Notes under the pieces: generated by a model
What the model was told of the DNA's origin: nothing
Seen by the model: only the letters and a program-made list of their open reading frames with translations
Databases searched by the model: none
Made by a program: the position numbers and the translations under genes
DNA from: Actinoplanes flavus
GTDB taxonomy: Bacteria; Actinomycetota; Actinomycetes; Mycobacteriales; Micromonosporaceae
Length of the DNA stretch: 64,000 nt
Assembly: GCF_017592555.1 (NCBI RefSeq)
Contig: NZ_JAGFNS010000017.1
Span: forward strand, 44,529 to 108,528
Direction: 5' to 3'
Shown: piece by piece, positions 1 to 64,000 of the stretch
How positions within the stretch are numbered: the stretch's first letter is position 1
Layout of the letters: the number at the start of each line of letters is the position of its first letter

Positions 1-75
1 GGGGGCCCCGCGGCCCCCCCGCTTTTCTGGGGGGGGGCGGGGGGGGCGGGCCCCCCCGCCCCCCCCCCCCCGCCC
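1..75. other. G/C homopolymer low-complexity end
   Basis: Runs of G and C up to more than ten bases long replace normal coding sequence here. The reading frame of the flavoprotein stays open but the translation becomes Gly/Pro/Arg only. This looks like a poorly assembled contig end and not biology; gene boundaries here should not be trusted. Confidence 0.7.
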
Positions 76-1196
76 AGCAGACTCACCGCCCCGTCGACGG
101 CCCGGCGCCGCAGCACCCGGGCCATCGAGAAGTCGCCCTGGCAGAACCGGGTGAAAGCGCGCCAGCCCAGCGGACTGGCCAGCACCGCGTGGACCAACCC
201 CGGATGGCGGCCGAACAGGCTCAACAGGCGGCGCCCGGCCGCCATCTCCGGGGCGAGATCCGTACCGATCAGGCGGTCGTACTCGCTCAGGTCACCGCCG
301 CCGGCCGCGACCGTGCCGGCCCAGGTGCCCGAGCGCAGCGCGTAACTGATGCCCTCCCGGGTCCACGGTTCCAGCAGACCGGCCGCGTCCCCGGCGACCA
401 GCACCCGGCCCCGGCGCACCGGGGAGGAGGCGCTACGGCAGCGGGTCAGGTGGCCGGAATCGCGCAACACCACACGGTCGGCCAGACCCAGCCGGGCGAC
501 GAACTCACGCAGGTAGCGCTTGGTCTCGGCGCCACGGCCCCTCGCCATGATCACACCCACGGTGAGCTGGTCATCCTTGGGGAAGAGCCAGCCGTACGAA
601 CCGGGCACCCGGCCCCAGTCGAGCAGCAGCCGGCCCCGCCAGCGGCGCCGGTCGGTCTCGCTCGCGGCCAGTTCCACCTCCAACCCGAGGTCCTGCTGGT
701 CGAAGACGACCCCCACGTGCCGGGCGGTCACCCCGGCCGAACCGTCCGCGCCGATCACCACCCGCGCCGTCACGGTGCTGTCGTCGGCGAGGGTCACCGT
801 GGCCGTACCGTCGTCCTGGGACACGGCCCGGACCAGGGCGTTCTCCCGTACGGTCGCTCCGGCACCCACCGCGGCCCGGCACCAGGCGTGATCGAAGTCA
901 TCGCGCTGGACCATGGTCACCACCGGCCCGTCCGCGGAGCGGCGGGTGAAACCCCGGCGCCCGTCATGGGTGAAGGTCACCGCGTGGATCCGATCCCGGG
1001 CCGGCACGTCGAGCCGGGGCGCGCTCAAGCGCATCGAGACGCCGAGCAGCCCACCGCCGCACGTCTTGTAGCGCGGGTGCTCGGCCCGCTCCAGCACGAT
1101 CACCCGGGCCCCTGCGGACGCCGCCGCGTGCGCCGCGGACAACCCCGCCGGACCTGATCCCACCACCGCGACGTCCCATTCCGGCCCCTGCTGCAC
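1..1196 (-). CDS. Geranylgeranyl reductase family FAD-dependent oxidoreductase (3' end lost)
   Basis: The family reduces isoprenoid double bonds, such as the menaquinone or geranylgeranyl chain, using FAD at the membrane. The N-terminus carries the Rossmann motif GSGPAG, followed by RYKTCGGG, and the family signature GDAAGLLEPWTRE lies near base 370. The GTG start at 1196 is chosen because a TAAACT -10 box (1209-1204) lies 7 nt upstream, giving a leaderless transcript. The reading frame is convincing down to about base 76 and then runs into G/C homopolymers without a stop, so the C-terminus is missing and the last residues are not to be trusted. It is divergent from the MFS gene. The exact substrate cannot be told from sequence. 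Confidence 0.87.
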   Translation of the reverse strand, partial: MQQGPEWDVAVVGSGPAGLSAAHAAASAGARVIVLERAEHPRYKTCGGGLLGVSMRLSAPRLDVPARDRIHAVTFTHDGRRGFTRRSADGPVVTMVQRDDFDHAWCRAAVGAGATVRENALVRAVSQDDGTATVTLADDSTVTARVVIGADGSAGVTARHVGVVFDQQDLGLEVELAASETDRRRWRGRLLLDWGRVPGSYGWLFPKDDQLTVGVIMARGRGAETKRYLREFVARLGLADRVVLRDSGHLTRCRSASSPVRRGRVLVAGDAAGLLEPWTREGISYALRSGTWAGTVAAGGGDLSEYDRLIGTDLAPEMAAGRRLLSLFGRHPGLVHAVLASPLGWRAFTRFCQGDFSMARVLRRRAVDGAVSLLGGGGGAGGPAPPAPPQKSGGAAGP

Positions 1197-1221
1197 AGTC
1201 CGAAGTTTAGATAACGTGGCT

Positions 1222-1239
1222 CGTGAGAACGTTTTCACG
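1222..1239. promoter_or_regulatory. LacI-type palindromic operator
   Basis: The 18-base sequence CGTGAGAACGTTTTCACG is an almost perfect inverted repeat around a central AACGTT. This matches the general form of LacI/GalR-family operators (half-sites meeting at a central CpG). It lies between the divergent flavoprotein and MFS genes, upstream of the preferred MFS start. No LacI-family gene is in the window, so the regulator would act in trans. Confidence 0.6.
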
Positions 1240-1257
1240 ATCACACGGGGTCATCGC

Positions 1258-2448
1258 TTGAGCACGATCGAGACGTCAGAACCACGGGTCAGCACCCGCT
1301 CCGTCTACATCACCTTCATCTTCCTCGGCGTCGCCATGGCGACCTTCGCCTCCCGGATCCCGCAGATCCGCGACCACCTGGGGCTCACCCCGTCGGAACT
1401 CGGGCTGGTCCTGCTCGCCATCGCGGCCGGCTCCATCACGTCGCTGCCGCTGGCCGGTCACCTGGTCCACCGGTTCGGGTCGCGGGCCATGGTCGGCACC
1501 ATGGCGGTCATGCTGGGCGCGTCGCTGGCGGCCGCGGCGATCGGCTACCACTTCGGGGTCGTCCCGGTCGTCGTGGCGCTCTACCTCTACGGCTTCTCCA
1601 CCGGCGCCTGGGACGTCGCCATGAACGTCCAGGCCGCCGTCGTGGAACGCAAGATCGGCCGCTCCGTCATGTCCCGGTTCCACGCCGGGTACAGCGTCGG
1701 CACGGTCGCCGGCGCGCTGGCCGGCGCCGCGGTCGTCAAGGCCGGCATCGGGGTCACCTGGCATGTGGTCCTCACCTGCGTGCTGGTGACCGGGGCGGTC
1801 GTCGTCTCGGTCCGCGGATTCGTGCCGGACGAGACCGAACCCGAACCCGGCGGCGGCTCGTTCCGCGCCCTGGCCGCCTGGCGAGAGCCGCGCACCCTGC
1901 TGATCGGCGTGTTCGTGCTGGCCTTCGCGCTCACCGAAGGCGCCGGCATCGACTGGATCACCATCGCCCTGATCGACGACTACGGCACCTCGGCGGCCAC
2001 CGGCACGCTGGCCTTCGCGCTGTTCCTCGCCGCCATGACGGTCGGCCGCTGGTACGGCCCCAACCTGCTGGACCGCTACGGCCGGGTGCCGGTCCTGCGG
2101 GCGCTCGCCGTGATCGGCCTGGGCGGGCTGCTGATCTTCGTCTTCGGGCCGTCCACCCCGGTCGCCTTCGCCGGCGCCCTGCTCTGGGGCCTGGGCGCGT
2201 CCCTCGGCTTCCCGGTCGGGATGAGCGCCGCCGCCGACGAGCCGGCCCGCGCCCCGGCCCGGGTCGGGGTGGTCGCCTCGATCGGCTACTGCGCCTTCCT
2301 CGGCGGGCCACCTCTGATCGGCTTCCTCGGCGACCACTACACGGTCTCGCGAGGGCTGCTCGCGGTGGCGATGCTGCTGGTGCTTTCGATCGTGCTGACC
2401 CCGGCGCTGCGAGAACCCGATCGGGCGGCCGGCGCCGCACCGGTCTAG
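1258..2448 (+). CDS. MFS transporter
   Basis: A membrane exporter or permease of the major facilitator superfamily with about 12 hydrophobic segments in roughly 396 residues. The first helix begins at SVYITFIFLGVAMATFASRI and an RFGSRAMVG stretch follows helix 2, typical of the loop 2-3 motif. It resembles the YbjJ/FucP-like branch, so a sugar or small-molecule substrate is possible but not shown. The TTG at 1258 is preferred over the GTG at 1216 because GGGG lies 7 nt upstream and because the LacI-like palindrome would otherwise be inside the coding region. The gene stands alone, divergent from the flavoprotein and convergent with the SDR gene. Confidence 0.88.
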   Translation: MSTIETSEPRVSTRSVYITFIFLGVAMATFASRIPQIRDHLGLTPSELGLVLLAIAAGSITSLPLAGHLVHRFGSRAMVGTMAVMLGASLAAAAIGYHFGVVPVVVALYLYGFSTGAWDVAMNVQAAVVERKIGRSVMSRFHAGYSVGTVAGALAGAAVVKAGIGVTWHVVLTCVLVTGAVVVSVRGFVPDETEPEPGGGSFRALAAWREPRTLLIGVFVLAFALTEGAGIDWITIALIDDYGTSAATGTLAFALFLAAMTVGRWYGPNLLDRYGRVPVLRALAVIGLGGLLIFVFGPSTPVAFAGALLWGLGASLGFPVGMSAAADEPARAPARVGVVASIGYCAFLGGPPLIGFLGDHYTVSRGLLAVAMLLVLSIVLTPALREPDRAAGAAPV

Positions 2449-2469
2449 CGGCCGGACCTCGACCTGATC

Positions 2470-3213
2470 TCAGACCATCCTTCGGACCACCGAGAGCGGC
2501 AGCACGCGCATGGCCACGCCGATCGGCGCCCACGGCCACGCCGGGACGTACGCCCTGGCGCGGCGTTTCTCGATGGCGGCGACCATGGCCCGTACGCCGG
2601 TCTCGGTGTCCACCATGAAGCGGGTTCTCTGCTGGACGTGCGCGTTCATCTCCGACCGGATGTAGCCCGGGTAGACGACCGAGACGTCGAGCCCGGGAAT
2701 CCGCTCCGAACGCAGGCCCTCGGCCAGGGCGGCGACACCGGCCTTCGTGGCGGCGTACGTGGTCATCGACTTCCGCATGCCGCGCAGCGCCGACATCGAC
2801 GACACGATCACCAGATGGCCGCGCCGCTGGGCGCGGAAGATCTCGCAAGCCGCCTCCATCTGCGTCAGCGCCCCGAGGAAGTTGACCCGGGCGGTGTCCC
2901 GGTTCGCGTCCGGGCGGCCGGTGCCCAGCGGGGCACCCTTGCCCAGCCCGGCGTTCACGATCACCCGGTCGATGCCGCCGAACTCGGCGGCGAACTCCCG
3001 GAACACCGCGAAGACCGCCTCGTCGTCGGTCACGTCCAGCGCCTTCACGCCGACCCTGGTTCCGGACAGTTCGGCACGCAACGCCTCCAGGCGATCCACT
3101 CGCCGGGCACAGAGCGCCAGGTCATAATCGAGCGCGGCGAACTGCCGGGCCATCTCCTCGCCCAGGCCGGCGCTCGCACCGGTGATGAGCACGACACCAC
3201 GACTCGACTCCAT
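2470..3213 (-). CDS. Short-chain dehydrogenase/reductase (SDR family)
   Basis: A cytoplasmic NAD(P)-dependent oxidoreductase of about 247 residues, the usual classical SDR length. It shows the nucleotide motif TGASAGLG at residues 11-18, the NAG motif near 87, and the catalytic Ser near 138 with YAATK (Tyr153, Lys157). The substrate is unknown; a short basic/hydrophobic C-terminus (VLPLSVVRRMV) suggests membrane association, as in lipid-modifying SDRs. The ATG at 3213 is preferred because a TACGGT -10 box (3225-3220) sits exactly 6 nt upstream, implying a leaderless mRNA; an in-frame start two codons earlier would lie inside that spacer. Confidence 0.88.
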   Translation of the reverse strand: MESSRGVVLITGASAGLGEEMARQFAALDYDLALCARRVDRLEALRAELSGTRVGVKALDVTDDEAVFAVFREFAAEFGGIDRVIVNAGLGKGAPLGTGRPDANRDTARVNFLGALTQMEAACEIFRAQRRGHLVIVSSMSALRGMRKSMTTYAATKAGVAALAEGLRSERIPGLDVSVVYPGYIRSEMNAHVQQRTRFMVDTETGVRAMVAAIEKRRARAYVPAWPWAPIGVAMRVLPLSVVRRMV

Positions 3214-3404
3214 GCACACACCGTAGGGAACACATCGGTCACCGACTTGATCCAGGACGACACGACGCCGCCGGGGTGAGGGTGAGTGGGCAGCTCAGCC
3301 CGGCGGGCGCGGCACCGGGCGCGAGTGGGCAGCGGCTCGCGTGGAGCCGGCGGGGCGGGCAGGATTCGGTGGGGCGGTGTTCGCGCGTACCCCCTGATGT
3401 TTTT

Positions 3405-5114
3405 TCAGTTGATCCTGATGGGCGGCTCGATGCCGTGTGCGGTCAGCGGGGTGGCCGGACGCAGCCAAGGCGCGTGCGGCTCGCCATCGGGGTCGGCGAC
3501 CCAGTCGTGACAGACCCTGTCGACGCCGATCGGGTGGATGGTGAGCGCGCCGTCGGGTGTGATGTGCATGCGCAGGAAGCTCTTGGCGTCCTCGATGCCC
3601 TGGCCGGCGAAGAGTTCGTTGAGGTTCACGTCGAAGTTGGCGGCGACCAGGAGGTACAGCGCCACCACCTGGCTGGAGACGATCGCGATCAGCGGGCCGT
3701 AGACGAAGGCGGCGACCGCCAGCGGGCCCGGCCACGGCCAGTCGCGGAACGGGAGCTGCAACCACACCCACGTGCCACCGATCGCCACGGCGATCTGGAC
3801 CAGGCCGTGTGCCACCCCGAGGACCCAGTGCCGGGCATGCCCGTCCGGTTTCGCGAAGGCGATGGTTCCGGCCATGATCAGTACGAGCATGAGCACCAGC
3901 GGGATGCTGAACAGGCGCTGGATGTTGCCACCCTGACTGGCCGCGCCCGCCATGGCCAGCATGGTCAGCGTGTGGATGATGCCGAGCAGGTTGGCGAAAT
4001 TGGCATTGCGCCGCGGGATCCGGTGGAAGACGCCCCAGCCCATCCGCCGTGAGGTCGGCGCGTCCGGGAAGGTGCCGCGCAGGTCGTACCGGAGGCTGCG
4101 ACTCCGGCTGCGGGTCAGTGTCTCCTTCGGCGGCACCATGATGTGGTCCGGCAGGTTCTGGGTGCCCAGCGTGTACGCGCCACCGCCCCCGCACGTGATC
4201 AGCTCGCGGTCCTCCCCGGAGAACCGCGCGTAGTGGTGCAGATCCCCGGACACCAGCACCCGCACCTGGGCCTGCGTCGGCGCCAGAATGGTCCGGATGA
4301 AGTAGTCGACGGCGTCGTACGCGTGCGGGTTGTCCTGCGCCTTCACCCACGTCGGCGACGGCGTCATGATGATGACCCGGTCGTCCGGGCCGACCTGCTC
4401 GGCGGCCTTCTCGAAATACAGCAGCTGCGGGTCGTCGATGTAGGCCCCGAACTGCTCGTCCACCGCGAACAGCCACCAGTTGGCGGGCAGCTTCACCGCG
4501 AAATACGACCGGCGCTGCTCGGTCCGCCAGCCGCCGATGTGCCCGTCCTTACGCCGGGCGAACAGGCGCAGGAAGGCGGTGAGCCCGTCGTACCAGTCGT
4601 GGTTGCCGGGCAGCGCGAACAGGGTCGGCCGCGGCACACCGGCCGGCGCCTCCGGAAGAGCCGCACGGTACGGGCCCTTCATCCGGTTCTCGTAGCCGTC
4701 GCCGCTGGCCAGCGGATACACCTGATCGCCGCCCATCAGCAGCAGCCGGCCGCGGGGCAGCCGCTCGCCGTCGACCTCCAGCTCCTCCTGCGACAACAGG
4801 TACGCCACCGAGTATGTGGCGTCGAACCCGTCCCCCAGGTCGGCCACGTAGTCCAGCCACAACTCGCCGGTCGCCGTGGTGGAATGGTCGAAGACGTCGC
4901 CGTCCAGCGCGTTCTGCAGCTCACGCTTGTCCAGGTACGCACCGAAGAACAGATGCAGCACCGCCCGCAACCCGGTGCTGAGCAGGAGCAACGGCGCCAG
5001 CCAGCCGATCGGCCCTTTCCGGGTGAAGCCGAGTTCCTGTGGATCGAGGCTGCGTGGCCGGTTCGGCACATTCGTCTCGGGCCGGGCAGGATGCTGTCGA
5101 GGAACGATGGCCAC
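3405..5114 (-). CDS. Membrane-anchored metallophosphoesterase
   Basis: A calcineurin-like phosphoesterase of 569 residues. Metal-binding motifs are visible in order: DLGDG at 92-96, GGDQVY at 128-133, GNHDW at 170-174 and GDLHHY at 290-295. One membrane segment precedes the domain (about 37-58) and four hydrophobic segments follow it (about 365-500), so the enzyme sits in the membrane with a C-terminal soluble tail. The substrate is unknown; family members cleave phosphomonoesters, diesters or nucleotides. The GTG start at 5114 has GGGAGG about 9 nt upstream. The gene lies upstream of and opposite to tRNA-Thr. Confidence 0.85.
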   Translation of the reverse strand: MAIVPRQHPARPETNVPNRPRSLDPQELGFTRKGPIGWLAPLLLLSTGLRAVLHLFFGAYLDKRELQNALDGDVFDHSTTATGELWLDYVADLGDGFDATYSVAYLLSQEELEVDGERLPRGRLLLMGGDQVYPLASGDGYENRMKGPYRAALPEAPAGVPRPTLFALPGNHDWYDGLTAFLRLFARRKDGHIGGWRTEQRRSYFAVKLPANWWLFAVDEQFGAYIDDPQLLYFEKAAEQVGPDDRVIIMTPSPTWVKAQDNPHAYDAVDYFIRTILAPTQAQVRVLVSGDLHHYARFSGEDRELITCGGGGAYTLGTQNLPDHIMVPPKETLTRSRSRSLRYDLRGTFPDAPTSRRMGWGVFHRIPRRNANFANLLGIIHTLTMLAMAGAASQGGNIQRLFSIPLVLMLVLIMAGTIAFAKPDGHARHWVLGVAHGLVQIAVAIGGTWVWLQLPFRDWPWPGPLAVAAFVYGPLIAIVSSQVVALYLLVAANFDVNLNELFAGQGIEDAKSFLRMHITPDGALTIHPIGVDRVCHDWVADPDGEPHAPWLRPATPLTAHGIEPPIRIN

Positions 5115-5172
5115 CGAACGATCCTCCCCCGATGAGCGGGTGTCCGTCTATGCAGTAGGATGACTAACAGTT

Positions 5173-5249
5173 GCCGCCTTAGCTCAGTCGGCTAGAGCGA
5201 CGCACTCGTAATGCGTAGGTCGTCGGTTCGATTCCGACAGGCGGCTCCA
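5173..5249 (+). tRNA. tRNA-Thr (anticodon CGT)
   Basis: A complete cloverleaf can be folded: acceptor GCCGCCT/AGGCGGC, anticodon stem ACGCA/TGCGT with loop CTCGTAA (anticodon CGT), T arm GTCGG-TTCGATT-CCGAC, discriminator T and an encoded CCA at 5247-5249. It reads ACG threonine codons. Confidence 0.97.
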
Positions 5250-5254
5250 CGAGA

Positions 5255-5285
5255 AACCCCAGGTCATCGACCTGGGGTTCTTCTT
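5255..5285 (+). terminator. Rho-independent terminator of tRNA-Thr
   Basis: An 11-bp perfect stem AACCCCAGGTC / GACCTGGGGTT with loop ATC is followed by CTTCTTTT, immediately after the tRNA. Confidence 0.92.
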
Positions 5286-5518
5286 TTGAACATGTCGATC
5301 ACGGTGACCGGAGAGCTCGCGGTCCGCAGATGGTCCGCATGCCCGGTAGCGCTCTGGTCGAGACCGTCCTCGAAGAGGACCGCGCTTCTGTACAAGCGCG
5401 GCGCGGCTGACGCACCTCGACCTGCCGGCGGCCTCCGGCGGGCACGACGGTGACTCCGGCGCGGATGCTCAGGCACCGGGATGGGCATCGGCCGTCCAGG
5501 GCGGCTCGTGGTGGCAGG

Positions 5519-5983
5519 ATGCTCAGGGTGGTCGACATCTATGAGTTGCTGCCTCGCGAGCGCACGCCGGTCGACTACCGCAACCTCGTCAGTGATCCAC
5601 GGATCGATCAAGACGGCTTGCGGCAGCTCGGGCAGAACCCGTTTCCCTTCGTCCGCAGCGCTGTCGCCCGATCCCCCATAGCCAACGCAGCGACTCTGGC
5701 CGCCGTCTCGCTCGACGGGCTGGATCGATGGACGCGCAACAGCATCTTGATCGCGATAGCACGGCATCCCAACGCGGATCGGTCCACGCTGTTGGGCGTG
5801 CTGATCGAGACCCGCGCGCTGCTCAACCAGCCGAACGAACGTCCTTTCGCAGCGGCATTGGCGCTGGCCCGACGAGCAGAGCTCAGCGAATCCGAGGTGC
5901 TCGGCCTCATCGAGCAGCCCAACGCCTCGCGGAGGATGGCTCGTGGTGTCCGTCGCGCGCTGGCTGAGCGAGAGCCCCGTTAG
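5519..5983 (+). CDS. Small HEAT-like repeat protein
   Basis: A predicted soluble protein of 154 residues made of short paired helices. Recurrent Leu/Ala patterns such as FVRSAVARSP, TRNSILIAIARHPN and RMARGVRRALAE resemble the leucine-rich-variant or HEAT-type repeats of actinobacterial hypothetical proteins, which bind other proteins. No catalytic motif is visible. The ATG at 5519 (MLRVVDIYELL) is preferred over an upstream in-frame start at 5450 because the intervening Arg-rich translation looks non-coding. GC content is lower than in the neighbouring core genes and the gene follows a tRNA. Function unknown. Confidence 0.6.
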   Translation: MLRVVDIYELLPRERTPVDYRNLVSDPRIDQDGLRQLGQNPFPFVRSAVARSPIANAATLAAVSLDGLDRWTRNSILIAIARHPNADRSTLLGVLIETRALLNQPNERPFAAALALARRAELSESEVLGLIEQPNASRRMARGVRRALAEREPR

Positions 5984-6195
5984 CTGGAGCAGTCGCTGCT
6001 TGACGCCTGCCGAGGGGGCGTCGGCGCGTGCGGGATCGGCGACTTCGCCGCGCGTATCGCACGTCGGCGTCGATGGCGTTGCCGCGCTCGGTGTTGGGCA
6101 GTGGATATCCAGAGCCACTAATCAGACACTCCGGGCTAATCATGACAGAGCTTAGCGAGCTTCCAAACTGAGTCCAGCCAGTCGCTTCGCGGAGG

Positions 6196-6510
6196 TCAGG
6201 AGTCGGGTGATGCGTCGGCTGCGAGTAGTGCGGCGCCGAAGCGGTCGGCGAGGTGTTCAAGCCATCCCGGTTCCTCGTAGACCAAGTCATCGCCCTGCGC
6301 TTCTCGGAGCCCTCGGAGAAGGTCTCGAACTCGGTTCTCCGGTGTGCGTTTGCCGGCCTTGATGCGTCGGTCCGAGGTTGTCCACCGGCGTACCGCGGTG
6401 TCGATGTAGCCCGACGGCTCGTGCGGCTGCCAATACTCCGCGACCTGGACCTTCCGGAGTATCGCGGTCAACGCGGCCGCCCGCTCCTCCCGCGATTGCC
6501 GAACGTTCAT
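6196..6510 (-). CDS. Hypothetical protein
   Basis: A soluble, charged protein of about 104 residues beginning MNVRQSREER. It contains the phrase YWQPHEPSGYIDTAVRRW and a Leu-rich C-terminal helix (WLEHLADRFGAALLAAD). No family was recognised. The ATG at 6510 is preferred over one 12 codons upstream (6546) because the extra residues are basic and poorly protein-like. Codon third positions are less GC-biased than in flanking core genes, consistent with recent acquisition or a fast-evolving gene. Confidence 0.5.
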   Translation of the reverse strand: MNVRQSREERAAALTAILRKVQVAEYWQPHEPSGYIDTAVRRWTTSDRRIKAGKRTPENRVRDLLRGLREAQGDDLVYEEPGWLEHLADRFGAALLAADASPDS

Positions 6511-6694
6511 GAAGAGATCATGCCGCGAGCGGACTGCGCGGTGCACCCGAGTTGTCGCCGTCCCGGCGCGACGCCACGCTCAAGATCGAGTAGTCCACAC
6601 GAGGTCCGCAGAGACAGCGAACGCTGTCAGATCTTGACGAGTGTCGGCCGGGACCGGTGTCCGGCGGACGGCTGCATGCCTCACGCTCTTCGAC

Positions 6695-6889
6695 ATGGAG
6701 GAAGAAGCGTGTCCGCAGTGTGGTGGGGAGCTTCGGCTCCTCGGGTTCTTTCTGTGTCTGCGGGCGGAAGATCAGCGCCGGGTGTGCCGGACCCCGTTTC
6801 GGTGCCTCGACTGCCGGCGGGTGTGGAGCCGGTGGGCGGACCGGGCCGACCCACTGGAACTGGATGAACTGCTGCCGCCCGGGCGGTGA
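6695..6889 (+). CDS. Small zinc-ribbon protein
   Basis: A 64-residue protein starting MEEEACPQCGGELR. CPQC near the N-terminus and CLDC near residue 36 make a two-knuckle zinc ribbon, plus two lone Cys. Such proteins usually bind nucleic acids or proteins; nothing here defines the partner. The ATG at 6695 is preferred to an upstream one at 6641 because it begins just before the ribbon. It ends 5 bases before the convergent ricT-like gene. Confidence 0.55.
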   Translation: MEEEACPQCGGELRLLGFFLCLRAEDQRRVCRTPFRCLDCRRVWSRWADRADPLELDELLPPGR

Positions 6890-6894
6890 GGCCG

Positions 6895-7737
6895 CTACTC
6901 GGCGTTGTAGTGGGCGTCGTGGGCCTGGCGGGGAGCGCAGACCGAGGCGCGGCTGCACGAGCAGCGGGAGCCGTCGGCGTCCATGCGGACCACGACCGCG
7001 TCCTTGGGGACGCTGTGGGCCACCACCCGGCCGTCGCCCTCGGGCGTGGTCACGCGGGAGCCGATGGCCGGGGCTGAGGCCTGGAACTGCTGGTAGAGAG
7101 GGTGTTCGTACTTCAGGCAGCACATCAGGCGGCCGCACGCGCCGGAGATCCGCAGCGGATTCAGGGGGAGGTCCTGGTCCTTCGCCATGCGGATGGTGAC
7201 CGGCTCGAAATCGGTCAGGAAGGTGGCACAGCAGAGATCGCGGCCGCATGAGCCGATGCCGCCCTGGACCCGGGCCGAATCGCGGGCCGACAGCTGGCGC
7301 AGCTCCACCCGGCAGTGCAGGGTGGCGCCCAGGTCGCGGACCAGGGAACGGAAGTCGACCCGGTGCGGGGCGGTGAAGTAGATCGTCGTGCGGGCGCCGC
7401 CGTTGCCGGGCTGGTCGAGCACGTGGTCGACGGCCACGACCTTCATCGGCAGCTCGTGAGCCTTGATCAGCTTCTTGGCGGCGACCTTGGCCTCGGCTTT
7501 GCGTTTGCGGAGTTGCTCGTCGCGGCGCAGGTCACGGTCGTCCGCCAGGCCGGCCACCTTCGGAAAGCCCGAGGTGTCCTCGTCGACCCATTGCGGCGCC
7601 CAGACGCACTCCGCCACCTCGGGACCGTCGTCGGTCGGGACCAGGACGCGGTCACCGACGGCCGGGGTGAAGCCGGCTGGATCGAGGTAGTAGAGGCGGC
7701 CGTACCGGTTGAAACTGACCGCGCACAGCATGCCCAT
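6895..7737 (-). CDS. ricT: PSP1-domain protein, RicT/YaaT-like
   Basis: A 280-residue cytoplasmic protein of the PSP1 family. The two cysteine clusters GSCGRDLCC and GACGRLMCCLKYEHP are the hallmark of RicT (YaaT), which in Bacillus binds Fe-S clusters within the Ric/Y-complex that controls RNase Y, sporulation and competence. Actinobacteria lack most of that complex, so the partner here is unknown. Its position near holB and tmk matches the Bacillus holB-yaaT linkage. The ATG at 7737 is supported by a TAGGGT -10 box (7750-7745) 7 nt upstream, implying leaderless expression. The C-terminus is Cys-rich (RCSCSRASVC). Confidence 0.85.
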   Translation of the reverse strand: MGMLCAVSFNRYGRLYYLDPAGFTPAVGDRVLVPTDDGPEVAECVWAPQWVDEDTSGFPKVAGLADDRDLRRDEQLRKRKAEAKVAAKKLIKAHELPMKVVAVDHVLDQPGNGGARTTIYFTAPHRVDFRSLVRDLGATLHCRVELRQLSARDSARVQGGIGSCGRDLCCATFLTDFEPVTIRMAKDQDLPLNPLRISGACGRLMCCLKYEHPLYQQFQASAPAIGSRVTTPEGDGRVVAHSVPKDAVVVRMDADGSRCSCSRASVCAPRQAHDAHYNAE

Positions 7738-7884
7738 GCGATCAACCCTACGACGGTTCGCACGCCGTACCAAATGCCGGTTTTGAACTACCCGCGAGGG
7801 TTGTCGCATAGATGCTGCGCAACCTGCCCAATCGACCATCGTTGGCCAGTCCCGTAGACGCTGAACGCCTCGAGAGGACTCGCC

Positions 7885-9636
7885 ATGAACCCCGCCAGGC
7901 CGGTGGCCGCAAGTGTCGTCATGTTCGGGTTCCTGACCGCCCCGACACCGGCGTTCGGTGCGCCGGTCACCTGCGCTCAGCCCGCACGGTACGCCGCGCA
8001 GTCGGCGGCGGAACTGCTGCGGATCGATCGGCTCGAGCTCGGCATCGCCGAGCGGGGCGGGCGTGCGGAAAACGACGGCTCGCACGGCCGGGCCGGCCGG
8101 CCGGGAACGGACGGGACCGGGTCGAAGCCGAACGACCGGGGCGCTTCGGGCACCGGCGGCTCGGGCGGTGCGGTCCCGCTGGGCAAGCTGAACAGAACGG
8201 TCCCGCTGGGCGGACCGGACGGCGCGGGCCCGTTGGCCGGGCCGGGCGATGCGGGCCCGAAAGCCGGGCCAGACGGAGCAGGCCCGCTGGGCGGGCCCGA
8301 TGGTGCGGGTCCGCTGGGCGGGCCGGATGGTGCCGGTCCGCTGGGCGGGCCGGATGGTGCCGATCCGCTGGGCGGGCCGGATGGTGCCGATCCGCTGGGC
8401 GGGCCGGGTGTGGCTGGCGGTCCGGCCGATGGGCCGGGGAACGGGTCCGACCGGGCGGGTGGCGTGGGCCGGACTTCGCCTGGCAAGCCGTCGGGCGGCA
8501 GCCGGAATTCCGCCATCGGGGGTGTCGGATTCGGTGAGACGCGCAGCGTGCTCATCGCCGACGGGCCGGTCAAGTCGGCGGGCGCGGCGCGGATCCTCGA
8601 CGGGCAGGTCGGCCGGGGCGGCGCCGGCGATTTCGTGGTGCAGCAGGCTCCGCCGGTCAAATCAAAGGCCGACGAACGGGGTACGGGGGCCGAGCAGCTC
8701 GGTCCGGTTCGAGTCGGGGCCGGGCGGCTCCGGGCACGGGCGGTGTGGGCGGCCGGGATGGAGTGCGGCGCCACCGAGGGTGACGTGTCCTCGTCGGCGG
8801 CCGAGATCAGCCGGATGACGGTCACCGGTGGGGGAAGTGCGGCGCTGGTGCGCGTACCGGAAATGGTCTCCAGCCGCACCGGGACCGCGCTGCGGCAGCA
8901 CGCTGGAGGCGCGCAGACCGTCGCGTCGGCGACGATCACCGCTGGGCGGATCAGTCTGGTTGACGACGAGGTTCGAATTCGGGTGGTGCGGGCGCCGGAA
9001 CTGCGGGCCAGCATGACCGCGGGCGGCGAAGGGCGGGTCGACTACCGGCCCGCCGTCGTCGAGGTCACCGCCCGAAACGGTGAGCGGACTCGGCTGGCTA
9101 CCTCGGGTGATCACGTTGACATCACGTTGCGTCAGGAGCCGCGTTCGCTGGAGTCGCTTCCGGCCCGGCTGACTCCGACCGGTGGGCTGCCGCTGCCGAA
9201 GGTGCCGGGAATTCCCGGGCTCGGCGAGCCGGAGTCGAGCTCCGCACCGATCGGTGGGTCCGGTCTGACGCTGCGCGTCGCCCTCGGTGAGGTACGGCAG
9301 GCGAGCTCGAAGGACGCGATCGCCGCCCGCGCCACCGCGATCCGGGTGACCCTGGTCTGCGACGAAGACGATGAGCGGGGCGCGCCCGGTTACGGTTCGT
9401 CCGGTGTGGTCGCTGATCTGGGCATCGGCATGCTCGAAGCGGCCGCGGTGGCCCCGGAGAACGATCCCCGTCAGGGCGTTCCGGGCGGCTCCGCCGGAGG
9501 CGACGGCTCGAGCGGAGTGGGACTGCCGATCACGGGACCGAAGGTCGTCTTCCTGTTCATCGCGGGTGCAGCCATGGTGCTCGGCGGCCTCGCCGCGGTG
9601 TTCCTCACGTCACGTCGCCGCCGCAGCGACTCCTGA
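7885..9636 (+). CDS. LPxTG-anchored surface protein with collagen-like repeats
   Basis: A secreted 583-residue protein. It has a signal peptide (residues 1-26, ending AFGA), then a Gly/Pro-rich segment (about 75-190) with 9-residue units of the form GPDGAGPLG, then a beta-rich region (about 200-520) and a sorting signal LPITG at 547-551. A hydrophobic helix and an RRRR tail follow. Sortase would cleave in LPITG and attach it to the wall. GAGAGGA lies upstream at spacer distance. No enzyme domain was recognised. The repeat stretch may vary in copy number between strains. A long repetitive non-coding tract follows the gene. Confidence 0.82.
   Translation: MNPARPVAASVVMFGFLTAPTPAFGAPVTCAQPARYAAQSAAELLRIDRLELGIAERGGRAENDGSHGRAGRPGTDGTGSKPNDRGASGTGGSGGAVPLGKLNRTVPLGGPDGAGPLAGPGDAGPKAGPDGAGPLGGPDGAGPLGGPDGAGPLGGPDGADPLGGPDGADPLGGPGVAGGPADGPGNGSDRAGGVGRTSPGKPSGGSRNSAIGGVGFGETRSVLIADGPVKSAGAARILDGQVGRGGAGDFVVQQAPPVKSKADERGTGAEQLGPVRVGAGRLRARAVWAAGMECGATEGDVSSSAAEISRMTVTGGGSAALVRVPEMVSSRTGTALRQHAGGAQTVASATITAGRISLVDDEVRIRVVRAPELRASMTAGGEGRVDYRPAVVEVTARNGERTRLATSGDHVDITLRQEPRSLESLPARLTPTGGLPLPKVPGIPGLGEPESSSAPIGGSGLTLRVALGEVRQASSKDAIAARATAIRVTLVCDEDDERGAPGYGSSGVVADLGIGMLEAAAVAPENDPRQGVPGGSAGGDGSSGVGLPITGPKVVFLFIAGAAMVLGGLAAVFLTSRRRRSDS
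8209..8408 (+). repeat. 27-bp coding tandem repeats
   Basis: Consecutive 27-base units coding for GPDGAGPLG or GPDGADPLG run in frame through the surface-protein gene. The last three to four copies are almost identical and the earlier ones have diverged. Confidence 0.85.
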
Positions 9637-10266
9637 CCTCTCCGCGCGGGCTCTCCGACACGGCGCGGAGGGCTCGCGCGGAGGGCCACGCTCGGAGAAA
9701 ATACGCGGAGTGCCCGCCCGGAGGCTCCGAGGCGCGGTGGGTCCGCGGAGGCGCCAGGGGCGGTGGGCTCGCGCGGGGGCACACGTGGAGAGCCACGCGC
9801 GGGGGCACACGTGGAGAGCCACGCGCGGGGAAATACGGGAAAGCCCGCTCGGCGGCCCCAGGCCCGGGAGGACCCGCGCGGTGGGCTCTCGCGGAGGCCC
9901 ACGTGAAGGGCCACGCGCAGGGGATACGGGGAAGCCCGCTCGGCGGCCCCCGGTGCGGAGGATCCGCGCGGGGGCACACGGGGAGAGCCACGCGCGGGGA
10001 AATACGAGGAAGCCCGCTCGGCGGCCCCAAGCGCGGAGGATCCGCGCGGACGGCTCACGCTTGGTGGGCACACGCGGATAGCCTCGCGCGGACGCCCCAG
10101 GCGCCAGAGAGCTCGCCCGAAGGGCGCACGTGAAGGGCCACGCGTGGAGAGCCCGCCCGGAGAGCGCCAGGCACGGAGGGCTTCCCCGGAGGGCTCCCGT
10201 GGAAAGGTCTGCGGAGAACGCTTGTGCGGAGTGGCCGCTTCGGGGGCCGCCCGGCGGAAGGCCTGG
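9637..10266. repeat. 630-bp GC-rich degenerate repeat tract
   Basis: This stretch has no convincing gene. It holds a tandem 26-base duplication (9774-9799 and 9800-9825, GGGGGCACACGTGGAGAGCC plus CACGCGC overlap) and dispersed copies of a module that starts GGGGAAATACG and ends AAGCCCGCTCGGCGGCCCC (9826-9858, 9918-9949, 9995-10027). Looser copies of the CACGTGAAGGGCCACGCG type continue to about 10145. Open frames exist on both strands only because stops are rare at this GC content. Confidence 0.75.
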
Positions 10267-10872
10267 TCAGACCAGTAGGGGGGTCTGAAGGGCGGTGGAG
10301 TCGTCGAGCAGGTCCTCGGCTCGGTCGTAGGAGTCGGCGATGGTGCGCAGCAGGACGGCGCCGAGGGTGGCGGCGGCGGTGGCCTGGGTGTCGGGGGGAT
10401 GGTCGCCGCCGGTGAGGGTGATCGCCTCGGTGGAGAGGGACGCCTCGGCCAGGGTGACGGCCAGGTCGTCGCGGGTGCGGATCATCCAGTCGGTGAGGGC
10501 GTCGGCCAGGTCGGCGGTCGCCTCCATGCGGCTGGCCAGACTGTCGGGGCCGCCGTTGAGGTGCTCGGCCGCGCGGCGGCGGGCCGCCTCGTACGCTTCC
10601 GCGGCCTCGCCCGACCAGCTCCCGGCCAGGGGTAGCGCGTCGGCCAGGTCGGCGTAGGCCCGGGCGTCGGCGCGCAGCTCGGGGACGGCGTCCAGGATGG
10701 ACGCCGGGTGCAGGGCGGCGACAGCCCGCGCCGCGTCGCCGGGCAGGAGCCGGACGCGGCGCAGCTCGGCCCAGACGCCGTGGCCCTCCGGCGCGCCGAT
10801 GGTGGCGAGCACCTCGTCGACCCGGCTGAGCAGCGGGGCCGCCGCGTCGAGCAGTCGGTCGAGCCGGTCCAT
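10267..10872 (-). CDS. WXG100-like type VII substrate (long form)
   Basis: A 201-residue helical protein. SWSGEAAEAYEAARR contains the W-x-G turn between two predicted helices, as in WXG100/ESX proteins, and SYDRAED near the C-terminus fits the YxxxD/E secretion signal. The extra N-terminal ~90 residues make it longer than a classic WXG100 protein, so it is better described as an ESX-superfamily (PPE/LXG-like length) protein. It is the last gene of a three-gene operon; its ATG at 10872 overlaps the upstream stop in TGATG, so translation is coupled. Effector activity is not visible. Confidence 0.68.
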   Translation of the reverse strand: MDRLDRLLDAAAPLLSRVDEVLATIGAPEGHGVWAELRRVRLLPGDAARAVAALHPASILDAVPELRADARAYADLADALPLAGSWSGEAAEAYEAARRRAAEHLNGGPDSLASRMEATADLADALTDWMIRTRDDLAVTLAEASLSTEAITLTGGDHPPDTQATAAATLGAVLLRTIADSYDRAEDLLDDSTALQTPLLV

Positions 10873-11171
10873 CACTGCTGGCCTCGCAGGATGCGGCGCC
10901 GGACGGTCTCGTCGGTGTCGGCGTAGTGCCGGGCGCCGGAACGCACGGCACCCGCCATCGCGGAGAGGCGGTCGGCGGTGTCGGCGGCCTCGCGCGCCCG
11001 CGCGGCCAGCACGGCCGTCCAGCCGGCGTAGAGGGCACGCCCGATCCGCCCTGGGCGGCCGGCGTCGTCGGCGCCGAAGGCGGCCGCTGCCGGGGCCAGG
11101 TGGGGCATCCGGCGGTCGATGGTCGTCAGAGCGGCCGCCGCATGGTCGATCTGATCGGCGAGTCGATCCAT
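10872..11171 (-). CDS. EspC-like type VII secretion target
   Basis: A 99-residue all-helical protein resembling the EspC / type VII secretion target family. It starts MDRLADQIDHAAAAL and carries YADTD near the C-terminus, which fits the YxxxD export signal. It lies 1 base after the stop of the YbaB-like gene and shares a TGATG junction with the next gene, so all three are one transcript. It is likely co-exported, perhaps as a heterodimer with the downstream long WXG-like protein. No eccB/C/D genes are nearby. Confidence 0.68.
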   Translation of the reverse strand: MDRLADQIDHAAAALTTIDRRMPHLAPAAAAFGADDAGRPGRIGRALYAGWTAVLAARAREAADTADRLSAMAGAVRSGARHYADTDETVRRRILRGQQ

Positions 11172-11172
11172 G

Positions 11173-11499
11173 TCAGTGCCCCTCCAGCGTGCGGAACTGT
11201 CCGAAAACCTCGGCATGCAGCTTCTCCCGGGCCCAGCGGGCGGCCTCGGCCGCACTGGTCACGACGGCGCGCATCTCACGGGCGAACTCGGCCGGCTCGC
11301 GATGACGCAGCGCGCCGTGCATTCGAACGTCCACGATGTCGCCCGCGGCGGTCACGACCACCTCGATCGACTGGTCCGGCGAATGCACCGAGACGGTGTG
11401 AGCGGACACGGCCTTGTCGAAGTCGGCACGCAGCTCTTCGAAGCGCCGATATCGGTCGATCGCCTCGTCGATCCACGCCTCGTCGATCTCGCGGGCCAT
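11173..11499 (-). CDS. YbaB/EbfC-family protein
   Basis: A 108-residue protein with a helix-strand-helix layout and the central sheet segment SIEVVVTAAGDIVDVRMHG, typical of the YbaB/EbfC nucleoid-associated family. In actinobacteria divergent YbaB-like proteins are often encoded next to ESX substrates, where their role is unclear. GAGGAG lies 7 nt upstream of the ATG at 11499, which supports this start over upstream ATG 11523. It is the first gene of the type VII substrate operon. Confidence 0.7.
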   Translation of the reverse strand: MAREIDEAWIDEAIDRYRRFEELRADFDKAVSAHTVSVHSPDQSIEVVVTAAGDIVDVRMHGALRHREPAEFAREMRAVVTSAAEAARWAREKLHAEVFGQFRTLEGH

Positions 11500-11709
11500 C
11501 CATGGCTCCTCACCGCGCGTCATGTCGCCGTCGCGTTCCGGGTTGAGACCGTACCCGCTCGGGCGACCGTCCCGCTACGTCGCCGCGTCCTTTGTGGATA
11601 ACTTCGAGCAGCACAACGCAGCGTGACACGGCATGAACCGGAGGCGACGTCGCGTAATCGACTCGATCCGGTGGCGCTTTTCGTCGTACCGGCGAAATAC
11701 CATCGTCGG

Positions 11710-12906
11710 GTGAGTCCGCATGATGTCTTCTCCGAGCTGGTGGGCCAGGACGAGCCGGTCGTGACGCTGCGCCGGGCCGCCGCCGCGGCCGCCCGGATCG
11801 TGGCGGGCGAGCCGGATTCCGGTGGCATGACGCACGCCTGGATCTTCACCGGCCCGCCCGGCGCGCGGCGCACGGTCGCGGCACGGGTGTTCGCGGCCGC
11901 GCTCCAGTGCGAGCGGGACGGCACCGGCTGCGGTGAGTGCCACGGTTGCCACACGGCGCTCGGCGGCACCCACGCGGACGTGCAGGTCGTGACGACCGAG
12001 GGTCTGACCATCAAGACCGAGGAGACCAGGGCCGTGGTGCTGCGGGCGGCGAGCGCGCCGACCGGCGGCCGCTGGCAGGTGGTGATCATCGAGGCGGCCG
12101 ACCGGCTCCACGAGCGGGCCAGCAACGCGCTGCTCAAGGCGATCGAGGAGCCGTCTCCACGGACCGTCTTCCTGCTGTGTACGCCGTCGGTGCACCCGGA
12201 CGACATCCTGGTGACGATCCGGTCCCGGTGCCGCCTGGTGTCGCTGCGCCAGCCACCGGCGGCCGCGGTGGCCGAGGTCCTCGTGCGGCGCCACGACATC
12301 GCACCGGATCAGGCGGCATGGGCCGCGGCGGCGTCACAGGGCGACGTGGAGCGGGCCCGGCAGCTGGCCGCCGATCCGGAGGCCCGGGGGCGGCGTGACG
12401 ACGTGCTCTCCGTTCCGCGCAAGCTGACCAGCATCGGCGCCTGTTTCGACGCGGCGGCGCGGCTGGAGGCGGCCTCGAAGCAGGAGGCGGCGATCGCGGT
12501 GGCGGAGCTCGACGTGGCCGAGCGAGCGGCACTGGAGCGGGCGCTCGGCGCGGGTGGCACCGGCCGGGGGGCGACGACGGCGATGCGCGGCGCCGCCGGC
12601 CAGTTGAAGGAGCTGGAGCGCAACCAGAAGCTGCGGGCCACCCGGGCCCAGCGGGACGCCCTGGACCGGGCGCTCCAGGATCTGATCGGCTTCTACCGGG
12701 ACGTGCTGGTCACCTCGATGCGCGCGCCCGTCCCGGTGGTGCACGGTGACCTGGCGGCGGTGTCGGCGGCGGCGGCCGGGAAGTGGACGCCGGAGAGCAC
12801 ACTGCGCCGCCTGGAGGCGGTGTTGACCTGCCGCGACGCGATCGACCGCAACGTGAAGCCACAGGTCGCGCTGGAGGCCATGATGGTCAGCCTCTGGCAG
12901 GGCTGA
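11710..12906 (+). CDS. holB: DNA polymerase III delta' subunit
   Basis: A clamp-loader subunit of about 398 residues. It has a nucleotide-binding-like region GPPGARRTVAA, a zinc knuckle (CGECHGC), and the conserved helix NALLKAIEEP followed by TIRSRCR. The Walker A lysine is absent (ARRT in place of GKT), as expected for delta', which does not hydrolyse ATP. The GTG at 11710 is chosen because TACCAT (11698-11703) sits 6 nt upstream, giving a leaderless mRNA; the upstream in-frame ATG at 11623 lies before that promoter. Linkage to ricT and tmk is conserved in Gram-positive bacteria. Confidence 0.93.
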   Translation: MSPHDVFSELVGQDEPVVTLRRAAAAAARIVAGEPDSGGMTHAWIFTGPPGARRTVAARVFAAALQCERDGTGCGECHGCHTALGGTHADVQVVTTEGLTIKTEETRAVVLRAASAPTGGRWQVVIIEAADRLHERASNALLKAIEEPSPRTVFLLCTPSVHPDDILVTIRSRCRLVSLRQPPAAAVAEVLVRRHDIAPDQAAWAAAASQGDVERARQLAADPEARGRRDDVLSVPRKLTSIGACFDAAARLEAASKQEAAIAVAELDVAERAALERALGAGGTGRGATTAMRGAAGQLKELERNQKLRATRAQRDALDRALQDLIGFYRDVLVTSMRAPVPVVHGDLAAVSAAAAGKWTPESTLRRLEAVLTCRDAIDRNVKPQVALEAMMVSLWQG

Positions 12907-12940
12907 GGGTCCACCCGACGGCAGGACTGGGCGCCCGCTC

Positions 12941-13060
12941 GAAAGCAGGGCTGAGGGGCTCGGAAGCAGGCTGAAGGGCTCGGAAGCAGGCTGAAGGGCT
13001 CGGAAGCAGGCTGAAGGGCTCGGAAGCAGGCTGAAGGGCCCGAAAGCAGGGCTGAGCATC
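12941..13060 (+). repeat. 20-bp tandem repeats after holB
   Basis: Four consecutive copies of CGGAAGCAGGCTGAAGGGCT run from 12961 to 13040 (the last differs at its final base). Degenerate copies (CGAAAGCAGGGCTGAG) flank them on both sides, and looser copies continue to about 13196, up to the terminator. No gene is supported here. Confidence 0.88.
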
Positions 13061-13211
13061 CAACCGCGAACAGGGCTGAGCGTTCATCGAGAAGATGGGG
13101 CCGAGCGCCCACCGGAAAGGCAGGGCTCAGTCGCCCGCCGAAGAACAAGGCCTAACGCCCGCCGAAAGAGCGCCTGCCGGAAGAAGCGGGGCTGACAGAG
13201 TTTCGGAACGG

Positions 13212-13254
13212 CCGTGTGGCCCGCGCCGGCAAGACCCCGGCACGGGCCACACGG
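13212..13254 (+). terminator. Long hairpin after holB
   Basis: Arms CCGTGTGGCCCG (13212-13223) and CGGGCCACACGG (13243-13254) pair perfectly, with an inner GCCGG/CCGGC extension. No long U run follows, so it is a GC-type actinobacterial terminator. It ends the holB transcript after the tandem repeats. Confidence 0.65.
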
Positions 13255-13413
13255 TTCCCGGGGCCCGGATTCAGTGCAATGCGCTGGCTCCCCAAGCCGG
13301 ACTCCCGAAACTTCCGAATCCTTGCCGAAACGTTAGGCCGATTTGCCGCCGCCGTCAACCTTGACGCATAGATATTGATCGCTTTACGTTACGAGCGTCC
13401 GACCGCCCGGTTT

Positions 13414-13426
13414 CCGAAAGTTTCGG
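13414..13426. promoter_or_regulatory. Palindrome CCGAAAGTTTCGG over the RBS
   Basis: A perfect inverted repeat (CCGAAA, one central base, TTTCGG) lies 7 bases before the ATG of the SGNH hydrolase and overlaps its ribosome-binding region. CGAAA-n-TTTCG palindromes are known as repressor sites upstream of secreted hydrolase genes in Streptomyces. A related half site (CCGAAACTTCCGAA) lies near 13304. A repressor role is inferred. Confidence 0.5.
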
Positions 13427-13433
13427 AGTGCTC

Positions 13434-14780
13434 ATGTCGACTCGACGCGAGGTACTGGCCCTGGCATCCGGCGCCGCGCTCACCGCCGCCGCCCTTCCCG
13501 GCCCGGCCACCGCGGCCGGCCGCGCCGACGGGTGGGTCGCCACCTGGGCGGCCGCGCCGACCACGGTGCCACCCGGCGACCCGCTGATCCTCAATGGCCA
13601 GACCGTCCGGCAGGTGGTGCACACCAGCGTGGGCGGCGAGCGGCTGCGGATCCGGCTGACCAACGAGTTCGGCGCCACCCCGCTGCGGATCGGCGAGGTG
13701 CGGGTCGCGATCCGGTCCGGCGACGGCGCGAGCACCGACGCGGTGCCCGGCACCGACCGGCGGGTGACCTTCGGCGGGCGGGAGGCGGTCACCGTGCCGG
13801 CTGGCGCCCCACTGGTCAGCGATCCGGTGCGCCTGGGCCTGCCGCCCGGCGCCGATCTGGTGATCAGCGTCTTCCTGCCGGAGCGCACGCCGGTGACCAC
13901 GCTGGCCGCCTTCGCCTTCCAAGACAACGTGATCGCCACCGGCAACGTGACCGGCGCGGCACGAATCACCCCGACCAGCACGATCGGGCAGTACCTGTTC
14001 CTGTCCGGGGTCAGCGTGCAGGCCGGCGACGGCACCGGGATCGGCGTGCAGGGCGGCGGCGACGGCACCGGGGTCGCCGTGCGGGGCGGCGGCGGTGACG
14101 GGGCGGTGGTCACGCTCGGGGACTCGATCACCAACGGGGCGAACACCGTGACCAACGCCAACCACCGCTGGCCGGACCTGCTGGCCGCGCGGTTCCGGTC
14201 GGCCCGGATCCGGCTCGGGGTGGCGAACGTGGGCATCTCCGGCAACCGGCTGCTGCACGACCCGAACCCGCCGGCGGGCAGCGGGGCCGAGGCGTTCGCG
14301 GCGTTCTTCGGGCACAGCGGGCTGCGCCGGTTCGACCGGGACGTGGTGGCGCAGCCGGGCGTCACGCATCTCGTGGTGCTGCTCGGGGTGAACGATCTCG
14401 GTCATCCGGGCACGGTGGCGCCGCCCGGGGAGGTGGTCACGGCGGACGACCTGATCGCGGGGCACCGCCAGTTGATCGCACGGGCGCGGCTGGCCGGGCT
14501 GCGGGTGTACGGCGCGACGATCCTGCCGTTCAAGGACGACACGCTCGGCTTCTACACGGTGGAGAACGAACGTAAGCGGGCCGCGCTGAACGCCTGGATC
14601 CGGACCTCCGGCGAGTACGACGCGGTGATCGACTTCGACGCGGCGGTCCGCGACCCGGCCGATCCGCTGCGGCTCGCCGCCCGGTACGACAGCGGCGACC
14701 ACCTGCACCCGAACGACGCCGGCATGGCGGCGATGGCGGCCGCCGTGCCTATCCGCCTGTTCCGGCCGGGACCGGGCTGA
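13434..14780 (+). CDS. Secreted SGNH/GDSL hydrolase
   Basis: A secreted esterase or lipase-like enzyme of 448 residues. The N-terminus STRREVLALASGAALTAAALP has a twin-arginine-like signal peptide. The catalytic GDSIT block lies near residue 228, GISGNR near 268, a GVNDLGHPG block near 320, and the catalytic D-x-x-H pair is in HLHPNDAG near the C-terminus. Substrates may be acetylated polysaccharides or lipids. The ATG at 13434 has TCGGAG about 7 nt upstream. Its 3' end overlaps the 3' end of the convergent MFS-Tmk gene by 32 bases. A CCGAAA-g-TTTCGG palindrome overlaps its ribosome site. Confidence 0.88.
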   Translation: MSTRREVLALASGAALTAAALPGPATAAGRADGWVATWAAAPTTVPPGDPLILNGQTVRQVVHTSVGGERLRIRLTNEFGATPLRIGEVRVAIRSGDGASTDAVPGTDRRVTFGGREAVTVPAGAPLVSDPVRLGLPPGADLVISVFLPERTPVTTLAAFAFQDNVIATGNVTGAARITPTSTIGQYLFLSGVSVQAGDGTGIGVQGGGDGTGVAVRGGGGDGAVVTLGDSITNGANTVTNANHRWPDLLAARFRSARIRLGVANVGISGNRLLHDPNPPAGSGAEAFAAFFGHSGLRRFDRDVVAQPGVTHLVVLLGVNDLGHPGTVAPPGEVVTADDLIAGHRQLIARARLAGLRVYGATILPFKDDTLGFYTVENERKRAALNAWIRTSGEYDAVIDFDAAVRDPADPLRLAARYDSGDHLHPNDAGMAAMAAAVPIRLFRPGPG

Positions 14781-16827
14781 GCAGCGACGACAGCCGGGCC
14801 TCGACCGCCGCGGCGATCTCGTCGACCGGCCGGGCGGCGTCCAGCACCAGGTAGCGCTTGGGGTCGGCGGCCGCCAGGTCGAGGAACGCGTACCGGACCC
14901 GCTCGTGGAAGGCCCGGGACTCGCTCTCCAGCCGGTCGGCGGCCTCGCCCCGGGACTCGACCCGGGTCAGGCCGACGCCGGGGTCGACGTCCAGCAGGAC
15001 CACCAGGTCGGGCTTGAGGCCGCCGGTGGCCCACGCCGACAGCCAGGAGATCTCCTGGACCGGCAGGGTCCGGCCGGCGCCCTGGTAGGCCAGGGACGAG
15101 TCCACGTACCGGTCGCTGATCACGACGGCCCCGCGGCTGAGCGCCGGCCGGACCACCGTGGCGACGTGGTGCGCCCGGTCGGCGGCGTAGAGGAGGGCCT
15201 CGGCCCGGGCGGACGGCGTCTCGGCCCGGTCCAGGACTAGCCCGCGGATCCGGGCGCCGATGTCGGTGGCGCCCGGCTCACGGGTGACCACCACGTCGCG
15301 CCCGTCCGCCTTGAGCGCCTCGGCGAGCCGGGTGACCTGGGTGGACTTGCCGGCGCCCTCGCCGCCTTCGAAGACCACGAAGACGCCGGCGCGGGGGAAC
15401 GACTCGGGCGGTGACAGCGGCCGCCCGCGCAGTGACCCGATCAGGTCGGGCAGCACCGGGACGCCGGGCTTGTCGTCCATCTGCCGGAACGCGCCGATGC
15501 CGACCCAGATGCCGATCGCGCCGGCCACCACGAGCAGGACCCGGGTGGCCGAGATGTCGATGTGGAAGAGGCCGAGGTCGACGCGGCGGGAGCTACCGAG
15601 GCCGACCAGGATGCCGGAGAGCGTGATGGCCAGCAGCAGGACGGTGCGGACGCCGATCTGCACCACGGCGAAGGTGCGACCGCGGAGTTCGTCGGCGATC
15701 TCCCCGTACAGAAGGGTGGTGCCGGACAGGAACGCCATGCCGGCGCCGGCGCCGACCATGATGGCGCCGAAGAGCGCCATGGAGAGGTGGATGGAGATGC
15801 CGAGGAACATCACCGAGCCGCTGGCCAGCACGATGCTCATGCCGAACCAGCGTTTGCGGGACAGTTCCTTGACGATCATCGGGCCCAGGCCGATGCCGAT
15901 CGCGAGGCCCATGAAGATGGTGCCGAAGAGCAGGTAGAAGGCGGCCTGGCCGGCGCCGAGCGACTTGGCGAACTTCTCCGCCGCGCCGATCACCACGCCG
16001 CCGGCCCCGAACGCGCCGAAGATGCCGAGGACCAGGCCGCGCACCAGCGGGGTGTGGCCGATGAACTTCCACCCGTCCAGGAACTGGCGGGTCATGCTCT
16101 GCTCGGCGGCCTTCTCCCGGGCGGCGCTCTTGCCGCCGATCTCCTTGATGCCGAAGAAGACGACGAGCGCGGTGGCGAGCCGGGCGAACGCGTTGATGTA
16201 GAGCGCCAGCTGGATGGGCTGGGCCCAGTCGGGCAGGGAGGCGCCGGACTGCTGGAGGCCGGCGGTGAGCGCGGCGAGCGACAGCGCGGCCAGGATCGGC
16301 GTGATCCCGTACGTCGTGATCAGGGTCAGCTGGTTGGAGACCTCGATCTGCGATTTCGGGATGAGGTTGGGGACCGCGGCCTCCTTGGCCGGGATCCAGA
16401 TCAGGGTGATCGTCTCGCCGATGAAGGTGGCGATGGTGGCCCAGGCGACGGTCTGCGCCGGGGTCCCGCCGAGCAGCGGGACGAGCGGGATGGAGAAGTA
16501 GATGACGAACCGCAGCAGGTCGACGATCACCATGGTGTAGCGGCGGTCGAACCGGTCGGCGAAGACGCCGGCGATCGGGCCGAGCAGGAGAGCGGGGATC
16601 AGGCGTACGGCGATGGTGCCGCCGAACGCGGCGCCCTGGGCTGCCGGGTTCTCGAACTGGGCGGAGGCGAACAGTGCGGTGGCGAGCAGGCCGACCCAGT
16701 CACCGAAGGAGGCGGCGGCGAGCACCAGCCAGAGCCGCCGGAAGCCGCGACGCCGCAGCACCGAGCGCAGCGCCGCTATGCCCGATAGGTCGACGGGCCC
16801 CGGGTCCTGTTGCGTTTCCGTGTTGAT
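14749..16827 (-). CDS. tmk: MFS transporter-thymidylate kinase fusion
   Basis: A bifunctional protein. Residues 1 to about 460 form an MFS-like membrane domain with some 12 helices. The C-terminal ~210 residues are a dTMP kinase: P-loop FEGGEGAGKSTQ, TREPGATDIG, then SDRYVDSSLAYQG. It phosphorylates dTMP to dTDP for DNA synthesis. The same fusion is known in Streptomyces and Micromonosporaceae. The start is uncertain: GGGAGGT stands 8 nt before an ATC at 16827, an in-frame TAG precedes it, and no ATG/GTG/TTG lies in frame until GTG 16761, which lacks an SD. The residues between (GIAALRSVLRRRGFRRLW) look conserved, so translation probably begins at or near 16827. Confidence 0.9.
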   Translation of the reverse strand: MNTETQQDPGPVDLSGIAALRSVLRRRGFRRLWLVLAAASFGDWVGLLATALFASAQFENPAAQGAAFGGTIAVRLIPALLLGPIAGVFADRFDRRYTMVIVDLLRFVIYFSIPLVPLLGGTPAQTVAWATIATFIGETITLIWIPAKEAAVPNLIPKSQIEVSNQLTLITTYGITPILAALSLAALTAGLQQSGASLPDWAQPIQLALYINAFARLATALVVFFGIKEIGGKSAAREKAAEQSMTRQFLDGWKFIGHTPLVRGLVLGIFGAFGAGGVVIGAAEKFAKSLGAGQAAFYLLFGTIFMGLAIGIGLGPMIVKELSRKRWFGMSIVLASGSVMFLGISIHLSMALFGAIMVGAGAGMAFLSGTTLLYGEIADELRGRTFAVVQIGVRTVLLLAITLSGILVGLGSSRRVDLGLFHIDISATRVLLVVAGAIGIWVGIGAFRQMDDKPGVPVLPDLIGSLRGRPLSPPESFPRAGVFVVFEGGEGAGKSTQVTRLAEALKADGRDVVVTREPGATDIGARIRGLVLDRAETPSARAEALLYAADRAHHVATVVRPALSRGAVVISDRYVDSSLAYQGAGRTLPVQEISWLSAWATGGLKPDLVVLLDVDPGVGLTRVESRGEAADRLESESRAFHERVRYAFLDLAAADPKRYLVLDAARPVDEIAAAVEARLSSLLSPVPAGTGG

Positions 16828-16959
16828 GGCCCCTACCTCCCGTGGTCACTGCTCGGAGCACTGTAACCGCCCGGTCCATGGGTCGCGGGGCAACCACGAT
16901 CGGGTGGAGCAGAGATGAATGTCTTTCGCGTTACCCATCTCACGGGATACCGTGCTGGC

Positions 16960-18165
16960 GTGCTGACCGACCGCGCCGCCCTTCACCAGCGACTCGACAG
17001 GGCCACGGGCCACCTGGAGACCCCGGTCGCGGTGGTGGATCTGGCCGCCTTCGACGACAACGCCGAGCGGCTGAGCGGGCGCTCCGGCGGCAAGCCGATC
17101 CGGGTGGCCAGCAAGTCGGTGCGCTGCCGGGCGCTGCTGGAACGGGTGCTGGCCCGGCCCGGCTGGCACGGGGTGATGGCCTACACCCTGCCCGAGGCGA
17201 TCTGGCTGGTGCGCACCGGCGTGACCGATGACGTCCTGGTGGCCTATCCCACCGTGGACCGCACGGCGCTGGGCGAGCTGGCCGCCGACCCGGAACTGGC
17301 CGCCGCGATCACGATCATGGTCGACCACCCGTCCCAGCTCGACCTGATCGATGCCGTCGCCGCTCCGGGTGGGCGCTCACCCGTACGCCTATGTATCGAT
17401 CTTGATGCTTCCTGGCGTCCCGCCGGGTCGTTGCACATCGGGGTGCGCAGGTCGCCGGTGCATTCGGCCGCGCAAGCGGGCGATCTGGCCGCGACCATCG
17501 CCGGGCGCGAGGGATTCCGCCTGGTCGGGCTGATGTGTTACGAGGCGCACATCGCCGGCGTCGGCGACAACCCGCCCGGTCAGGCGCTGCGGGCGCGGGC
17601 CATCCGGATGATGCAGAGCCGCGCGCTCCCGGAGTTGCGGGAGCGGCGCGCCGCGGCGGTGAAGGCGGTCCGCGAGCACGCCGATCTCGAGTTCGTGAAC
17701 GGCGGCGGCACCGGCAGTGTCGCCGCGACCAGCGCCGATCCCGCGGTCACCGAGGTCACCGCGGGGTCCGGCCTGTACGGCCCCACGCTTTTCGACACCT
17801 ACCGGAACTGGCAGCCCACTCCGGCGGCGTTCTTCGCCCTCTCCGTGGTCCGCCGGCCGGCGCCCCGGATCGCCACCGTGCTGGGCGGCGGCTGGATCGC
17901 CTCGGGCGCGCCCGAACCGTCCCGTCTGCCGGTCCCGTGGCTGCCCGAGGGCCTGCGGTTCAAGGCCGACGAGGGCGCCGGTGAGGTGCAGACGCCGTTG
18001 CTGGGCGCGGCCGCCGAGCGGCTGGTTCCCGGCGACCGGGTGTGGTTCCGCCACGCCAAGGCCGGCGAGCTGTGTGAACACGTCAACGAGCTACAGCTGA
18101 TCGACGGCGAGACAGCGACGCCGGCCCCCACCTACCGAGGAGAAGGCCGTGCCTTCCTGGGCTGA
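16960..18165 (+). CDS. PLP-dependent amino acid deaminase/aldolase
   Basis: A fold-type III PLP enzyme of 401 residues, related to D-serine dehydratase and D-threonine aldolase. The PLP lysine is in VASKSVRC, near residue 52; a VNGGGTGSV phosphate-binding loop lies near residue 265; C-terminal HAKAGELCEHVNE matches the metal-binding part of the family. The GTG at 16960 is chosen because TACCGT (16948-16953) lies 6 nt upstream, giving a leaderless mRNA; the ATG at 16915 lies upstream of that box. It is next to a TetR gene and a sugar-lactone/alditol oxidase, a neighbourhood seen in other actinobacteria; the pathway is not defined. Confidence 0.83.
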   Translation: MLTDRAALHQRLDRATGHLETPVAVVDLAAFDDNAERLSGRSGGKPIRVASKSVRCRALLERVLARPGWHGVMAYTLPEAIWLVRTGVTDDVLVAYPTVDRTALGELAADPELAAAITIMVDHPSQLDLIDAVAAPGGRSPVRLCIDLDASWRPAGSLHIGVRRSPVHSAAQAGDLAATIAGREGFRLVGLMCYEAHIAGVGDNPPGQALRARAIRMMQSRALPELRERRAAAVKAVREHADLEFVNGGGTGSVAATSADPAVTEVTAGSGLYGPTLFDTYRNWQPTPAAFFALSVVRRPAPRIATVLGGGWIASGAPEPSRLPVPWLPEGLRFKADEGAGEVQTPLLGAAAERLVPGDRVWFRHAKAGELCEHVNELQLIDGETATPAPTYRGEGRAFLG

Positions 18166-18172
18166 AAATGGC

Positions 18173-18802
18173 TCAGGCCGACACGTGGCGGTGCAGGTAT
18201 TCCCTTATCAACGCCTTGGCCTCGGTCAGCACCTCTTCGTCCCCGGACGCGTCCCGGCGGAAGGCCAGCTTGATCAGCGCGTCCGCCGCCTCGACCGAGA
18301 TCTGCAGGGCGAACCGCAGACGGGACCGGTCGGCCAGGTCGAACTGCTCGATCAGCAGCTCGGCCAGGCGCTCGGCGATGACCGCGTTGTTGTCCCGGTC
18401 CGAGTCCAGCAGGTGCAGGTCGACCACGTCACCGAAGTGCAGCGTCCGGAAGCCCGGCACACTGCGGTGCATGTGGATGTAGGCGTCGATGGCGCCGTCG
18501 ACCGCGTCCCACCAATGGGTGAAGGTCTCGCTGGCGAACCGGTCCGACAGACTCTGCAAATACGCGTCCATGTTGCGCAGCGCGAGGGCCTGGACGATGG
18601 CCCGTTTGTCCGGGAAGAACTGGTAGACCGAGCCGATGGCGACTTCGGCGCGCTCGGCGAGCAGCGTCGTGGTCAAGCCCTCATAGCCCACCTCGTCCAC
18701 CAGCTCGGCGCAGGCGTCGAGCATGCGCTGTACCCGGGCAACGCTTCTGCCCTGCACCGGAACCCGCCGCAGCGGGCCGGTGCTGACGGTTGGTGTCGAC
18801 AC
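18173..18802 (-). CDS. TetR-family regulator
   Basis: A 209-residue transcription regulator. The HTH covers residues about 30-60 (LTTTLLAERAEVAIGSVYQFF), followed by a helical ligand domain. The GTG at 18802 is preferred because GAGAGGGAG lies about 8 nt upstream; an ATG at 18835 is also in frame. It is divergent from the FAD oxidase gene and convergent with the PLP enzyme, so it probably controls the oxidase and itself from the AT-richer 18842-18962 region. No clear operator was identified. Confidence 0.87.
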   Translation of the reverse strand: MSTPTVSTGPLRRVPVQGRSVARVQRMLDACAELVDEVGYEGLTTTLLAERAEVAIGSVYQFFPDKRAIVQALALRNMDAYLQSLSDRFASETFTHWWDAVDGAIDAYIHMHRSVPGFRTLHFGDVVDLHLLDSDRDNNAVIAERLAELLIEQFDLADRSRLRFALQISVEAADALIKLAFRRDASGDEEVLTEAKALIREYLHRHVSA

Positions 18803-18962
18803 GCGTCGCCACTCCCTCTCAGCAGTGAGATCCATCCACAACCGTCTCTACTGTCATGAATAAATCTCATCGTTAAATCGAACGTTACTCGGATCAACGA
18901 GCGAGCCGCATCGACGGGACGCCGTATGCCGGTGTCCGCTCGGACGGAGGACAAAGCCCGGA

Positions 18963-20258
18963 ATGACTAGCGTCAACTCCCGCCGCTGGAGCAACTGGGG
19001 GCGCAACCAGGAATCGATCGCTGAGGTGCTGCTCCCCGGCGGCGTCGATGAGGTCGCCAGTCAAGTGAAGCAGGCCGCGCAAAGCGGGCGGCGGATCAAG
19101 GTGGTCGGCAGCGGCCACTCGTTCACGCCCATCGCCGTCGCCGAGGACCAGCGGATGTTCGTGCACCGGCTCGACGGGCTGGTGGCGGTCGACGGGCCAC
19201 TGGTGACGGTGCAGGCCGGAATGCCGCTGTCCGCACTCAACGAGGTGCTGGCCGGACACCGGCTGGCCATGCCGAACCTGGGCGACATCGACGCGCAGAC
19301 GGTCGCCGGGGCCATCTCCACGGGCACGCACGGCACCGGGATCGCCTACTCCACCCTGGCGTCCTGCGTCGAAGCCGTGACCATGGTGACCGGCGACGGG
19401 ACGGTGCGGCAGTTCGCGGACGGCGATCCCGAGTTCCCGGCGGCGCGGCTCGGGCTCGGCGCGCTCGGTGTGCTGGTCGACGTGACGCTGCGGTGCGTTC
19501 CGGCGTTCACGCTGCTCGCCGACGAGCGGCCGATGGCACTCGCCGACATCATGGCCGGGCTGGACGAGTGGATCGCGAGCGACGACCACGTCGAGTTCTT
19601 CTGGTATCCGTACACCGACCGGGCCCAGCTCAAACGCAACCGCCGGGTGGAGGCCGACGACCGGCCGCTGTCACGGTTCCGCGGCTGGCTCGACGACGAC
19701 TTCCTGTCCAACACCGTCTGGCAGGGCGCCTGCGCCGTCGGCCGGCGCTTCCCGGCCACGGTGCCGGCGATCAGCGCGGTCTCCGCCCGCGCGCTCAGCC
19801 CGCGGACCTACACCGGCCGGTCCGACCGCGTCTTCTGCTCACCCCGGCGGGTCAGATTCACCGAGATGGAGTACGAGGTCCCGCGCGCCGCCCTGCCCGA
19901 GGTGATCTCCGCGCTCCCGAAACTGCTGGACGCGCTGCCGTTCCGGGTGCAGTTCCCGGTCGAGGTGCGGTTCACCGGGCCGGACGACGTGTGGCTGTCG
20001 CACGGGTACGGCCGGGAGTCCGCCTACATCGCCGTGCACCAGTTCATCGGCAGCCCGTACGAGCCGTACTTCCGGGCCTTCGAGGACCTGTGCACGCCGC
20101 TGGGCGGCCGGCCGCACTGGGGCAAGCTGCACTACCGGGACGCGGCGTCGCTGCGGACCGCGTACCCCCGCTTCGACGACTTCCTGGCCGTGCGCGACCG
20201 GCTGGACCCCCACCGGGTCTTCTCCAACGACTACCTGGTGAGGGTCCTCGGCGGCTAG
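18963..20258 (+). CDS. FAD-linked sugar-lactone/alditol oxidase
   Basis: A 431-residue oxidase of the D-arabinono-1,4-lactone oxidase / alditol oxidase family. The N-terminal FAD-binding domain has VGSGHSFT near residue 52 (the His is the covalent FAD site in the family), then GDIDAQTVAGAISTGTHGTG near 104. The C-terminal HWGKLH motif is also diagnostic. It oxidises aldonolactones or alditols and yields hydrogen peroxide. GGAGG precedes the start. It lies opposite the TetR gene. Its stop is 1 base from the convergent topA stop. Confidence 0.9.
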   Translation: MTSVNSRRWSNWGRNQESIAEVLLPGGVDEVASQVKQAAQSGRRIKVVGSGHSFTPIAVAEDQRMFVHRLDGLVAVDGPLVTVQAGMPLSALNEVLAGHRLAMPNLGDIDAQTVAGAISTGTHGTGIAYSTLASCVEAVTMVTGDGTVRQFADGDPEFPAARLGLGALGVLVDVTLRCVPAFTLLADERPMALADIMAGLDEWIASDDHVEFFWYPYTDRAQLKRNRRVEADDRPLSRFRGWLDDDFLSNTVWQGACAVGRRFPATVPAISAVSARALSPRTYTGRSDRVFCSPRRVRFTEMEYEVPRAALPEVISALPKLLDALPFRVQFPVEVRFTGPDDVWLSHGYGRESAYIAVHQFIGSPYEPYFRAFEDLCTPLGGRPHWGKLHYRDAASLRTAYPRFDDFLAVRDRLDPHRVFSNDYLVRVLGG

Positions 20259-20259
20259 C

Positions 20260-23067
20260 TCACTCGGCGGAGGTGGCCGCCTTGCGCGGGGCGGCCTTCT
20301 TGGCGGGGGCCGCCTTCTTGGCCGCCGTGGTCTTCTTGGCGGCCGTGGCCCGCTTCGCCGGCGCCTTCTTGGCCGGCGTCTCGCCCTCGGCCGCCGCCTT
20401 CTTGGCCGGGGCCTTCTTGGCGGCCGCCTTCTTCCGCGGCGCCGCCGGGCCCTTGGCGCGCTTCTCGGCGAGCATCTCGGACGCCTGCTCCGGGGTCAGC
20501 TCCTCCGGGGTCTGCCCGCGGCGCAGGGTGGCGTTGGTCTCGCCGTCGGTCACGTACGGCCCGAACCGGCCGTCCTTGACCACCATCGGCTTCTCGGTCA
20601 CCGGGTCCGGGCCCAGCTCACGCAGCGGCGGCTTGGGCGCACCCCGCTGCCCACGGACCTTCGGCGCGGCCAGCAGGGCGAGCGCCTCGTCCAGCGTGAC
20701 GGTGAAGAGCCGGTCCTCGCTCTCCAGCGAGCGGGAGTCCTTCAGCCGCGAGATGTACGGCCCGTACCGGCCGTTGCGCGCGACGATCTCGTTGCCCTCG
20801 GCGTCCTTGCCGACCACCCGGGGCAGGGTGAGCAGCTGGAGCGCCTGCTCCAGGGTGAGCGTCTGCGGCGAGTGCGAGGCGAACAGGGACGAGCTGCGCT
20901 CGCCGCTCTGCACATACGCCCCGTACCGGCCGGACTTGACCACCACCGGCTCGCCGGTCACCGGGTCGTCGCCCAGCGTACGGTCGCCGTTGCCGGCCAG
21001 GAACAGCTCGGCCACCTTCTCCGGGGTCAGCTCGTCGGGGGCGATGCCCTCCGGGAGCGAGGCCTTGTCCTCGGGCGCGTCCTCGCCGCCGTCCACCAGC
21101 CGGCGCTGCAGGTAGGGGCCGAACTTGCCGACCCGGACGACGACCCGCCGGTTCTCCTCGTCGACGAAGAGCGGGATCGAGTTGACCTCGCGGGCGTCGA
21201 TCGCGCTGAGGTTCTCGGTGACCATCTTCTTCAGGCCGCCGGCCTTGGCGATCTCCTCGTCCGCCCCGGACTCCGAGCTGCCGAAGTAGAAGGAGGTGAG
21301 GAAGGCGAGCTGGGTTCCGTCGCCGGCCGCGATGTCGTCGAGCTGGCCCTCCATGGCGGCCGTGAAGTTGTAGTCCACCAGCCGCGGGTAGTGCCCCTCG
21401 AGCAGGCCGATCACCGCGAACGCCAGGAACGACGGGATCATCGCCTGGCCGCGCTTCTCCACGTAGCCGCGGTCCTGGATGGTCTGCATGATCGACGAGT
21501 ACGTCGAGGGCCGGCCGATGCCCAGCTCCTCCAGCGCCTTGACCAGCGACGCCTCGGTGTAGCGGGCGGGCGGCGTGGTGTTGTGCCCGGTCGCGGCCAG
21601 CCGGTCGGCGGTGAGCGGCTGGTCCTTCACCAGGTTCGGCAGGCGCCGCTCCGCGTCCTCGGCCTCGGCGTTCTCGTCGTCCGAGGACTCCACATACGCC
21701 CGAAGGAAACCGGGGTCGGTGATGGTCTTGCCGGAGGCGGCGAAATCGGCCTCCTCGTTCGACGTCGAGACGGCGCGGATCCGGATGCTCACCGAGTTGC
21801 CGACGGCGTCGGTCATCTGGGAGGCGATGGTCCGGCGCCAGATCAGCTCGTAGAGCTTGAACTCGGCGCTGGTCAGCTCCTTGGCGACCTCACCGGGGGT
21901 GCGGAAGTTGTCGCCGGCCGGGCGGATCGCCTCGTGCGCCTCCTGCGCGCCCTTGGCCTTCGTCGTGTACTTGCGCGGCTGCGGCGGCACGTTGTTCGCC
22001 CCGTACAGCTCGGCGATCTGCCGGCGGGCGGCGGCCACGGCGGTCTCGGAGAGGTTCACCGAGTCCGTACGCATATAGGTGATATAGCCCTTTTCGTACA
22101 GGCTCTGTGCCGTGCGCATCGTCTCCTTCGAGGAGGACCGCAGCTTACGGGCGGCCTCCTGCTGGAGCGTCGACGTGATGAACGGCGCGTACGGCCGGCG
22201 GCGGTACGGCTTCTCCTCGACCCGGGTGACGGTGAACGGGCGGCCCTCCAGACGGGCGGCCAGCCCGCGGGCGCCGTCACCGTCCAGCTGCACCGCGGTG
22301 GAGCCGGCCTTGAGCTGCCCGGTGGTGGGCTCGAAGTCCTTGCCGGTGGCGATGCGGTCGCCGTCCAGCGCGATCAGGGTGGCCTGGAACGTGCGCGGGC
22401 CCTCGACCTGCCCCTGCACCGCCAGCTGGGCCAGGATGTCCCAGTACTCCGCGGTCCGGAAGGCCATCCGCTGCCGCTCGCGCTCGACGACGATGCGGGT
22501 GGCGACGGACTGCACACGGCCCGCCGAGAGACCGCGCATCACCTTCTTCCACAGGACCGGGCTGACCTCGTAGCCGTACAGCCGGTCCAGGATGCGGCGG
22601 GCCTCCTGAGCATCCACCAGGGAACGGTCGATGTCCCGCGGGTTCGCCACGGCGGCCTGGATGGCCGGCTTGGTGATCTCGTGGAAGACCATCCGCTTGA
22701 TCGGCACCTTGGGCTGGATCGTCTCGACCAGGTGCCAGGCAATGGCCTCGCCCTCGCGGTCCTCATCGGTGGCGAGGAAGATCTCGTCGACCTCCCGGGC
22801 CAGGCGCTTGAGCTTGGCCACCTGCTGCTTGCGGCTCTCGGAGATCACATAGAGGGCCTGGAAGCCGTTGTCGACGTCGACGCCGAGCCGCGCCCAAGGC
22901 TGCCCCTTGAACGCCTCGGGCACCTCGTCGGCGTTCTTCGGCAGGTCGCGGATATGGCCGACGGAGGCCTCGACCAGATAGTCGGGGCCCAGGTAACCGG
23001 CGATCGTCTTGGCCTTCGACGGGGACTCGACGATGACCAGACGGGTCGTCCTGGTGTCACTCGGCAC
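20260..23067 (-). CDS. topA: DNA topoisomerase I
   Basis: A type IA topoisomerase of 935 residues that relaxes negative supercoils. The TOPRIM domain begins RLVIVESPSKAKTIAGYLG and contains LATDEDREGEAIAW. The active-site Tyr is in GYITYMRTDSVNLS near residue 335. Actinobacterial-type C-terminal repeats (GRYGAYVQ, GRYGPYISR, GRFGPYVTDG) replace zinc fingers, and the tail from about 870 is a Lys/Ala-rich DNA-binding extension (AKKAPAKKA repeats). AAGGAG lies before the GTG start. Neighbours tmk, hppA and bldG match the Streptomyces order. Confidence 0.98.
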   Translation of the reverse strand: MPSDTRTTRLVIVESPSKAKTIAGYLGPDYLVEASVGHIRDLPKNADEVPEAFKGQPWARLGVDVDNGFQALYVISESRKQQVAKLKRLAREVDEIFLATDEDREGEAIAWHLVETIQPKVPIKRMVFHEITKPAIQAAVANPRDIDRSLVDAQEARRILDRLYGYEVSPVLWKKVMRGLSAGRVQSVATRIVVERERQRMAFRTAEYWDILAQLAVQGQVEGPRTFQATLIALDGDRIATGKDFEPTTGQLKAGSTAVQLDGDGARGLAARLEGRPFTVTRVEEKPYRRRPYAPFITSTLQQEAARKLRSSSKETMRTAQSLYEKGYITYMRTDSVNLSETAVAAARRQIAELYGANNVPPQPRKYTTKAKGAQEAHEAIRPAGDNFRTPGEVAKELTSAEFKLYELIWRRTIASQMTDAVGNSVSIRIRAVSTSNEEADFAASGKTITDPGFLRAYVESSDDENAEAEDAERRLPNLVKDQPLTADRLAATGHNTTPPARYTEASLVKALEELGIGRPSTYSSIMQTIQDRGYVEKRGQAMIPSFLAFAVIGLLEGHYPRLVDYNFTAAMEGQLDDIAAGDGTQLAFLTSFYFGSSESGADEEIAKAGGLKKMVTENLSAIDAREVNSIPLFVDEENRRVVVRVGKFGPYLQRRLVDGGEDAPEDKASLPEGIAPDELTPEKVAELFLAGNGDRTLGDDPVTGEPVVVKSGRYGAYVQSGERSSSLFASHSPQTLTLEQALQLLTLPRVVGKDAEGNEIVARNGRYGPYISRLKDSRSLESEDRLFTVTLDEALALLAAPKVRGQRGAPKPPLRELGPDPVTEKPMVVKDGRFGPYVTDGETNATLRRGQTPEELTPEQASEMLAEKRAKGPAAPRKKAAAKKAPAKKAAAEGETPAKKAPAKRATAAKKTTAAKKAAPAKKAAPRKAATSAE

Positions 23068-23259
23068 GGCACTCCTTATTGACCTTCAGCGCTCCCTGCT
23101 CCGTCCGGCGGAGCACAGACGTTCAACGTAACGCGCCGGACAAGACTGCATTCCCAGGGAACCCCGCAGTCGGATGGTAACGGTCCGGCCACCGCATGCG
23201 TCTGACCGCGACACCGTACACCGGGAAGACACTGTTATGTCGGACACAATCCCGGAAGA

Positions 23260-23991
23260 TCATGCGACCACACCGCCCGGCCAGAACTCGTCCGGAGCGG
23301 ATGAAGGACGCTCCCCGACCAGCTCACGGAGCCGGCGCAGACGCCTGCGACCGGTGATCACCCAGTGTCCTCCATCATCCGCCACGCGACCGGACAGACC
23401 GGCCCGGACCAGCGCCGCCGCCACCCCGTGCGGGTCCTTCGCCGGGTCCAGACCCAGGGCGAACCCACCCGGGCGCGGCTCACCGGCCGCCGCCACCCAG
23501 AGCCGCATCCGCGGCCCGGAGAGAAAGAGCTGCGCGGATGCCTCCGGCCAGGCGCGGGCAAGACCATTCAACCTCCGGGAGTACGCGGTACGCACCTCGA
23601 AGATCGGGCGGGGCGGATCCTCCGGCTCGGGTGTGTCGATCGCCTCTTCCGTGGATTCGGGGCGCTCACCTCGTACCCCATCGTCGGGAACGGGAGCCCA
23701 GGTGGCACTCAGGCCGCGCGCGGCCAGCTCGGTGACCAGGACGTGGACCCGCCAGGCGGCGTCGACCCGGACCGAGACGCGGGCCGTGCCCCCCATCCGG
23801 CCGAGTCGGCCGGGCCCGGCCAGCAGGCCGGCCAGATCGGCGGGTGACGGCTCGGTGGTCTCGGCGCTGAACATCGACAGCTGGCGCCCACCCGGCTCGC
23901 CGGGTGCGCCACGCCGCATGGGCCTCCGCTCCACCGGAATCGGTGGGGGCAGCTCCTCGCGCGGGATCAGCGGCCAGCCGGTCTCGGACAT
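23260..23991 (-). CDS. Conserved hypothetical protein
   Basis: A soluble protein of 243 residues not recognised as any family. It has a Pro-rich start (MSETGWPLIPREELPPPIPVE), a central acidic linker (about 110-135) and Arg-rich C-terminal ITGRRRLRRLRELVGERP. Segments such as VDAAWRVHVLVTELAARGLSA suggest an alpha/beta fold. The stop of the lipoprotein gene lies 4 bases upstream, so the two are probably one transcript. It sits between topA and hppA. Confidence 0.72.
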   Translation of the reverse strand: MSETGWPLIPREELPPPIPVERRPMRRGAPGEPGGRQLSMFSAETTEPSPADLAGLLAGPGRLGRMGGTARVSVRVDAAWRVHVLVTELAARGLSATWAPVPDDGVRGERPESTEEAIDTPEPEDPPRPIFEVRTAYSRRLNGLARAWPEASAQLFLSGPRMRLWVAAAGEPRPGGFALGLDPAKDPHGVAAALVRAGLSGRVADDGGHWVITGRRRLRRLRELVGERPSSAPDEFWPGGVVA

Positions 23992-23995
23992 CCGG

Positions 23996-24526
23996 TCACT
24001 GGCATTCGGGCAGGGAGTCGAAGGCCTGTCTCAGCTCCACCGACTCCAGACTCGTGGTGTCCAGGCTGCTCCGCTCGTAGTCCGAGGTGAGCTTCTCGAC
24101 GACCCGGGCGACCTCGGTGTAGAAGGTCTTGGCCGGGCTGGTGGCCAGCGCCTCGATGCCGGTGCGGGCGGTGCCGTAGGCGTCCCGGATGCCGGCGAGC
24201 GAGCCCAGGAAGCCGTCGGCGATCTCCTCGCCGTTCGTCACGTCGGGGACGCCGGCCCGCTGCACGCCGGCCCGCGCCTCCTCGCTGGCGCTCTCCGCGC
24301 CGTCGAAGAGACGGGCCAGGTTCTCCTTCGCCTGGGCCGGCGTGGTCTCGGCCGTCATCTGCTGTCGAGTCCGGCTGGTGAGGGTGTCGATCTCGCTGCG
24401 CCACGGGCCCAGAGCGGTGCACACCAGCGCCGCCCAGGCCTGCGGCCCGGGCCGGCTGGAGCACCCGGCCAGAGGTGCGGCGAGCACGAGGACGAGGGCC
24501 AGGGTGATCGGTCGGACCGCGCGCAT
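23996..24526 (-). CDS. Putative lipoprotein
   Basis: A 176-residue exported protein. The signal peptide ends with the lipobox LAGC (Cys at about residue 22), so it should be lipidated and attached to the outer face of the membrane. The remainder is helical (for example VVEKLTSDYERSSL). No family was recognised. The ATG at 24526 lies 6 nt after a TACCCT -10 box (24538-24533), implying leaderless expression. It is followed 4 bases later by the unknown 23260-23991 gene. Confidence 0.82.
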   Translation of the reverse strand: MRAVRPITLALVLVLAAPLAGCSSRPGPQAWAALVCTALGPWRSEIDTLTSRTRQQMTAETTPAQAKENLARLFDGAESASEEARAGVQRAGVPDVTNGEEIADGFLGSLAGIRDAYGTARTGIEALATSPAKTFYTEVARVVEKLTSDYERSSLDTTSLESVELRQAFDSLPECQ

Positions 24527-24581
24527 GGAAGCAGGGTACGACTAGGGCCGGACACTCCACACACCTCGATCGAGTCAAGGA

Positions 24582-24614
24582 CGAAAGGCACCCGGGCGAG
24601 CCGGGTGCCTTTCG
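24582..24614 (-). terminator. Terminator of hppA
   Basis: A strong hairpin CGAAAGGCACCCGG / CCGGGTGCCTTTCG with loop GCGAG region lies 17 bases after the hppA stop. A/T-rich stem ends make it usable in both directions, so it may also stop readthrough from the opposite side. Confidence 0.88.
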
Positions 24615-24630
24615 TCCTGTCGGACCTGGT

Positions 24631-27054
24631 TCAGGAGACGTTGTCCTTGACCCGGGACGACTCCGTGGCGCGGGCCTCCTGGACGGCCTTGGCCGTGTCG
24701 GCGGCACCGACAGCGGCGGCAGCCGTGGCCGCGGAGGGCTCGTCGCCCATCGTGACCGGCTTGCGCTTGCTCCAGAACACCGCGGTCGCCACGATCACGA
24801 CCGCCACGACCGCGACGCCGACCCGCAGGGCGGTGTTCGCGTCCGCCCCGTAGCTCCAGGTCACCACGGCCGGAGCGATCAGCAGCGAGACCAGGTTCAT
24901 CACCTTGATCAGCGGGTTGATCGCCGGGCCGGCGGTGTCCTTGAACGGGTCGCCGACGGTGTCGCCGATGACCGTGGCGGCGTGCGCCTCGGAACCCTTG
25001 CCACCGAAGGCGCCGTCCTCCACCAGCTTCTTCGCGTTGTCCCACGCGCCGCCGGAGTTGGACAGGAAGACCGCCATCAGGGTGCCGGTGCCGATCGCGC
25101 CGGCCAGGTACGCCGCGAGCGCGCCCGGGCCGAGGCCGAAGCCCACCGCGATCGGCGCGGTGATCGCCAGCAGACCGGGAGTGAGCAGCTCACGCTGCGC
25201 GTCCCGGGTGCAGATGTCGACGACCCGGCCGTACTCCGGACGCTGTGTGCCGTCCATGATGCCCGGGAAGTCGCGGAACTGGCGGCGGACCTCCATCACG
25301 ACCGCGCCGGCCGAGCGGGAGACCGCGTTGATGGCCAGACCGGAGAAGAGGAACACCACCGCCGCACCGACCAGCAGGCCGACCAGCGCCCGCGGGTTGG
25401 AGATGTTCAGCTGGGCCAGGATCTCGGCGCCGACGTTCGTCACCCCGGCCTCGGTCAGCGCGCTGGCCAGGCTGTTGGTGTACGACCCGAACAGCGCCGT
25501 GGCCGCGAGCACCGCGGTCGCGATCGCGATGCCCTTGGTGATCGCCTTCGTGGTGTTGCCGACCGCGTCCAGCTCGGTGAGGATCTGGGCGCCCCGCTCG
25601 TCGATGTCACCGGACATCTCGGCGATGCCCTGCGCGTTGTCCGAGATCGGGCCGAAGGTGTCCATCGCCACGATGACGCCGACCGTGGTGAGCAGGCCGG
25701 TGCCGGCCAGCGCCACGGCGAACAGCGACAGCGTCAGCGACGAGCCGCCCAGCAGGTAGGCGCCGAAGACGCCCGCGCCGAGCAGCAGCGCCGAGTAGAC
25801 CGCCGACTCCAGGCCGACGCTGATGCCGGCCAGGACCACGGTGGCCGGGCCGGTCTGCGACGACTTGCCGATGTCCTGCACCGGGCGCCGGTCCGTCTCG
25901 GTGAAGTAGCCGGTCAGCGCCTGGATGGCGGCGGCCAGCACGATGCCGATCACGACCGCGCCGACCGCGACCAGCTGCGGGTTGCGGCCGCTGTTCAGGA
26001 TGTCCTCGGCGATGCCCGCGTCACCGAACCCGGCGAAGGAGTCCGGCAGGTAGACGAAGCTCACCACGGCCACCGCGATCGCGGAGATCGCGGCCGAGAT
26101 GTAGAACGCCCGGTTGATCGCGGTGAGACCGTTGCGGTCGCTGGCCCGCAGCCGGGTGATGAAGACACCGACGATCGCGATCAGCACACCGATCGTGGAG
26201 ACGATCAGCGGGAAGATCAGGCCGTCCTGACCGAACGCGGCCGAACCCAGGATCAGGGCGGCCACCAGGGTCACGGCGTACGACTCGAACAGGTCGGCGG
26301 CCATGCCGGCGCAGTCGCCGACGTTGTCGCCCACGTTGTCGGCGATGGTCGCGGCGTTGCGCGGGTCGTCCTCCGGAATACCCTGCTCGACCTTGCCGAC
26401 CAGGTCGGCGCCGACGTCCGCGGCCTTGGTGAAGATGCCGCCGCCGACCCGCATGAACATGGCCAGCAGCGCGGCACCGAAGCCGAAGCCCTCCAGCACG
26501 GTGGGCGCGTCGCCGCGGAAGATCAGCACGACCAGCGCGCCGCCGAACAGGCCGAGACCGACGGTGAGGAAGCCCACCACACCACCGGTACGGAAGGCGA
26601 TGCCCATCGCCTTCTCCCGGCCGCCCTGCTCCCCGGCCGCCGCGGCGACCCGCAGGTTGGCCCGGGTGGCCAGCGCCATGCCGGCGCCGCCGATGAACGA
26701 GCTGAACACCGCGCCGACGATGAAGAACAGCGAGCGGCCGATCTTGACCCAGGTCTCGTTGTCCGTCTCGTGCACCGGCAGGAGGAACAGCAGGACGACC
26801 GCGATGACGACGAAGATGCCGAGGGTCTTGAACTGCCGGAACAGGTACGCCGAGGCGCCCTCCTGCACGGCGCCCGCGATCTCCTGCATCTTCGGGGTGC
26901 CGCGTTCGGTCTTCAGCACCGATTGGACGAACGCGGCGGCGAAGCCCAGGGCCACCAGGGCGAACACCAGGGCGACGATGACGAATGTGACGTTTGATCC
27001 GCTCAGGGACACTCCACCGCCATCAGCGGCGAGGTCTATCGAGGTCCCGGACAT
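24631..27054 (-). CDS. hppA: Membrane-bound proton-translocating pyrophosphatase
   Basis: An 807-residue membrane pump with about 16 helices that hydrolyses pyrophosphate and moves protons out of the cytoplasm. The conserved catalytic region KAADVGADLVGKVEQGIPED is followed by NAATIADNVGDNVGDCAG. A second conserved block is GNTTKAITKG at 498-507. Lys at position 502, where K+-dependent enzymes have Ala, marks the K+-independent H+-pump class. It lies downstream of and in line with bldG and its partner, as in Streptomyces. A possible promoter is TACAGT (27186-27181) with GTGACG 18 bases further upstream. Confidence 0.97.
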   Translation of the reverse strand: MSGTSIDLAADGGGVSLSGSNVTFVIVALVFALVALGFAAAFVQSVLKTERGTPKMQEIAGAVQEGASAYLFRQFKTLGIFVVIAVVLLFLLPVHETDNETWVKIGRSLFFIVGAVFSSFIGGAGMALATRANLRVAAAAGEQGGREKAMGIAFRTGGVVGFLTVGLGLFGGALVVLIFRGDAPTVLEGFGFGAALLAMFMRVGGGIFTKAADVGADLVGKVEQGIPEDDPRNAATIADNVGDNVGDCAGMAADLFESYAVTLVAALILGSAAFGQDGLIFPLIVSTIGVLIAIVGVFITRLRASDRNGLTAINRAFYISAAISAIAVAVVSFVYLPDSFAGFGDAGIAEDILNSGRNPQLVAVGAVVIGIVLAAAIQALTGYFTETDRRPVQDIGKSSQTGPATVVLAGISVGLESAVYSALLLGAGVFGAYLLGGSSLTLSLFAVALAGTGLLTTVGVIVAMDTFGPISDNAQGIAEMSGDIDERGAQILTELDAVGNTTKAITKGIAIATAVLAATALFGSYTNSLASALTEAGVTNVGAEILAQLNISNPRALVGLLVGAAVVFLFSGLAINAVSRSAGAVVMEVRRQFRDFPGIMDGTQRPEYGRVVDICTRDAQRELLTPGLLAITAPIAVGFGLGPGALAAYLAGAIGTGTLMAVFLSNSGGAWDNAKKLVEDGAFGGKGSEAHAATVIGDTVGDPFKDTAGPAINPLIKVMNLVSLLIAPAVVTWSYGADANTALRVGVAVVAVVIVATAVFWSKRKPVTMGDEPSAATAAAAVGAADTAKAVQEARATESSRVKDNVS

Positions 27055-27180
27055 CCTTGTCCTCCTACACCGATGGCGCCCGGACGGCGGACGAAGCCTT
27101 CCGAGCGCATTCCCCGGGGAGCCCGGGGAACGACCGACCAGACCCGCGGACGCGGGCCAGCAGTAGCTGATAACTCGCGT

Positions 27181-27210
27181 ACTGTATAGGGCTTACGTGT
27201 TGGTCGTCAC
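27181..27210 (-). promoter_or_regulatory. Probable hppA promoter
   Basis: Reading the minus strand, GTGACG (27210-27205) and TACAGT (27186-27181) are separated by 18 bases, a housekeeping-sigma arrangement, about 125 bases upstream of the hppA start. The 294-base gap holding it has no gene. Confidence 0.5.
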
Positions 27211-27348
27211 ATGTGGCACCAGGCGTGTTCCGGCGATGATCACCGTTGTGTTAGGCCGGTGTCGATCTCGAGTTTAACCCCGCCCGACTTTAACCGCTAT
27301 TTGCTGAAATTTCGCCCATAGGCGGACATAGCGGCCAAGCGTGTCGCG

Positions 27349-27786
27349 TCAGCGGCGGGTGACCGGCCAGACCATGCGGACCTCGGTGCCCGGGCCGTCG
27401 TCCACCGGGCGCACCTGCAGGTCGTCGACGAAACCGGCGAGCAGCGCGAAACCCACACCGGTGGTGAGCGCGTCGTCGGTGAGATTCTCCGCGGCCAGCT
27501 CGTCCGGCGGCAGCTTGGTCAGGCCCACGCTCGCCTCGATCGGGGCGTGGTCGATCACCCGGACCGTGTAGGAGTCCGAGTCGGACATCTCCATCGTGAC
27601 GAGATCGGTGAGGCCGTACTGGCGGTGCAGGGTGACCGCCCGGGTGCAGGCCTCACCGATGGCGAGCCGGACCTCGTCGAGCAGCTCCTCCGCCACGCCG
27701 GCACGCCGGGCCACGGCGACGCCGACGAGCCGGGCGGTGCGCACGTGCACCGGGGCCGGAGAGAAGGAGAGCCGAACGGTTGCCAT
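27349..27786 (-). CDS. Anti-sigma-factor-type ATPase, BldG partner
   Basis: A 145-residue GHKL-fold protein of the RsbW/SpoIIAB kind. The recognisable parts are EVRLAIGEACTRAV (N box) and TTGVGFALLAGFVD (G2-like). In the N box the usual Mg-binding Asn is Arg, and the G1 box reads DHAP in place of DxGxG, so kinase activity is doubtful. In Streptomyces the gene directly after bldG encodes the anti-sigma factor ApgA, and the same order is seen here. Its ATG overlaps the bldG stop (TGATG), so the two proteins are made together. Confidence 0.82.
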   Translation of the reverse strand: MATVRLSFSPAPVHVRTARLVGVAVARRAGVAEELLDEVRLAIGEACTRAVTLHRQYGLTDLVTMEMSDSDSYTVRVIDHAPIEASVGLTKLPPDELAAENLTDDALTTGVGFALLAGFVDDLQVRPVDDGPGTEVRMVWPVTRR

Positions 27787-28142
27787 CACGAAGTAGGACC
27801 GCTGCCGTCGCGCTCGGTGGCCGCATCGACCGTTGGGAAGATCGGGAAGACCTGGTCCAGAGCGGTGATCCGGAAAATCTTGAGAAGCGGCTCCTTGGCG
27901 CAGACCAGACCGAAGGTCCCGTGCGCGGTACGCAGCCGCTTCAGCGCACCGACCAGGACACCCAGGCCGGTCGAGTCGAGGAAGTCGACCCGCTCCAGAT
28001 CGACGACCACGTCACGGGCGCCCGCGTCCACCAGCTCGATGAGCCGCTCGCGCAGTCGGGGGGCGGTGTAAACATCCACCTCACCGCCGACCTCGAGCAC
28101 GGTGTGCTCGGCGACGGTCCGGGTCGTGAGTGACAGCTCCAT
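27786..28142 (-). CDS. bldG: Anti-sigma factor antagonist BldG
   Basis: A 118-residue STAS-domain protein. [17 protein letters not shown] contains the serine that is phosphorylated in this family. The sequence follows Streptomyces BldG, which controls development and antibiotic synthesis by binding partner anti-sigma factors. The ATG at 28142 has GGGAGGAGG just upstream. It is followed by the RsbW-like gene with an overlapping start and then by hppA, exactly the Streptomyces order. The helicase gene is divergent. Confidence 0.9.
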
Positions 28143-28255
28143 CGGTCCTCCTCCCTGATCTCTCCCCCCGCGAAATCTAACCACCGACCGATCGGGGCTG
28201 ACGCTTGGCACCCACCGTCCTACCCGTTTGAGGTTCGGGCCATACCGGTGTCACA

Positions 28256-30586
28256 GTGCAATGCGTGACCTCCACCGCCTTCGGTCCTGCTGAACTGCTG
28301 CACCGGCTGCGGGCCCGCACCACCGGCACAGCGGTTTCGCCGGTCACCCACATCGAGCGGGTCCCCGCTCGCGAGGGCCGTCCGGCACCGTGGCCCTCCT
28401 GGACCGACCCCGCGGTGCGCGACGCCCTCGTCGCGCAGGGGATCGCCGCCCCGTGGGAGCACCAGGTGGCCGCGGCCACCCTCGCCCGGGAGGGCACGCA
28501 TGTCGTTCTGGCCACCGGCACGGCATCGGGCAAATCGCTCGCCTACCAACTGCCGGCACTCAGCACGCTCGCCACGGACCCTAAGGCGACGGTGCTCTAT
28601 CTGTCACCCACCAAGGCGCTCGCCGCCGATCAGCTGCGCGGTCTGGTGCGGCTCGGGCTGGACGGGGTGCGTCCGGCCACCTACGACGGCGACACCCCAC
28701 GCGAGGAACGGGAGTGGATCCGGCAGCACTCGCGCTTCCTGCTCACCAACCCCGACATGCTGCATCACAGCCTGCTGCCGGGCCACAGCCGGTGGGGGGT
28801 CTTCCTCCGACGGCTTCGGTACGTGGTGATCGACGAATGTCACACCTACCGCGGAGTGTTCGGCTCGCACGTGGCGCACGTGCTGCGACGGCTGCGCCGG
28901 GCGGCGGCCCGGTACGGCGCCTCGCCGACATTCGTGCTGGCCTCCGCCACCTCCGGGGATCCGGCCGGGTCGGCGTCGAGACTGACCGGGCTGCCGGTGA
29001 CCGCGGTGACCGACGACGCCTCCCCGCGCGGCGCCGTGACGTTCGCCCTGTGGGAGCCGCCGCTGCTCCCCACCTTCGAGGACTCGGCCGAGGAGGCGCC
29101 CCCCATCCGGCGGTCCGCCCTGCGGGAGACGGCCGACCTGCTCACCGACGCGGTCGTGGCCGGCACCCGCACGCTGGCCTTCGTCCGGTCCCGTCGCGGA
29201 GCCGAGGTCGTCGCCGCACTGACCCGGCAGTCGCTGGACGAGGCGGTGCCCGGACTCGGTGACCGGGTCGCCGCCTACCGGGCCGGCTATCTGCGGGAGG
29301 ACCGGCGGGCCATCGAACGGGCGCTGCTCTCCGGGGAACTGCTCGGGCTGGCCTCCACCAACGCACTGGAGCTCGGGGTCGACCTGGCCGGGCTGGACGC
29401 CGTACTGATCTGCGGTTATCCCGGCACCCGGGCGTCGCTGTGGCAGCAGGCGGGCCGGGCCGGGCGGGCCGGCGGGGAGGCGCTCGCCGTGCTGGTGGCC
29501 CGGGACGATCCGCTCGACACCTACCTGGTGCACCATCCGGAGGCGGTGTTCGGGCGGCCGGTCGAGGCGACCGTGCTCGACCCGGCGAACCCGTACGTGC
29601 TCGGTCCGCAACTGTGCTGTGCCGCGTCCGAGGCGCCCCTCACCGACGCCGACCTGGCACTCTTCGGCGACGCGGCGGCCGGGATCGTGCAGCGGCTGGT
29701 CGCCGAGGGGGTGCTACGGCGGCGGCCGTCCGGGTGGTACTGGATCCATCGCGGCCGGCCGGAGGTCGACCTGCGCGGCACCGGCGGGGCTCCGGTGGCG
29801 GTCGTCGAGTCGTCGACCGGGCGGCTGCTCGGCACGGTCGACCCCGGTTCGTCGCACGTCATGCTCCACCCGGGTGCGGTCTACCTGCATCAGGGCGTGT
29901 CCTTTGTGGTGGACGACCTGGATCTGGAGGACGCGATCGCGCTGGTCCACCAGGAGGAACCGGACTGGACCACGCACGCCCGGGACGTCACCGACCTCTC
30001 GGTGGTGAACGTCCGGTCGTACGTGGACGCCGGCCCGGTCGGCCTGTTCCTCGGCGAGGTGGACGTGACCAACCAGGTGGTGTCCTACCAGCGGCGACGG
30101 ATCGGCAGCGGCCAGGTCATCGACACCCGCCCGCTCGACCTGCCGGCCCGCGAACTGCGAACGGTGGCCGTCTGGTTCACCGTCTCGCCGCAGGCGCTGG
30201 TCGCCGCCGGGGTGGAGCCGAGCGAGTTCCCGGGCGCGCTGCACGCCGCCGAGCACGCCGGGATCGGCCTGCTGCCGCTGATCGCCACCTGCGACCGGTG
30301 GGACATCGGCGGGTTGTCCACCGCCGGCCACGCCGACACCGAGGCGCCGACCGTCTTCGTCTACGACGGGCATCCCGGGGGTGCCGGGTTCGCCGAGCGG
30401 GCCTACGGAACGGCGGCGGAGTGGCTGCGGGCCACCCGGGAAGCGATCGCGTCGTGCGTGTGCGAGGCCGGATGCCCGTCCTGCGTGCAGTCGCCGAAGT
30501 GCGGGAACGGCAACAACCCGCTGAACAAGGAGGACGCCGTGAAGGTGCTCGACGTCGTCCTCGGCGCGCTTCCGGAGACCTGCTGA
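28256..30586 (+). CDS. MrfA/Hrq1-type DEAD-box helicase
   Basis: A superfamily 2 ATP-dependent DNA helicase of 776 residues. Motif I is ATGTASGKS (near 88), motif II is DECH (near 200), SAT is motif III and QQAGRAGRAGG is motif VI. The C-terminal four-Cys cluster CVCEAGCPSC/C and following KCGNGNNPLNK mark the MrfA group (mitomycin repair factor A in Bacillus; eukaryotic Hrq1), which bind zinc there. A role in crosslink or damaged-DNA repair is likely by family. GTG 28265 is an alternative start. The gene is divergent from bldG and its 3' end is 4 bases from the tad operon's end. Confidence 0.9.
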   Translation: MQCVTSTAFGPAELLHRLRARTTGTAVSPVTHIERVPAREGRPAPWPSWTDPAVRDALVAQGIAAPWEHQVAAATLAREGTHVVLATGTASGKSLAYQLPALSTLATDPKATVLYLSPTKALAADQLRGLVRLGLDGVRPATYDGDTPREEREWIRQHSRFLLTNPDMLHHSLLPGHSRWGVFLRRLRYVVIDECHTYRGVFGSHVAHVLRRLRRAAARYGASPTFVLASATSGDPAGSASRLTGLPVTAVTDDASPRGAVTFALWEPPLLPTFEDSAEEAPPIRRSALRETADLLTDAVVAGTRTLAFVRSRRGAEVVAALTRQSLDEAVPGLGDRVAAYRAGYLREDRRAIERALLSGELLGLASTNALELGVDLAGLDAVLICGYPGTRASLWQQAGRAGRAGGEALAVLVARDDPLDTYLVHHPEAVFGRPVEATVLDPANPYVLGPQLCCAASEAPLTDADLALFGDAAAGIVQRLVAEGVLRRRPSGWYWIHRGRPEVDLRGTGGAPVAVVESSTGRLLGTVDPGSSHVMLHPGAVYLHQGVSFVVDDLDLEDAIALVHQEEPDWTTHARDVTDLSVVNVRSYVDAGPVGLFLGEVDVTNQVVSYQRRRIGSGQVIDTRPLDLPARELRTVAVWFTVSPQALVAAGVEPSEFPGALHAAEHAGIGLLPLIATCDRWDIGGLSTAGHADTEAPTVFVYDGHPGGAGFAERAYGTAAEWLRATREAIASCVCEAGCPSCVQSPKCGNGNNPLNKEDAVKVLDVVLGALPETC

Positions 30587-30590
30587 CCGG

Positions 30591-31040
30591 TCATGTGGGA
30601 ATAGTCACATCGGAGACGGGGCCGGCCCGGGAGGCGGCTTCCGCGCCGGCCGGAGCGAACCGGAACCGGACCTCGGCCCGCACCACGATCTCCAGCCCCG
30701 AGACGGCGCAGCCGGACATGCTCGCTCCGTTGGCCTCGACGTAGCGCCGTGCCACCGCGCAGGCCGCCGACTCACCCTCGATGGCGTGCGCTCCCCCGGC
30801 CAGCGCCCCGAAGTCGGCCGCCACCTTGGCCTGGTGCCGGGCCACCCGTGCGGCGCCGACGGTGGCCAGGCCGGCGGCCAGCACGACCAGCACCGATCCG
30901 GCGGCCGCCACCAGAATCGACGCCGAGCCCCGGTCCCGGGCTCGCTGCCAGCGCTCGACACCGGGCCCCGCGTCCCGCACCGGACAACCACCCTCTCCCA
31001 CTCGCGGGCCGCGATCGGCACTCGGTCCCGCGGCCCTCAC
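30591..31040 (-). CDS. TadE-like pilus assembly protein (Rv3654c type)
   Basis: A small protein of about 149 residues. A proline/arginine-rich N-terminus is followed by one membrane segment (SILVAAAGSVLVVLAAGLATVGAAR) and a secreted part with paired Cys (CAVARRY, MSGCAVSG). It resembles the second TadE/TadG-like protein at the end of actinobacterial tad loci. The GTG at 31040 is chosen because it overlaps the preceding stop in GTGA, the junction used throughout this operon; a later in-frame GTG at 30980 is also possible. Last gene of the tad operon. Confidence 0.75.
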   Translation of the reverse strand: MRAAGPSADRGPRVGEGGCPVRDAGPGVERWQRARDRGSASILVAAAGSVLVVLAAGLATVGAARVARHQAKVAADFGALAGGAHAIEGESAACAVARRYVEANGASMSGCAVSGLEIVVRAEVRFRFAPAGAEAASRAGPVSDVTIPT

Positions 31041-31399
31041 GGGGCGGCCGGCCCGTCCGGCTCGCGGGCCGCGGACGCGCTGGCCTGGACGGTCATCCCC
31101 GGCAGATCCGACCCGAGGATCCGGACCGGCGCCGACACCTCCGCCGTGACCGTCTCCCCACCCTCCGACACCCGGATGGCGGCGCCCTCCGGAGCCATCC
31201 GGACCGCCGCCGTGGACGGCTCGCCCCGGGCGGCGGACAGCGCGGCCTCCCGGGCCGCGTCCAGGCACTGCATCCGGGTCGCCACCGCTGTGACGGCCGT
31301 GATGCCGGCGCTGAGCAGCACCATGAGCGCCGGCAGCCCGGCCGCGAACTCCGCGGTGAACGAACCCCGGTCCCGGCCGGGCCACCGGCGCCGTCTCAC
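31037..31399 (-). CDS. TadE-like pseudopilin
   Basis: A 120-residue protein. RDRGSFTAEFAAGLPALMVLL has the TadE signature: charged start, then G-S-x-T-A-E-F before a membrane helix, a type-IV-pilin-like signal cut by a prepilin peptidase. The rest is extracellular. The GTG at 31399 overlaps the previous stop (GTGA). It is a probable minor pilin of the Flp/tad pilus. Confidence 0.82.
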   Translation of the reverse strand: MRRRRWPGRDRGSFTAEFAAGLPALMVLLSAGITAVTAVATRMQCLDAAREAALSAARGEPSTAAVRMAPEGAAIRVSEGGETVTAEVSAPVRILGSDLPGMTVQASASAAREPDGPAAP

Positions 31400-31581
31400 T
31401 TCAGCGCCCGGGCGATGAGCGCGCTCAACGCCGACTGCACGGTCCCGCTCGTGATGACCTTGAGCAGGACGCCGGCGAAGGCGACCGCGGCGATCGTGCC
31501 CACGGCGTATTCGGCGGTGCTCATCCCGGCGTCCCCGGCTTCCGCCTGGAGCCGCCGGTAGTGGGCGATGAGTTTGTGCAC
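31396..31581 (-). CDS. Flp-pilin-like DUF4244 protein
   Basis: A 61-residue protein. The segment DAGMSTAEYAVGTIAAVAFA followed by hydrophobic residues is the class III pilin signal (G-x-S-T-A-E-Y). In actinobacterial tad loci this position encodes the major small pilin. The GTG at 31581 has GAGGAGG about 7 nt upstream, the strongest ribosome site in the operon, consistent with a highly made subunit. 50 bases separate it from tadC. Confidence 0.87.
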   Translation of the reverse strand: MHKLIAHYRRLQAEAGDAGMSTAEYAVGTIAAVAFAGVLLKVITSGTVQSALSALIARALK

Positions 31582-31631
31582 TGGACCTCCTCGGTCGGTC
31601 GGGTACGGCGCCGGACACGCCGTACCGGGTT

Positions 31632-32330
31632 TCACAGCACGTCGCGGAGGATCGCGACCATCGCCGGCACCAGGCCGGCGAGTACGAAGGCCGGCAGGAA
31701 GCACAGCCCGAGTGGAAGGACGATGAGGACACTCGCCCGTTGGGCGGCGGCCTCGTTCTCGACGGCACGCTCGGCCCGCAGGTCACCGGCGAACCGTTCC
31801 AGCGCACCGGCCAGCGCACCGCCGCTCGCGCTGGACCGGACGGCCGCGGCGACCAGCCGCTCGCTCTGCGGCACCCCGGCCAGATGCGCCCACGCCTCGG
31901 CCGGGCTCGCGCCGAGCCGCAGCGACCGGGCGACCCGCTGGAGCCGGTCACCGAGCGGGCCGCCCAGGGCGTCGGCCACCGCGGCGATCGACCGGTCCAC
32001 CGAGGTGCCGCCCTGCAACGCGGCCGCCAGCAGGTCCGCGCCGAGCGGCAGGTCGGCCAGGGTCTCGCCGCGTTCCCGGCGGATCTCGGCAGGCTCCCGG
32101 CCGCGCAGGAAGCGCTCGGTCCCGAGGCCGGCCGCCAGCCCGAGCGGGATGCCCCACCGCCCGCCGATGAGGCCGGCGACGGCGAGCCCGGCCAGCACCG
32201 CCAGCAGCACCCGGGTCCGCCGCCCGCCCGGTCGCCCGGTGCGGGGGCGTGGCAGCCGCCGCCGGCCCGCCGGGAGCAACAGCAGCCCGGCGGCCAGCGC
32301 CGCGCAGCCCGCCACCACGATCACGGTCAT
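31632..32330 (-). CDS. tadC: Pilus assembly inner-membrane protein TadC
   Basis: A 232-residue membrane protein of the GspF/TadC class. Two N-terminal helices (to about residue 78) and one or two C-terminal helices (about 200-230) flank a helical cytoplasmic domain with ADLLAAALQGGTSVDRSI and GGALAGALERFAGDLR, typical of T2SS-F domains. With TadB it forms the platform that the TadA ATPase drives. The ATG at 32330 overlaps the previous stop in ATGA. Confidence 0.87.
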   Translation of the reverse strand: MTVIVVAGCAALAAGLLLLPAGRRRLPRPRTGRPGGRRTRVLLAVLAGLAVAGLIGGRWGIPLGLAAGLGTERFLRGREPAEIRRERGETLADLPLGADLLAAALQGGTSVDRSIAAVADALGGPLGDRLQRVARSLRLGASPAEAWAHLAGVPQSERLVAAAVRSSASGGALAGALERFAGDLRAERAVENEAAAQRASVLIVLPLGLCFLPAFVLAGLVPAMVAILRDVL

Positions 32331-32635
32331 CGCGCCACCTCGGCCGGCTGCCCGCGGTCACCCTCCGACCCGGTCACCCGCCGAACAGGCGGCCCGGCAA
32401 CGGCGTCCGCGCCCGCCGGGAATGCCGACCGCGCGGCGGCACCCTCCGGGCCGGGCGAGCGCGGGGAACCGGCCGCCCGCGCCGCATCGCGTTTCGATCC
32501 GGCCGGTCGTGCCGCGGCGCACGCCGAGCTCTCGCCGCCCGCTCCGACCAGTGCCGCCGCGCAGCACTCCCGCAACGGCACCCGGACCGGTCCACCCGGG
32601 CGCAGCAACTCGGCCACGCCGCACACCGGCGTCAT
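32327..32635 (-). CDS. Unrecognised small protein between tadB and tadC
   Basis: A 102-residue frame whose ATG at 32635 overlaps the tadB stop (ATGA) and whose stop overlaps the tadC ATG (ATGA). This double overlap is the main evidence that it is translated. The protein starts MTPVCGVAELLRPGGPVRVP, is Ala/Arg/Gly/Pro-rich, contains CC and CAAARP segments and has no membrane helix or recognised domain. GC-rich third positions fit a coding frame. It might be a small regulatory or assembly factor, or just an open frame kept by chance. Confidence 0.5.
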   Translation of the reverse strand: MTPVCGVAELLRPGGPVRVPLRECCAAALVGAGGESSACAAARPAGSKRDAARAAGSPRSPGPEGAAARSAFPAGADAVAGPPVRRVTGSEGDRGQPAEVAR

Positions 32636-33381
32636 CGCAGCACCCGCTCGCCGATGCGCTGCGCCCACTTCAGCCCGCAGCACTGGAGGATCAGCGCCCC
32701 GACCGCGCACCCGGCACCGCCCGGCGTACGCAGCAGCACGTCCATTGGGTCACCGCCCAGCACGTACCCGGCGCCGATCCCGGCGAACGGCAGCACCGCC
32801 AGCAGCCCGGCCGTCACCTGAGCACCGGCCGCCTGCGCGCCCGCCTTCCGGGCGAGACGCCCGCTCTCCCGCGCGTCCGACTCGATCCGTTCGAGCAGGT
32901 CGGCGGCGGGTGCCCCGGTGTGCTCGGCGAGCCGCCACACCGCACCGGTCAGCCGCTGGATCCGCTCGTCCCCGGCCAGCCGGGCCCCGCTCGCCGAGGC
33001 AGCCGCCACCACGGCCGCCGGAATGCCCGCCCGCAGGTCCGCCACCAGGGAGGTCAGCTCGTCGAGGGCCGCCATCCGCCGGGCCGTGCCACGTTTCCGA
33101 CGGTCCAGGCGGCGCCACTCGTGGACCGCCAGACCCGCGTACCCGCTCGCCACGACCGCCGCGACCGGGCCGCCGGCCGATCCGGCGGCCACCCCGGCGA
33201 CGGCCGCGGCGCCGAGGGCGAGCCGCCAGACCGGCCCACCGAGCAGGGCGGCGAGCACCCGCCGCACCCGGGTGAGGTCCAGCCGGGCCCGCCGGACGGC
33301 CAGCCGGTCCCGTGCGCCACGCTCCGGCCCGGCGACCAGGAGCACCCCGGCCACCAGCAACGTCACGAGCACCCAGGTCAC
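32632..33381 (-). CDS. tadB: Pilus assembly inner-membrane protein TadB
   Basis: A 249-residue membrane protein, GspF/TadB class. The first helix begins TWVLVTLLVAGVLLVAG, more helices lie near 60-85, and two near 185-235 follow the cytoplasmic segment ELTSLVADLRAGIPAAVVAAAS. The GTG at 33381 overlaps the tadA stop (GTGA). With TadC it forms the inner-membrane platform of the pilus machine. Confidence 0.85.
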   Translation of the reverse strand: MTWVLVTLLVAGVLLVAGPERGARDRLAVRRARLDLTRVRRVLAALLGGPVWRLALGAAAVAGVAAGSAGGPVAAVVASGYAGLAVHEWRRLDRRKRGTARRMAALDELTSLVADLRAGIPAAVVAAASASGARLAGDERIQRLTGAVWRLAEHTGAPAADLLERIESDARESGRLARKAGAQAAGAQVTAGLLAVLPFAGIGAGYVLGGDPMDVLLRTPGGAGCAVGALILQCCGLKWAQRIGERVLR

Positions 33382-34541
33382 GACCGCAGCACCTCGGGGA
33401 CCGTGATCCCCCGCTCGGCGAGCAGCCGGGCCAGCACCGTGGCGCCCGGGCCGGATCCGCGGTCGCGCTGCCAGGCCGGCACCACGGTCGCCAGCCGCTC
33501 CTCCCCCGCCGGCAGCAGCACGCTGATCGACTCCAGGACCCGGCCCGCACCGGTCCGCCGAACCTGCAACACCACCTGGAGCGCCGCCACCACCTGGGCG
33601 TGCAGCGCGGCCCGGGGCAGGCCGCCGAGCAGACCGAGCGCCTCGAGCCGGGCCGGTACGTCCCCGGGCGCGTTGGCGTGCAGCGTCCCGGCGCCCCCGT
33701 CGTGGCCGGTGTTGAGCGCGCCGAGCAGGTCGACGATCTCGGCGCCCCGGCATTCCCCGATGACGAGCCGGTCGGGCCGCATCCGCAGCGCCTGCCGGAC
33801 CAGGTCGGTCAACCCGACGGCGCCGGCGCCCTCCACATTGGCGGTACGCGCTTGGAGCGCCACCACGTGCGGATGCACCGGGCGAAGCTCGGCGGCGTCC
33901 TCGACGAGCACGATGCGCTCGGTCGCCGGCACCAGCCCGAGCAGCGTGGCGAGCAGCGTGGTCTTGCCGCTGCCGGTGCCTCCGGTCACCAGGTACGCCA
34001 GCCGCCCCGCCACCACGGCCGCCAGCACCTCGGCGGCGGCCGCCGGCACGGTGCCGTGCCGGACCAGGTCGTCGAGGCTGAACGGCCGCTGCCGGAAGGT
34101 CCGCAACGACAGGTACGGCCCGTCCGTGGCGACCGGCGGCAGCACCGCGTGCAGCCGGGTGCCGTCCGGGAGGCGGGCGTCCGCGAACGGCTGCCCGTCG
34201 TCGAGCCGTCGCCCGCAGGCCGCGACCAGCCGCTGGGCCAGCCGCCGCACCTCGTCGCCGTCACCGAACCGGATCGCCGCCCGCTCCAGCCCGGCGCCCC
34301 GGTCCACCCACACGTTCAGCCGGTTGACCAGCACGTCGGTGACGGCGGGGTCGGCCAGCAGGGGCGCCAGCGGGCCGGCCCCGATCAGCTCGTCACGCAC
34401 CCGCCCGGCCAACCGCAGCACGGCCGTGTCACCGAGCACCGCGGTCTCCTGCCGGACGGCGCTCACCACGGCGGCCGGTGTCGCCTCCACCCCCTCGTAC
34501 GCGAACCGTTGCCGCACCCGATCCGTGACCCGGTCGCTCAT
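33378..34541 (-). CDS. tadA: Pilus assembly ATPase TadA/CpaF
   Basis: A 387-residue secretion ATPase of the GspE/VirB11 class that powers pilus assembly. The Walker A motif is GGTGSGKTTLLATL near residue 190, with Asp box VLVEDAAELRP and Walker B-like RPDRLVIGECRGAE; His box GTLHANAPGD follows. The ATG at 34541 overlaps the stop of a 22-codon frame in ATGA; an ATG 11 codons upstream is less likely. It is transcribed after ssd. Confidence 0.93.
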   Translation of the reverse strand: MSDRVTDRVRQRFAYEGVEATPAAVVSAVRQETAVLGDTAVLRLAGRVRDELIGAGPLAPLLADPAVTDVLVNRLNVWVDRGAGLERAAIRFGDGDEVRRLAQRLVAACGRRLDDGQPFADARLPDGTRLHAVLPPVATDGPYLSLRTFRQRPFSLDDLVRHGTVPAAAAEVLAAVVAGRLAYLVTGGTGSGKTTLLATLLGLVPATERIVLVEDAAELRPVHPHVVALQARTANVEGAGAVGLTDLVRQALRMRPDRLVIGECRGAEIVDLLGALNTGHDGGAGTLHANAPGDVPARLEALGLLGGLPRAALHAQVVAALQVVLQVRRTGAGRVLESISVLLPAGEERLATVVPAWQRDRGSGPGATVLARLLAERGITVPEVLRS

Positions 34542-34606
34542 TGCGCCGCCTCCGCCGCGCCCCGGTGTCGCCACGAGTTCATGGCCGAGCTGAATGACTC
34601 GCTCAT
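34538..34606 (-). CDS. Possible 22-codon linking ORF
   Basis: The frame MSESFSSAMNSWRHRGAAEAAQ begins at an ATG that overlaps the ssd stop (ATGA) and ends in a TGA that overlaps the tadA ATG (ATGA). Its length and perfect overlaps suggest it relays translation from ssd to tadA rather than making a functional peptide. No other evidence of function. Confidence 0.35.
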   Translation of the reverse strand: MSESFSSAMNSWRHRGAAEAAQ

Positions 34607-35676
34607 GCGGCCGCCTTGGTGGCCGTGCCCATCAGTTCACCGATCAGCCGCTTGCAGAGGTCGGCGAGCGGCCCCTTCCCGTCGGCCGTCGGCGCCGTAC
34701 CGCGTTCGATGCCCTGGCAGACACCGGGTTCCGGCCGCAGGGTCCCGGCCAGCGGCAGCCCGAGTGCCCGTGCGATGTCCCGCGCCTTGAGCCGGCCGGG
34801 CGCCGGGCCGCGCACCACCACCGCCACGTCTTCACAGTGGACGGACACGGTGGCCGCGATCCGGGCCGCCGACGCGGTGGCCCGCAACTCGGCCGGCACC
34901 ACGAGCAGCGCACGCTCGGCCGCCTGGAGCGCGAGCACGGCCGCGTCGTCGAGTTGCCGGGGCAGGTCGGCGACGATCACGTCGCGGCCGCGGCGGGCCG
35001 CGTCGAGGGCCGCCGCCATCGCCTCGACCGGCACTCCGGGCAGCTCGTCCCGGTCGAAGGAGAGCAGCACCAGGTCGCCGCGGTGCGGTAGGGCGCCGAG
35101 CAGGGTGGGCGGGTCGACCCGGCCGTCCGCTCCGGCGAGGGCCGGCCAGCGCATTCCGTCCACCTGCTCCCAGCCGAGCACCAGGTCGAGGCCACCGCCG
35201 AGCGGGTCGGCGTCGACCAGCAGGGTGCGATGGCCGGCGCGGACCGCGGTGGTGGCCAGCCCGGTGGCGAGGATGCTCGCCCCGGCGCCGCCGCGGCCGC
35301 CGATCACCGCGAGGGTCCGCGAGGTGGCGGGCGGGTCGCTACGCCCGGCGAACTGGTCGACCACCCAGGGGTCGGCCTCCGGCAGGACCGCCACGTTGTC
35401 GGCGCCGATGAGGTCGGCCACCTGGAAGGCCGGCCGCATCGTCTCCGGGTGGCCGACCAGGATGATCCGGGACCGCCGGGGCAGCCGGGCCCGTAGGCAG
35501 GCGCCCGCCTGGTCGGCGCCGACCAGCACCATGGGCGCGCCGGTCCAGCGGGCCCGGGCGGTGGCCGGGTCGGGCGCCACCTCGACCTCGCATCCGCCGG
35601 CCGCGGCGAGGCGCAGCAGGTCGTCGAGCAGGTCCTGGTCGGCGGTCATGATGAGGGGACGACGCGGAGCGGGCAT
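34603..35676 (-). CDS. ssd: Septum-site/CpaE-like ATPase Ssd
   Basis: A 357-residue protein. The N-terminal third is a receiver-like domain; then a deviant Walker A motif GGRGGAGAS (about residue 123) and the MinD/ParA-type sequence LLVDADPLGGGLD follow. In Mycobacterium the equivalent protein Rv3660c (Ssd) affects septum formation; in tad loci the family is CpaE-like and places the pilus. The ATG at 35676 (MPAPRRPLIMTADQD) is chosen from the domain start. It is the first gene of the tad operon and overlaps the next short frame by 4 bases. The upstream gap to 35878 carries promoter elements for both directions. Confidence 0.88.
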   Translation of the reverse strand: MPAPRRPLIMTADQDLLDDLLRLAAAGGCEVEVAPDPATARARWTGAPMVLVGADQAGACLRARLPRRSRIILVGHPETMRPAFQVADLIGADNVAVLPEADPWVVDQFAGRSDPPATSRTLAVIGGRGGAGASILATGLATTAVRAGHRTLLVDADPLGGGLDLVLGWEQVDGMRWPALAGADGRVDPPTLLGALPHRGDLVLLSFDRDELPGVPVEAMAAALDAARRGRDVIVADLPRQLDDAAVLALQAAERALLVVPAELRATASAARIAATVSVHCEDVAVVVRGPAPGRLKARDIARALGLPLAGTLRPEPGVCQGIERGTAPTADGKGPLADLCKRLIGELMGTATKAAA

Positions 35677-35878
35677 CGGGTCTCCAGCGGGGGTCGGCGG
35701 GGTTGGGCGCCCACCGTCGCCGAGCCCGTCCGGCCGCGACAACCACCACCCGCCCCGGCTGTGGACAACCACGGGACTGTGGACAACCGCTACGCACGGC
35801 GATGATCTGATATGCCGCCCGGCATGCGCGTGACCGAGTTGGGTATCTTCGAGAACCACACGGACCGATGGAGTTGGC

Positions 35879-36235
35879 ATGGAGTACTCGATCCGGACCA
35901 CGCCCGCCGATGACGGGTCGGTCACGGTCACGGTGCTGGGGGAGATCGACTTCGCCAACTGCGACATGGTCGCCAAGGGCATCCACGACGCGATCACCGA
36001 CTGGTCGCCCACGGCCGTCCGGGTGGATCTGCGCGACGCCACCTTCATCGACTCGACCGGGCTCGGCGCGCTGATCGAGGGCTACCGCACCGCCGAGGCC
36101 AAGGGCGTCACCTTCGAGGTGATCAATCCGAGCGACACGTTCCGGCGGGTGCTGTCGGTGACCGGTCTCTCCGACTTCTTCGGTCTCATCGACGACCATC
36201 GCGACGAGGAGCCGAGCCGGGCCTCCGGCGCCTAA
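35879..36235 (+). CDS. STAS-domain anti-sigma factor antagonist
   Basis: A 118-residue STAS protein. TFIDSTGLGALIEGYR contains the phosphorylatable Ser. It should bind an anti-sigma-type kinase and release a sigma factor, but no kinase or sigma gene is next to it. It differs from BldG in this window (for instance EIDFANCDMVAKG), so the cell has at least two such switches. It stands alone between the tad operon and the 6C RNA, in the opposite direction to both. Its stop is only 10 bases from the base of the RNA's hairpin. Confidence 0.87.
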   Translation: MEYSIRTTPADDGSVTVTVLGEIDFANCDMVAKGIHDAITDWSPTAVRVDLRDATFIDSTGLGALIEGYRTAEAKGVTFEVINPSDTFRRVLSVTGLSDFFGLIDDHRDEEPSRASGA

Positions 36236-36244
36236 CGGGAACGA

Positions 36245-36266
36245 CCCCCGTCGGGGGAGACGGGGG
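36245..36266. terminator. Bidirectional terminator hairpin
   Basis: The 8-bp stem CCCCCGTC (36245-36252) and GACGGGGG (36259-36266) can end the STAS gene on the plus strand and the 6C RNA on the minus strand. Confidence 0.65.
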
Positions 36267-36360
36267 CCGCCCTGGGATTCGGCTCCGGGGGGGTCGAGCC
36301 GAATCAACTCGGCGATCGCGGGGGGCGCAATCACCGAGCGCCGACATCACCGGGGGCAAC
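36245..36360 (-). ncRNA. 6C small RNA (B11-type)
   Basis: On the minus strand two hairpins carry C-runs in their loops, the defining feature of the 6C RNA. The first is 36338-36308 (CTCGGTGAT/ATCGCCGAG stem, six Cs at 36325-36320). The second is 36305-36276 (GATTCGGCTC/GAGCCGAATC stem, seven Cs at 36293-36287). A third hairpin, CCCCCGTC/GACGGGGG (36266-36245), acts as terminator. In Mycobacterium the 6C RNA B11 lies between Rv3660c (ssd) and Rv3661 (HAD), the same place and strand as here. B11 is known to regulate many mRNAs through its C-rich loops. The 5' end is estimated. Confidence 0.88.
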
Positions 36361-36544
36361 GACAGCAACACACAACCCGGTAACAAACACAAGTCTGCCT
36401 CAGAATCGGGTTCCCCGTCGAGTACCGAATGTGGCCCCTGCAACGCCTCCTGCCTGTCTGACCGTTCTCACAGCGCGTCACGGACAGGTGCGTCCCGCGT
36501 ACGGGGCAGTCGTTTCGAGCATGTTGCGGCTACACTTTCGGCCC

Positions 36545-37348
36545 GTGGGCCTCAGCGCCGCGTTTTTCGACCTCGACAAGACCGTCATCGCGAAGTCCAG
36601 TGCGCTGGCTTTCGGACGGCCGTTCTATCGTGATGGGCTGATCAGCCGCCGTGACGTGGTGAAGACCGCCTATGCGCAGCTGATGTTCCGGCTCGGCGGC
36701 GGCACCGACGAGCAATCGATGGCCCGCACCCGCGACTACATGGCGGCCCTCTGCAAGGGCTGGCGGGTCGAGCAGGTGCAGCAGATCGTCGCCGAGACGC
36801 TGAACGATCTGATCAACCCCTATGTCTACGCCGAGGCGGCCGCGCTGATCGCCGAGCACCAGGCGGCCGGCCGCGATGTCGTGCTGGTCTCCGCGTCCGG
36901 CGACGAGATGGTCCGCCCGATCGGCGCGCTGCTCGGCATCACCGACGTGATCGCCACCCGCATGGCCATCGTCGACGGGCGGTACAGCGGGGCCGTCGAG
37001 TTCTATTCGGCCGGGTCGGCCAAGGTCGTCGGCGTCAAGCGGCTGGCCGAGGAGCGGGGCTACGACCTGACCCGGTGTTACGCCTATTCGGATTCGAGCA
37101 GTGACCTTCCCCTGCTCGAGGCGGTCGGCCATCCCAGCGCGGTCAACCCCGATCGCGCTCTGCGCCGGGTGGCCGCGCTCCGGTCCTGGCCGATCATGGA
37201 GTTCCGCCACCCCGTACCCCTCGGAAAACGCCTGCGGGACCGCCCGGCCGTGCCGGTCGCCGCGGCCTTGGGCGTCGGCGTCGGCGTCGCCATCGGCTTC
37301 GCCCTCTACGGGCGCCATCGCCGCACTCGCGCCTCCGCCGTCGCCTGA
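36545..37348 (+). CDS. HAD-IB family phosphatase
   Basis: A 267-residue haloacid-dehalogenase hydrolase, SerB-like. Motif I is FFDLDKT near residue 7, motif II is VSASGD near 117, and motif III/IV are in YAYSDSSSDLPLLE. A C-terminal hydrophobic helix (AVPVAAALGVGVGVAIGFAL) anchors it to the membrane. It is the counterpart of Mycobacterium Rv3661. The GTG at 36545 is chosen because TACACT (36531-36536) ends 8 nt upstream, suggesting a leaderless or near-leaderless mRNA; ATG 36521 would lie upstream of that box. Confidence 0.88.
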   Translation: MGLSAAFFDLDKTVIAKSSALAFGRPFYRDGLISRRDVVKTAYAQLMFRLGGGTDEQSMARTRDYMAALCKGWRVEQVQQIVAETLNDLINPYVYAEAAALIAEHQAAGRDVVLVSASGDEMVRPIGALLGITDVIATRMAIVDGRYSGAVEFYSAGSAKVVGVKRLAEERGYDLTRCYAYSDSSSDLPLLEAVGHPSAVNPDRALRRVAALRSWPIMEFRHPVPLGKRLRDRPAVPVAAALGVGVGVAIGFALYGRHRRTRASAVA

Positions 37349-37697
37349 CAATCAAGACCCCTATTTCGTACGGGCTACCCGAACCCGCCGTACCAGACCC
37401 GCGACCTCCTGCGACTCCGGACCATGCCGCGCCCGCCGGGCGTGAGTGGGTGGTCCGGACATCGGTCTGAGCATTCGCCTTACGGGCCTCTTTTTGGGCG
37501 AAATCTGGTGATCAAGCGGTGGGCGGCGTAGAAATGACTCGCGGGCCCGGAAACATCGGGCACCGTGCACGGCCACCGGGAACCCACGCGCGATCAGCCA
37601 CGGCAGGCACGTTGCGGCGGGACCTCAGCTCGAAAGAGCGCCAGGACCGTCGACAACGACTCAGGTGCACGCTTGATAACCCGGTCCGGACGCGCGA
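37349..37697. other. Intergenic region, no gene seen
   Basis: Between the HAD gene and the PH-domain gene there is no frame with convincing composition. A weak TTCGCC/GGCGAA pairing spans 37474-37502, and the next hairpin begins at 37698. Open frames on the plus strand here are Arg/Pro-rich shadows. Confidence 0.55.
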
Positions 37698-37726
37698 AGC
37701 CGGCGCCCCCGCGAGGGACGCCGGCT
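37698..37726 (-). terminator. Terminator of the PH-domain gene
   Basis: AGCCGGCG (37698-37705) pairs with CGCCGGCT (37719-37726). It lies 15 bases past the stop of the minus-strand gene that ends at 37742. Confidence 0.65.
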
Positions 37727-37741
37727 CTCCTGTTTCCGGGG

Positions 37742-38218
37742 TCAGTTCTCCGCCGCGGCCCGGTGCCGGTTGCGGATCTCCTGGTAGACGGCGCGGAACA
37801 GTTTCGGCCGGGAGTGGAAGTCGACGCCCCGCGCCCACAGTTCGGTGTTCACCGTGGCGCCGTCGTGCCGTTCGATCAGCACGGTGGTGTCGTTCTGGAG
37901 TTCCCAGCGCCCGAGCTTGTGGATGGACTGGTGCAGGTGCACGCCGGCGATGTCGTGCCACCGCATGCTCCGTGAGCGCAGCAGGCCACGGATGAGCACG
38001 CCGTCGCTGCTCACGTAGACGCCGTGCCGCAGGATCCGCCAGGCGCCGATCACCCAGACCGCGGCCAGGGTGCAGGCGACCGCCCGCACCCCGTGCCCGA
38101 TCAGGTCGAACTGGCGGATCGAGGCCCAGGTGAGCAGCGCGAGAGCGACGGCCTCCCAGAGGATGACGAGCCAACGGCCGTTGCCCGGCGTGTACGGGCG
38201 GACCCAGTGCGAACCCAC
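37742..38218 (-). CDS. PH-domain membrane protein
   Basis: A 158-residue protein. Two membrane helices (RWLVILWEAVALALLTWASI and GVRAVACTLAAVWVIGAWRI) occupy residues about 14-57; the rest is a bacterial PH-like beta domain with GVYVSSDGVLIRGLLRSRSMRWHDIAGV. The type is common in actinobacteria; the role is unknown. The GTG at 38218 is the first codon of the conserved frame, and TACTTT lies about 5 nt upstream. The gene ends the run on this strand after the Fic-like gene, 20 bases apart. Confidence 0.75.
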   Translation of the reverse strand: MGSHWVRPYTPGNGRWLVILWEAVALALLTWASIRQFDLIGHGVRAVACTLAAVWVIGAWRILRHGVYVSSDGVLIRGLLRSRSMRWHDIAGVHLHQSIHKLGRWELQNDTTVLIERHDGATVNTELWARGVDFHSRPKLFRAVYQEIRNRHRAAAEN

Positions 38219-38238
38219 GCAAGAAAGTATGCCGCCGG

Positions 38239-38970
38239 TCAGACCGCGGCCAGGACACCGTCTCCGATGACGGAGATCTCCTCGGCCCCGGCCGTGATCG
38301 CCGCGGCGTAGTGGCGCAGCCAGGACCGCACCCCGTCGGTGGTGCCGGTGGCGTAGGCGCCGGCCGATCCCACGTACTCCGGCTCTCGGGAAAGGTGACC
38401 CACCTCGGCCGTGACCAGGCCGCGGGGGTCGAAGCCCCGGCCGATCAGGGTGAGGCGGGCGGCGGCCCGGGCCACGACGCCGGCCGGCCCGGCGAACGGG
38501 CGCAGGGTGACCAGCTCGGCGTGCACCACGGCGGCGAGCAGCATGGGTGGGGTGGTCTCGTTTCCGGCGACCAGCCCGGCGAGGGCGTCGATCCGCTCGG
38601 CGCCGGAGGTGAGCCGGCCGAGGTCGTGGTCGTGGACGACGCCCCGGGCGGCGAGCACGTGCAGCTTGGCCAGCACCTGGCGGGGCGCGCGGGGCCACAG
38701 GTCGACCATGCCGGGGAGCGCCTCGGCGACCCGGAGCGCGCCCTGCACGACCGGATCGGTGACGGTGCCACCACGGACCTCTTCGAGGTCGAACCGGCTG
38801 CCGTCGAGCGCCGCGCTGGCGACCGCGGCGCGCAGGCTGGCCTCCGCGGCGACCTGGCCGCCGTGTTTGCGCAGGGCTCGATGGCGGTGGGCGGCGTCGA
38901 CGGCGTCCCGCGCGCTCGCGAAGGCGGGCGCCACGTCGGCGAGGTCGAGCAGGGGTGCTAATGGATCCAC
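38239..38970 (-). CDS. Fic-like protein with degenerate active site
   Basis: A 243-residue helical protein. The segment AELVTLRPFAGPAGVVARAAARL aligns with the Fic motif HPFxxGNGRxxR but the catalytic His is Arg and the NGR is VVA. AMP transfer is therefore unlikely; a binding or regulatory role is inferred. In related actinobacteria the protein is annotated as an oxidoreductase without evidence. The GTG at 38970 is chosen because TACCGT (38982-38977) lies 6 nt upstream. It is upstream of the PH-domain gene and divergent from acsA. Confidence 0.7.
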   Translation of the reverse strand: MDPLAPLLDLADVAPAFASARDAVDAAHRHRALRKHGGQVAAEASLRAAVASAALDGSRFDLEEVRGGTVTDPVVQGALRVAEALPGMVDLWPRAPRQVLAKLHVLAARGVVHDHDLGRLTSGAERIDALAGLVAGNETTPPMLLAAVVHAELVTLRPFAGPAGVVARAAARLTLIGRGFDPRGLVTAEVGHLSREPEYVGSAGAYATGTTDGVRSWLRHYAAAITAGAEEISVIGDGVLAAV

Positions 38971-39181
38971 CAGAACACGGTAACCGGTAAAACGATCGCC
39001 ACACGGGGTGCACAAACGAGCTTGGAACTGGCAAGATTCGCGCAGTACCGAGCATCAATACGCCAGTCAGCGCGCGCACGACACCATCGGGCGCGGGCTG
39101 GGGCGCAAAACTTCGCGGGATCCCCCGGCACAACTAGTGTGCAACGAGAGAGACCCCGGTCACGGCAGAGGAGCCGCCCTC

Positions 39182-41173
39182 ATGAGCGAGACATTGGAGA
39201 ACCTGTACTCGGAGACGCGGCAGTTCCCGCCGCCCGCCGACCTCGCGGCGAACGCGAACGTCAAGGCCGACGCGTACGAGATGGCCGCCGCCGACCGGCT
39301 GGCCTTCTGGGCCGAGCAGGCCGGACGGCTCGCCTGGACGAAGCCGTGGGACCAGATCCTGGACTGGTCGAACCCGCCGTTCGCCAAGTGGTTCGTCGGC
39401 GGCGAGCTGAACATCGCCTACAACTGCGTGGACCGGCACGTCGAGGCCGGCAACGGCGACAAGGTCGCGATCCACTGGGAGGGCGAGCCCGGCGACACCC
39501 GCACGGTCACCTACGCCGACCTCCAGAAGCTGGTCAGCCAGGCGGCCAACACGCTCACCGGCCTCGGTGTGACCGCCGGCGACCGGGTGATGATCTACCT
39601 GCCGATGATCCCGGAGGCCGCGGTCGCGATGCTGGCCTGCGCCCGGATCGGCGCCACCCACAGCGTGGTGTTCGGCGGCTTCTCGGTGGACGCGCTGGCC
39701 ACCCGGATCGAGGACGCCGACGCCAAGGTCGTGATCACCGCCGACGGTGGTTACCGCCGTGGCAAGCCGTCCGCGCTCAAGCCGACCGTGGACGAGGCGG
39801 TGGCCCGGACCGACCGCATCGAGCACGTGCTGGTGGTCCGCCGGACCGGCGAGGAGGTCGCCTGGACGGACAAGGACAAGTGGTGGCACGAGACGGTCGA
39901 GCAGGCCAGCCCGGAGCACGAGGCGCAGCCGTTCGACTCGGAGCACCCGCTCTTCATCCTCTACACCTCGGGCACCACCGGTAAGCCGAAGGGCATCCTG
40001 CACACCACCGGCGGTTACCTGACCCAGACGTCGTACACGCATCACGCGGTCTTCGACCTGAAGCCGGAGACCGACGTCTACTGGTGCACCGCCGACATCG
40101 GCTGGGTGACCGGGCACTCGTACATCGTCTACGGCCCGCTCTCCAACGGCGCGACCCAGGTGATGTACGAGGGCACGCCGGACACCCCGGACCGCGGCCG
40201 GTTCTGGCAGATCGTCGACAAGTACAAGGTGTCGATCCTCTACACCGCCCCCACGCTGATCCGCACCATGATGAAGTGGGGCGACGACATCCCCGCCAAG
40301 TACGACCTGTCGTCCCTGCGGGTCCTCGGCAGCGTCGGCGAGCCGATCAACCCGGAGGCGTGGATCTGGTACCGGCAGCACGTGGGCCGGGAGCGCACCC
40401 CGATCGTGGACACCTGGTGGCAGACCGAGACCGGCGCCATCATGATCTCCCCGCTGCCCGGGGTGACCGCCGCGAAGCCGGGTTCGGCGATGACCGCGCT
40501 GCCGGGCATCAGCGCCGACGTGGTCGACGACGAGGCACGGTCGGTGCCGGACGGTGGCGGCGGCTTCCTGGTGCTGCGTGAGCCGTGGCCGTCGATGCTG
40601 CGCACGATCTGGGGCGACGACCAGCGGTTCCTGGACACGTACTGGTCCCGTTTCGGCGCCGGCTCGGGTTCGGGCTCCTCGGACGAGTGGATCTACTTCG
40701 CCGGTGACGGCGCGAAGAAGGACGAGGACGGCGCGCTCTGGCTGCTCGGCCGGGTCGACGACGTCATGCTGGTCTCCGGGCACAACATCTCCACCACCGA
40801 GGTGGAGTCGGCGCTGGTGTCGCACCCGGCGGTGGCCGAGGCCGCGGTGGTCGGCGCGACCGACGCGACGACCGGCCAGGCGATCGTGGCGTTCACCATC
40901 CCGCGCGGCAACGTCGACACCACCGGCGACGCCGGCGAAGCCCTGATCAAGGATCTGCGGGACCACGTGGCCAAGACGCTCGGCCCGATCGCCAAGCCTC
41001 GTCAGATCATGCTGGTCGCGGAGCTTCCGAAGACCCGCTCCGGCAAGATCATGCGGCGGCTGCTGCGTGACGTCGCGGAGAACCGCTCGCTCGGTGACGT
41101 GACCACGCTCCAGGACTCGACCGTCATGGACCTCATCTCGTCGGGTCTCCAGACGGCCAAGCCGGAGGACTGA
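39182..41173 (+). CDS. acsA: Acetyl-CoA synthetase
   Basis: A 663-residue AMP-forming acetate-CoA ligase. It turns acetate, ATP and CoA into acetyl-CoA, AMP and PPi. The P-loop-like motif [12 protein letters not shown] (near 262), DTWWQTETG (near 412) and the hinge GRVDD (near 525) are clear, and [14 protein letters not shown] contains Lys622, the acetylation-controlled residue of the family. GAGGAG lies about 11 nt before the ATG. A TAGTGT box (39135-39140) may be its -10. The pyrophosphate it makes could feed the hppA pump in this window. Confidence 0.97.
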
Positions 41174-41184
41174 CGACAGTCCAT

Positions 41185-41220
41185 AAAGGCTGGTAGCGCG
41201 CATGCGCTGCCAGCCTTTCT
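41185..41220 (+). terminator. Terminator of acsA
   Basis: AAAGGCTGGTAGCGC pairs with GCGCTGCCAGCCTTT around a GCAT loop (one mismatch), followed by CTGTCTTTT. It lies 12 bases after the acsA stop. Confidence 0.9.
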
Positions 41221-41236
41221 GTCTTTTATGCCGGTA

Positions 41237-41265
41237 TTGACAGTATGGCAGGGCCATACTGGATA
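41237..41265 (+). promoter_or_regulatory. Promoter with embedded palindrome upstream of the M6 protease
   Basis: TTGACA (41237-41242) is followed after 17 bases by TGGATA (41260-41265). Between and over them, CAGTATGGC (41241-41249) and GCCATACTG (41253-41261) form a perfect 9-bp inverted repeat with a 3-base centre. A dimeric repressor bound there would block polymerase. The leader to the protease GTG is about 130 bases. Confidence 0.7.
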
Positions 41266-41402
41266 ACCGTTGGTCATCAATATGCCTACGGTTCCCCGAA
41301 CATCGGCTCGTTTGCATACGTTCACCTGAGTCCCGAACCCCGGGACCGTTTCACGCCGGACCCCGCACCCGGAGCCCGGCACCGAAAACGGAGGTAAACG
41401 TA

Positions 41403-43817
41403 GTGCGCAAGGTGGTCGCAGGGCTGCTTGGCGCCGCGGTCGTGACCAGTGTCGGGGCGATGGCACCGACGATGGTCGCAGCGGCACCCCCCTCGGATCC
41501 AGTTCCGTCATCAGCGGCCGGCGAGGCGGCCCATGTCGATGACCATGACCTGCCCAACCCCCTTGAGGAGAAGCGCCGCGCGTTGCGTGAGCAGGCCGTC
41601 TCCGAGGTGATCAGCGGTGAGGCCAAGGTCGAGACCCGGAACGGTAGCAAGGTCGTCAATCTCGGCCGGACCTACGGCAACGGGGGCTTCGGTCACCCCG
41701 GCAAGAACCAGTACGTGGAGCTGGGCCGGGAGCAGACCGACAAGATTTTCGTGATCCTGACCGAGTTCGGTAACACGCGGCATCCGTCGTTCCCGGACCA
41801 GGACACCACGACGCAGTTCGCCGGCCCGTCGACCTTCGAGGGCCCGCTGCACAACGCCATCCCGGCGCCGGACCGGACGGTGGACAACTCGACGGTCTGG
41901 CAGGCGAACTACTCGCCGGACTACTTCCGGAAGCTGTACTTCGGCACCGGCAAGGACGTCGAGTCGGTCAAGACCTACTTCGAGACCCAGTCGTCCGGTC
42001 GCTACAGCGTCGACGGCCAGGTCTCCGACTGGGTCAAGGTGCCCTACAACGAGGCCCGGTACGGCCGGTCGAACGACAACCCGGCCGACGCCAACGGTGA
42101 CGACCCGGCGGTCTGCGCCAGCAGCAACTGCACCAACGTGTGGGCGCTGGTCCAGGACGGCGTGAACCAGTGGTACGCGGACCAGAAGGCGGCCGGCAAG
42201 ACCGAGGCCCAGATCAACGCCGCGCTCAAGGAATACGACGTCTACGACCGGTACGACTTCGACGGCGACGGCAACTTCAACGAGTCCGACGGCTACCTGG
42301 ACCACTTCCAGATCGTCCACTCCGGTGGCGACCAGGCCGACGGCGACCCGTACCAGGGTGAGGACGCGGTCTGGAGCCACCGCTGGTACGCCTACTCCAG
42401 CAGCGCCGGCGTGACCGGCCCGGACTTCAACAAGCTGGGCGGCGCACAGGTCGGCACGAGTGGCCTGTGGGTCGGTGACTACACCATCCAGCCGGAGAAC
42501 GGTGGCCTGAGCGTCTTCGTCCACGAGTACGCGCACGACCTCGGCCTGCCGGACGACTACGACACCAGCGGTGGCGGCGACAACAACAGCGAGCACTGGA
42601 CGCTGATGGCGCAGAGCCGTCTCAGCGCCAAGAACGACGAGGGCATCGGCACCCGCCCCGGCGACCTCGGCGCGTGGAACAAGCTCCAGCTGAACTGGCT
42701 CAACTACGAGACCGTCAAGGCAGGCGCCAAGAAGGTCGTCAACCTGGGCCCGGAGGAGTACAACACCAAGAAGAAGCAGGCCGTCGTGGTGAACCTGCCG
42801 GACAAGCCCGTCACCACCGACCTCGGGGCTCCGTACGCCGGGTCCAAGCAGTTCTTCTCCGGCAACGCCGACGACCTGAACGTCTCGCTGTCCACGCCGA
42901 TCGACCTGACCGGCAAGACGACCGCCAGCTTCAACGCCAAGGGCCGCTACGCGATCGAGCTGGACTACGACTACCTCTACGCCGAGGCCTCCACCGACGG
43001 TGGCGCGAACTGGACGAAGCTCGACGGTACGGCCGCGGGCGCGCCCTTCGTCAAGGACGGCGCCGGTGCTCCGGCGATCAGCGGCACGTCCGCGGGCGCC
43101 TGGGTCGACATCACCGTCCCGCTGAACGCGTACGCCGGTAAGAAGTTCGACTTCCGGCTGCGCTACGTGACCGACGGTGGCGTCTCGGAGGGTGGCTTCT
43201 TCGGCGACGAGCTGACCGTCACCGCCGACGGCGCCGTGCTCGGCACCGAGGGCGCCGAGGGCACCCCGACCTGGACGCTCGGCGGGTTCACGATCGTGGG
43301 CGCCACCGTCACCCAGAACTTCGCGAACTACTACATCGCCGGTTACCGCAGCTACACGTCCTACGACAAGTACCTGGCGACCGGGCCGTACAACTTCGGC
43401 TTCCTGAACACCAAGCCGGACTGGGTGGAGCACTACAACTACCAGCAGGGCCTGCTCATCTCGTACTGGGACACCTCGCAGGTGGACAACAACACCAACG
43501 AGCACCCGGGTGTGGGCCGCAACCTCTACGTCGACGCCCACCCGAAGCCGTTCCTGAACCCGAACGGGGTTCCGTGGCGGTCGCGGGTCCAGGTGTACGA
43601 CGCGCCGTTCAGCTTCTACCCGACCGACGGGATGAAGCTGCACCTCAACGGTGTCGAGTCGGTGGTCAAGCCGCTGCCCGGCAACCCGATCTTCAACGAC
43701 AAGGACAAGTACTTCTACGAGGAGCTGCCGAACCACGGCGTCAAGCTCCCCGCGGTCGGCGTCAAGATCGCGGTGCTGAGCCAGGTCGGCACGTCCATGA
43801 CGGTCGCCATCCTCTGA
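41403..43817 (+). CDS. Secreted M6-family metalloprotease (immune inhibitor A-like)
   Basis: A 804-residue exported zinc protease. The signal peptide spans residues 1 to about 27 (ends VAAA). A propeptide follows, then the catalytic domain with HEYAHDLGLPDDYD (His374, Glu375, His378), the HExxHxxGxxD zinc site. An EF-hand-like DFDGDGNFNESDG lies near 285, and a C-terminal immune-inhibitor domain includes VNLGPEEYN and IAGYRSYTSYDKYL. It degrades extracellular proteins. The GTG start has GGAGG 9 nt upstream. A promoter-embedded palindrome upstream suggests tight repression. Codon use is strongly GC-biased, typical of high expression. Confidence 0.93.
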   Translation: MRKVVAGLLGAAVVTSVGAMAPTMVAAAPPSDPVPSSAAGEAAHVDDHDLPNPLEEKRRALREQAVSEVISGEAKVETRNGSKVVNLGRTYGNGGFGHPGKNQYVELGREQTDKIFVILTEFGNTRHPSFPDQDTTTQFAGPSTFEGPLHNAIPAPDRTVDNSTVWQANYSPDYFRKLYFGTGKDVESVKTYFETQSSGRYSVDGQVSDWVKVPYNEARYGRSNDNPADANGDDPAVCASSNCTNVWALVQDGVNQWYADQKAAGKTEAQINAALKEYDVYDRYDFDGDGNFNESDGYLDHFQIVHSGGDQADGDPYQGEDAVWSHRWYAYSSSAGVTGPDFNKLGGAQVGTSGLWVGDYTIQPENGGLSVFVHEYAHDLGLPDDYDTSGGGDNNSEHWTLMAQSRLSAKNDEGIGTRPGDLGAWNKLQLNWLNYETVKAGAKKVVNLGPEEYNTKKKQAVVVNLPDKPVTTDLGAPYAGSKQFFSGNADDLNVSLSTPIDLTGKTTASFNAKGRYAIELDYDYLYAEASTDGGANWTKLDGTAAGAPFVKDGAGAPAISGTSAGAWVDITVPLNAYAGKKFDFRLRYVTDGGVSEGGFFGDELTVTADGAVLGTEGAEGTPTWTLGGFTIVGATVTQNFANYYIAGYRSYTSYDKYLATGPYNFGFLNTKPDWVEHYNYQQGLLISYWDTSQVDNNTNEHPGVGRNLYVDAHPKPFLNPNGVPWRSRVQVYDAPFSFYPTDGMKLHLNGVESVVKPLPGNPIFNDKDKYFYEELPNHGVKLPAVGVKIAVLSQVGTSMTVAIL

Positions 43818-43936
43818 TCCACACGGCAACACGCGGCGCCCGGGTCGAGACGGCCCGGGCGCCGTTCCACGTTCGGGAACCGATCCTCCCGGCGATTCGT
43901 CCTACCTTCGACGCCTCACCCGGGAAGGATTCAGTC

Positions 43937-44407
43937 ATGCGCGCTCGTCCTCCGTACCGGATCGCTCTGGCTTTGACGGCCGTGGCGATCGTCGCCGGTT
44001 GCGCCTCCTCCCCGTCCTCCGGCACTCTGCCGGCGTCCTCCGCGCCCTCGACGGCGCCGTCGCCGGACACGCCTTCGCCGGAACCGTCGGCGGAAGCGTC
44101 GTCGGCGGAGGCGCCGTCGGCGGCGACGCCGCTGCCGACGATCACGTTGACGAAGAAGCCGCCGAAGGAGCCCACCGACCCGCAGCCGAGCACCGGCTGG
44201 GTGACCGGAATGGTCACCCGTGGGGGTAAAGGTCCGTGCTACGGCATGATCACCGACGACGGCCAGCGGTACGCGCTCTACTCCACCGAGGGCGTCGAAC
44301 TCGCCAAAGGCGACCGGATCAAGGCCCATCTGGAGACCACCATGCTGCGCATCTACTGCGGGCCGGGCACCCTGATGGCGATGACCGAGGTGGAACAGAT
44401 CAAATGA
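43937..44407 (+). CDS. Putative lipoprotein with Ser/Pro-rich linker
   Basis: A 156-residue exported protein. The signal peptide ends in VAGC (lipobox, Cys near residue 22). A Ser/Pro/Ala-rich linker (to about residue 70) is followed by a small beta domain with paired cysteines (GPCYGMITDDGQRYALYS and IYCGPGT). The domain looks like an OB-type fold; no family was named. GGGAAGGA lies about 10 nt before the start. It sits between the M6 protease and the alpha/beta hydrolase. Confidence 0.8.
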   Translation: MRARPPYRIALALTAVAIVAGCASSPSSGTLPASSAPSTAPSPDTPSPEPSAEASSAEAPSAATPLPTITLTKKPPKEPTDPQPSTGWVTGMVTRGGKGPCYGMITDDGQRYALYSTEGVELAKGDRIKAHLETTMLRIYCGPGTLMAMTEVEQIK

Positions 44408-44473
44408 TCACGGTGTGGCTTGATTTCGGCACTGCCCGGCATCATGCGTGACAGCTGCGCTTAGGCTGACGGG

Positions 44474-45400
44474 ATGGGCGGTCGGGTGGACGAGTCGTGC
44501 GTGCTGACGGAAGGGCCGTGGAAGCACCGGTTCGTCGGCGCGAACGGCAGCCGGTTCCATGTCGCTGAGGTCGGCGCCGGCCCGCTCGTGCTGTTCCTGC
44601 ACGGCTTCCCCGAGTTCTGGTGGGCCTGGCACGACATCATGGTCCGCGTCGCGGACGCCGGCTTCCGGGCCGCCGCCATCGATCTGCGTGGTTACGGTGC
44701 GAGCGACAAACCACCCCGGGGGTACGACGGTTACACCATGGCCGCCGACGTCACCGGCCTGATCCGGGCTCTCGGCGAACGGTCGGCCACCGTGGTCGGC
44801 GCGGGCGCCGGCGGCATGATCGGCTGGGCGGCCGCCTCGTTCCACCCGAAACTCGTCAACCGGCTCGTGGTGCTCGGCGCGGCGCATCCGCTGCGGTTGC
44901 GGGCCGCCCTCTTCGCCGACCCGCGGGGCCAGCTCTCCGCGTCGGCGACCGTCCTGCGCTTCCAGGTGCCGCGCTTCGAGCACGTGCTCACCCGCGACGA
45001 CGCCGCCCTGGTCGGCGAGCTGATGACCCAGTGGTCCAGCCCGCGGTTCGCGGCCTCACCGGAGTTCGCGGAGTATTCGGCCCGCTGCCGGGAGGCCATG
45101 CAGATCCCGCAGGCGTCGTTCTGCGCGCTGGAGGCGTACCGGTGGGTGGCGCGCAGCGCTCTGCGACTCCAGGGCTACCGGTTCGTGAAGCTCATGCAGC
45201 GGCCGTCCAGTGTGCCGACCCTGCAACTGCACGGCGAGCTGGACACCGCGGTGCTGCCCCGCACCGCACAGGGTTCGGGACGCTACGTGACCGCCCCGTA
45301 CGAGTGGCGGCTGATTCCGGAAGCCGGGCACTTCCTCCATCAGGAGGCGCCGGACATGGTCACCGGCGAGATCCTGCGCTGGCTCAAGACCCCATCCTGA
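44474..45400 (+). CDS. Alpha/beta hydrolase (epoxide-hydrolase-like), nucleophile missing
   Basis: A 308-residue protein of the epoxide hydrolase/haloalkane dehalogenase fold. The oxyanion motif LHGFPEFWWAWH is near residue 46, the acid is in LHGELDTAV, and the catalytic His is in EAGHFLHQ near 290. At the nucleophile elbow, where the family has GHDWGG or GxSxG, the sequence is VGAGAGGMIG, so residue 111 is Gly. It may be inactive or use another chemistry. The ATG at 44474 lies 6 nt after TAGGCT (44462-44467), implying leaderless expression. Position near acs recalls Mycobacterium ephE. Confidence 0.85.
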   Translation: MGGRVDESCVLTEGPWKHRFVGANGSRFHVAEVGAGPLVLFLHGFPEFWWAWHDIMVRVADAGFRAAAIDLRGYGASDKPPRGYDGYTMAADVTGLIRALGERSATVVGAGAGGMIGWAAASFHPKLVNRLVVLGAAHPLRLRAALFADPRGQLSASATVLRFQVPRFEHVLTRDDAALVGELMTQWSSPRFAASPEFAEYSARCREAMQIPQASFCALEAYRWVARSALRLQGYRFVKLMQRPSSVPTLQLHGELDTAVLPRTAQGSGRYVTAPYEWRLIPEAGHFLHQEAPDMVTGEILRWLKTPS

Positions 45401-45773
45401 GCAGCCCCTTAGGCTCGCCTTAAGTGATCTTTAGAGGACCGGTCAAAGCCGCTTCACCTCGCTTAGTGTCACGGGCGTGGCAGTGGTGGCATCGCTCCCA
45501 GACACGCCACTCAGCGTAGCCGCCGGAAGGGTCCATGAATTCGAGGCACCTGCCTCCGCTGACCAACACCCGTCCCCACCGATCTGCCGGCGACCCCCGA
45601 ACGACCCCGTCGGCTCAGATCTCCGGGTGCCGCTGCACCCCACCCGTCCGGACCGATGCCCGGTGACCATTCCCCTTTCTCTCCTCGCCGGTCACCGGGC
45701 GCCGGAACGGACAAGGGCTCCCCGCCTCATGGGCGGGGAGCCCTTCCTGACTTCCGTGTCCCGGCGCGCCGGA
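45401..45773. other. Intergenic region, no clear gene
   Basis: A plus-strand frame starts at a GTG near 45477 (protein VAVVASLPDTPLSVAAG...) and stays open for more than 300 codons, but runs through the strong hairpin at 45713-45745 and into an opposite-strand gene, so it is not supported as a gene. No promoter motif was certain. Confidence 0.5.
45713..45745 (-). terminator. Strong bidirectional terminator
   Basis: AAGGGCTCCCCGCC (45713-45726) pairs perfectly with GGCGGGGAGCCCTT (45732-45745), 14 bp, loop of 5. It lies 29 bases past the stop of the minus-strand gene 45774-46136. Confidence 0.88.
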
Positions 45774-46136
45774 TCAGACCCGGTGCTCGTAGCGGTCGCG
45801 AACCTCGCCGGCCGGAGCCCAGCCCTGGTAGACGCCGTAGTCGAACTCCTCGAGCCCGAGCTGGCGGGCCACCGGGGCGCGGCCGCCGGTGTACTCCAGG
45901 CGCAGCCAGTTGTCGGCCTCGGCCAGGACGATGAACGGCTCACCCCGCCAAGTGCAGAGGGTACGGACGTAGGACATCTCGTCGTACTCGTCCGGCTCCA
46001 GGACCCGCACGAACCGGCCCGGCCGGATCTCCTCGAAACCGTCGAGCGGGGTGCTGCTGTAGATCCGGACCCGGTCGCCGTCGGGCGCCGCGTCGAACTC
46101 CTGCCCCTGCCACGAGACCACGTAGCCGTCGCGCAT
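45774..46136 (-). CDS. Hypothetical protein coupled to the SseB-domain gene
   Basis: A 120-residue soluble protein beginning MRDGYVVSWQGQEFDAAPDG. It is acidic, rich in aromatic residues (Trp, Tyr) and beta-strand patterns such as EPFIVLAEADNWLRLEYTGG. No family was recognised; the type is found beside type VII secretion genes, and immunity- or chaperone-like roles are possible. Its ATG at 46136 overlaps the SseB gene's stop (ATGA), so the two are co-translated. A strong terminator follows. Confidence 0.7.
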   Translation of the reverse strand: MRDGYVVSWQGQEFDAAPDGDRVRIYSSTPLDGFEEIRPGRFVRVLEPDEYDEMSYVRTLCTWRGEPFIVLAEADNWLRLEYTGGRAPVARQLGLEEFDYGVYQGWAPAGEVRDRYEHRV

Positions 46137-49100
46137 CACTGCTCACCCACCCGGCGCCACAGCGGGCCGTCCGCGTCGAAGATCGCCATCATCCGCTCGT
46201 TGCCGTCCGCGTCGATGCGCCACAGCTGCGCGCCGTGCGGCAGCCGGACACTGTCCACCTTGAACTCCGCGACGACGTCACGGCCCTCACCGGGCGCGAA
46301 CCCGTTGCCACGGAACGGGGGACGCTCGATCACCCAGCCGTCCATGGCACGCAGCGCCTGCTCGTTCTGCCCGCCGTACGGGATCCGGTACAGGCTCGGC
46401 CGGTACGCCGGCCAGCGCAGCACGAACGCCTCCTTGGCGTCCGGCTGGAACGGGGACCCCTCGTAGTACAGCCCCAGCGCGCCGAACAACTCCCCCGGAG
46501 TGCCCAGGTGCTCGACCTCGGAGGACCGGTGCACGAAACCGGCCACCCGGTCGTAACCCCGGTCCAGGTAGTAGTCGACCTGCTCGGCGGAGATCGTCTT
46601 CTGCATGACGGTGGCCTGCTGCGCCTCGTCGCTGGCGGGTTCCGGAGCCGGCACCGGAGCGGCCGGCGTCTCGGCGACCGCGCTCTCGACGGGCTCGGCG
46701 CCGAGACCAGCCTCGGTGGCCCAGTTGGCCAGCGCGATGATCTGGGCGCCCGGGTACTTCGCCCCCACCGGCGTGCCCGGGTTCACGGCGAACGACCAGG
46801 CCGGGTCGGGCCAGTTCCGGATCAGCTCGTAGAAGCGGACCCCGACCGTACGGGTCGGCTCGCCGAAGTGCTCGGAGAGACGGTCCTTGCTGGTGAAGAC
46901 GATGAGGTAACGCTCGCCCTCCACCTCCTCCGGCAGGAAGGCGAAGCCGGACTCGCCGGGCGCGCTGCCCGGACGGGAGTGGCTGGCGACCGGCACCAGG
47001 ACATTGGCGAGCAGCAGCGTCGACAGGAAGACGTCGGTGTTGCCGGCGTCCGCGGCATCCTGCAACTCGCGCTCGACATCGTTGGCCGGGACGAACTCGT
47101 CGGCAGCCGGCCCGCGTGCCCCGGTCGAGGAACCGGCGACACCCAGGTTGGAGGCCCCGGGCGGGGTGTAACCGGTGGTCGAGACGGGCAGCGCCTGCGT
47201 CGCGAAGGCCTGCGTCGCATAGGCCGACGCCGGGCTGCCCTGCGGCGGCAGACCGTAGGCGATCGGGCTGGGCGCCGTCGCCGGGTAACCGACGGCCGCG
47301 GCCGGAACGGCGGAACCCTGGCCGGGCCGGTCGAACCCGGCCCCGGCCGGGGCCGGGTAGGCCCGGTCGGCACCCGCGGCGCCCGGGATCACCGGCGGAA
47401 TCAGATTCGTCTTCGTCGTGGCCGCGGGATGGTCCTCGGGGATCGGCGCGACGGGCGCGGGCGCGATCGAGGGCGGCGGCCCGGAGGGGCCGAAACGGTC
47501 CGCGGACGACGGCGGGGCCGCGCGCTCCCAGGCCGGATCGGTCGCCGGGGCGCGGTTCGCATCCAGCGCCTGAGCGGCGGCGGCCATCGAGGCGGGACGC
47601 TCGGACGGCGGGGTGACCTGGCGGCGCGGCAGGGCGTTACCGAGCCCCGCGCTGTCCGCTCCCGGACCAGCGAGATCGTGACCACCGAGCGCCGGCCCGG
47701 ACGGGCTGACCGGCTGCGGGCCCGCGGCCGGGGCGGAGCCGCCACCGGCCGAACCCGGACCGAACCCGGATCCGGCGGCCCCGGGACCGAACCCGGCCCC
47801 CGAACCGCCCGGACCGAACCCGGACGCGGGCGAACCCGGACCGAAACTGGGCGCGGGCGAACCCGGAACAGGCCCGGCACCCGGCGAACCCGGACCAAAA
47901 CCGGACGCGGGCGAACCCGGAACAGGCCCGGCACTCGACGAACCCGGACCAAAACCGGACGCGGGCGAACCCGGACCGAAACCGGGCGCGGGCGAACCCG
48001 GACCGAAACCGGGCGCGAGCGAACCCGGACCGAAACCGGGCGCGGGCGAACCCGGAACAGGCCCGGCACTGGACGCACCGACCCCGAAATCGGGGGCGGC
48101 GGGTGACCCCGGAGCAGACCCCGCGTAGGCGCCGGGACCGGAACCGGGTGCCGGCAAGGCGGCAGCGGGACCACTCGCGGGAGAGGCGGGACGAATCGCG
48201 GGCGCCGACCGACCGGCGTTGCTCACATTCGTCGAGGACGGGACGAACCCGGCCATGCTCGACATGGAACCGCCGCCGGAAGACTGCCCGGGCTGGCGCC
48301 GCGGCAGAGCGGGGCCCCCGATCGGCGAACCCGACGACGGCGCGCCGCCGAATCCGGCACCTGCGGGCGGGCCACCGCTGAACGGAGCACCCGCGGGCGG
48401 GGCGCTGGCGGGCGGCGCACTGGCCGGGAGGGTGCCGCTGGGCGGACCGCTCGCCGGGCGGGCGCCGGTGTTCCCCGTCCAGCCCGGGTTCATCTGCGCC
48501 TCGGCCGGGTCATACGGCGCGACGTGCTCGGGCACCGGCGGCGTGTTGGCCATCGGGGTGCGCACCGGCAGCGGCGCACGCAGGTCCTGGAGTGGCCCGC
48601 GCGGGTCCTCCTCGGGGCTGAACGGCATACCGGGCCGATCCCACCCGGGCGTGGCCATGCCCGCCCCGGACGTGCTCCGGCCGGACGGGATCCCGGACGA
48701 CGGAACCGCCGACGCCGGCGCGAGACCGGGCGGAACGGACCCCGGGGCAGGCGGCACCGGATAGGCCGCGGGCGCGGGCGGAGCCTCGTAGCCGGCCGGC
48801 GGTGGGTAGCCCGCGGGCGAGGGAGGAGCCGGCGGCTGATAGCCGGCGGGAGCGGGCGGCGCCTGATAACCCGCGGGAGCAGGGGGAGCCGGCGGCTGGT
48901 AGGCCGGGGACGGCGGCGGAGCCGGCGGTTGGTAGGCCGGGGAGGGCGGCGGAGCCGGCGGTTGGTAGGCCGCGGGAGCCGCTGTCTCGGCCGGCGCGCG
49001 CACCGGCAGGCCGCTGGACGCGGTCCCGCTGGGCGTCCGCACCGGCAGACCACCCGGCCCGACCGGAGGCTGAGCCAGCGGAGGCTGAGCCAGCGGAGGT

Positions 49101-49666
49101 TGAGCCGCGGGAGGCGAAGCGACCGGTGCGGCGGCCGGGCCCGCTACAGCGGCCGGCGCCTGGTCGTACGTGGGCCCACCGGCCACGTTCTCTCCGGTCC
49201 GGTTCGCTGCCAGCGCCGCCGCGCCGAGCTCCTGGATCTTGGAGGTGGTGTGCGCCTCACGCCCGGGCCCCCGGGTGGGCAGCCGCAGGTCGCCACGGGC
49301 GAGCTGCGCCACGAACCAGGCCGGCAGGTAGCCCTCGATCGGCAGGCCGGGGTTGACCGCCAGCCACCACTCGAGGTTGGGCCAGGTGTTGGCCAGCTCC
49401 GCATACGGCACCCGCCGCGCCGAACCGGTGTAGTCGGCGAGGCAGGCCCGTAACGCCGCATTCGACGTGAACGCCAGCACATGGGTACGCCCGCTGGTGC
49501 TCCACGTGCCCCAGCCCAGCGGCGCGAGGCCGGCCAGAACGTCGGCGGAGACCGGTAACAACAGGTCGACCCCGGCGAGAATGCGGAAGTAGGACTCCTG
49601 ATCGTCGGTGCGCAAGGCATCGCGCATCGCGACCTCGGCGTCCGTAGCCGGTTCCCACTCGGACAC
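46136..49666 (-). CDS. Large SseB-domain protein with proline-rich spacer
   Basis: A protein of about 1176 residues. The N-terminal part (about 1-150) and the C-terminal part (about 840-1160) each carry SseB-like folds: TWSTSGRTHVLAFTSNAAL and YLIVFTSKDRLSEHFGEP are the matching strands. Between them is a disordered Pro/Gly/Ala spacer of 600+ residues with repeats such as PGSPAPGFG and QPPAPPPSPAY. SseB-domain proteins cluster with actinobacterial ESX genes, where their function is unclear. The GTG at 49666 is chosen because GGGGAG lies at proper spacing; GTG 49672 is also possible. It is upstream of and coupled to the 45774 gene. Confidence 0.8.
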   Translation of the reverse strand: MSEWEPATDAEVAMRDALRTDDQESYFRILAGVDLLLPVSADVLAGLAPLGWGTWSTSGRTHVLAFTSNAALRACLADYTGSARRVPYAELANTWPNLEWWLAVNPGLPIEGYLPAWFVAQLARGDLRLPTRGPGREAHTTSKIQELGAAALAANRTGENVAGGPTYDQAPAAVAGPAAAPVASPPAAQPPLAQPPLAQPPVGPGGLPVRTPSGTASSGLPVRAPAETAAPAAYQPPAPPPSPAYQPPAPPPSPAYQPPAPPAPAGYQAPPAPAGYQPPAPPSPAGYPPPAGYEAPPAPAAYPVPPAPGSVPPGLAPASAVPSSGIPSGRSTSGAGMATPGWDRPGMPFSPEEDPRGPLQDLRAPLPVRTPMANTPPVPEHVAPYDPAEAQMNPGWTGNTGARPASGPPSGTLPASAPPASAPPAGAPFSGGPPAGAGFGGAPSSGSPIGGPALPRRQPGQSSGGGSMSSMAGFVPSSTNVSNAGRSAPAIRPASPASGPAAALPAPGSGPGAYAGSAPGSPAAPDFGVGASSAGPVPGSPAPGFGPGSLAPGFGPGSPAPGFGPGSPASGFGPGSSSAGPVPGSPASGFGPGSPGAGPVPGSPAPSFGPGSPASGFGPGGSGAGFGPGAAGSGFGPGSAGGGSAPAAGPQPVSPSGPALGGHDLAGPGADSAGLGNALPRRQVTPPSERPASMAAAAQALDANRAPATDPAWERAAPPSSADRFGPSGPPPSIAPAPVAPIPEDHPAATTKTNLIPPVIPGAAGADRAYPAPAGAGFDRPGQGSAVPAAAVGYPATAPSPIAYGLPPQGSPASAYATQAFATQALPVSTTGYTPPGASNLGVAGSSTGARGPAADEFVPANDVERELQDAADAGNTDVFLSTLLLANVLVPVASHSRPGSAPGESGFAFLPEEVEGERYLIVFTSKDRLSEHFGEPTRTVGVRFYELIRNWPDPAWSFAVNPGTPVGAKYPGAQIIALANWATEAGLGAEPVESAVAETPAAPVPAPEPASDEAQQATVMQKTISAEQVDYYLDRGYDRVAGFVHRSSEVEHLGTPGELFGALGLYYEGSPFQPDAKEAFVLRWPAYRPSLYRIPYGGQNEQALRAMDGWVIERPPFRGNGFAPGEGRDVVAEFKVDSVRLPHGAQLWRIDADGNERMMAIFDADGPLWRRVGEQ
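47800..48085 (-). repeat. Coding repeats in the SseB-domain gene
   Basis: About eight to nine imperfect ~24-30-base units code for PGSPAPGFG, PGSPASGFG or PGSSSAGPV. They lie in the disordered spacer and probably vary in number. Further PPAPPPSPAYQ repeats occur at 48810-48965. Confidence 0.7.
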
Positions 49667-49819
49667 GTCCACCCTCTCCCCACGCGTGCCAACGAGCCAA
49701 CTCAACGCGTATAACCTACAAGGTCAGGCCACAATCACAATGGGCGGCGGTGTGCTGACAGGTAGGTCGCGACATCGGCACGCCGGGGACGAGATCACCC
49801 ACGCCTCACAGGCGCTCAT

Positions 49820-49838
49820 TGATCGCCTGACGCGATCA
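49820..49838 (-). terminator. Hairpin after the WXG100 pair
   Basis: TGATCGC (49820-49826) pairs with GCGATCA (49832-49838), about 65 bases past the stop of the second WXG100 gene. There is no clear U tract, so this is tentative. Confidence 0.4.
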
Positions 49839-49903
49839 TTCAACAACCGATGGTAACCGCGAGAGCGGGGCAGACCATTACGCGAATGGGCGACCCCGAC
49901 AAC

Positions 49904-50197
49904 TCACTGGAACCGCTGGGTCGCCGACCGCTCGGTGTCGAGGTAGTCGTTGCACGAGTGGTCGACGGCACCCTTGATCCGCTGCAGGATGTGCGACAGA
50001 TCCTCGGAGGCCTGCCGCCACTTGGCCTGGCGCTCCGCGTACGCCTCCTGGGCCGAGCCCTCCCAGGTCTGGACCAGCGGGCCCGCGTCGCGCTCGAGCT
50101 GGTCGAGGTTCGACCGCAGCGTGTTCAGCGCCTTCTCGATGTCGGCGCCGGCCTGCTGGAGCGCGCCGAAGTTGACGAGCAGAAGACCGTCATTCAT
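49904..50197 (-). CDS. WXG100 family protein (ESAT-6-like)
   Basis: A 97-residue helical-hairpin protein. The turn TWEGSAQEAY gives the W-x-G motif at about residues 45-47, and YLDTE near the C-terminus is the YxxxE export signal. It is the second gene of a pair, 17 bases after the stop of the other WXG100 gene. The two would form a heterodimer exported by the ESX machine, whose EccE subunit is encoded next door. GGAGGAAT lies before the start. Confidence 0.88.
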   Translation of the reverse strand: MNDGLLLVNFGALQQAGADIEKALNTLRSNLDQLERDAGPLVQTWEGSAQEAYAERQAKWRQASEDLSHILQRIKGAVDHSCNDYLDTERSATQRFQ

Positions 50198-50214
50198 GGG
50201 ATTCCTCCGATCGA

Positions 50215-50532
50215 TCAGAGCGGCAGAGTGAACGTGCCGCCGGTCTGGCTGACCCGGGAAGCGGCGTCGCTGTCGGCCGCGTCGTAACTGGTACCGGACG
50301 AGCGGATCGCCTCGGCGGTCTCGGCGAGCGCGTTGTTGAGGCTCTTCAGATCCGCCGCGTACTGCTGCTTGACATGCTCGAACGCGTTCGCGCCCAGGCC
50401 CTTCCAGGAGCTGCTGAGAACCGACAACTCGGACATCAGCGTGCTCAGCATGCTCTGTAGCGCGGCGTTCGTGTCGTCGAACTTGGTGGCGGTACTCGCC
50501 ATCACCGCGGCTTCGGCTTGCGTCTGCGCCAT
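50215..50532 (-). CDS. WXG100 family protein (CFP-10-like)
   Basis: A 105-residue helical-hairpin protein. SSWKGLGANAF gives the W-x-G turn near residue 43 and SYDAADSD near the C-terminus gives the YxxxD export signal. It is the first gene of the pair. GGGAGGGG lies about 9 nt upstream of the ATG. The 284-base gap to eccE serves as the promoter region for both directions. Confidence 0.88.
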   Translation of the reverse strand: MAQTQAEAAVMASTATKFDDTNAALQSMLSTLMSELSVLSSSWKGLGANAFEHVKQQYAADLKSLNNALAETAEAIRSSGTSYDAADSDAASRVSQTGGTFTLPL

Positions 50533-50816
50533 CGGACGTCACCCCTCCCGTTCAGAAATCCGATTCGGACCAACGCTTCATCGACGTGGGCCACTAGGCT
50601 AGCCGGTCGCGGCCTGGACCGGGGCCCGCCGCGAACGACATCGGCGACGACGTTAGCGGCCCGGGGCGAGAGACGGCAGTCCTGGTGACGAACCTGTGGA
50701 TAACTCCGTGATCGTTTCCGGCCCTGTGGACAGCCCCGGGTCCGGCCGCGCGCTGCCCTACGATATGGGCCGCGCATGACGGTGGAGGAACGACCAACGA
50801 CGGAGAGGGGCGGGTC

Positions 50817-52586
50817 GTGAGCATCGATGTCGCGGTCCCGATGACCGAGTCCCTGGTCCGCCCCCGGCGGCGCGGGCTCGGCGCGAGCACCGAGCAGATC
50901 GTGATGACCCAGGTGGCGGCGGTTCTGCTGCTGTCCGGGTTCGCCGTCGGCGGGATCGCGATGGTGCCCGCCGTGGCCGCCGCCGTCGCCCTGCTGGCGC
51001 TGACCTGGGTGCGCCTGCGCGGCAGGTGGGCATTTCAGTGGCTGGGCGTCCTGATCCGGTTCGCCGGGCGCCGCCGGAGCGCCCCGATCGACGGCACCAC
51101 CGCACTGCTGGGCTACGCGGCTCCGCGGGTCCGGCCGACGACGCTGGACCTGCCGGGTGAGGCGGCGGCCGCGCTCGCCGACGACGCCGGCCTCACCGTC
51201 ATGATCGAGCTCGGTGACCCGGCCGACGAGGCGTCATCCGTCCCGTCGTTCGCGACGGTGCTCGAGGCCACCGGGCGCGACGGCGCCACCGGCAAGGACC
51301 AGCCGGCCGTCCGGGTTCAGCTGGTGCTGAGCGCCGTCTCGGCGCCGACCGCGGGGTCCGGCACCGGCCCACCGCAGAGCTCGTATCGGACTCTCGCCGA
51401 GGGCAGCTCGCTCGGCCATCTCCGCGCGGTGCTCGCGCTGCGTGTCTCGCGGGCCGGTGGCTGGTCGGAGGAGGAGCTGCGCCGCAGTCTGGCCGGCATC
51501 ACCCGGCGGGTGACCCGACGGCTCGGCGCGGCCCGCCCGCTGGGCGAGGTGGCGGCCCTCCGGGCGATCGCCGACCTGGCGAACACCGACGCCTCCGGCG
51601 GCCCCGGGCCCGCCCAGGAGAGCTGGGCCGGGCTGCGGCTCGGCGGGCTGCTCCAGGCGACGTTCCACTGCCGGCCGGCGGCCGGCCGCGATCTGCCCGG
51701 CGCGCTGATCACCCGCATCCTGCATCTGCCGGCCGCGGCCACCACGGTGGCGCTGACGGCGACCGCCCTGTTCGTTCGGCTCGCCGCTCCGGACGCCCCG
51801 AGTCTGGAGGCCGCGAGCCGGGCGCTGCGCACCCTGCTCGCCGCCGAGCGGATCCGGATCCGCCGGTGGGACGGCGCGCATCTGCCCGGCCTGGCCGCGA
51901 CGCTGCCGCTCGGCGGTCCGGCGCCGGACGGGGCGGCCTTCGGCGTCCCGGAGGTGCCGATCAGCCCGGCGGGCCTGATGGTGGGGCGAAACCGGCACGG
52001 CGGCCCGGTGCTGGTGCGGCTGTTCCGGCCGGAGCCGACCCGGGCCCTGCTGGTGGGCGGGCTGGGCGGCGCGCAGATGATCGCGTTCCGGGCCATGGCG
52101 ACCGGGGCCCGGGTGCAGGTCCGGACGACCCGGCCGCACGACTGGGAGCCGTTCGCCCGGGGCGCGGCCGTGCCCGGCGAGTCGATCACGATCCTTCCTC
52201 CCGGCGGCCCGTTCGAGGCTCCGGCCGGGTCGGTGCGGCATCCGGTGCTCACCATCCTCGACACCGGCGCGACGACGACCGGCCGGGAGCCGTCCCGGGA
52301 GGGTGGCTGGCAGACCACGCTGGTGTTCCGGGACGAATTTGGGACGGCGGACGTGCCACACGCCACCGAGGCCGACGTGGTGGTGCTCCAGCCGCTGTTC
52401 CCGGCGGAGGCGACGCTGCTCGGTGGGGCACTCGGGCTCGGTGACACCACGCCGTACCTCACCCGGATGCGGGCCGACATGATCGCCGTGGTGAACCGGC
52501 GGGCGGTCCGGTGGGCCGCCCTGTCGCAGACGCCGATCGAGCAGTCCCTGATCGGGCAGCCGGCGCGACATCAGCCCGTGGGGTGA
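50817..52586 (+). CDS. eccE: Type VII secretion protein EccE
   Basis: A 589-residue component of the ESX membrane complex. Two N-terminal helices (about 25-75, VAAVLLLSGFAVGGIAMVPA and AVALLALTWVRL) are followed by a large soluble domain with EccE-type features (MVGRNRHGGPVLVRLFRP and LVGGLGGAQMIAFRAMATG). It stabilises the ESX core. The GTG start has GAGAGGGG upstream; TACGAT (50759-50764) may be the -10 box. It faces away from the WXG100 pair. EccB, EccC, EccD and mycosin are not in this window. Confidence 0.85.
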   Translation: MSIDVAVPMTESLVRPRRRGLGASTEQIVMTQVAAVLLLSGFAVGGIAMVPAVAAAVALLALTWVRLRGRWAFQWLGVLIRFAGRRRSAPIDGTTALLGYAAPRVRPTTLDLPGEAAAALADDAGLTVMIELGDPADEASSVPSFATVLEATGRDGATGKDQPAVRVQLVLSAVSAPTAGSGTGPPQSSYRTLAEGSSLGHLRAVLALRVSRAGGWSEEELRRSLAGITRRVTRRLGAARPLGEVAALRAIADLANTDASGGPGPAQESWAGLRLGGLLQATFHCRPAAGRDLPGALITRILHLPAAATTVALTATALFVRLAAPDAPSLEAASRALRTLLAAERIRIRRWDGAHLPGLAATLPLGGPAPDGAAFGVPEVPISPAGLMVGRNRHGGPVLVRLFRPEPTRALLVGGLGGAQMIAFRAMATGARVQVRTTRPHDWEPFARGAAVPGESITILPPGGPFEAPAGSVRHPVLTILDTGATTTGREPSREGGWQTTLVFRDEFGTADVPHATEADVVVLQPLFPAEATLLGGALGLGDTTPYLTRMRADMIAVVNRRAVRWAALSQTPIEQSLIGQPARHQPVG

Positions 52587-52647
52587 CACCCGGCGGGCAT
52601 GGATCTCGAAAAGATCCCGGCTGGTCGTTTCCACGAGTGGATCACAC

Positions 52648-53043
52648 ATGGCACCATCGCACGCCATGGGCATCCTCATTCGGCTGGTGATCACCGCCGT
52701 TTCGCTGTGGATCGCGACCCTGGTGATCGACGGCATCCAACTGACGGCCGACACGGCCACGAGCAAGGCGGGCACGCTGCTCGCCGTCGCCGTGATCTTC
52801 GGTCTGGTCAACGCGATCCTGCGGCCGATCATCAAGACCATCGGCTGTGGGTTCTACGTTCTCACGCTCGGCCTGGTCGCGATTCTCGTCAACGGTCTGC
52901 TGCTCCTGCTCACCAGCTGGATCGCCGGCCGCCTGGACCTGGGCTTCCACGTCGACGGGGTGATCGCCGCGATCCTCGGCGCGCTGCTGGTCGGCGTCGT
53001 GAGCTGGGTCCTCAACATGCTGGTTCCGGACGGCGACGACTGA
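52648..53043 (+). CDS. Phage-holin-like four-helix membrane protein
   Basis: A 131-residue protein with four membrane helices, including IRLVITAVSLWIATLVIDGI and GFYVLTLGLVAILVNGLLLL, and a short acidic end (VPDGDD). It resembles the 'phage holin family IV' (YvlD-like) proteins common in actinobacterial chromosomes and is not evidence of a prophage. An internal ATG at 52666 (MGILIRLV) is an alternative start. Confidence 0.82.
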   Translation: MAPSHAMGILIRLVITAVSLWIATLVIDGIQLTADTATSKAGTLLAVAVIFGLVNAILRPIIKTIGCGFYVLTLGLVAILVNGLLLLLTSWIAGRLDLGFHVDGVIAAILGALLVGVVSWVLNMLVPDGDD

Positions 53044-53136
53044 CCGGCGAAGGACCAGGCCGCGAGTGCCGGATTGGCCTCGTGACCTGGTTCATACGCA
53101 AGGACCGCTGAATCCCCCTGCCCTTACCGTGGGGGG

Positions 53137-54072
53137 ATGAGCGACGAGCGGCGTGGATATCTGTACGGCCTCACGGCGTACACGATGTGGGGTTTCTTCC
53201 CGATCTACTTCAAGCTGCTCCGCCCGGCCGCGCCGATGGAGATCCTCGCCCACCGGGTGCTGTGGTCGGTCGTCTTCGTGGCGCTGCTGCTCTCCGCGAT
53301 GCGCAACTGGCGCTTCCTGTCCCGCCTGCTGCGCACGCCCCGCCTGCTCGGCGGGATCGCCCTGGCCGCGATGCTGATCGGGGTCAACTGGGGCACCTAC
53401 ATCTACGGCGTGAACTCGTCCCGGGTGGTGGAGACGGCGCTCGGCTACTTCATCACCCCGCTGCTGGTCGTGCTGCTCGGCGTCACCGTGCTGCGGGAGC
53501 GGCTCCGGGCCCTGCAATGGGTGGCCGTCGGGATCGGTGTGCTGGCGGTGGCCATCCTGACCGTGGACTACGGGCGGCTGCCGTACATCGCGCTCACCCT
53601 GGCCGCCTCGTTCGGCTGCTACGGCCTGATCAAGAAGCGCATGTCGCTGCCGCCCGCGGAGGGCATGTTCGTCGAGTCGGCCGTTCTGGCGCTGCCCGCT
53701 CTGGCCTACCTGACCTGGCTCAACCTGGCCGGAAACGCGACGGTCGGGCACGTGTCGGTCAGCCACACGGTGCTGATGCTGTTCGCCGGGGTGGCCACCG
53801 CGGTTCCGCTGCTGCTGTTCGCCTCGGCGGCGAACCGGGTGCCGCTGGTCGGGCTCGGCATCCTCCAGTACGTGGCGCCGATCCTGCAACTCGCCGTCGG
53901 CCTGCTGATCTACCACGAGCCGATGCCGCCGGCCCGGCTCGCCGGGTTCGGGCTGGTCTGGCTCGCGCTGATCGTCTTCACCGTGGACGGCATCCGCGGC
54001 GCCCGGACCGCGGCCCGCAACCGTGCGGCCATGGCGGCCGAGAGGACTCCCGAGTCCCTGCCCGCCCGCTGA
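53137..54072 (+). CDS. rarD: EamA-family transporter RarD
   Basis: A 311-residue drug/metabolite transporter with ten membrane helices. MWGFFPIYFKLL and the paired EamA repeats are typical of RarD, which in other bacteria affects chloramphenicol sensitivity. The ATG at 53137 is preceded 6 nt upstream by TACCGT (53125-53130), so transcription probably starts at or next to the ATG; a G-run also stands there. Four tandem 12-base repeats follow the stop codon. Confidence 0.9.
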   Translation: MSDERRGYLYGLTAYTMWGFFPIYFKLLRPAAPMEILAHRVLWSVVFVALLLSAMRNWRFLSRLLRTPRLLGGIALAAMLIGVNWGTYIYGVNSSRVVETALGYFITPLLVVLLGVTVLRERLRALQWVAVGIGVLAVAILTVDYGRLPYIALTLAASFGCYGLIKKRMSLPPAEGMFVESAVLALPALAYLTWLNLAGNATVGHVSVSHTVLMLFAGVATAVPLLLFASAANRVPLVGLGILQYVAPILQLAVGLLIYHEPMPPARLAGFGLVWLALIVFTVDGIRGARTAARNRAAMAAERTPESLPAR

Positions 54073-54076
54073 GAGC

Positions 54077-54124
54077 GGGAGCGCGGGCGGGAGCGCGGGC
54101 GGGAGCGCGGGCGGGAGCGCGGGC
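54077..54124 (+). repeat. 12-bp tandem repeats (GGGAGCGCGGGC)x4
   Basis: Four perfect copies of GGGAGCGCGGGC (54077-54088, 54089-54100, 54101-54112, 54113-54124) lie in the short gap between the convergent RarD stop and the anti-sigma factor stop. Confidence 0.93.
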
Positions 54125-54129
54125 GGGAA

Positions 54130-54795
54130 TCACCGCGGCGGCTCGTACGCCAGCATCACCTTGCCGTCGTACCGGACCAGCTCCAACCGCGACAGGCTCC
54201 CTTGCGCGAAGTGCGTGGCCGCCGGCATCGAGAACTCCGCTCCCGGCTGCGCCAGCCACGACCCGAGCTGCTCGGTCTGCTCGTCCGGCCCGTACGCGAT
54301 GAGCCGGAACGTGTAGGGCTTGGCCGTCTTGCTGTAGGAGCACTCCATCTCCACCCGGCTCCCGCTGGGCGTACTGGTGATCCGGACCGTGGCGGTGATC
54401 GGCGTGACGTCGTCGACGGGTGTCATGGCGATGGCCGGCCCCGGCGGCGGCGCGCCACCGGCTGAGGAGTCGCGAAGCCCCCAGAAGGCGAGCCCGCCTC
54501 CGATCATCAGCACGAGGATCAGCGCGACGGCGGTGCTGAGGAGCCGGCGCGGGAGCGCCCGCACCCGGGGTTCCGGCCGTGACGGACGGGACGGCACCGG
54601 CAGGCCCGGGTCGAGGAGGCGCGCGAAGTCCTCCGCGTCGAGCCGGTCGAGCATGTCCGGCACCTGGGCAAGATCGGCCACCGCTTCCCGGCAGAACGAG
54701 CATGTCGCCAGGTGGCGCTCATACGCGGCCCGCTCAATCGGAGACAGCGCACCGAGGACATAGGCGGCGTCGTCGTGCCCGTCCTCGCATCGCAT
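54130..54795 (-). CDS. Zinc-binding anti-sigma factor (ZAS), orphan
   Basis: A 221-residue single-pass membrane protein. The N-terminal ZAS domain has CEDGHDDAAYVLGAL and HLATCSFCREAV (H-x3-C-x2-C). A TM helix near residue 93-112 (LLSTAVALILVLMIGGGLAF) separates it from an outer sensor domain with a lone Cys. It should hold an ECF sigma factor at the membrane, but no sigma gene is adjacent, so it is an orphan or works in trans. GGGAGG lies about 9 nt upstream of the ATG. Confidence 0.85.
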   Translation of the reverse strand: MRCEDGHDDAAYVLGALSPIERAAYERHLATCSFCREAVADLAQVPDMLDRLDAEDFARLLDPGLPVPSRPSRPEPRVRALPRRLLSTAVALILVLMIGGGLAFWGLRDSSAGGAPPPGPAIAMTPVDDVTPITATVRITSTPSGSRVEMECSYSKTAKPYTFRLIAYGPDEQTEQLGSWLAQPGAEFSMPAATHFAQGSLSRLELVRYDGKVMLAYEPPR

Positions 54796-54922
54796 CCGTA
54801 CCGCCTCCCACCGGGTCGCTGTTCCCGGTTTGTGGTACGCGGTTTCGGGCGCGAAGGTTCAACGCAGCCTTAAACCCCCACCTCAAGCCGTGGCGGCCCG
54901 AATTCGGAGAGCTATCGCCCGT

Positions 54923-55717
54923 TCAGGCGGTTGCGGATTCCCCTCCGGACAGCGCTTCGGCCACGTTACGGGCGGCGGCGGTGAGCTTGGCCCGCACCAC
55001 GCGCGCCGAGGTCAGCATCTCGGCGGCGGGCATGGAGCAGGCGAGGACGAGACGGCGTTCCATGTCGCGGTCGGCCACCACGACGACGGCGGCGGACGCC
55101 AGGCCCTGCCGGAACTGACCCATCTCGATCTGCATGCCCCGCCGCTCACCGGCGGCCAGGTCGGCCTCCAGCGCCTCGGGTGTGGTGAGGGTCGCCGGGG
55201 TGAAGGCCCGCATCCCGTAGTCGCGCAGATATCGCGACCGCTGGTCGGGGGTGAGCGTGGCGAGGAGGGCCTTGCCGAGCGCGGTGGCGTGACCGCCCTC
55301 GTCGAAGCCGGGGGCCACGTCGTCCATGAACGGGGACCGGGCGCCCTCGGCCGACGCCGTGACGGCTATCCGCCCGCCGACGAACCGCCCGAGATAGTGG
55401 CTGTATCCACTGTCGACGGCCGCACGGCGTAACGCCTCACCGACCGCGGGCGGCCCACGGAAGGCCGAGACCAGCTCCCGATATCGATCAGCGATCTCGA
55501 GGCCGACGATGTAGGTGCCGTCCTCGCGGCGGATCACGTAGCCCTCGTAGGCCAGTGTCCGCACGAGGTGGTACGTCGTCGCGACGGTCAGTTCGCACCT
55601 GCGGGCTATCTGTTTCACGGTCAGCCCTCGTGGAGCTCGTCCCACCGACTCCAGCACGCGCAGGGCACGCGAAACGCTCCGGATGAGATCTGACGGCTCC
55701 GCTAGGGGGTCACGCAC
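54923..55717 (-). CDS. IclR-family regulator
   Basis: A 264-residue transcription factor. The winged HTH spans about residues 12-65 (LTVKQIARRCELTVATTYHLVRTL); the C-terminal ligand domain begins near 85 and contains GHATALGKALLATL. The ligand and targets are unknown. GGAGGT lies before the GTG start. The upstream gap 55718-55860 is AT-richer and probably holds its own operator, but no clear palindrome was identified. Confidence 0.9.
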   Translation of the reverse strand: MRDPLAEPSDLIRSVSRALRVLESVGRAPRGLTVKQIARRCELTVATTYHLVRTLAYEGYVIRREDGTYIVGLEIADRYRELVSAFRGPPAVGEALRRAAVDSGYSHYLGRFVGGRIAVTASAEGARSPFMDDVAPGFDEGGHATALGKALLATLTPDQRSRYLRDYGMRAFTPATLTTPEALEADLAAGERRGMQIEMGQFRQGLASAAVVVVADRDMERRLVLACSMPAAEMLTSARVVRAKLTAAARNVAEALSGGESATA

Positions 55718-55878
55718 AGCTACCTCCGAAACCAGGGACTTACACCATATGAAGAATCGTGCTTCTACGGAATGCCAAAAGCATGTGGATCACGATCGAT
55801 CTTCACAGTGGGTGTGATCAATGGGACTGTCCGCATCCGGACGCCCGGCCCCGTCGAACCGCTTCCACCAGCAAAAAA

Positions 55879-55904
55879 CCGGCGCCGCTACGAAGCGGCG
55901 CCGG
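55879..55904 (-). terminator. Terminator of the polyprenyl synthase gene
   Basis: CCGGCGCCGCT (55879-55889) pairs perfectly with AGCGGCGCCGG (55894-55904), loop ACGA. Six A's at 55873-55878 read as U's on the minus strand, just after the stem. Confidence 0.93.
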
Positions 55905-55934
55905 CTTGACGGCGTAAACAGCGAAATATGGAGA

Positions 55935-56963
55935 TCAGCCGGTACGGTCGGCGATGAAGTCGCAGAGCGACTCCATGGCCCGCTTCGGCGGGCCGTCCGG
56001 CAGCGGAGCGAGCTGAGCCCGAGCCTCCTCGGCGTAACTGCGGACCGTCTCCCGCGCCCGCTTCAGCGCCGCCGACTCCCGCAGCAGGGCCAGCGCCTCG
56101 GCGTGCAGCGTGTCGTCGGTGATCGGGCCGGCCGCCAGCAGCTCGCGCAGCCGGACCGCCGACGCGTCGGTGTCGTCACCGGCCAGGGCGTACAGCACCG
56201 GGAGGGTCGGGATGCCCTCGCGCAGGTCGGTGCCGGGCGTCTTACCGGACTGGACGGACTCGCTGGCGATGTCCAGCAGGTCGTCGGAGAGCTGGAACGC
56301 GATCCCGATGGCGTGCCCGTACCCGGCGAGGGCCTCCACGTGCTCCGGCCGGGCACCGGAGAACAGCCCGCCGAAACGGGTCGCGGTGGCGATCAGGGAC
56401 GCCGTCTTCTCGGTGATGACGAACAGATGGTGCTCGATCGGGTCGGTGCCGCGCGGCCCCACCGTCTCGGCGATCTGGCCGTGCACCAGGCGGGCGAACG
56501 TCTGCGCCTGGAGGTGCACCGCCTCGGTGCCGAGGCTGGCCGCCAGATCCGCGGCCTGGGCGAAGAGGTAGTCGCCGACGAGGATCGCCACCGAGTTGCC
56601 CCAGCGCGCGTTCGCACTGGACGCACCCCGGCGCACGGCCGCCTCGTCCATGACGTCGTCGTGGTACAGCGTCGCGAGGTGGGTCAGCTCCACCACGTTG
56701 GCCGCGGCCACGACCTCGGGCGACGAAGGGTCGCCGAACTGCGCCCCCAACGCGACCAGCAACGGCCGGAACCGCTTGCCGCCGGCATCGGCCAGATGCC
56801 GGGCCGCCTCGGCCACCAACGGATCGGCGCTGGACACGTGGTCCCGTAGCGCCTCCTCCACAGCGGCCAAAGTCGCCGACACCGACTCGTCCATCACGGG
56901 ATCGACGTCGAGGCCCAGCGATGACAGCGCCATCTCGCGCGGGGTCGGATCACCGGTGCTCAC
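55935..56963 (-). CDS. Polyprenyl diphosphate synthase
   Basis: A 342-residue trans-isoprenyl diphosphate synthase that extends an isoprenoid chain by IPP addition. First Asp motif: LYHDDVMDE near residue 108; second: LSDDLLD near 235; GGKRFRP near 75 binds the phosphates. By its position beside nuoN it may supply the menaquinone side chain (heptaprenyl/octaprenyl), though the chain length cannot be read from sequence. The GTG at 56963 begins VSTGDPTPREMALSSLG. The terminator at 55879-55904 ends its transcript. Confidence 0.92.
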   Translation of the reverse strand: MSTGDPTPREMALSSLGLDVDPVMDESVSATLAAVEEALRDHVSSADPLVAEAARHLADAGGKRFRPLLVALGAQFGDPSSPEVVAAANVVELTHLATLYHDDVMDEAAVRRGASSANARWGNSVAILVGDYLFAQAADLAASLGTEAVHLQAQTFARLVHGQIAETVGPRGTDPIEHHLFVITEKTASLIATATRFGGLFSGARPEHVEALAGYGHAIGIAFQLSDDLLDIASESVQSGKTPGTDLREGIPTLPVLYALAGDDTDASAVRLRELLAAGPITDDTLHAEALALLRESAALKRARETVRSYAEEARAQLAPLPDGPPKRAMESLCDFIADRTG

Positions 56964-57150
56964 CACGCTTTCACGATGCCATACCGTCCATCCGGTTTCT
57001 GTCCCAGGGTGGCACGCGACAAGATCAAAAATCCGACAGCAGGGGTACGGGCGACGCGGCGCCCCCGGCGACCAGGCCGCATCCTCGACCCGGCCGGTGT
57101 CGGCCATGGCTGATAGATATCGGTCACAAGCGTCTGAGCCCCGTGGACGA

Positions 57151-57181
57151 CGAGAGCCCCGGCCGACGGCCGGGGCTCTCG
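57151..57181 (-). terminator. Terminator of the nuo operon
   Basis: CGAGAGCCCCGGCC (57151-57164) pairs perfectly with GGCCGGGGCTCTCG (57168-57181), loop GAC. It lies 15 bases beyond the nuoN stop. Confidence 0.88.
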
Positions 57182-57195
57182 CGTACCGATCATGG

Positions 57196-58728
57196 TCAGC
57201 GCACGAACTCTGACGCTTCCCGGGTGAGGTCGATCAGCGGCGCGGGCACCACGCCCAGCGCCACCGTCACGATCACGCCGATCCCCAGCACCGCCGAGGT
57301 GAGGAAGCCCGGGATCGACACGGTCGGCGCCGACTCGCCCGGCTCGGACAGCCACATCAGCACGACCACCCGCAGGTACGGGAAGGCCAGCAGCATGCTG
57401 GTGATCACACCGAAGATGACGAGCCAGGTCTGCCCGCCCTCGACGGCCGCCCCGAAGACCGCGAACTTGCTGGTGAAGCCGCTGGTCAACGGAATGCCCG
57501 CGAAGGTGAGCAGGATGAAGGTGAAGACACCGGCCAGCAGTGGGCTCTTCCGGCCGATGCCGGCCCAGCGGGACAGGTGGGTGGCCTCGCCGTCCGCGTC
57601 GCGCACCAGGCTGATGATGGCGAACGCGGCGAGCACCGAGAAGCCGTACGCCACCAGGTAGAACATCGTGCCGCTGAGGCCCTCCTCGTTGAGCGCGAGC
57701 ACACCCACCAGCAGGTAGCCGGCGTTCGCGATCGACGAGTAGGCCAGCAGGCGCTTGAGGTCGGTCTGGGTGACCGCCAGGATCGCGCCGATGAACATGG
57801 TGAGCACCGCGATCGTCCCGAGGATCGGCTGGAAGCTCCAGCGCACCCCCTCGAACGCCACGTAGAGGATCCGCAGCAGGGCCCCGAACGCGGCGACCTT
57901 GGTGCAGGCCGCCATGAACGCGGTGACCGGCGTGGGCGCGCCCTGGTATACGTCCGGCGTCCAGACGTGGAACGGGGCCAGCGCCGCCTTGAAGAGCAGG
58001 CCGATCGCGACCATCGCCAGGCCCACGTAGAGCAGCACCTCGCTGCGCTGCGGGTTGGCGACCGCCTCGTGCACCACGTCGAGCTGGATCCCGCCCGCGT
58101 AGCCGTAGACGAAGGCCACGCCGAACAGGAAGAACGCCGAGGCGTACGAACCGAGCAGGAAGTACTTGAGCGCCGCCTCCTGGCTGAGCAGACGCCGCCG
58201 CCGGGCGAGCGCGCACAGCAGGTAGAGCGGCAGCGAGAAGACCTCCAGCGCCACGAACATGGTGAGCAGGTCGTTGGCCGCGACGAACAGGAGCATGCCG
58301 CCGAGCGCGAAAACGGTCAGCGGGTACACCTCGGTGGCGCCGGGGCGGCCGCCGGCCTGTTGCATGTCCTTCTGCGAGCCGACGGTGATCGCGGCCTGCG
58401 AGACGAACGCCCCGCCCCTCTCGATCGAGCGCTCGCCGATCAGCAGCAGCGACACCCCGCCGAGCACCAGGATCGAGCCCTGCAGGAACAGGGTCGGCCC
58501 GTCGACGGCGACCGCGCCGCCGATGGTGATGGTCCGGGTGCCGCGCTGCCACACCACCGCGACCAGGGCCGCGACCACGGCGAGAAGAGCCAGACCCAGC
58601 TGTACGGCGTTACGCGCCCGCTGCGGGATCAGCACCTCGGCGACGACGCCGAGGCAGGCCGCCCCGAAGAGGATCAGCATGGGCAGCAGTGCCCCGTAGT
58701 CGATCGGGGGCAGTTGTAGGGATTCCAT
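57196..58728 (-). CDS. nuoN: NADH-quinone oxidoreductase subunit N
   Basis: A 510-residue antiporter-like subunit with about 14 helices, part of the proton-pumping arm of complex I. The half-helix region with EVFSLPLYLLCALARRR and KYFLLGSYASAFFLFGVA is typical; the pumping Lys is in FKAALAPFHVWTPDVYQGAP. It is the last nuo gene in the operon, 2 bases after nuoM's stop. It includes an in-frame nuo-type C-terminus. Confidence 0.97.
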   Translation of the reverse strand: MESLQLPPIDYGALLPMLILFGAACLGVVAEVLIPQRARNAVQLGLALLAVVAALVAVVWQRGTRTITIGGAVAVDGPTLFLQGSILVLGGVSLLLIGERSIERGGAFVSQAAITVGSQKDMQQAGGRPGATEVYPLTVFALGGMLLFVAANDLLTMFVALEVFSLPLYLLCALARRRRLLSQEAALKYFLLGSYASAFFLFGVAFVYGYAGGIQLDVVHEAVANPQRSEVLLYVGLAMVAIGLLFKAALAPFHVWTPDVYQGAPTPVTAFMAACTKVAAFGALLRILYVAFEGVRWSFQPILGTIAVLTMFIGAILAVTQTDLKRLLAYSSIANAGYLLVGVLALNEEGLSGTMFYLVAYGFSVLAAFAIISLVRDADGEATHLSRWAGIGRKSPLLAGVFTFILLTFAGIPLTSGFTSKFAVFGAAVEGGQTWLVIFGVITSMLLAFPYLRVVVLMWLSEPGESAPTVSIPGFLTSAVLGIGVIVTVALGVVPAPLIDLTREASEFVR

Positions 58729-58730
58729 GG

Positions 58731-60269
58731 TCAGCCGCCCACCTTTCCGCCGGCCTCCACCGCGGGGACCGGGTCATTCGCGCCGACGTCCTGCATCGTC
58801 GCCTGCACCGCGGGGTTGATCACGTCGGTGACCGGCTTCGGGTAGAAGCCGAGCACCAGCAGAAGCAGGATCAGCGGCGCCACGACCGCCTTCTCCCGCA
58901 GGGTGATGTCCTTCGACATGGCCGGAACATCGGTGAGCGCCGGGTTGAGCGTGCCCTGGGTGGTCCGCTGGATCATCCACAGCACGTACGCCGCGGCCAG
59001 CACGATCCCGAGGGTGGCCACCACGGCGTACCCCTTGTGGGTGCTGAACGTGCCGATCAGCACCAGGAACTCGCTGACGAACGGGGCCGTGCCGGGCAGC
59101 GCCAGCGACGCCAGACCGGCGAAGAACAGCACTCCGGCCAGCACCGGCATCAGCTTCCCGGCCCCACCGAAGTCGCTGACCAGCGCCGAGCCGCGCCGGG
59201 CCACGAACATGCCGACCACGATGAACAGCAGGCCGGTGGCCAGACCGTGGTTGACCATGTAGAGCACCGCACCGGTCCCGGCCTGGGTGGTGAAGGCGAA
59301 GATGCCGATGCCGATGAAGCCGAAGTGGGCGATCGACGTGTACGACACGAGCCGCTTCAGGTCGTTCTGCCCGACCGCGAGCAGCGCCGCGTAGATGATG
59401 CCGATCACCGCGAGAACCATGGCGGCCGGTGCGAACCAGCGCGACGCCTCCGGGAAGAGCGAGAGGCAGTAGCGCAGGATGCCGAACGTGCCGACCTTGT
59501 CCATCACACCGACCAGCAGCGCCGCGGCGCCCGCCGGGGCGGCCCCACCGGAGTCCGGCAGCCAGGTGTGGAACGGGAAGAACGGCGCCTTGATCGCGAA
59601 CGCCACGAAGAAGCCGAGGAACAGCCACCGCGCGGTGTTCTGGTCGATCTGGGCGGTGCCCTTCACCAGCTCGGCGAAGTCGAACGTGTGCCCGCCGAGC
59701 GCCCACAGCCCGATCACCGAGGCCAGCATGAAGAGGCCGCCGACCAGGCTGTAGAGGAAGAACTTGACGGCCGCGTACTGCTTCTGGCCGCTGCCGAACG
59801 AGCCGATGATGAAGTACATCGGGATCAGCATGATCTCGAAGAACACGTAGAACAGGAACACGTCCGCCGCGGCGAACACCCCGATCATCGTGAATTCGAA
59901 GGCCAGCAGCAGCGCGAAGTAGGCCGGCGCCGACCGGGTGCTCTGGTCGACGTCGTGCCAGCTCGCCAGGATGACGACCGGGAACAGGATCGCGATCAGC
60001 AGCAGCATGACGAGCGCGATGCCGTCGGCCGCGAAGGTGAGCCGGGCGTCCCAGGACGGGATCCAGGCGTACGACTCACGGAACTGGAACCGGTCGCCGC
60101 CGATGGTGAACGCGGCCCACATGACGGCGCTCAGCACCAGGACGGCCAGCGACCAGCCCAGCGCCACGATCTTGGCGAGCTCCGCCTTCGTACGCGGGAT
60201 GAAGGCCACCACCGCCGCGCCCACCAGCGGCAGGAACGTCAGGATGGACAGGAACGGGAAGTCTTTCAC
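58731..60269 (-). CDS. nuoM: NADH-quinone oxidoreductase subunit M
   Basis: A 512-residue antiporter-like subunit of complex I with about 14 helices. DGIALVMLLLIAILFPVVIL and FEIMLIPMYFIIG (conserved Glu of the family) and KAPFFPFHTWLPD are visible. The GTG at 60269 overlaps the nuoL stop (GTGA); GTG 60278 is an upstream option inside nuoL. Confidence 0.97.
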   Translation of the reverse strand: MKDFPFLSILTFLPLVGAAVVAFIPRTKAELAKIVALGWSLAVLVLSAVMWAAFTIGGDRFQFRESYAWIPSWDARLTFAADGIALVMLLLIAILFPVVILASWHDVDQSTRSAPAYFALLLAFEFTMIGVFAAADVFLFYVFFEIMLIPMYFIIGSFGSGQKQYAAVKFFLYSLVGGLFMLASVIGLWALGGHTFDFAELVKGTAQIDQNTARWLFLGFFVAFAIKAPFFPFHTWLPDSGGAAPAGAAALLVGVMDKVGTFGILRYCLSLFPEASRWFAPAAMVLAVIGIIYAALLAVGQNDLKRLVSYTSIAHFGFIGIGIFAFTTQAGTGAVLYMVNHGLATGLLFIVVGMFVARRGSALVSDFGGAGKLMPVLAGVLFFAGLASLALPGTAPFVSEFLVLIGTFSTHKGYAVVATLGIVLAAAYVLWMIQRTTQGTLNPALTDVPAMSKDITLREKAVVAPLILLLLVLGFYPKPVTDVINPAVQATMQDVGANDPVPAVEAGGKVGG

Positions 60270-62188
60270 GCCAACCACCCCAGCTGGATCGCGAGGAAGG
60301 CGCCGACCACCAGCATCGCGCCGGTGAGCATGGACAGCGCGTACGAACGAACGAATCCGGTCTGGAGCCGGCGCAGTCTGCCGGACCCACCGCCGACCGC
60401 GGCCGCGAGGCCGTTGACCAGGCCGTCGATGCCCTTGCCGTCGAGGTAGACGAGCGCCCGGGTGAGGTAGATGCCGGGCCGTTCGAAGACCGCCTCGTTG
60501 AACGCGTCCGTGTAGAGGTTGCGCCGCGCCGCGGTGACCAGGACCCCGGCCGGCTGCGGCTCGAGGGCCGTGCCCCGGCGGAAGAGCGCCCAGGCCAGGC
60601 CCGCCCCGATGATCGTGACGACCAGCGACAGGACGGTGATCACGGTGTGCGAGAGGACGCCGTGCGCCTCCTCACCGTGCTCGCCGAAGACCGGGGTCAG
60701 CCAGTCCGGCACGCTGGTGCTCATCAGGAAACCGGCGCCGACCGAGCCGATCGCCAGCAGGATCAGCGGGATCGTCATGATCGCCGGAGACTCGTGCGGG
60801 TGCTGGTTGTCCTCGGTCCAGCGGGCCGGGCCGTGGAAGGTCAGCACGAAGAGCCGGGTCATGTAGAACGCGGTCAGGCCGGCGCCGATCAGCGCGGCCA
60901 TCCCGAAGACCCAGGCCTCCCAGACGACCTCACGCTCGAAGGCGGCCGCGATGATCGGCTCCTTGGAGAAGTAGCCGGACAGCGGCGGGATGCCGATGAT
61001 GGCGAGCCAGCCGGTGCCGAAGGTCAACCAGGTGATCTTCATGTGCTTCGACAGGCCGCCGAACCGCCGGATGTCGACCTGGTCGTGCATCCCGTGCATG
61101 ACCGAGCCGGCGCCGAGGAACATGTTGGCCTTGAAGAAGCCGTGCGCCAGCAGGTGCACGATGGCCAGCGCGTACGCCCCGCCGCCGAGCCCGACGCCGA
61201 GGAACATGTAGCCGATCTGGCTGACCGTCGACCAGGCCAGGACGCGCTTGATGTCGTCCTTGGCCGCACCGATGACACAGCCGATCAGCAGGGTCAGCGC
61301 GCCGATGCTCACCACGACCAGCTGGAGCGTGGTGTTCGCCGAGAAGATCGGGTTGGACCGGGCGATCAGGTAGACGCCGGCGGTGACCATGGTCGCCGCG
61401 TGGATGAGCGCGGAGACCGGGGTCGGGCCCTCCATGGCGTCCGGAAGCCAGGCCTGCAACGGGAACTGGCCGGACTTGCCGCAGGCCCCGAGCAGCAGCA
61501 GGATCCCCATGACGAGAACGGTTCCGGCGGCCAGCGAGTCGACACCGTTGAAGACGTCCGAGTACTGGGTGCTGCCCAGCTCGGTGAACATCAGGAAGAT
61601 GCCGATCGCCAGGCCGGCGTCGCCGACCCGGTTCATCAGGAACGCCTTCTTGCCGGCGGTGGCCGCGGACGGGCGCGTGTACCAGAACGAGATCAGCAGG
61701 TAGGACGCCAGACCGACGCCCTCCCAGCCGAAGTACAGCATCACGTAGTTGTTGCCCAGGACCAGCAGCAACATCGCCGAGACGAACAGGTTGAAGTAGG
61801 CGAAGAACTTCCGCCGGCCGGGGTCGTGCTCCATGTACCCGACCGCGTACAGGTGGATCAGCGAGCCGACACCGGTGATCAGCAGGACGAAGACGCCGGC
61901 CAGCGGGTCGAAGAGCAGGCCGAAGTCGACGTTCAGCCGGCCGACCACGATGAAGTCCCAGAGGCTCAGCTCAGCCGACCTCTGCGAGGCCTCCAGACCG
62001 GACAGACTGACGAAAAAGATCAGGCCGAGTACGAACGAGGCCGCCACCGAGGCGACGCCGAGCCAATGGCCCCATTTGTCGGCCCGTTTGCCGAGCAGCA
62101 GCAGGATCGCCGCGCTGGCCAGCGGGATCGCCACGAGCAACCAGATGTTGCTCAGCACTCCCGTAGCCGGGGCGTAACCGATTTCCAC
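60266..62188 (-). CDS. nuoL: NADH-quinone oxidoreductase subunit L
   Basis: A 640-residue antiporter-like subunit with about 16 helices and the long lateral helix near its C-terminus. WEGVGLASYLLISFWY and QAWLPDAMEGPTPVSALIHAATMV are conserved signatures. The GTG at 62188 begins VEIGYAPATGVLSN and has GAAGGGG about 8 nt upstream. It is 11 bases after nuoK. Confidence 0.97.
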   Translation of the reverse strand: MEIGYAPATGVLSNIWLLVAIPLASAAILLLLGKRADKWGHWLGVASVAASFVLGLIFFVSLSGLEASQRSAELSLWDFIVVGRLNVDFGLLFDPLAGVFVLLITGVGSLIHLYAVGYMEHDPGRRKFFAYFNLFVSAMLLLVLGNNYVMLYFGWEGVGLASYLLISFWYTRPSAATAGKKAFLMNRVGDAGLAIGIFLMFTELGSTQYSDVFNGVDSLAAGTVLVMGILLLLGACGKSGQFPLQAWLPDAMEGPTPVSALIHAATMVTAGVYLIARSNPIFSANTTLQLVVVSIGALTLLIGCVIGAAKDDIKRVLAWSTVSQIGYMFLGVGLGGGAYALAIVHLLAHGFFKANMFLGAGSVMHGMHDQVDIRRFGGLSKHMKITWLTFGTGWLAIIGIPPLSGYFSKEPIIAAAFEREVVWEAWVFGMAALIGAGLTAFYMTRLFVLTFHGPARWTEDNQHPHESPAIMTIPLILLAIGSVGAGFLMSTSVPDWLTPVFGEHGEEAHGVLSHTVITVLSLVVTIIGAGLAWALFRRGTALEPQPAGVLVTAARRNLYTDAFNEAVFERPGIYLTRALVYLDGKGIDGLVNGLAAAVGGGSGRLRRLQTGFVRSYALSMLTGAMLVVGAFLAIQLGWLA

Positions 62189-62199
62189 GTCAGGCCCCT

Positions 62200-62499
<300 letters not shown>

Positions 62500-62533
62500 T
62501 TCGCTGATCCCCCCTGCGATCCGTTCGCTGCGC

Positions 62534-63277
62534 TCACTTCTCGGTTCCCTTCGGCGCGACCTCGGACGGGGTCAGCTCGCGGATCGGGAGGATCGGCGAG
62601 ATGCTCCGCTCGGCTCCGTTGCCGTCCGGCAGACGACCCGGCGCGGCCACCGACATGGTGTTCGCGTAGACGCCGGGGCCGGCCTTCGGACCCGGGTAGT
62701 TGCCCGGCCGGAACCGCTCCTTCATGAGCGTCACCTGGTCCCGCTTCTCCTCCTTGGCCTTCTCGACGTGCGCCAGGATCATGGCGCCGACCGCGGCGGT
62801 GATCAGCAGCGCCGAGGTGACCTCGAAGGCGAAGACGTACTTGGTGAAGAGCAGCGAGGCCAGACCCTCGACGTTGCCGTTCCGGTTGGCCGCGTCCAGG
62901 CCGACCGACGGGGTGCCGCCGAGCGCGCGGGCCAGACCGGTGCCGATCAGGGCGGCGAAGCCCACACCCAGCACGATCGCGGCGACCCGCTGGCCGCGCA
63001 GCGTCTCGATCAGCGAGTCCGACGCGTCCCGGCCGACCAGCATCAGCACGAACAGGAACAGCATCATGATCGCGCCGGTGTAGACGATGATCTGGACGAA
63101 GCCCAGGAACGGCGCCGAGTTGATCACGTAGAAGAACCCGAGGTTCAGCATCGTGACGACCAGCCAGAGCGCGGAGTGGACCGCGTTGCGGGCCAGCACC
63201 ATGCCGAGCGCGCCGATCACCGCGAGCGAGCCGAGGATCCAGAACGCGACCTGCTCCCCGGTGGATACCTCGATCAT
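62534..63277 (-). CDS. nuoJ: NADH-quinone oxidoreductase subunit J
   Basis: A 247-residue subunit with five helices; [20 protein letters not shown] is the conserved helix 3. A long cytoplasmic tail (from about residue 170, Pro- and Lys-rich) is typical of actinobacterial NuoJ. The ATG at 63277 overlaps the nuoI stop (ATGA). Confidence 0.97.
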
Positions 63278-63906
63278 GCCGCTCCCTCCCGGCGAACCGT
63301 GCCGGCCGTCTCCGGGCGGGCGGCGTGCTCCTCGGGTTCGGACGCGTCATGCGTGGCCGACGCGGCCCACGGCGCCCGCTCCGCGCCGACCGAGGTGCCC
63401 GGGTTGGTGAGCGCCCCGAGGTAGTAGTCCTTGTCGGTCTCGCCCAGGCGCATCGGGTGCGGCGGCTGCTCCATGCCGGGCAGCAGCGGGGCCAGCAGTT
63501 CCTTCTTCGTGAAGATCAGGTCCTGGCGGCTGTCGCGGGCCAGCTCGTACTCGTTGCTCATGGTCAGCGAGCGGGTCGGGCAGGCCTCGATGCAGAGCCC
63601 GCAGAAGATGCAGCGCGCGTAGTTGATCTGGTAGATCTTCGCGTACCGCTCACCCGGCGAGAACCGCTGCTCGTCGGTGTTGTCGCCGCCCTCGACGTAG
63701 ATCGCGTCGGCCGGGCAGGCCCAGGCGCACAGCTCGCAGCCGATGCACTTCTCCAGGCCGTCCGGGTGCCGGTTGAGAATGTGCCGCCCGTGGTAGCGCG
63801 GCGCCGGCTTCGGCGGGGAGAACGGGTAATCGGTGGTGATCACCTTGCGGAACATGTGCGCGAAGGTCACGCCGAACCCTTTGAAGGAGCCGGTAAACGT
63901 GCCCAC
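63274..63906 (-). CDS. nuoI: NADH-quinone oxidoreductase subunit I
   Basis: A 210-residue subunit with two [4Fe-4S] ferredoxin clusters: [12 protein letters not shown] (about residues 54-65) and [12 protein letters not shown] (about 99-110). It carries electrons in the peripheral arm. A C-terminal extension rich in Glu/Ala follows. The GTG at 63906 has GGAGGT about 7 nt upstream, just after the nuoH stop. Confidence 0.97.
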
Positions 63907-63907
63907 G

Positions 63908-64000
63908 TCACACCTCCTTCGTTTCGGGCTCGCCGTCCACAGAGGCGGGGACGGTGGCCGGGGCGCGTTCGGCCACGGCACGGCGGGCACGGGGGCTCGG
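63908..64000 (-). CDS. nuoH: NADH-quinone oxidoreductase subunit H, C-terminal fragment
   Basis: Only the last 30 residues are in the window, ending DGEPETKEV. They form a charged soluble tail ([14 protein letters not shown]). Assignment rests on its place directly before nuoI; the body lies beyond base 64000. The stop overlaps the nuoI ribosome-binding region. Confidence 0.75.

Follow-up and report, generated by a model that had tools for sequence, protein, structure and literature searches.

The window, a stretch of 64,000 nucleotides from the soil bacterium Actinoplanes flavus, carries on its minus strand an open reading frame (ORF) for a fusion protein in which an MFS-like membrane part is followed by a dTMP kinase domain (Table 1). 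The kinase domain matches both TIGR00041 (180.5 bits) and PF02223 (167.3 bits) above their cut-offs of 83.25 and 27, and it contains the P-loop GGEGAGKST and DRYVDSSLAYQG. The P-loop and the DRY-type motif of dTMP kinases are found in all seven loci that we examined. The membrane part scores below the cut-offs of the profiles that it matches, with 77.3 bits against 319.6 for TIGR00900 (residues 29–408) and 25.9 bits against 33.4 for MFS_1. The genome encodes at least one further thymidylate-kinase-like gene (L003, G000:C4:189022-189543), which matches PF02223 with 48.2 bits. Eight genomes of the genus (G035, G056, G048, G008, G038, G039, G053, and G037) also have a paralogue of the membrane part only, which is 47–52% identical. 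In the window, a plus-strand ORF (13428..14780) overlaps the fusion ORF tail to tail by 32 nt (14749-14780). At three loci of the comparative set (L006, L007, and L016), the stops flagged within the match are ends of ORFs, and the alignment extends beyond them. A search of the plasmid collection gave no match.

Table 1. Features of the fusion gene and its start region, in positions of the window
Feature	Position	Strand	Basis
ORF from ATC, 692-residue MFS-like/dTMP kinase fusion	14749..16827	-	ORF reading and profile matches
MFS-like membrane part, residues 29–408	15604..16743	-	TIGR00900, below cut-off
dTMP kinase domain, residues 480–674	14806..15390	-	TIGR00041, PF02223
Proposed start codon ATC	16825..16827	-	ATC in 65/67 genus loci, with Shine-Dalgarno site 7–8 nt upstream
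Shine-Dalgarno site GGGAGGT	16835..16841	-	Sequence; predicted pairing; genus conservation
In-frame TGA stop, upstream of the Shine-Dalgarno site	16846..16848	-	Sequence
GTG, first in-frame ATG/GTG/TTG, rejected as start	16759..16761	-	Shine-Dalgarno pairing -1.9 kcal/mol, not conserved
TACAGT, -10-like box (putative promoter element)	16860..16865	-	TANAGT conservation

Read directly from the window on the minus strand, the start region is 5'-TGA CCA CGG GAG GTA GGG GCC ATC AAC ACG GAA ACG-3'. The first-pass annotation had proposed a probable non-standard start at the ATC of position 16827, with GGGAGGT just upstream as its Shine-Dalgarno (SD) site, and this arrangement was borne out: 7 nt separate the two elements, or 8 nt when the distance is counted from the GGAGG core. 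The predicted pairing of the SD is -11.7 kcal/mol at the ATC versus -1.9 kcal/mol at GTG 16761, the 22nd codon after the ATC, in agreement with the earlier statement that this GTG has no SD site. The same annotation had reported an in-frame TAG upstream of the SD. The in-frame stop is instead a TGA (16848-16846), and the TAG lies inside GGTAGG, out of frame. Between this TGA and GTG 16761 the window has no in-frame ATG, GTG, or TTG, as had been claimed.

All 67 genomes searched of Actinoplanes sensu lato (Micromonosporaceae) contain the fusion gene, and comparing the codon among them shows that the ATC is not specific to one strain. The start codon column holds ATC at 65 loci, ATA at one (L017), and ATG at one (L049), i.e., an AUN codon other than AUG is kept at 66 of the 67. 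The rule behind this column required a codon beginning with AT after the SD, and an unfiltered listing gives the same block. The SD is conserved at positions -9 to -13 across the genus. Its spacing to the start is 7 nt at 42 loci, 8 nt at 23, and 9 and 10 nt at one each; when the strict SD spacing is used to pick the codon, ATC is the commonest (64/67). Conservation of the codon is by itself no proof of a start, because nine invariant Ile columns inside this gene are equally conserved, each being ATC in 65–67 of the 67 loci. Nucleotide diversity at codon positions 1, 2, and 3 is 0.144, 0.138, and 0.482 in codons 2–22, and 0.147, 0.090, and 0.307 in codons 23–200. Judged by this pattern, codons 2–22 evolve as coding sequence. 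The motif TANAGT lies at most 60 nt from the start at all 67 loci, and at 60 of them the distance is 30–34 nt. The -10-like box is proposed on this conservation, since a consensus scan for a two-hexamer sigma-70 promoter found none.

The gene extends well beyond the genus. It was detected in 297 of 300 genomes of the family (Micromonosporaceae) at E <= 1e-200 and in all 43 other family genera when these were searched again at 1e-60. Sequence matches were found, at the respective thresholds, in 102 of 150 genomes of the order and 92 of 197 of the class. We surveyed the start with one locus per genus in 42 other genera of the family, leaving out Actinoplanes itself and the genus g26, whose match lacks the N-terminus. 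The strongest SD precedes ATC in 30 genera, ATT in one, ATG in three, and CTG in one, and seven genera have no SD at -7 kcal/mol or better. The SD rule thus selects an AUN codon other than AUG in 31 of the 42 genera and does not in 11. For this rule, start positions had to lie at least 13 codons ahead of the conserved motif, and alternative SD rules give different start choices at some loci. Among the codons that stand at strict SD spacing, ATC ranks first in the rest of the family (39 of 57 loci). It also leads in the other families of the order (19/60 loci, followed by CCG with 12), and it falls outside the 14 commonest codons at the 27 loci from elsewhere in the class.

The loci with other arrangements are of several kinds. 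In g12, g5, and g14 (L174-L176, L244, and L246), an ATG lies nearer the membrane part and the N-terminus is shorter; there, to go by the sequences, the start seems to have moved rather than to have changed from ATC to ATG. In Micromonospora, an ATG that lacks an SD stands in frame at several loci. Inspection by eye of L118 and comparable Micromonospora loci shows an ATG 26 nt upstream of the ATC and out of frame, and an overlapping upstream reading frame is possible. The leaders in Micromonospora also contain, again by eye, a hairpin-like GCCCA-GCGA-TGGGC, located downstream of the -10-like box and upstream of the SD. In g19 (L188), the ATG upstream of the ATC is in frame.

The gene of translation initiation factor IF3, infC, has the same start in these bacteria. 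In the genome studied here (L180, G000:C10) it reads TGA GGAGG CCCC ATC AGC. Among this copy and the best 30 of 107 matches in the family (L318-L347), the start is ATC in 30 of 31 loci and ATT in the other one, and the second codon is AGC in the family loci listed. In other families of the order, ATC was found at 18 of 19 readable loci, in a sample of 30 from which the 11 unread all belong to one family (f4). At one locus of the order (L406, in genome G374 of family f15), GTG AGC takes the place of the ATC AGC found at the others.

How rare are ATC starts in the genome itself? We surveyed 770 ORFs in 1.26 Mb (13% of the genome, in stretches that lie outside infC), and three ATC candidates passed the filter. 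Two of them have a standard codon close by, a GTG with a near SD two codons on in one case and an ATG eleven codons on in the other. Judged by eye, the fusion gene alone is a convincing ATC start among the 770. The filter is noisy, because control codons passed it as often as ATC did (ACC 5, TTC 3, GTC 2, CTG 5, versus ATC 3). A changed anticodon in the initiator tRNA was rejected as an explanation: a search with a stem-and-loop pattern, in which the anticodon was left open and which would miss initiators with other stems, gave two matches, both with the anticodon CAU.

From these comparisons we put the probability that translation of the fusion starts at AUC 16827 at about 0.9. If it started downstream instead, at GTG 16761 or at another in-frame ATG, GTG, or TTG, the ATC block would be an untranslated leader. 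GTG 16761 is the first such codon in the window, and a start there would leave the first membrane helix whole. It was nevertheless rejected, on its weak SD and on its lack of conservation: the position is GTC in 29 genus loci, GTG in 27, GTT in eight, and GTA in three, and even a 98%-identical relative (L005) has GTC. No other downstream place is shared widely. The ATG, GTG, and TTG codons within 27 codons of the ATC are scattered, with the commonest place common to just 14 of 67 loci, and 15 loci have none in frame from the upstream stop through codon 28. In two species (L010 and L013), the first one after the upstream stop is the 87th codon past the ATC. With the coding pattern of codons 2–22 also speaking against it, a downstream start is very improbable. 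A start upstream of the ATC, e.g., at a leaderless or weakly led GTG or ATG, would make the ATC an internal Ile codon, and the equal conservation of such codons in this gene is compatible with that. In-frame ATG, GTG, or TTG codons do occur upstream at 34 of the 67 genus loci, and in g9, g19, and g21 an ATG of this kind is preceded by an SD of about -8.6, weaker than that of the ATC but usable. Several observations oppose this reading. The window and 20 other loci of the genus, by our count, have a stop at most six codons upstream with no candidate between, and the SD sits between stop and ATC. The spacing of the SD varies between loci by a 1-nt indel directly 5' of the ATC, so any upstream frame is broken. 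Lastly, at 3 of the 34 loci the upstream codon lies downstream of the guessed transcription start; if TANAGT is the -10 element, the other 31 loci would carry no upstream in-frame candidate in the mRNA. We regard an upstream start as very improbable. The first-pass annotation had also considered that a mutation or a sequencing error turned ATG into ATC in one strain. All that speaks for this is how rare ATC starts are. It is refuted by the same ATC in independently assembled genomes of the genus (65/67) and the family (30/42 genera by the SD rule), which leaves it a negligible probability.

A further alternative accepts the start at AUC 16827 and denies it a regulatory purpose: the machinery would accept AUC well, and the codon would persist by inertia. 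This is a serious possibility, with the odds leaning somewhat against it. The ATG that replaces ATC in L049 shows that ATG is tolerated, and several genera use ATG. Against inertia, ATG is found in one of 67 genus loci though it is one base away, and AUC starts looked rare among the 770 ORFs. We compared the third base of the start codon with the 134 fourfold sites of majority C and found it among the more conserved. The median number of G at these sites is 12 among 67 loci; at most one G occurs at 12.7% of them, and at most two bases other than C at 3.7%. The comparison suggests selection against ATG at the start codon, and it stays at the level of suggestion because of those 12.7%.

We favour the explanation that the AUC is a conserved weak start, which is combined with a strong SD and against which IF3 probably discriminates, as has been reported for infC elsewhere. 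As judged from sequence, this is very likely. The strong SD 7–8 nt upstream would position AUC 16827, and the usual fMet initiator tRNA (anticodon CAU) presumably reads this codon despite a mismatch at the third position. The AUC may have been retained because it weakens initiation, and IF3 would reject starts of the AUC type more as its amount rises. IF3 is the most likely control because its own gene, infC, also begins with AUC in these bacteria. Taken separately, IF3-linked control of the fusion gene, which we infer from the AUC shared with infC, has close to an even chance, if slightly under it.

Starts of this kind are described in a few other systems. According to PMC13009471, Staphylococcus aureus starts infC and ccpN at AUA and cvfC1 at AUU, each with an extended SD; reporters with AUA or AUU starts reach about 10% of the AUG level in poor medium, and the ccpN reporter up to 30% in rich medium. 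PMC10158994 states that IF3 disfavours weak third-base pairs, and gives a decrease of AUU/CAU initiation in vitro to 31.1% at higher IF3. Escherichia coli infC and pcnB have AUU starts according to PMC9410913, and infC is presented as autoregulated via IF3 in PMC9410913 and PMC13009471. PMC5622118 describes AUG as generally favoured by selection and non-AUG starts as accompanied by stronger SDs. The fusion gene is like infC of E. coli (AUU) and S. aureus (AUA) in having an AUN start other than AUG, and it is like infC of the Micromonosporaceae in its strong SD and ATC. Unlike infC, it encodes a membrane-linked dTMP kinase and not a translation factor, and therefore the control would be of a target and not of the factor itself. 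In Staphylococcus and Bacillus, ccpN (AUA) and cvfC1 (AUU) also have conserved AUN starts outside infC and strong, extended SDs (PMC13009471). They differ in phylum and in using AUA or AUU rather than AUC, and their starts were mapped by Ribo-Ret and tested with reporters, whereas that of the fusion gene is read from sequence. The pcnB gene of E. coli (AUU), described in PMC9410913, is likewise a gene other than infC that is limited by an AUN start, with a different codon and a different enzyme.

The literature examined contains few AUN starts in genes other than infC, and among the top-ranked literature matches we found no thymidylate kinase described as starting at AUC. In Myxococcus, IF3 itself has an AUC start. 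Non-canonical starts at AUC or other rare codons were reportedly found in Deinococcus deserti by Baudet et al. in 2010, and a 2020 arXiv text by Gvozdjak and Samanta may contain cases akin to this one.

The sequence evidence thus presents the fusion gene as a real case of a conserved non-AUG start in an unexpected gene, kept over a long evolutionary span. Gene finders limited to ATG, GTG, and TTG will misplace this start. The 120 database relatives listed range from 655 to 910 residues, a spread that need not all stem from the choice of start. The AUC is kept across the genus, in most of the sampled genera of the family, and in part of the order, in a metabolic enzyme, as it is in infC. The dTMP kinase fusion and IF3 might form a small, old regulon of AUC starts across many families of the order, in which falling IF3 would raise translation of both and couple the supply of the DNA precursor dTTP to the condition of the translation apparatus; we consider this extension rather unlikely. 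With the fusion gene, one could directly test whether genes beyond infC are under IF3 control in Actinobacteria.
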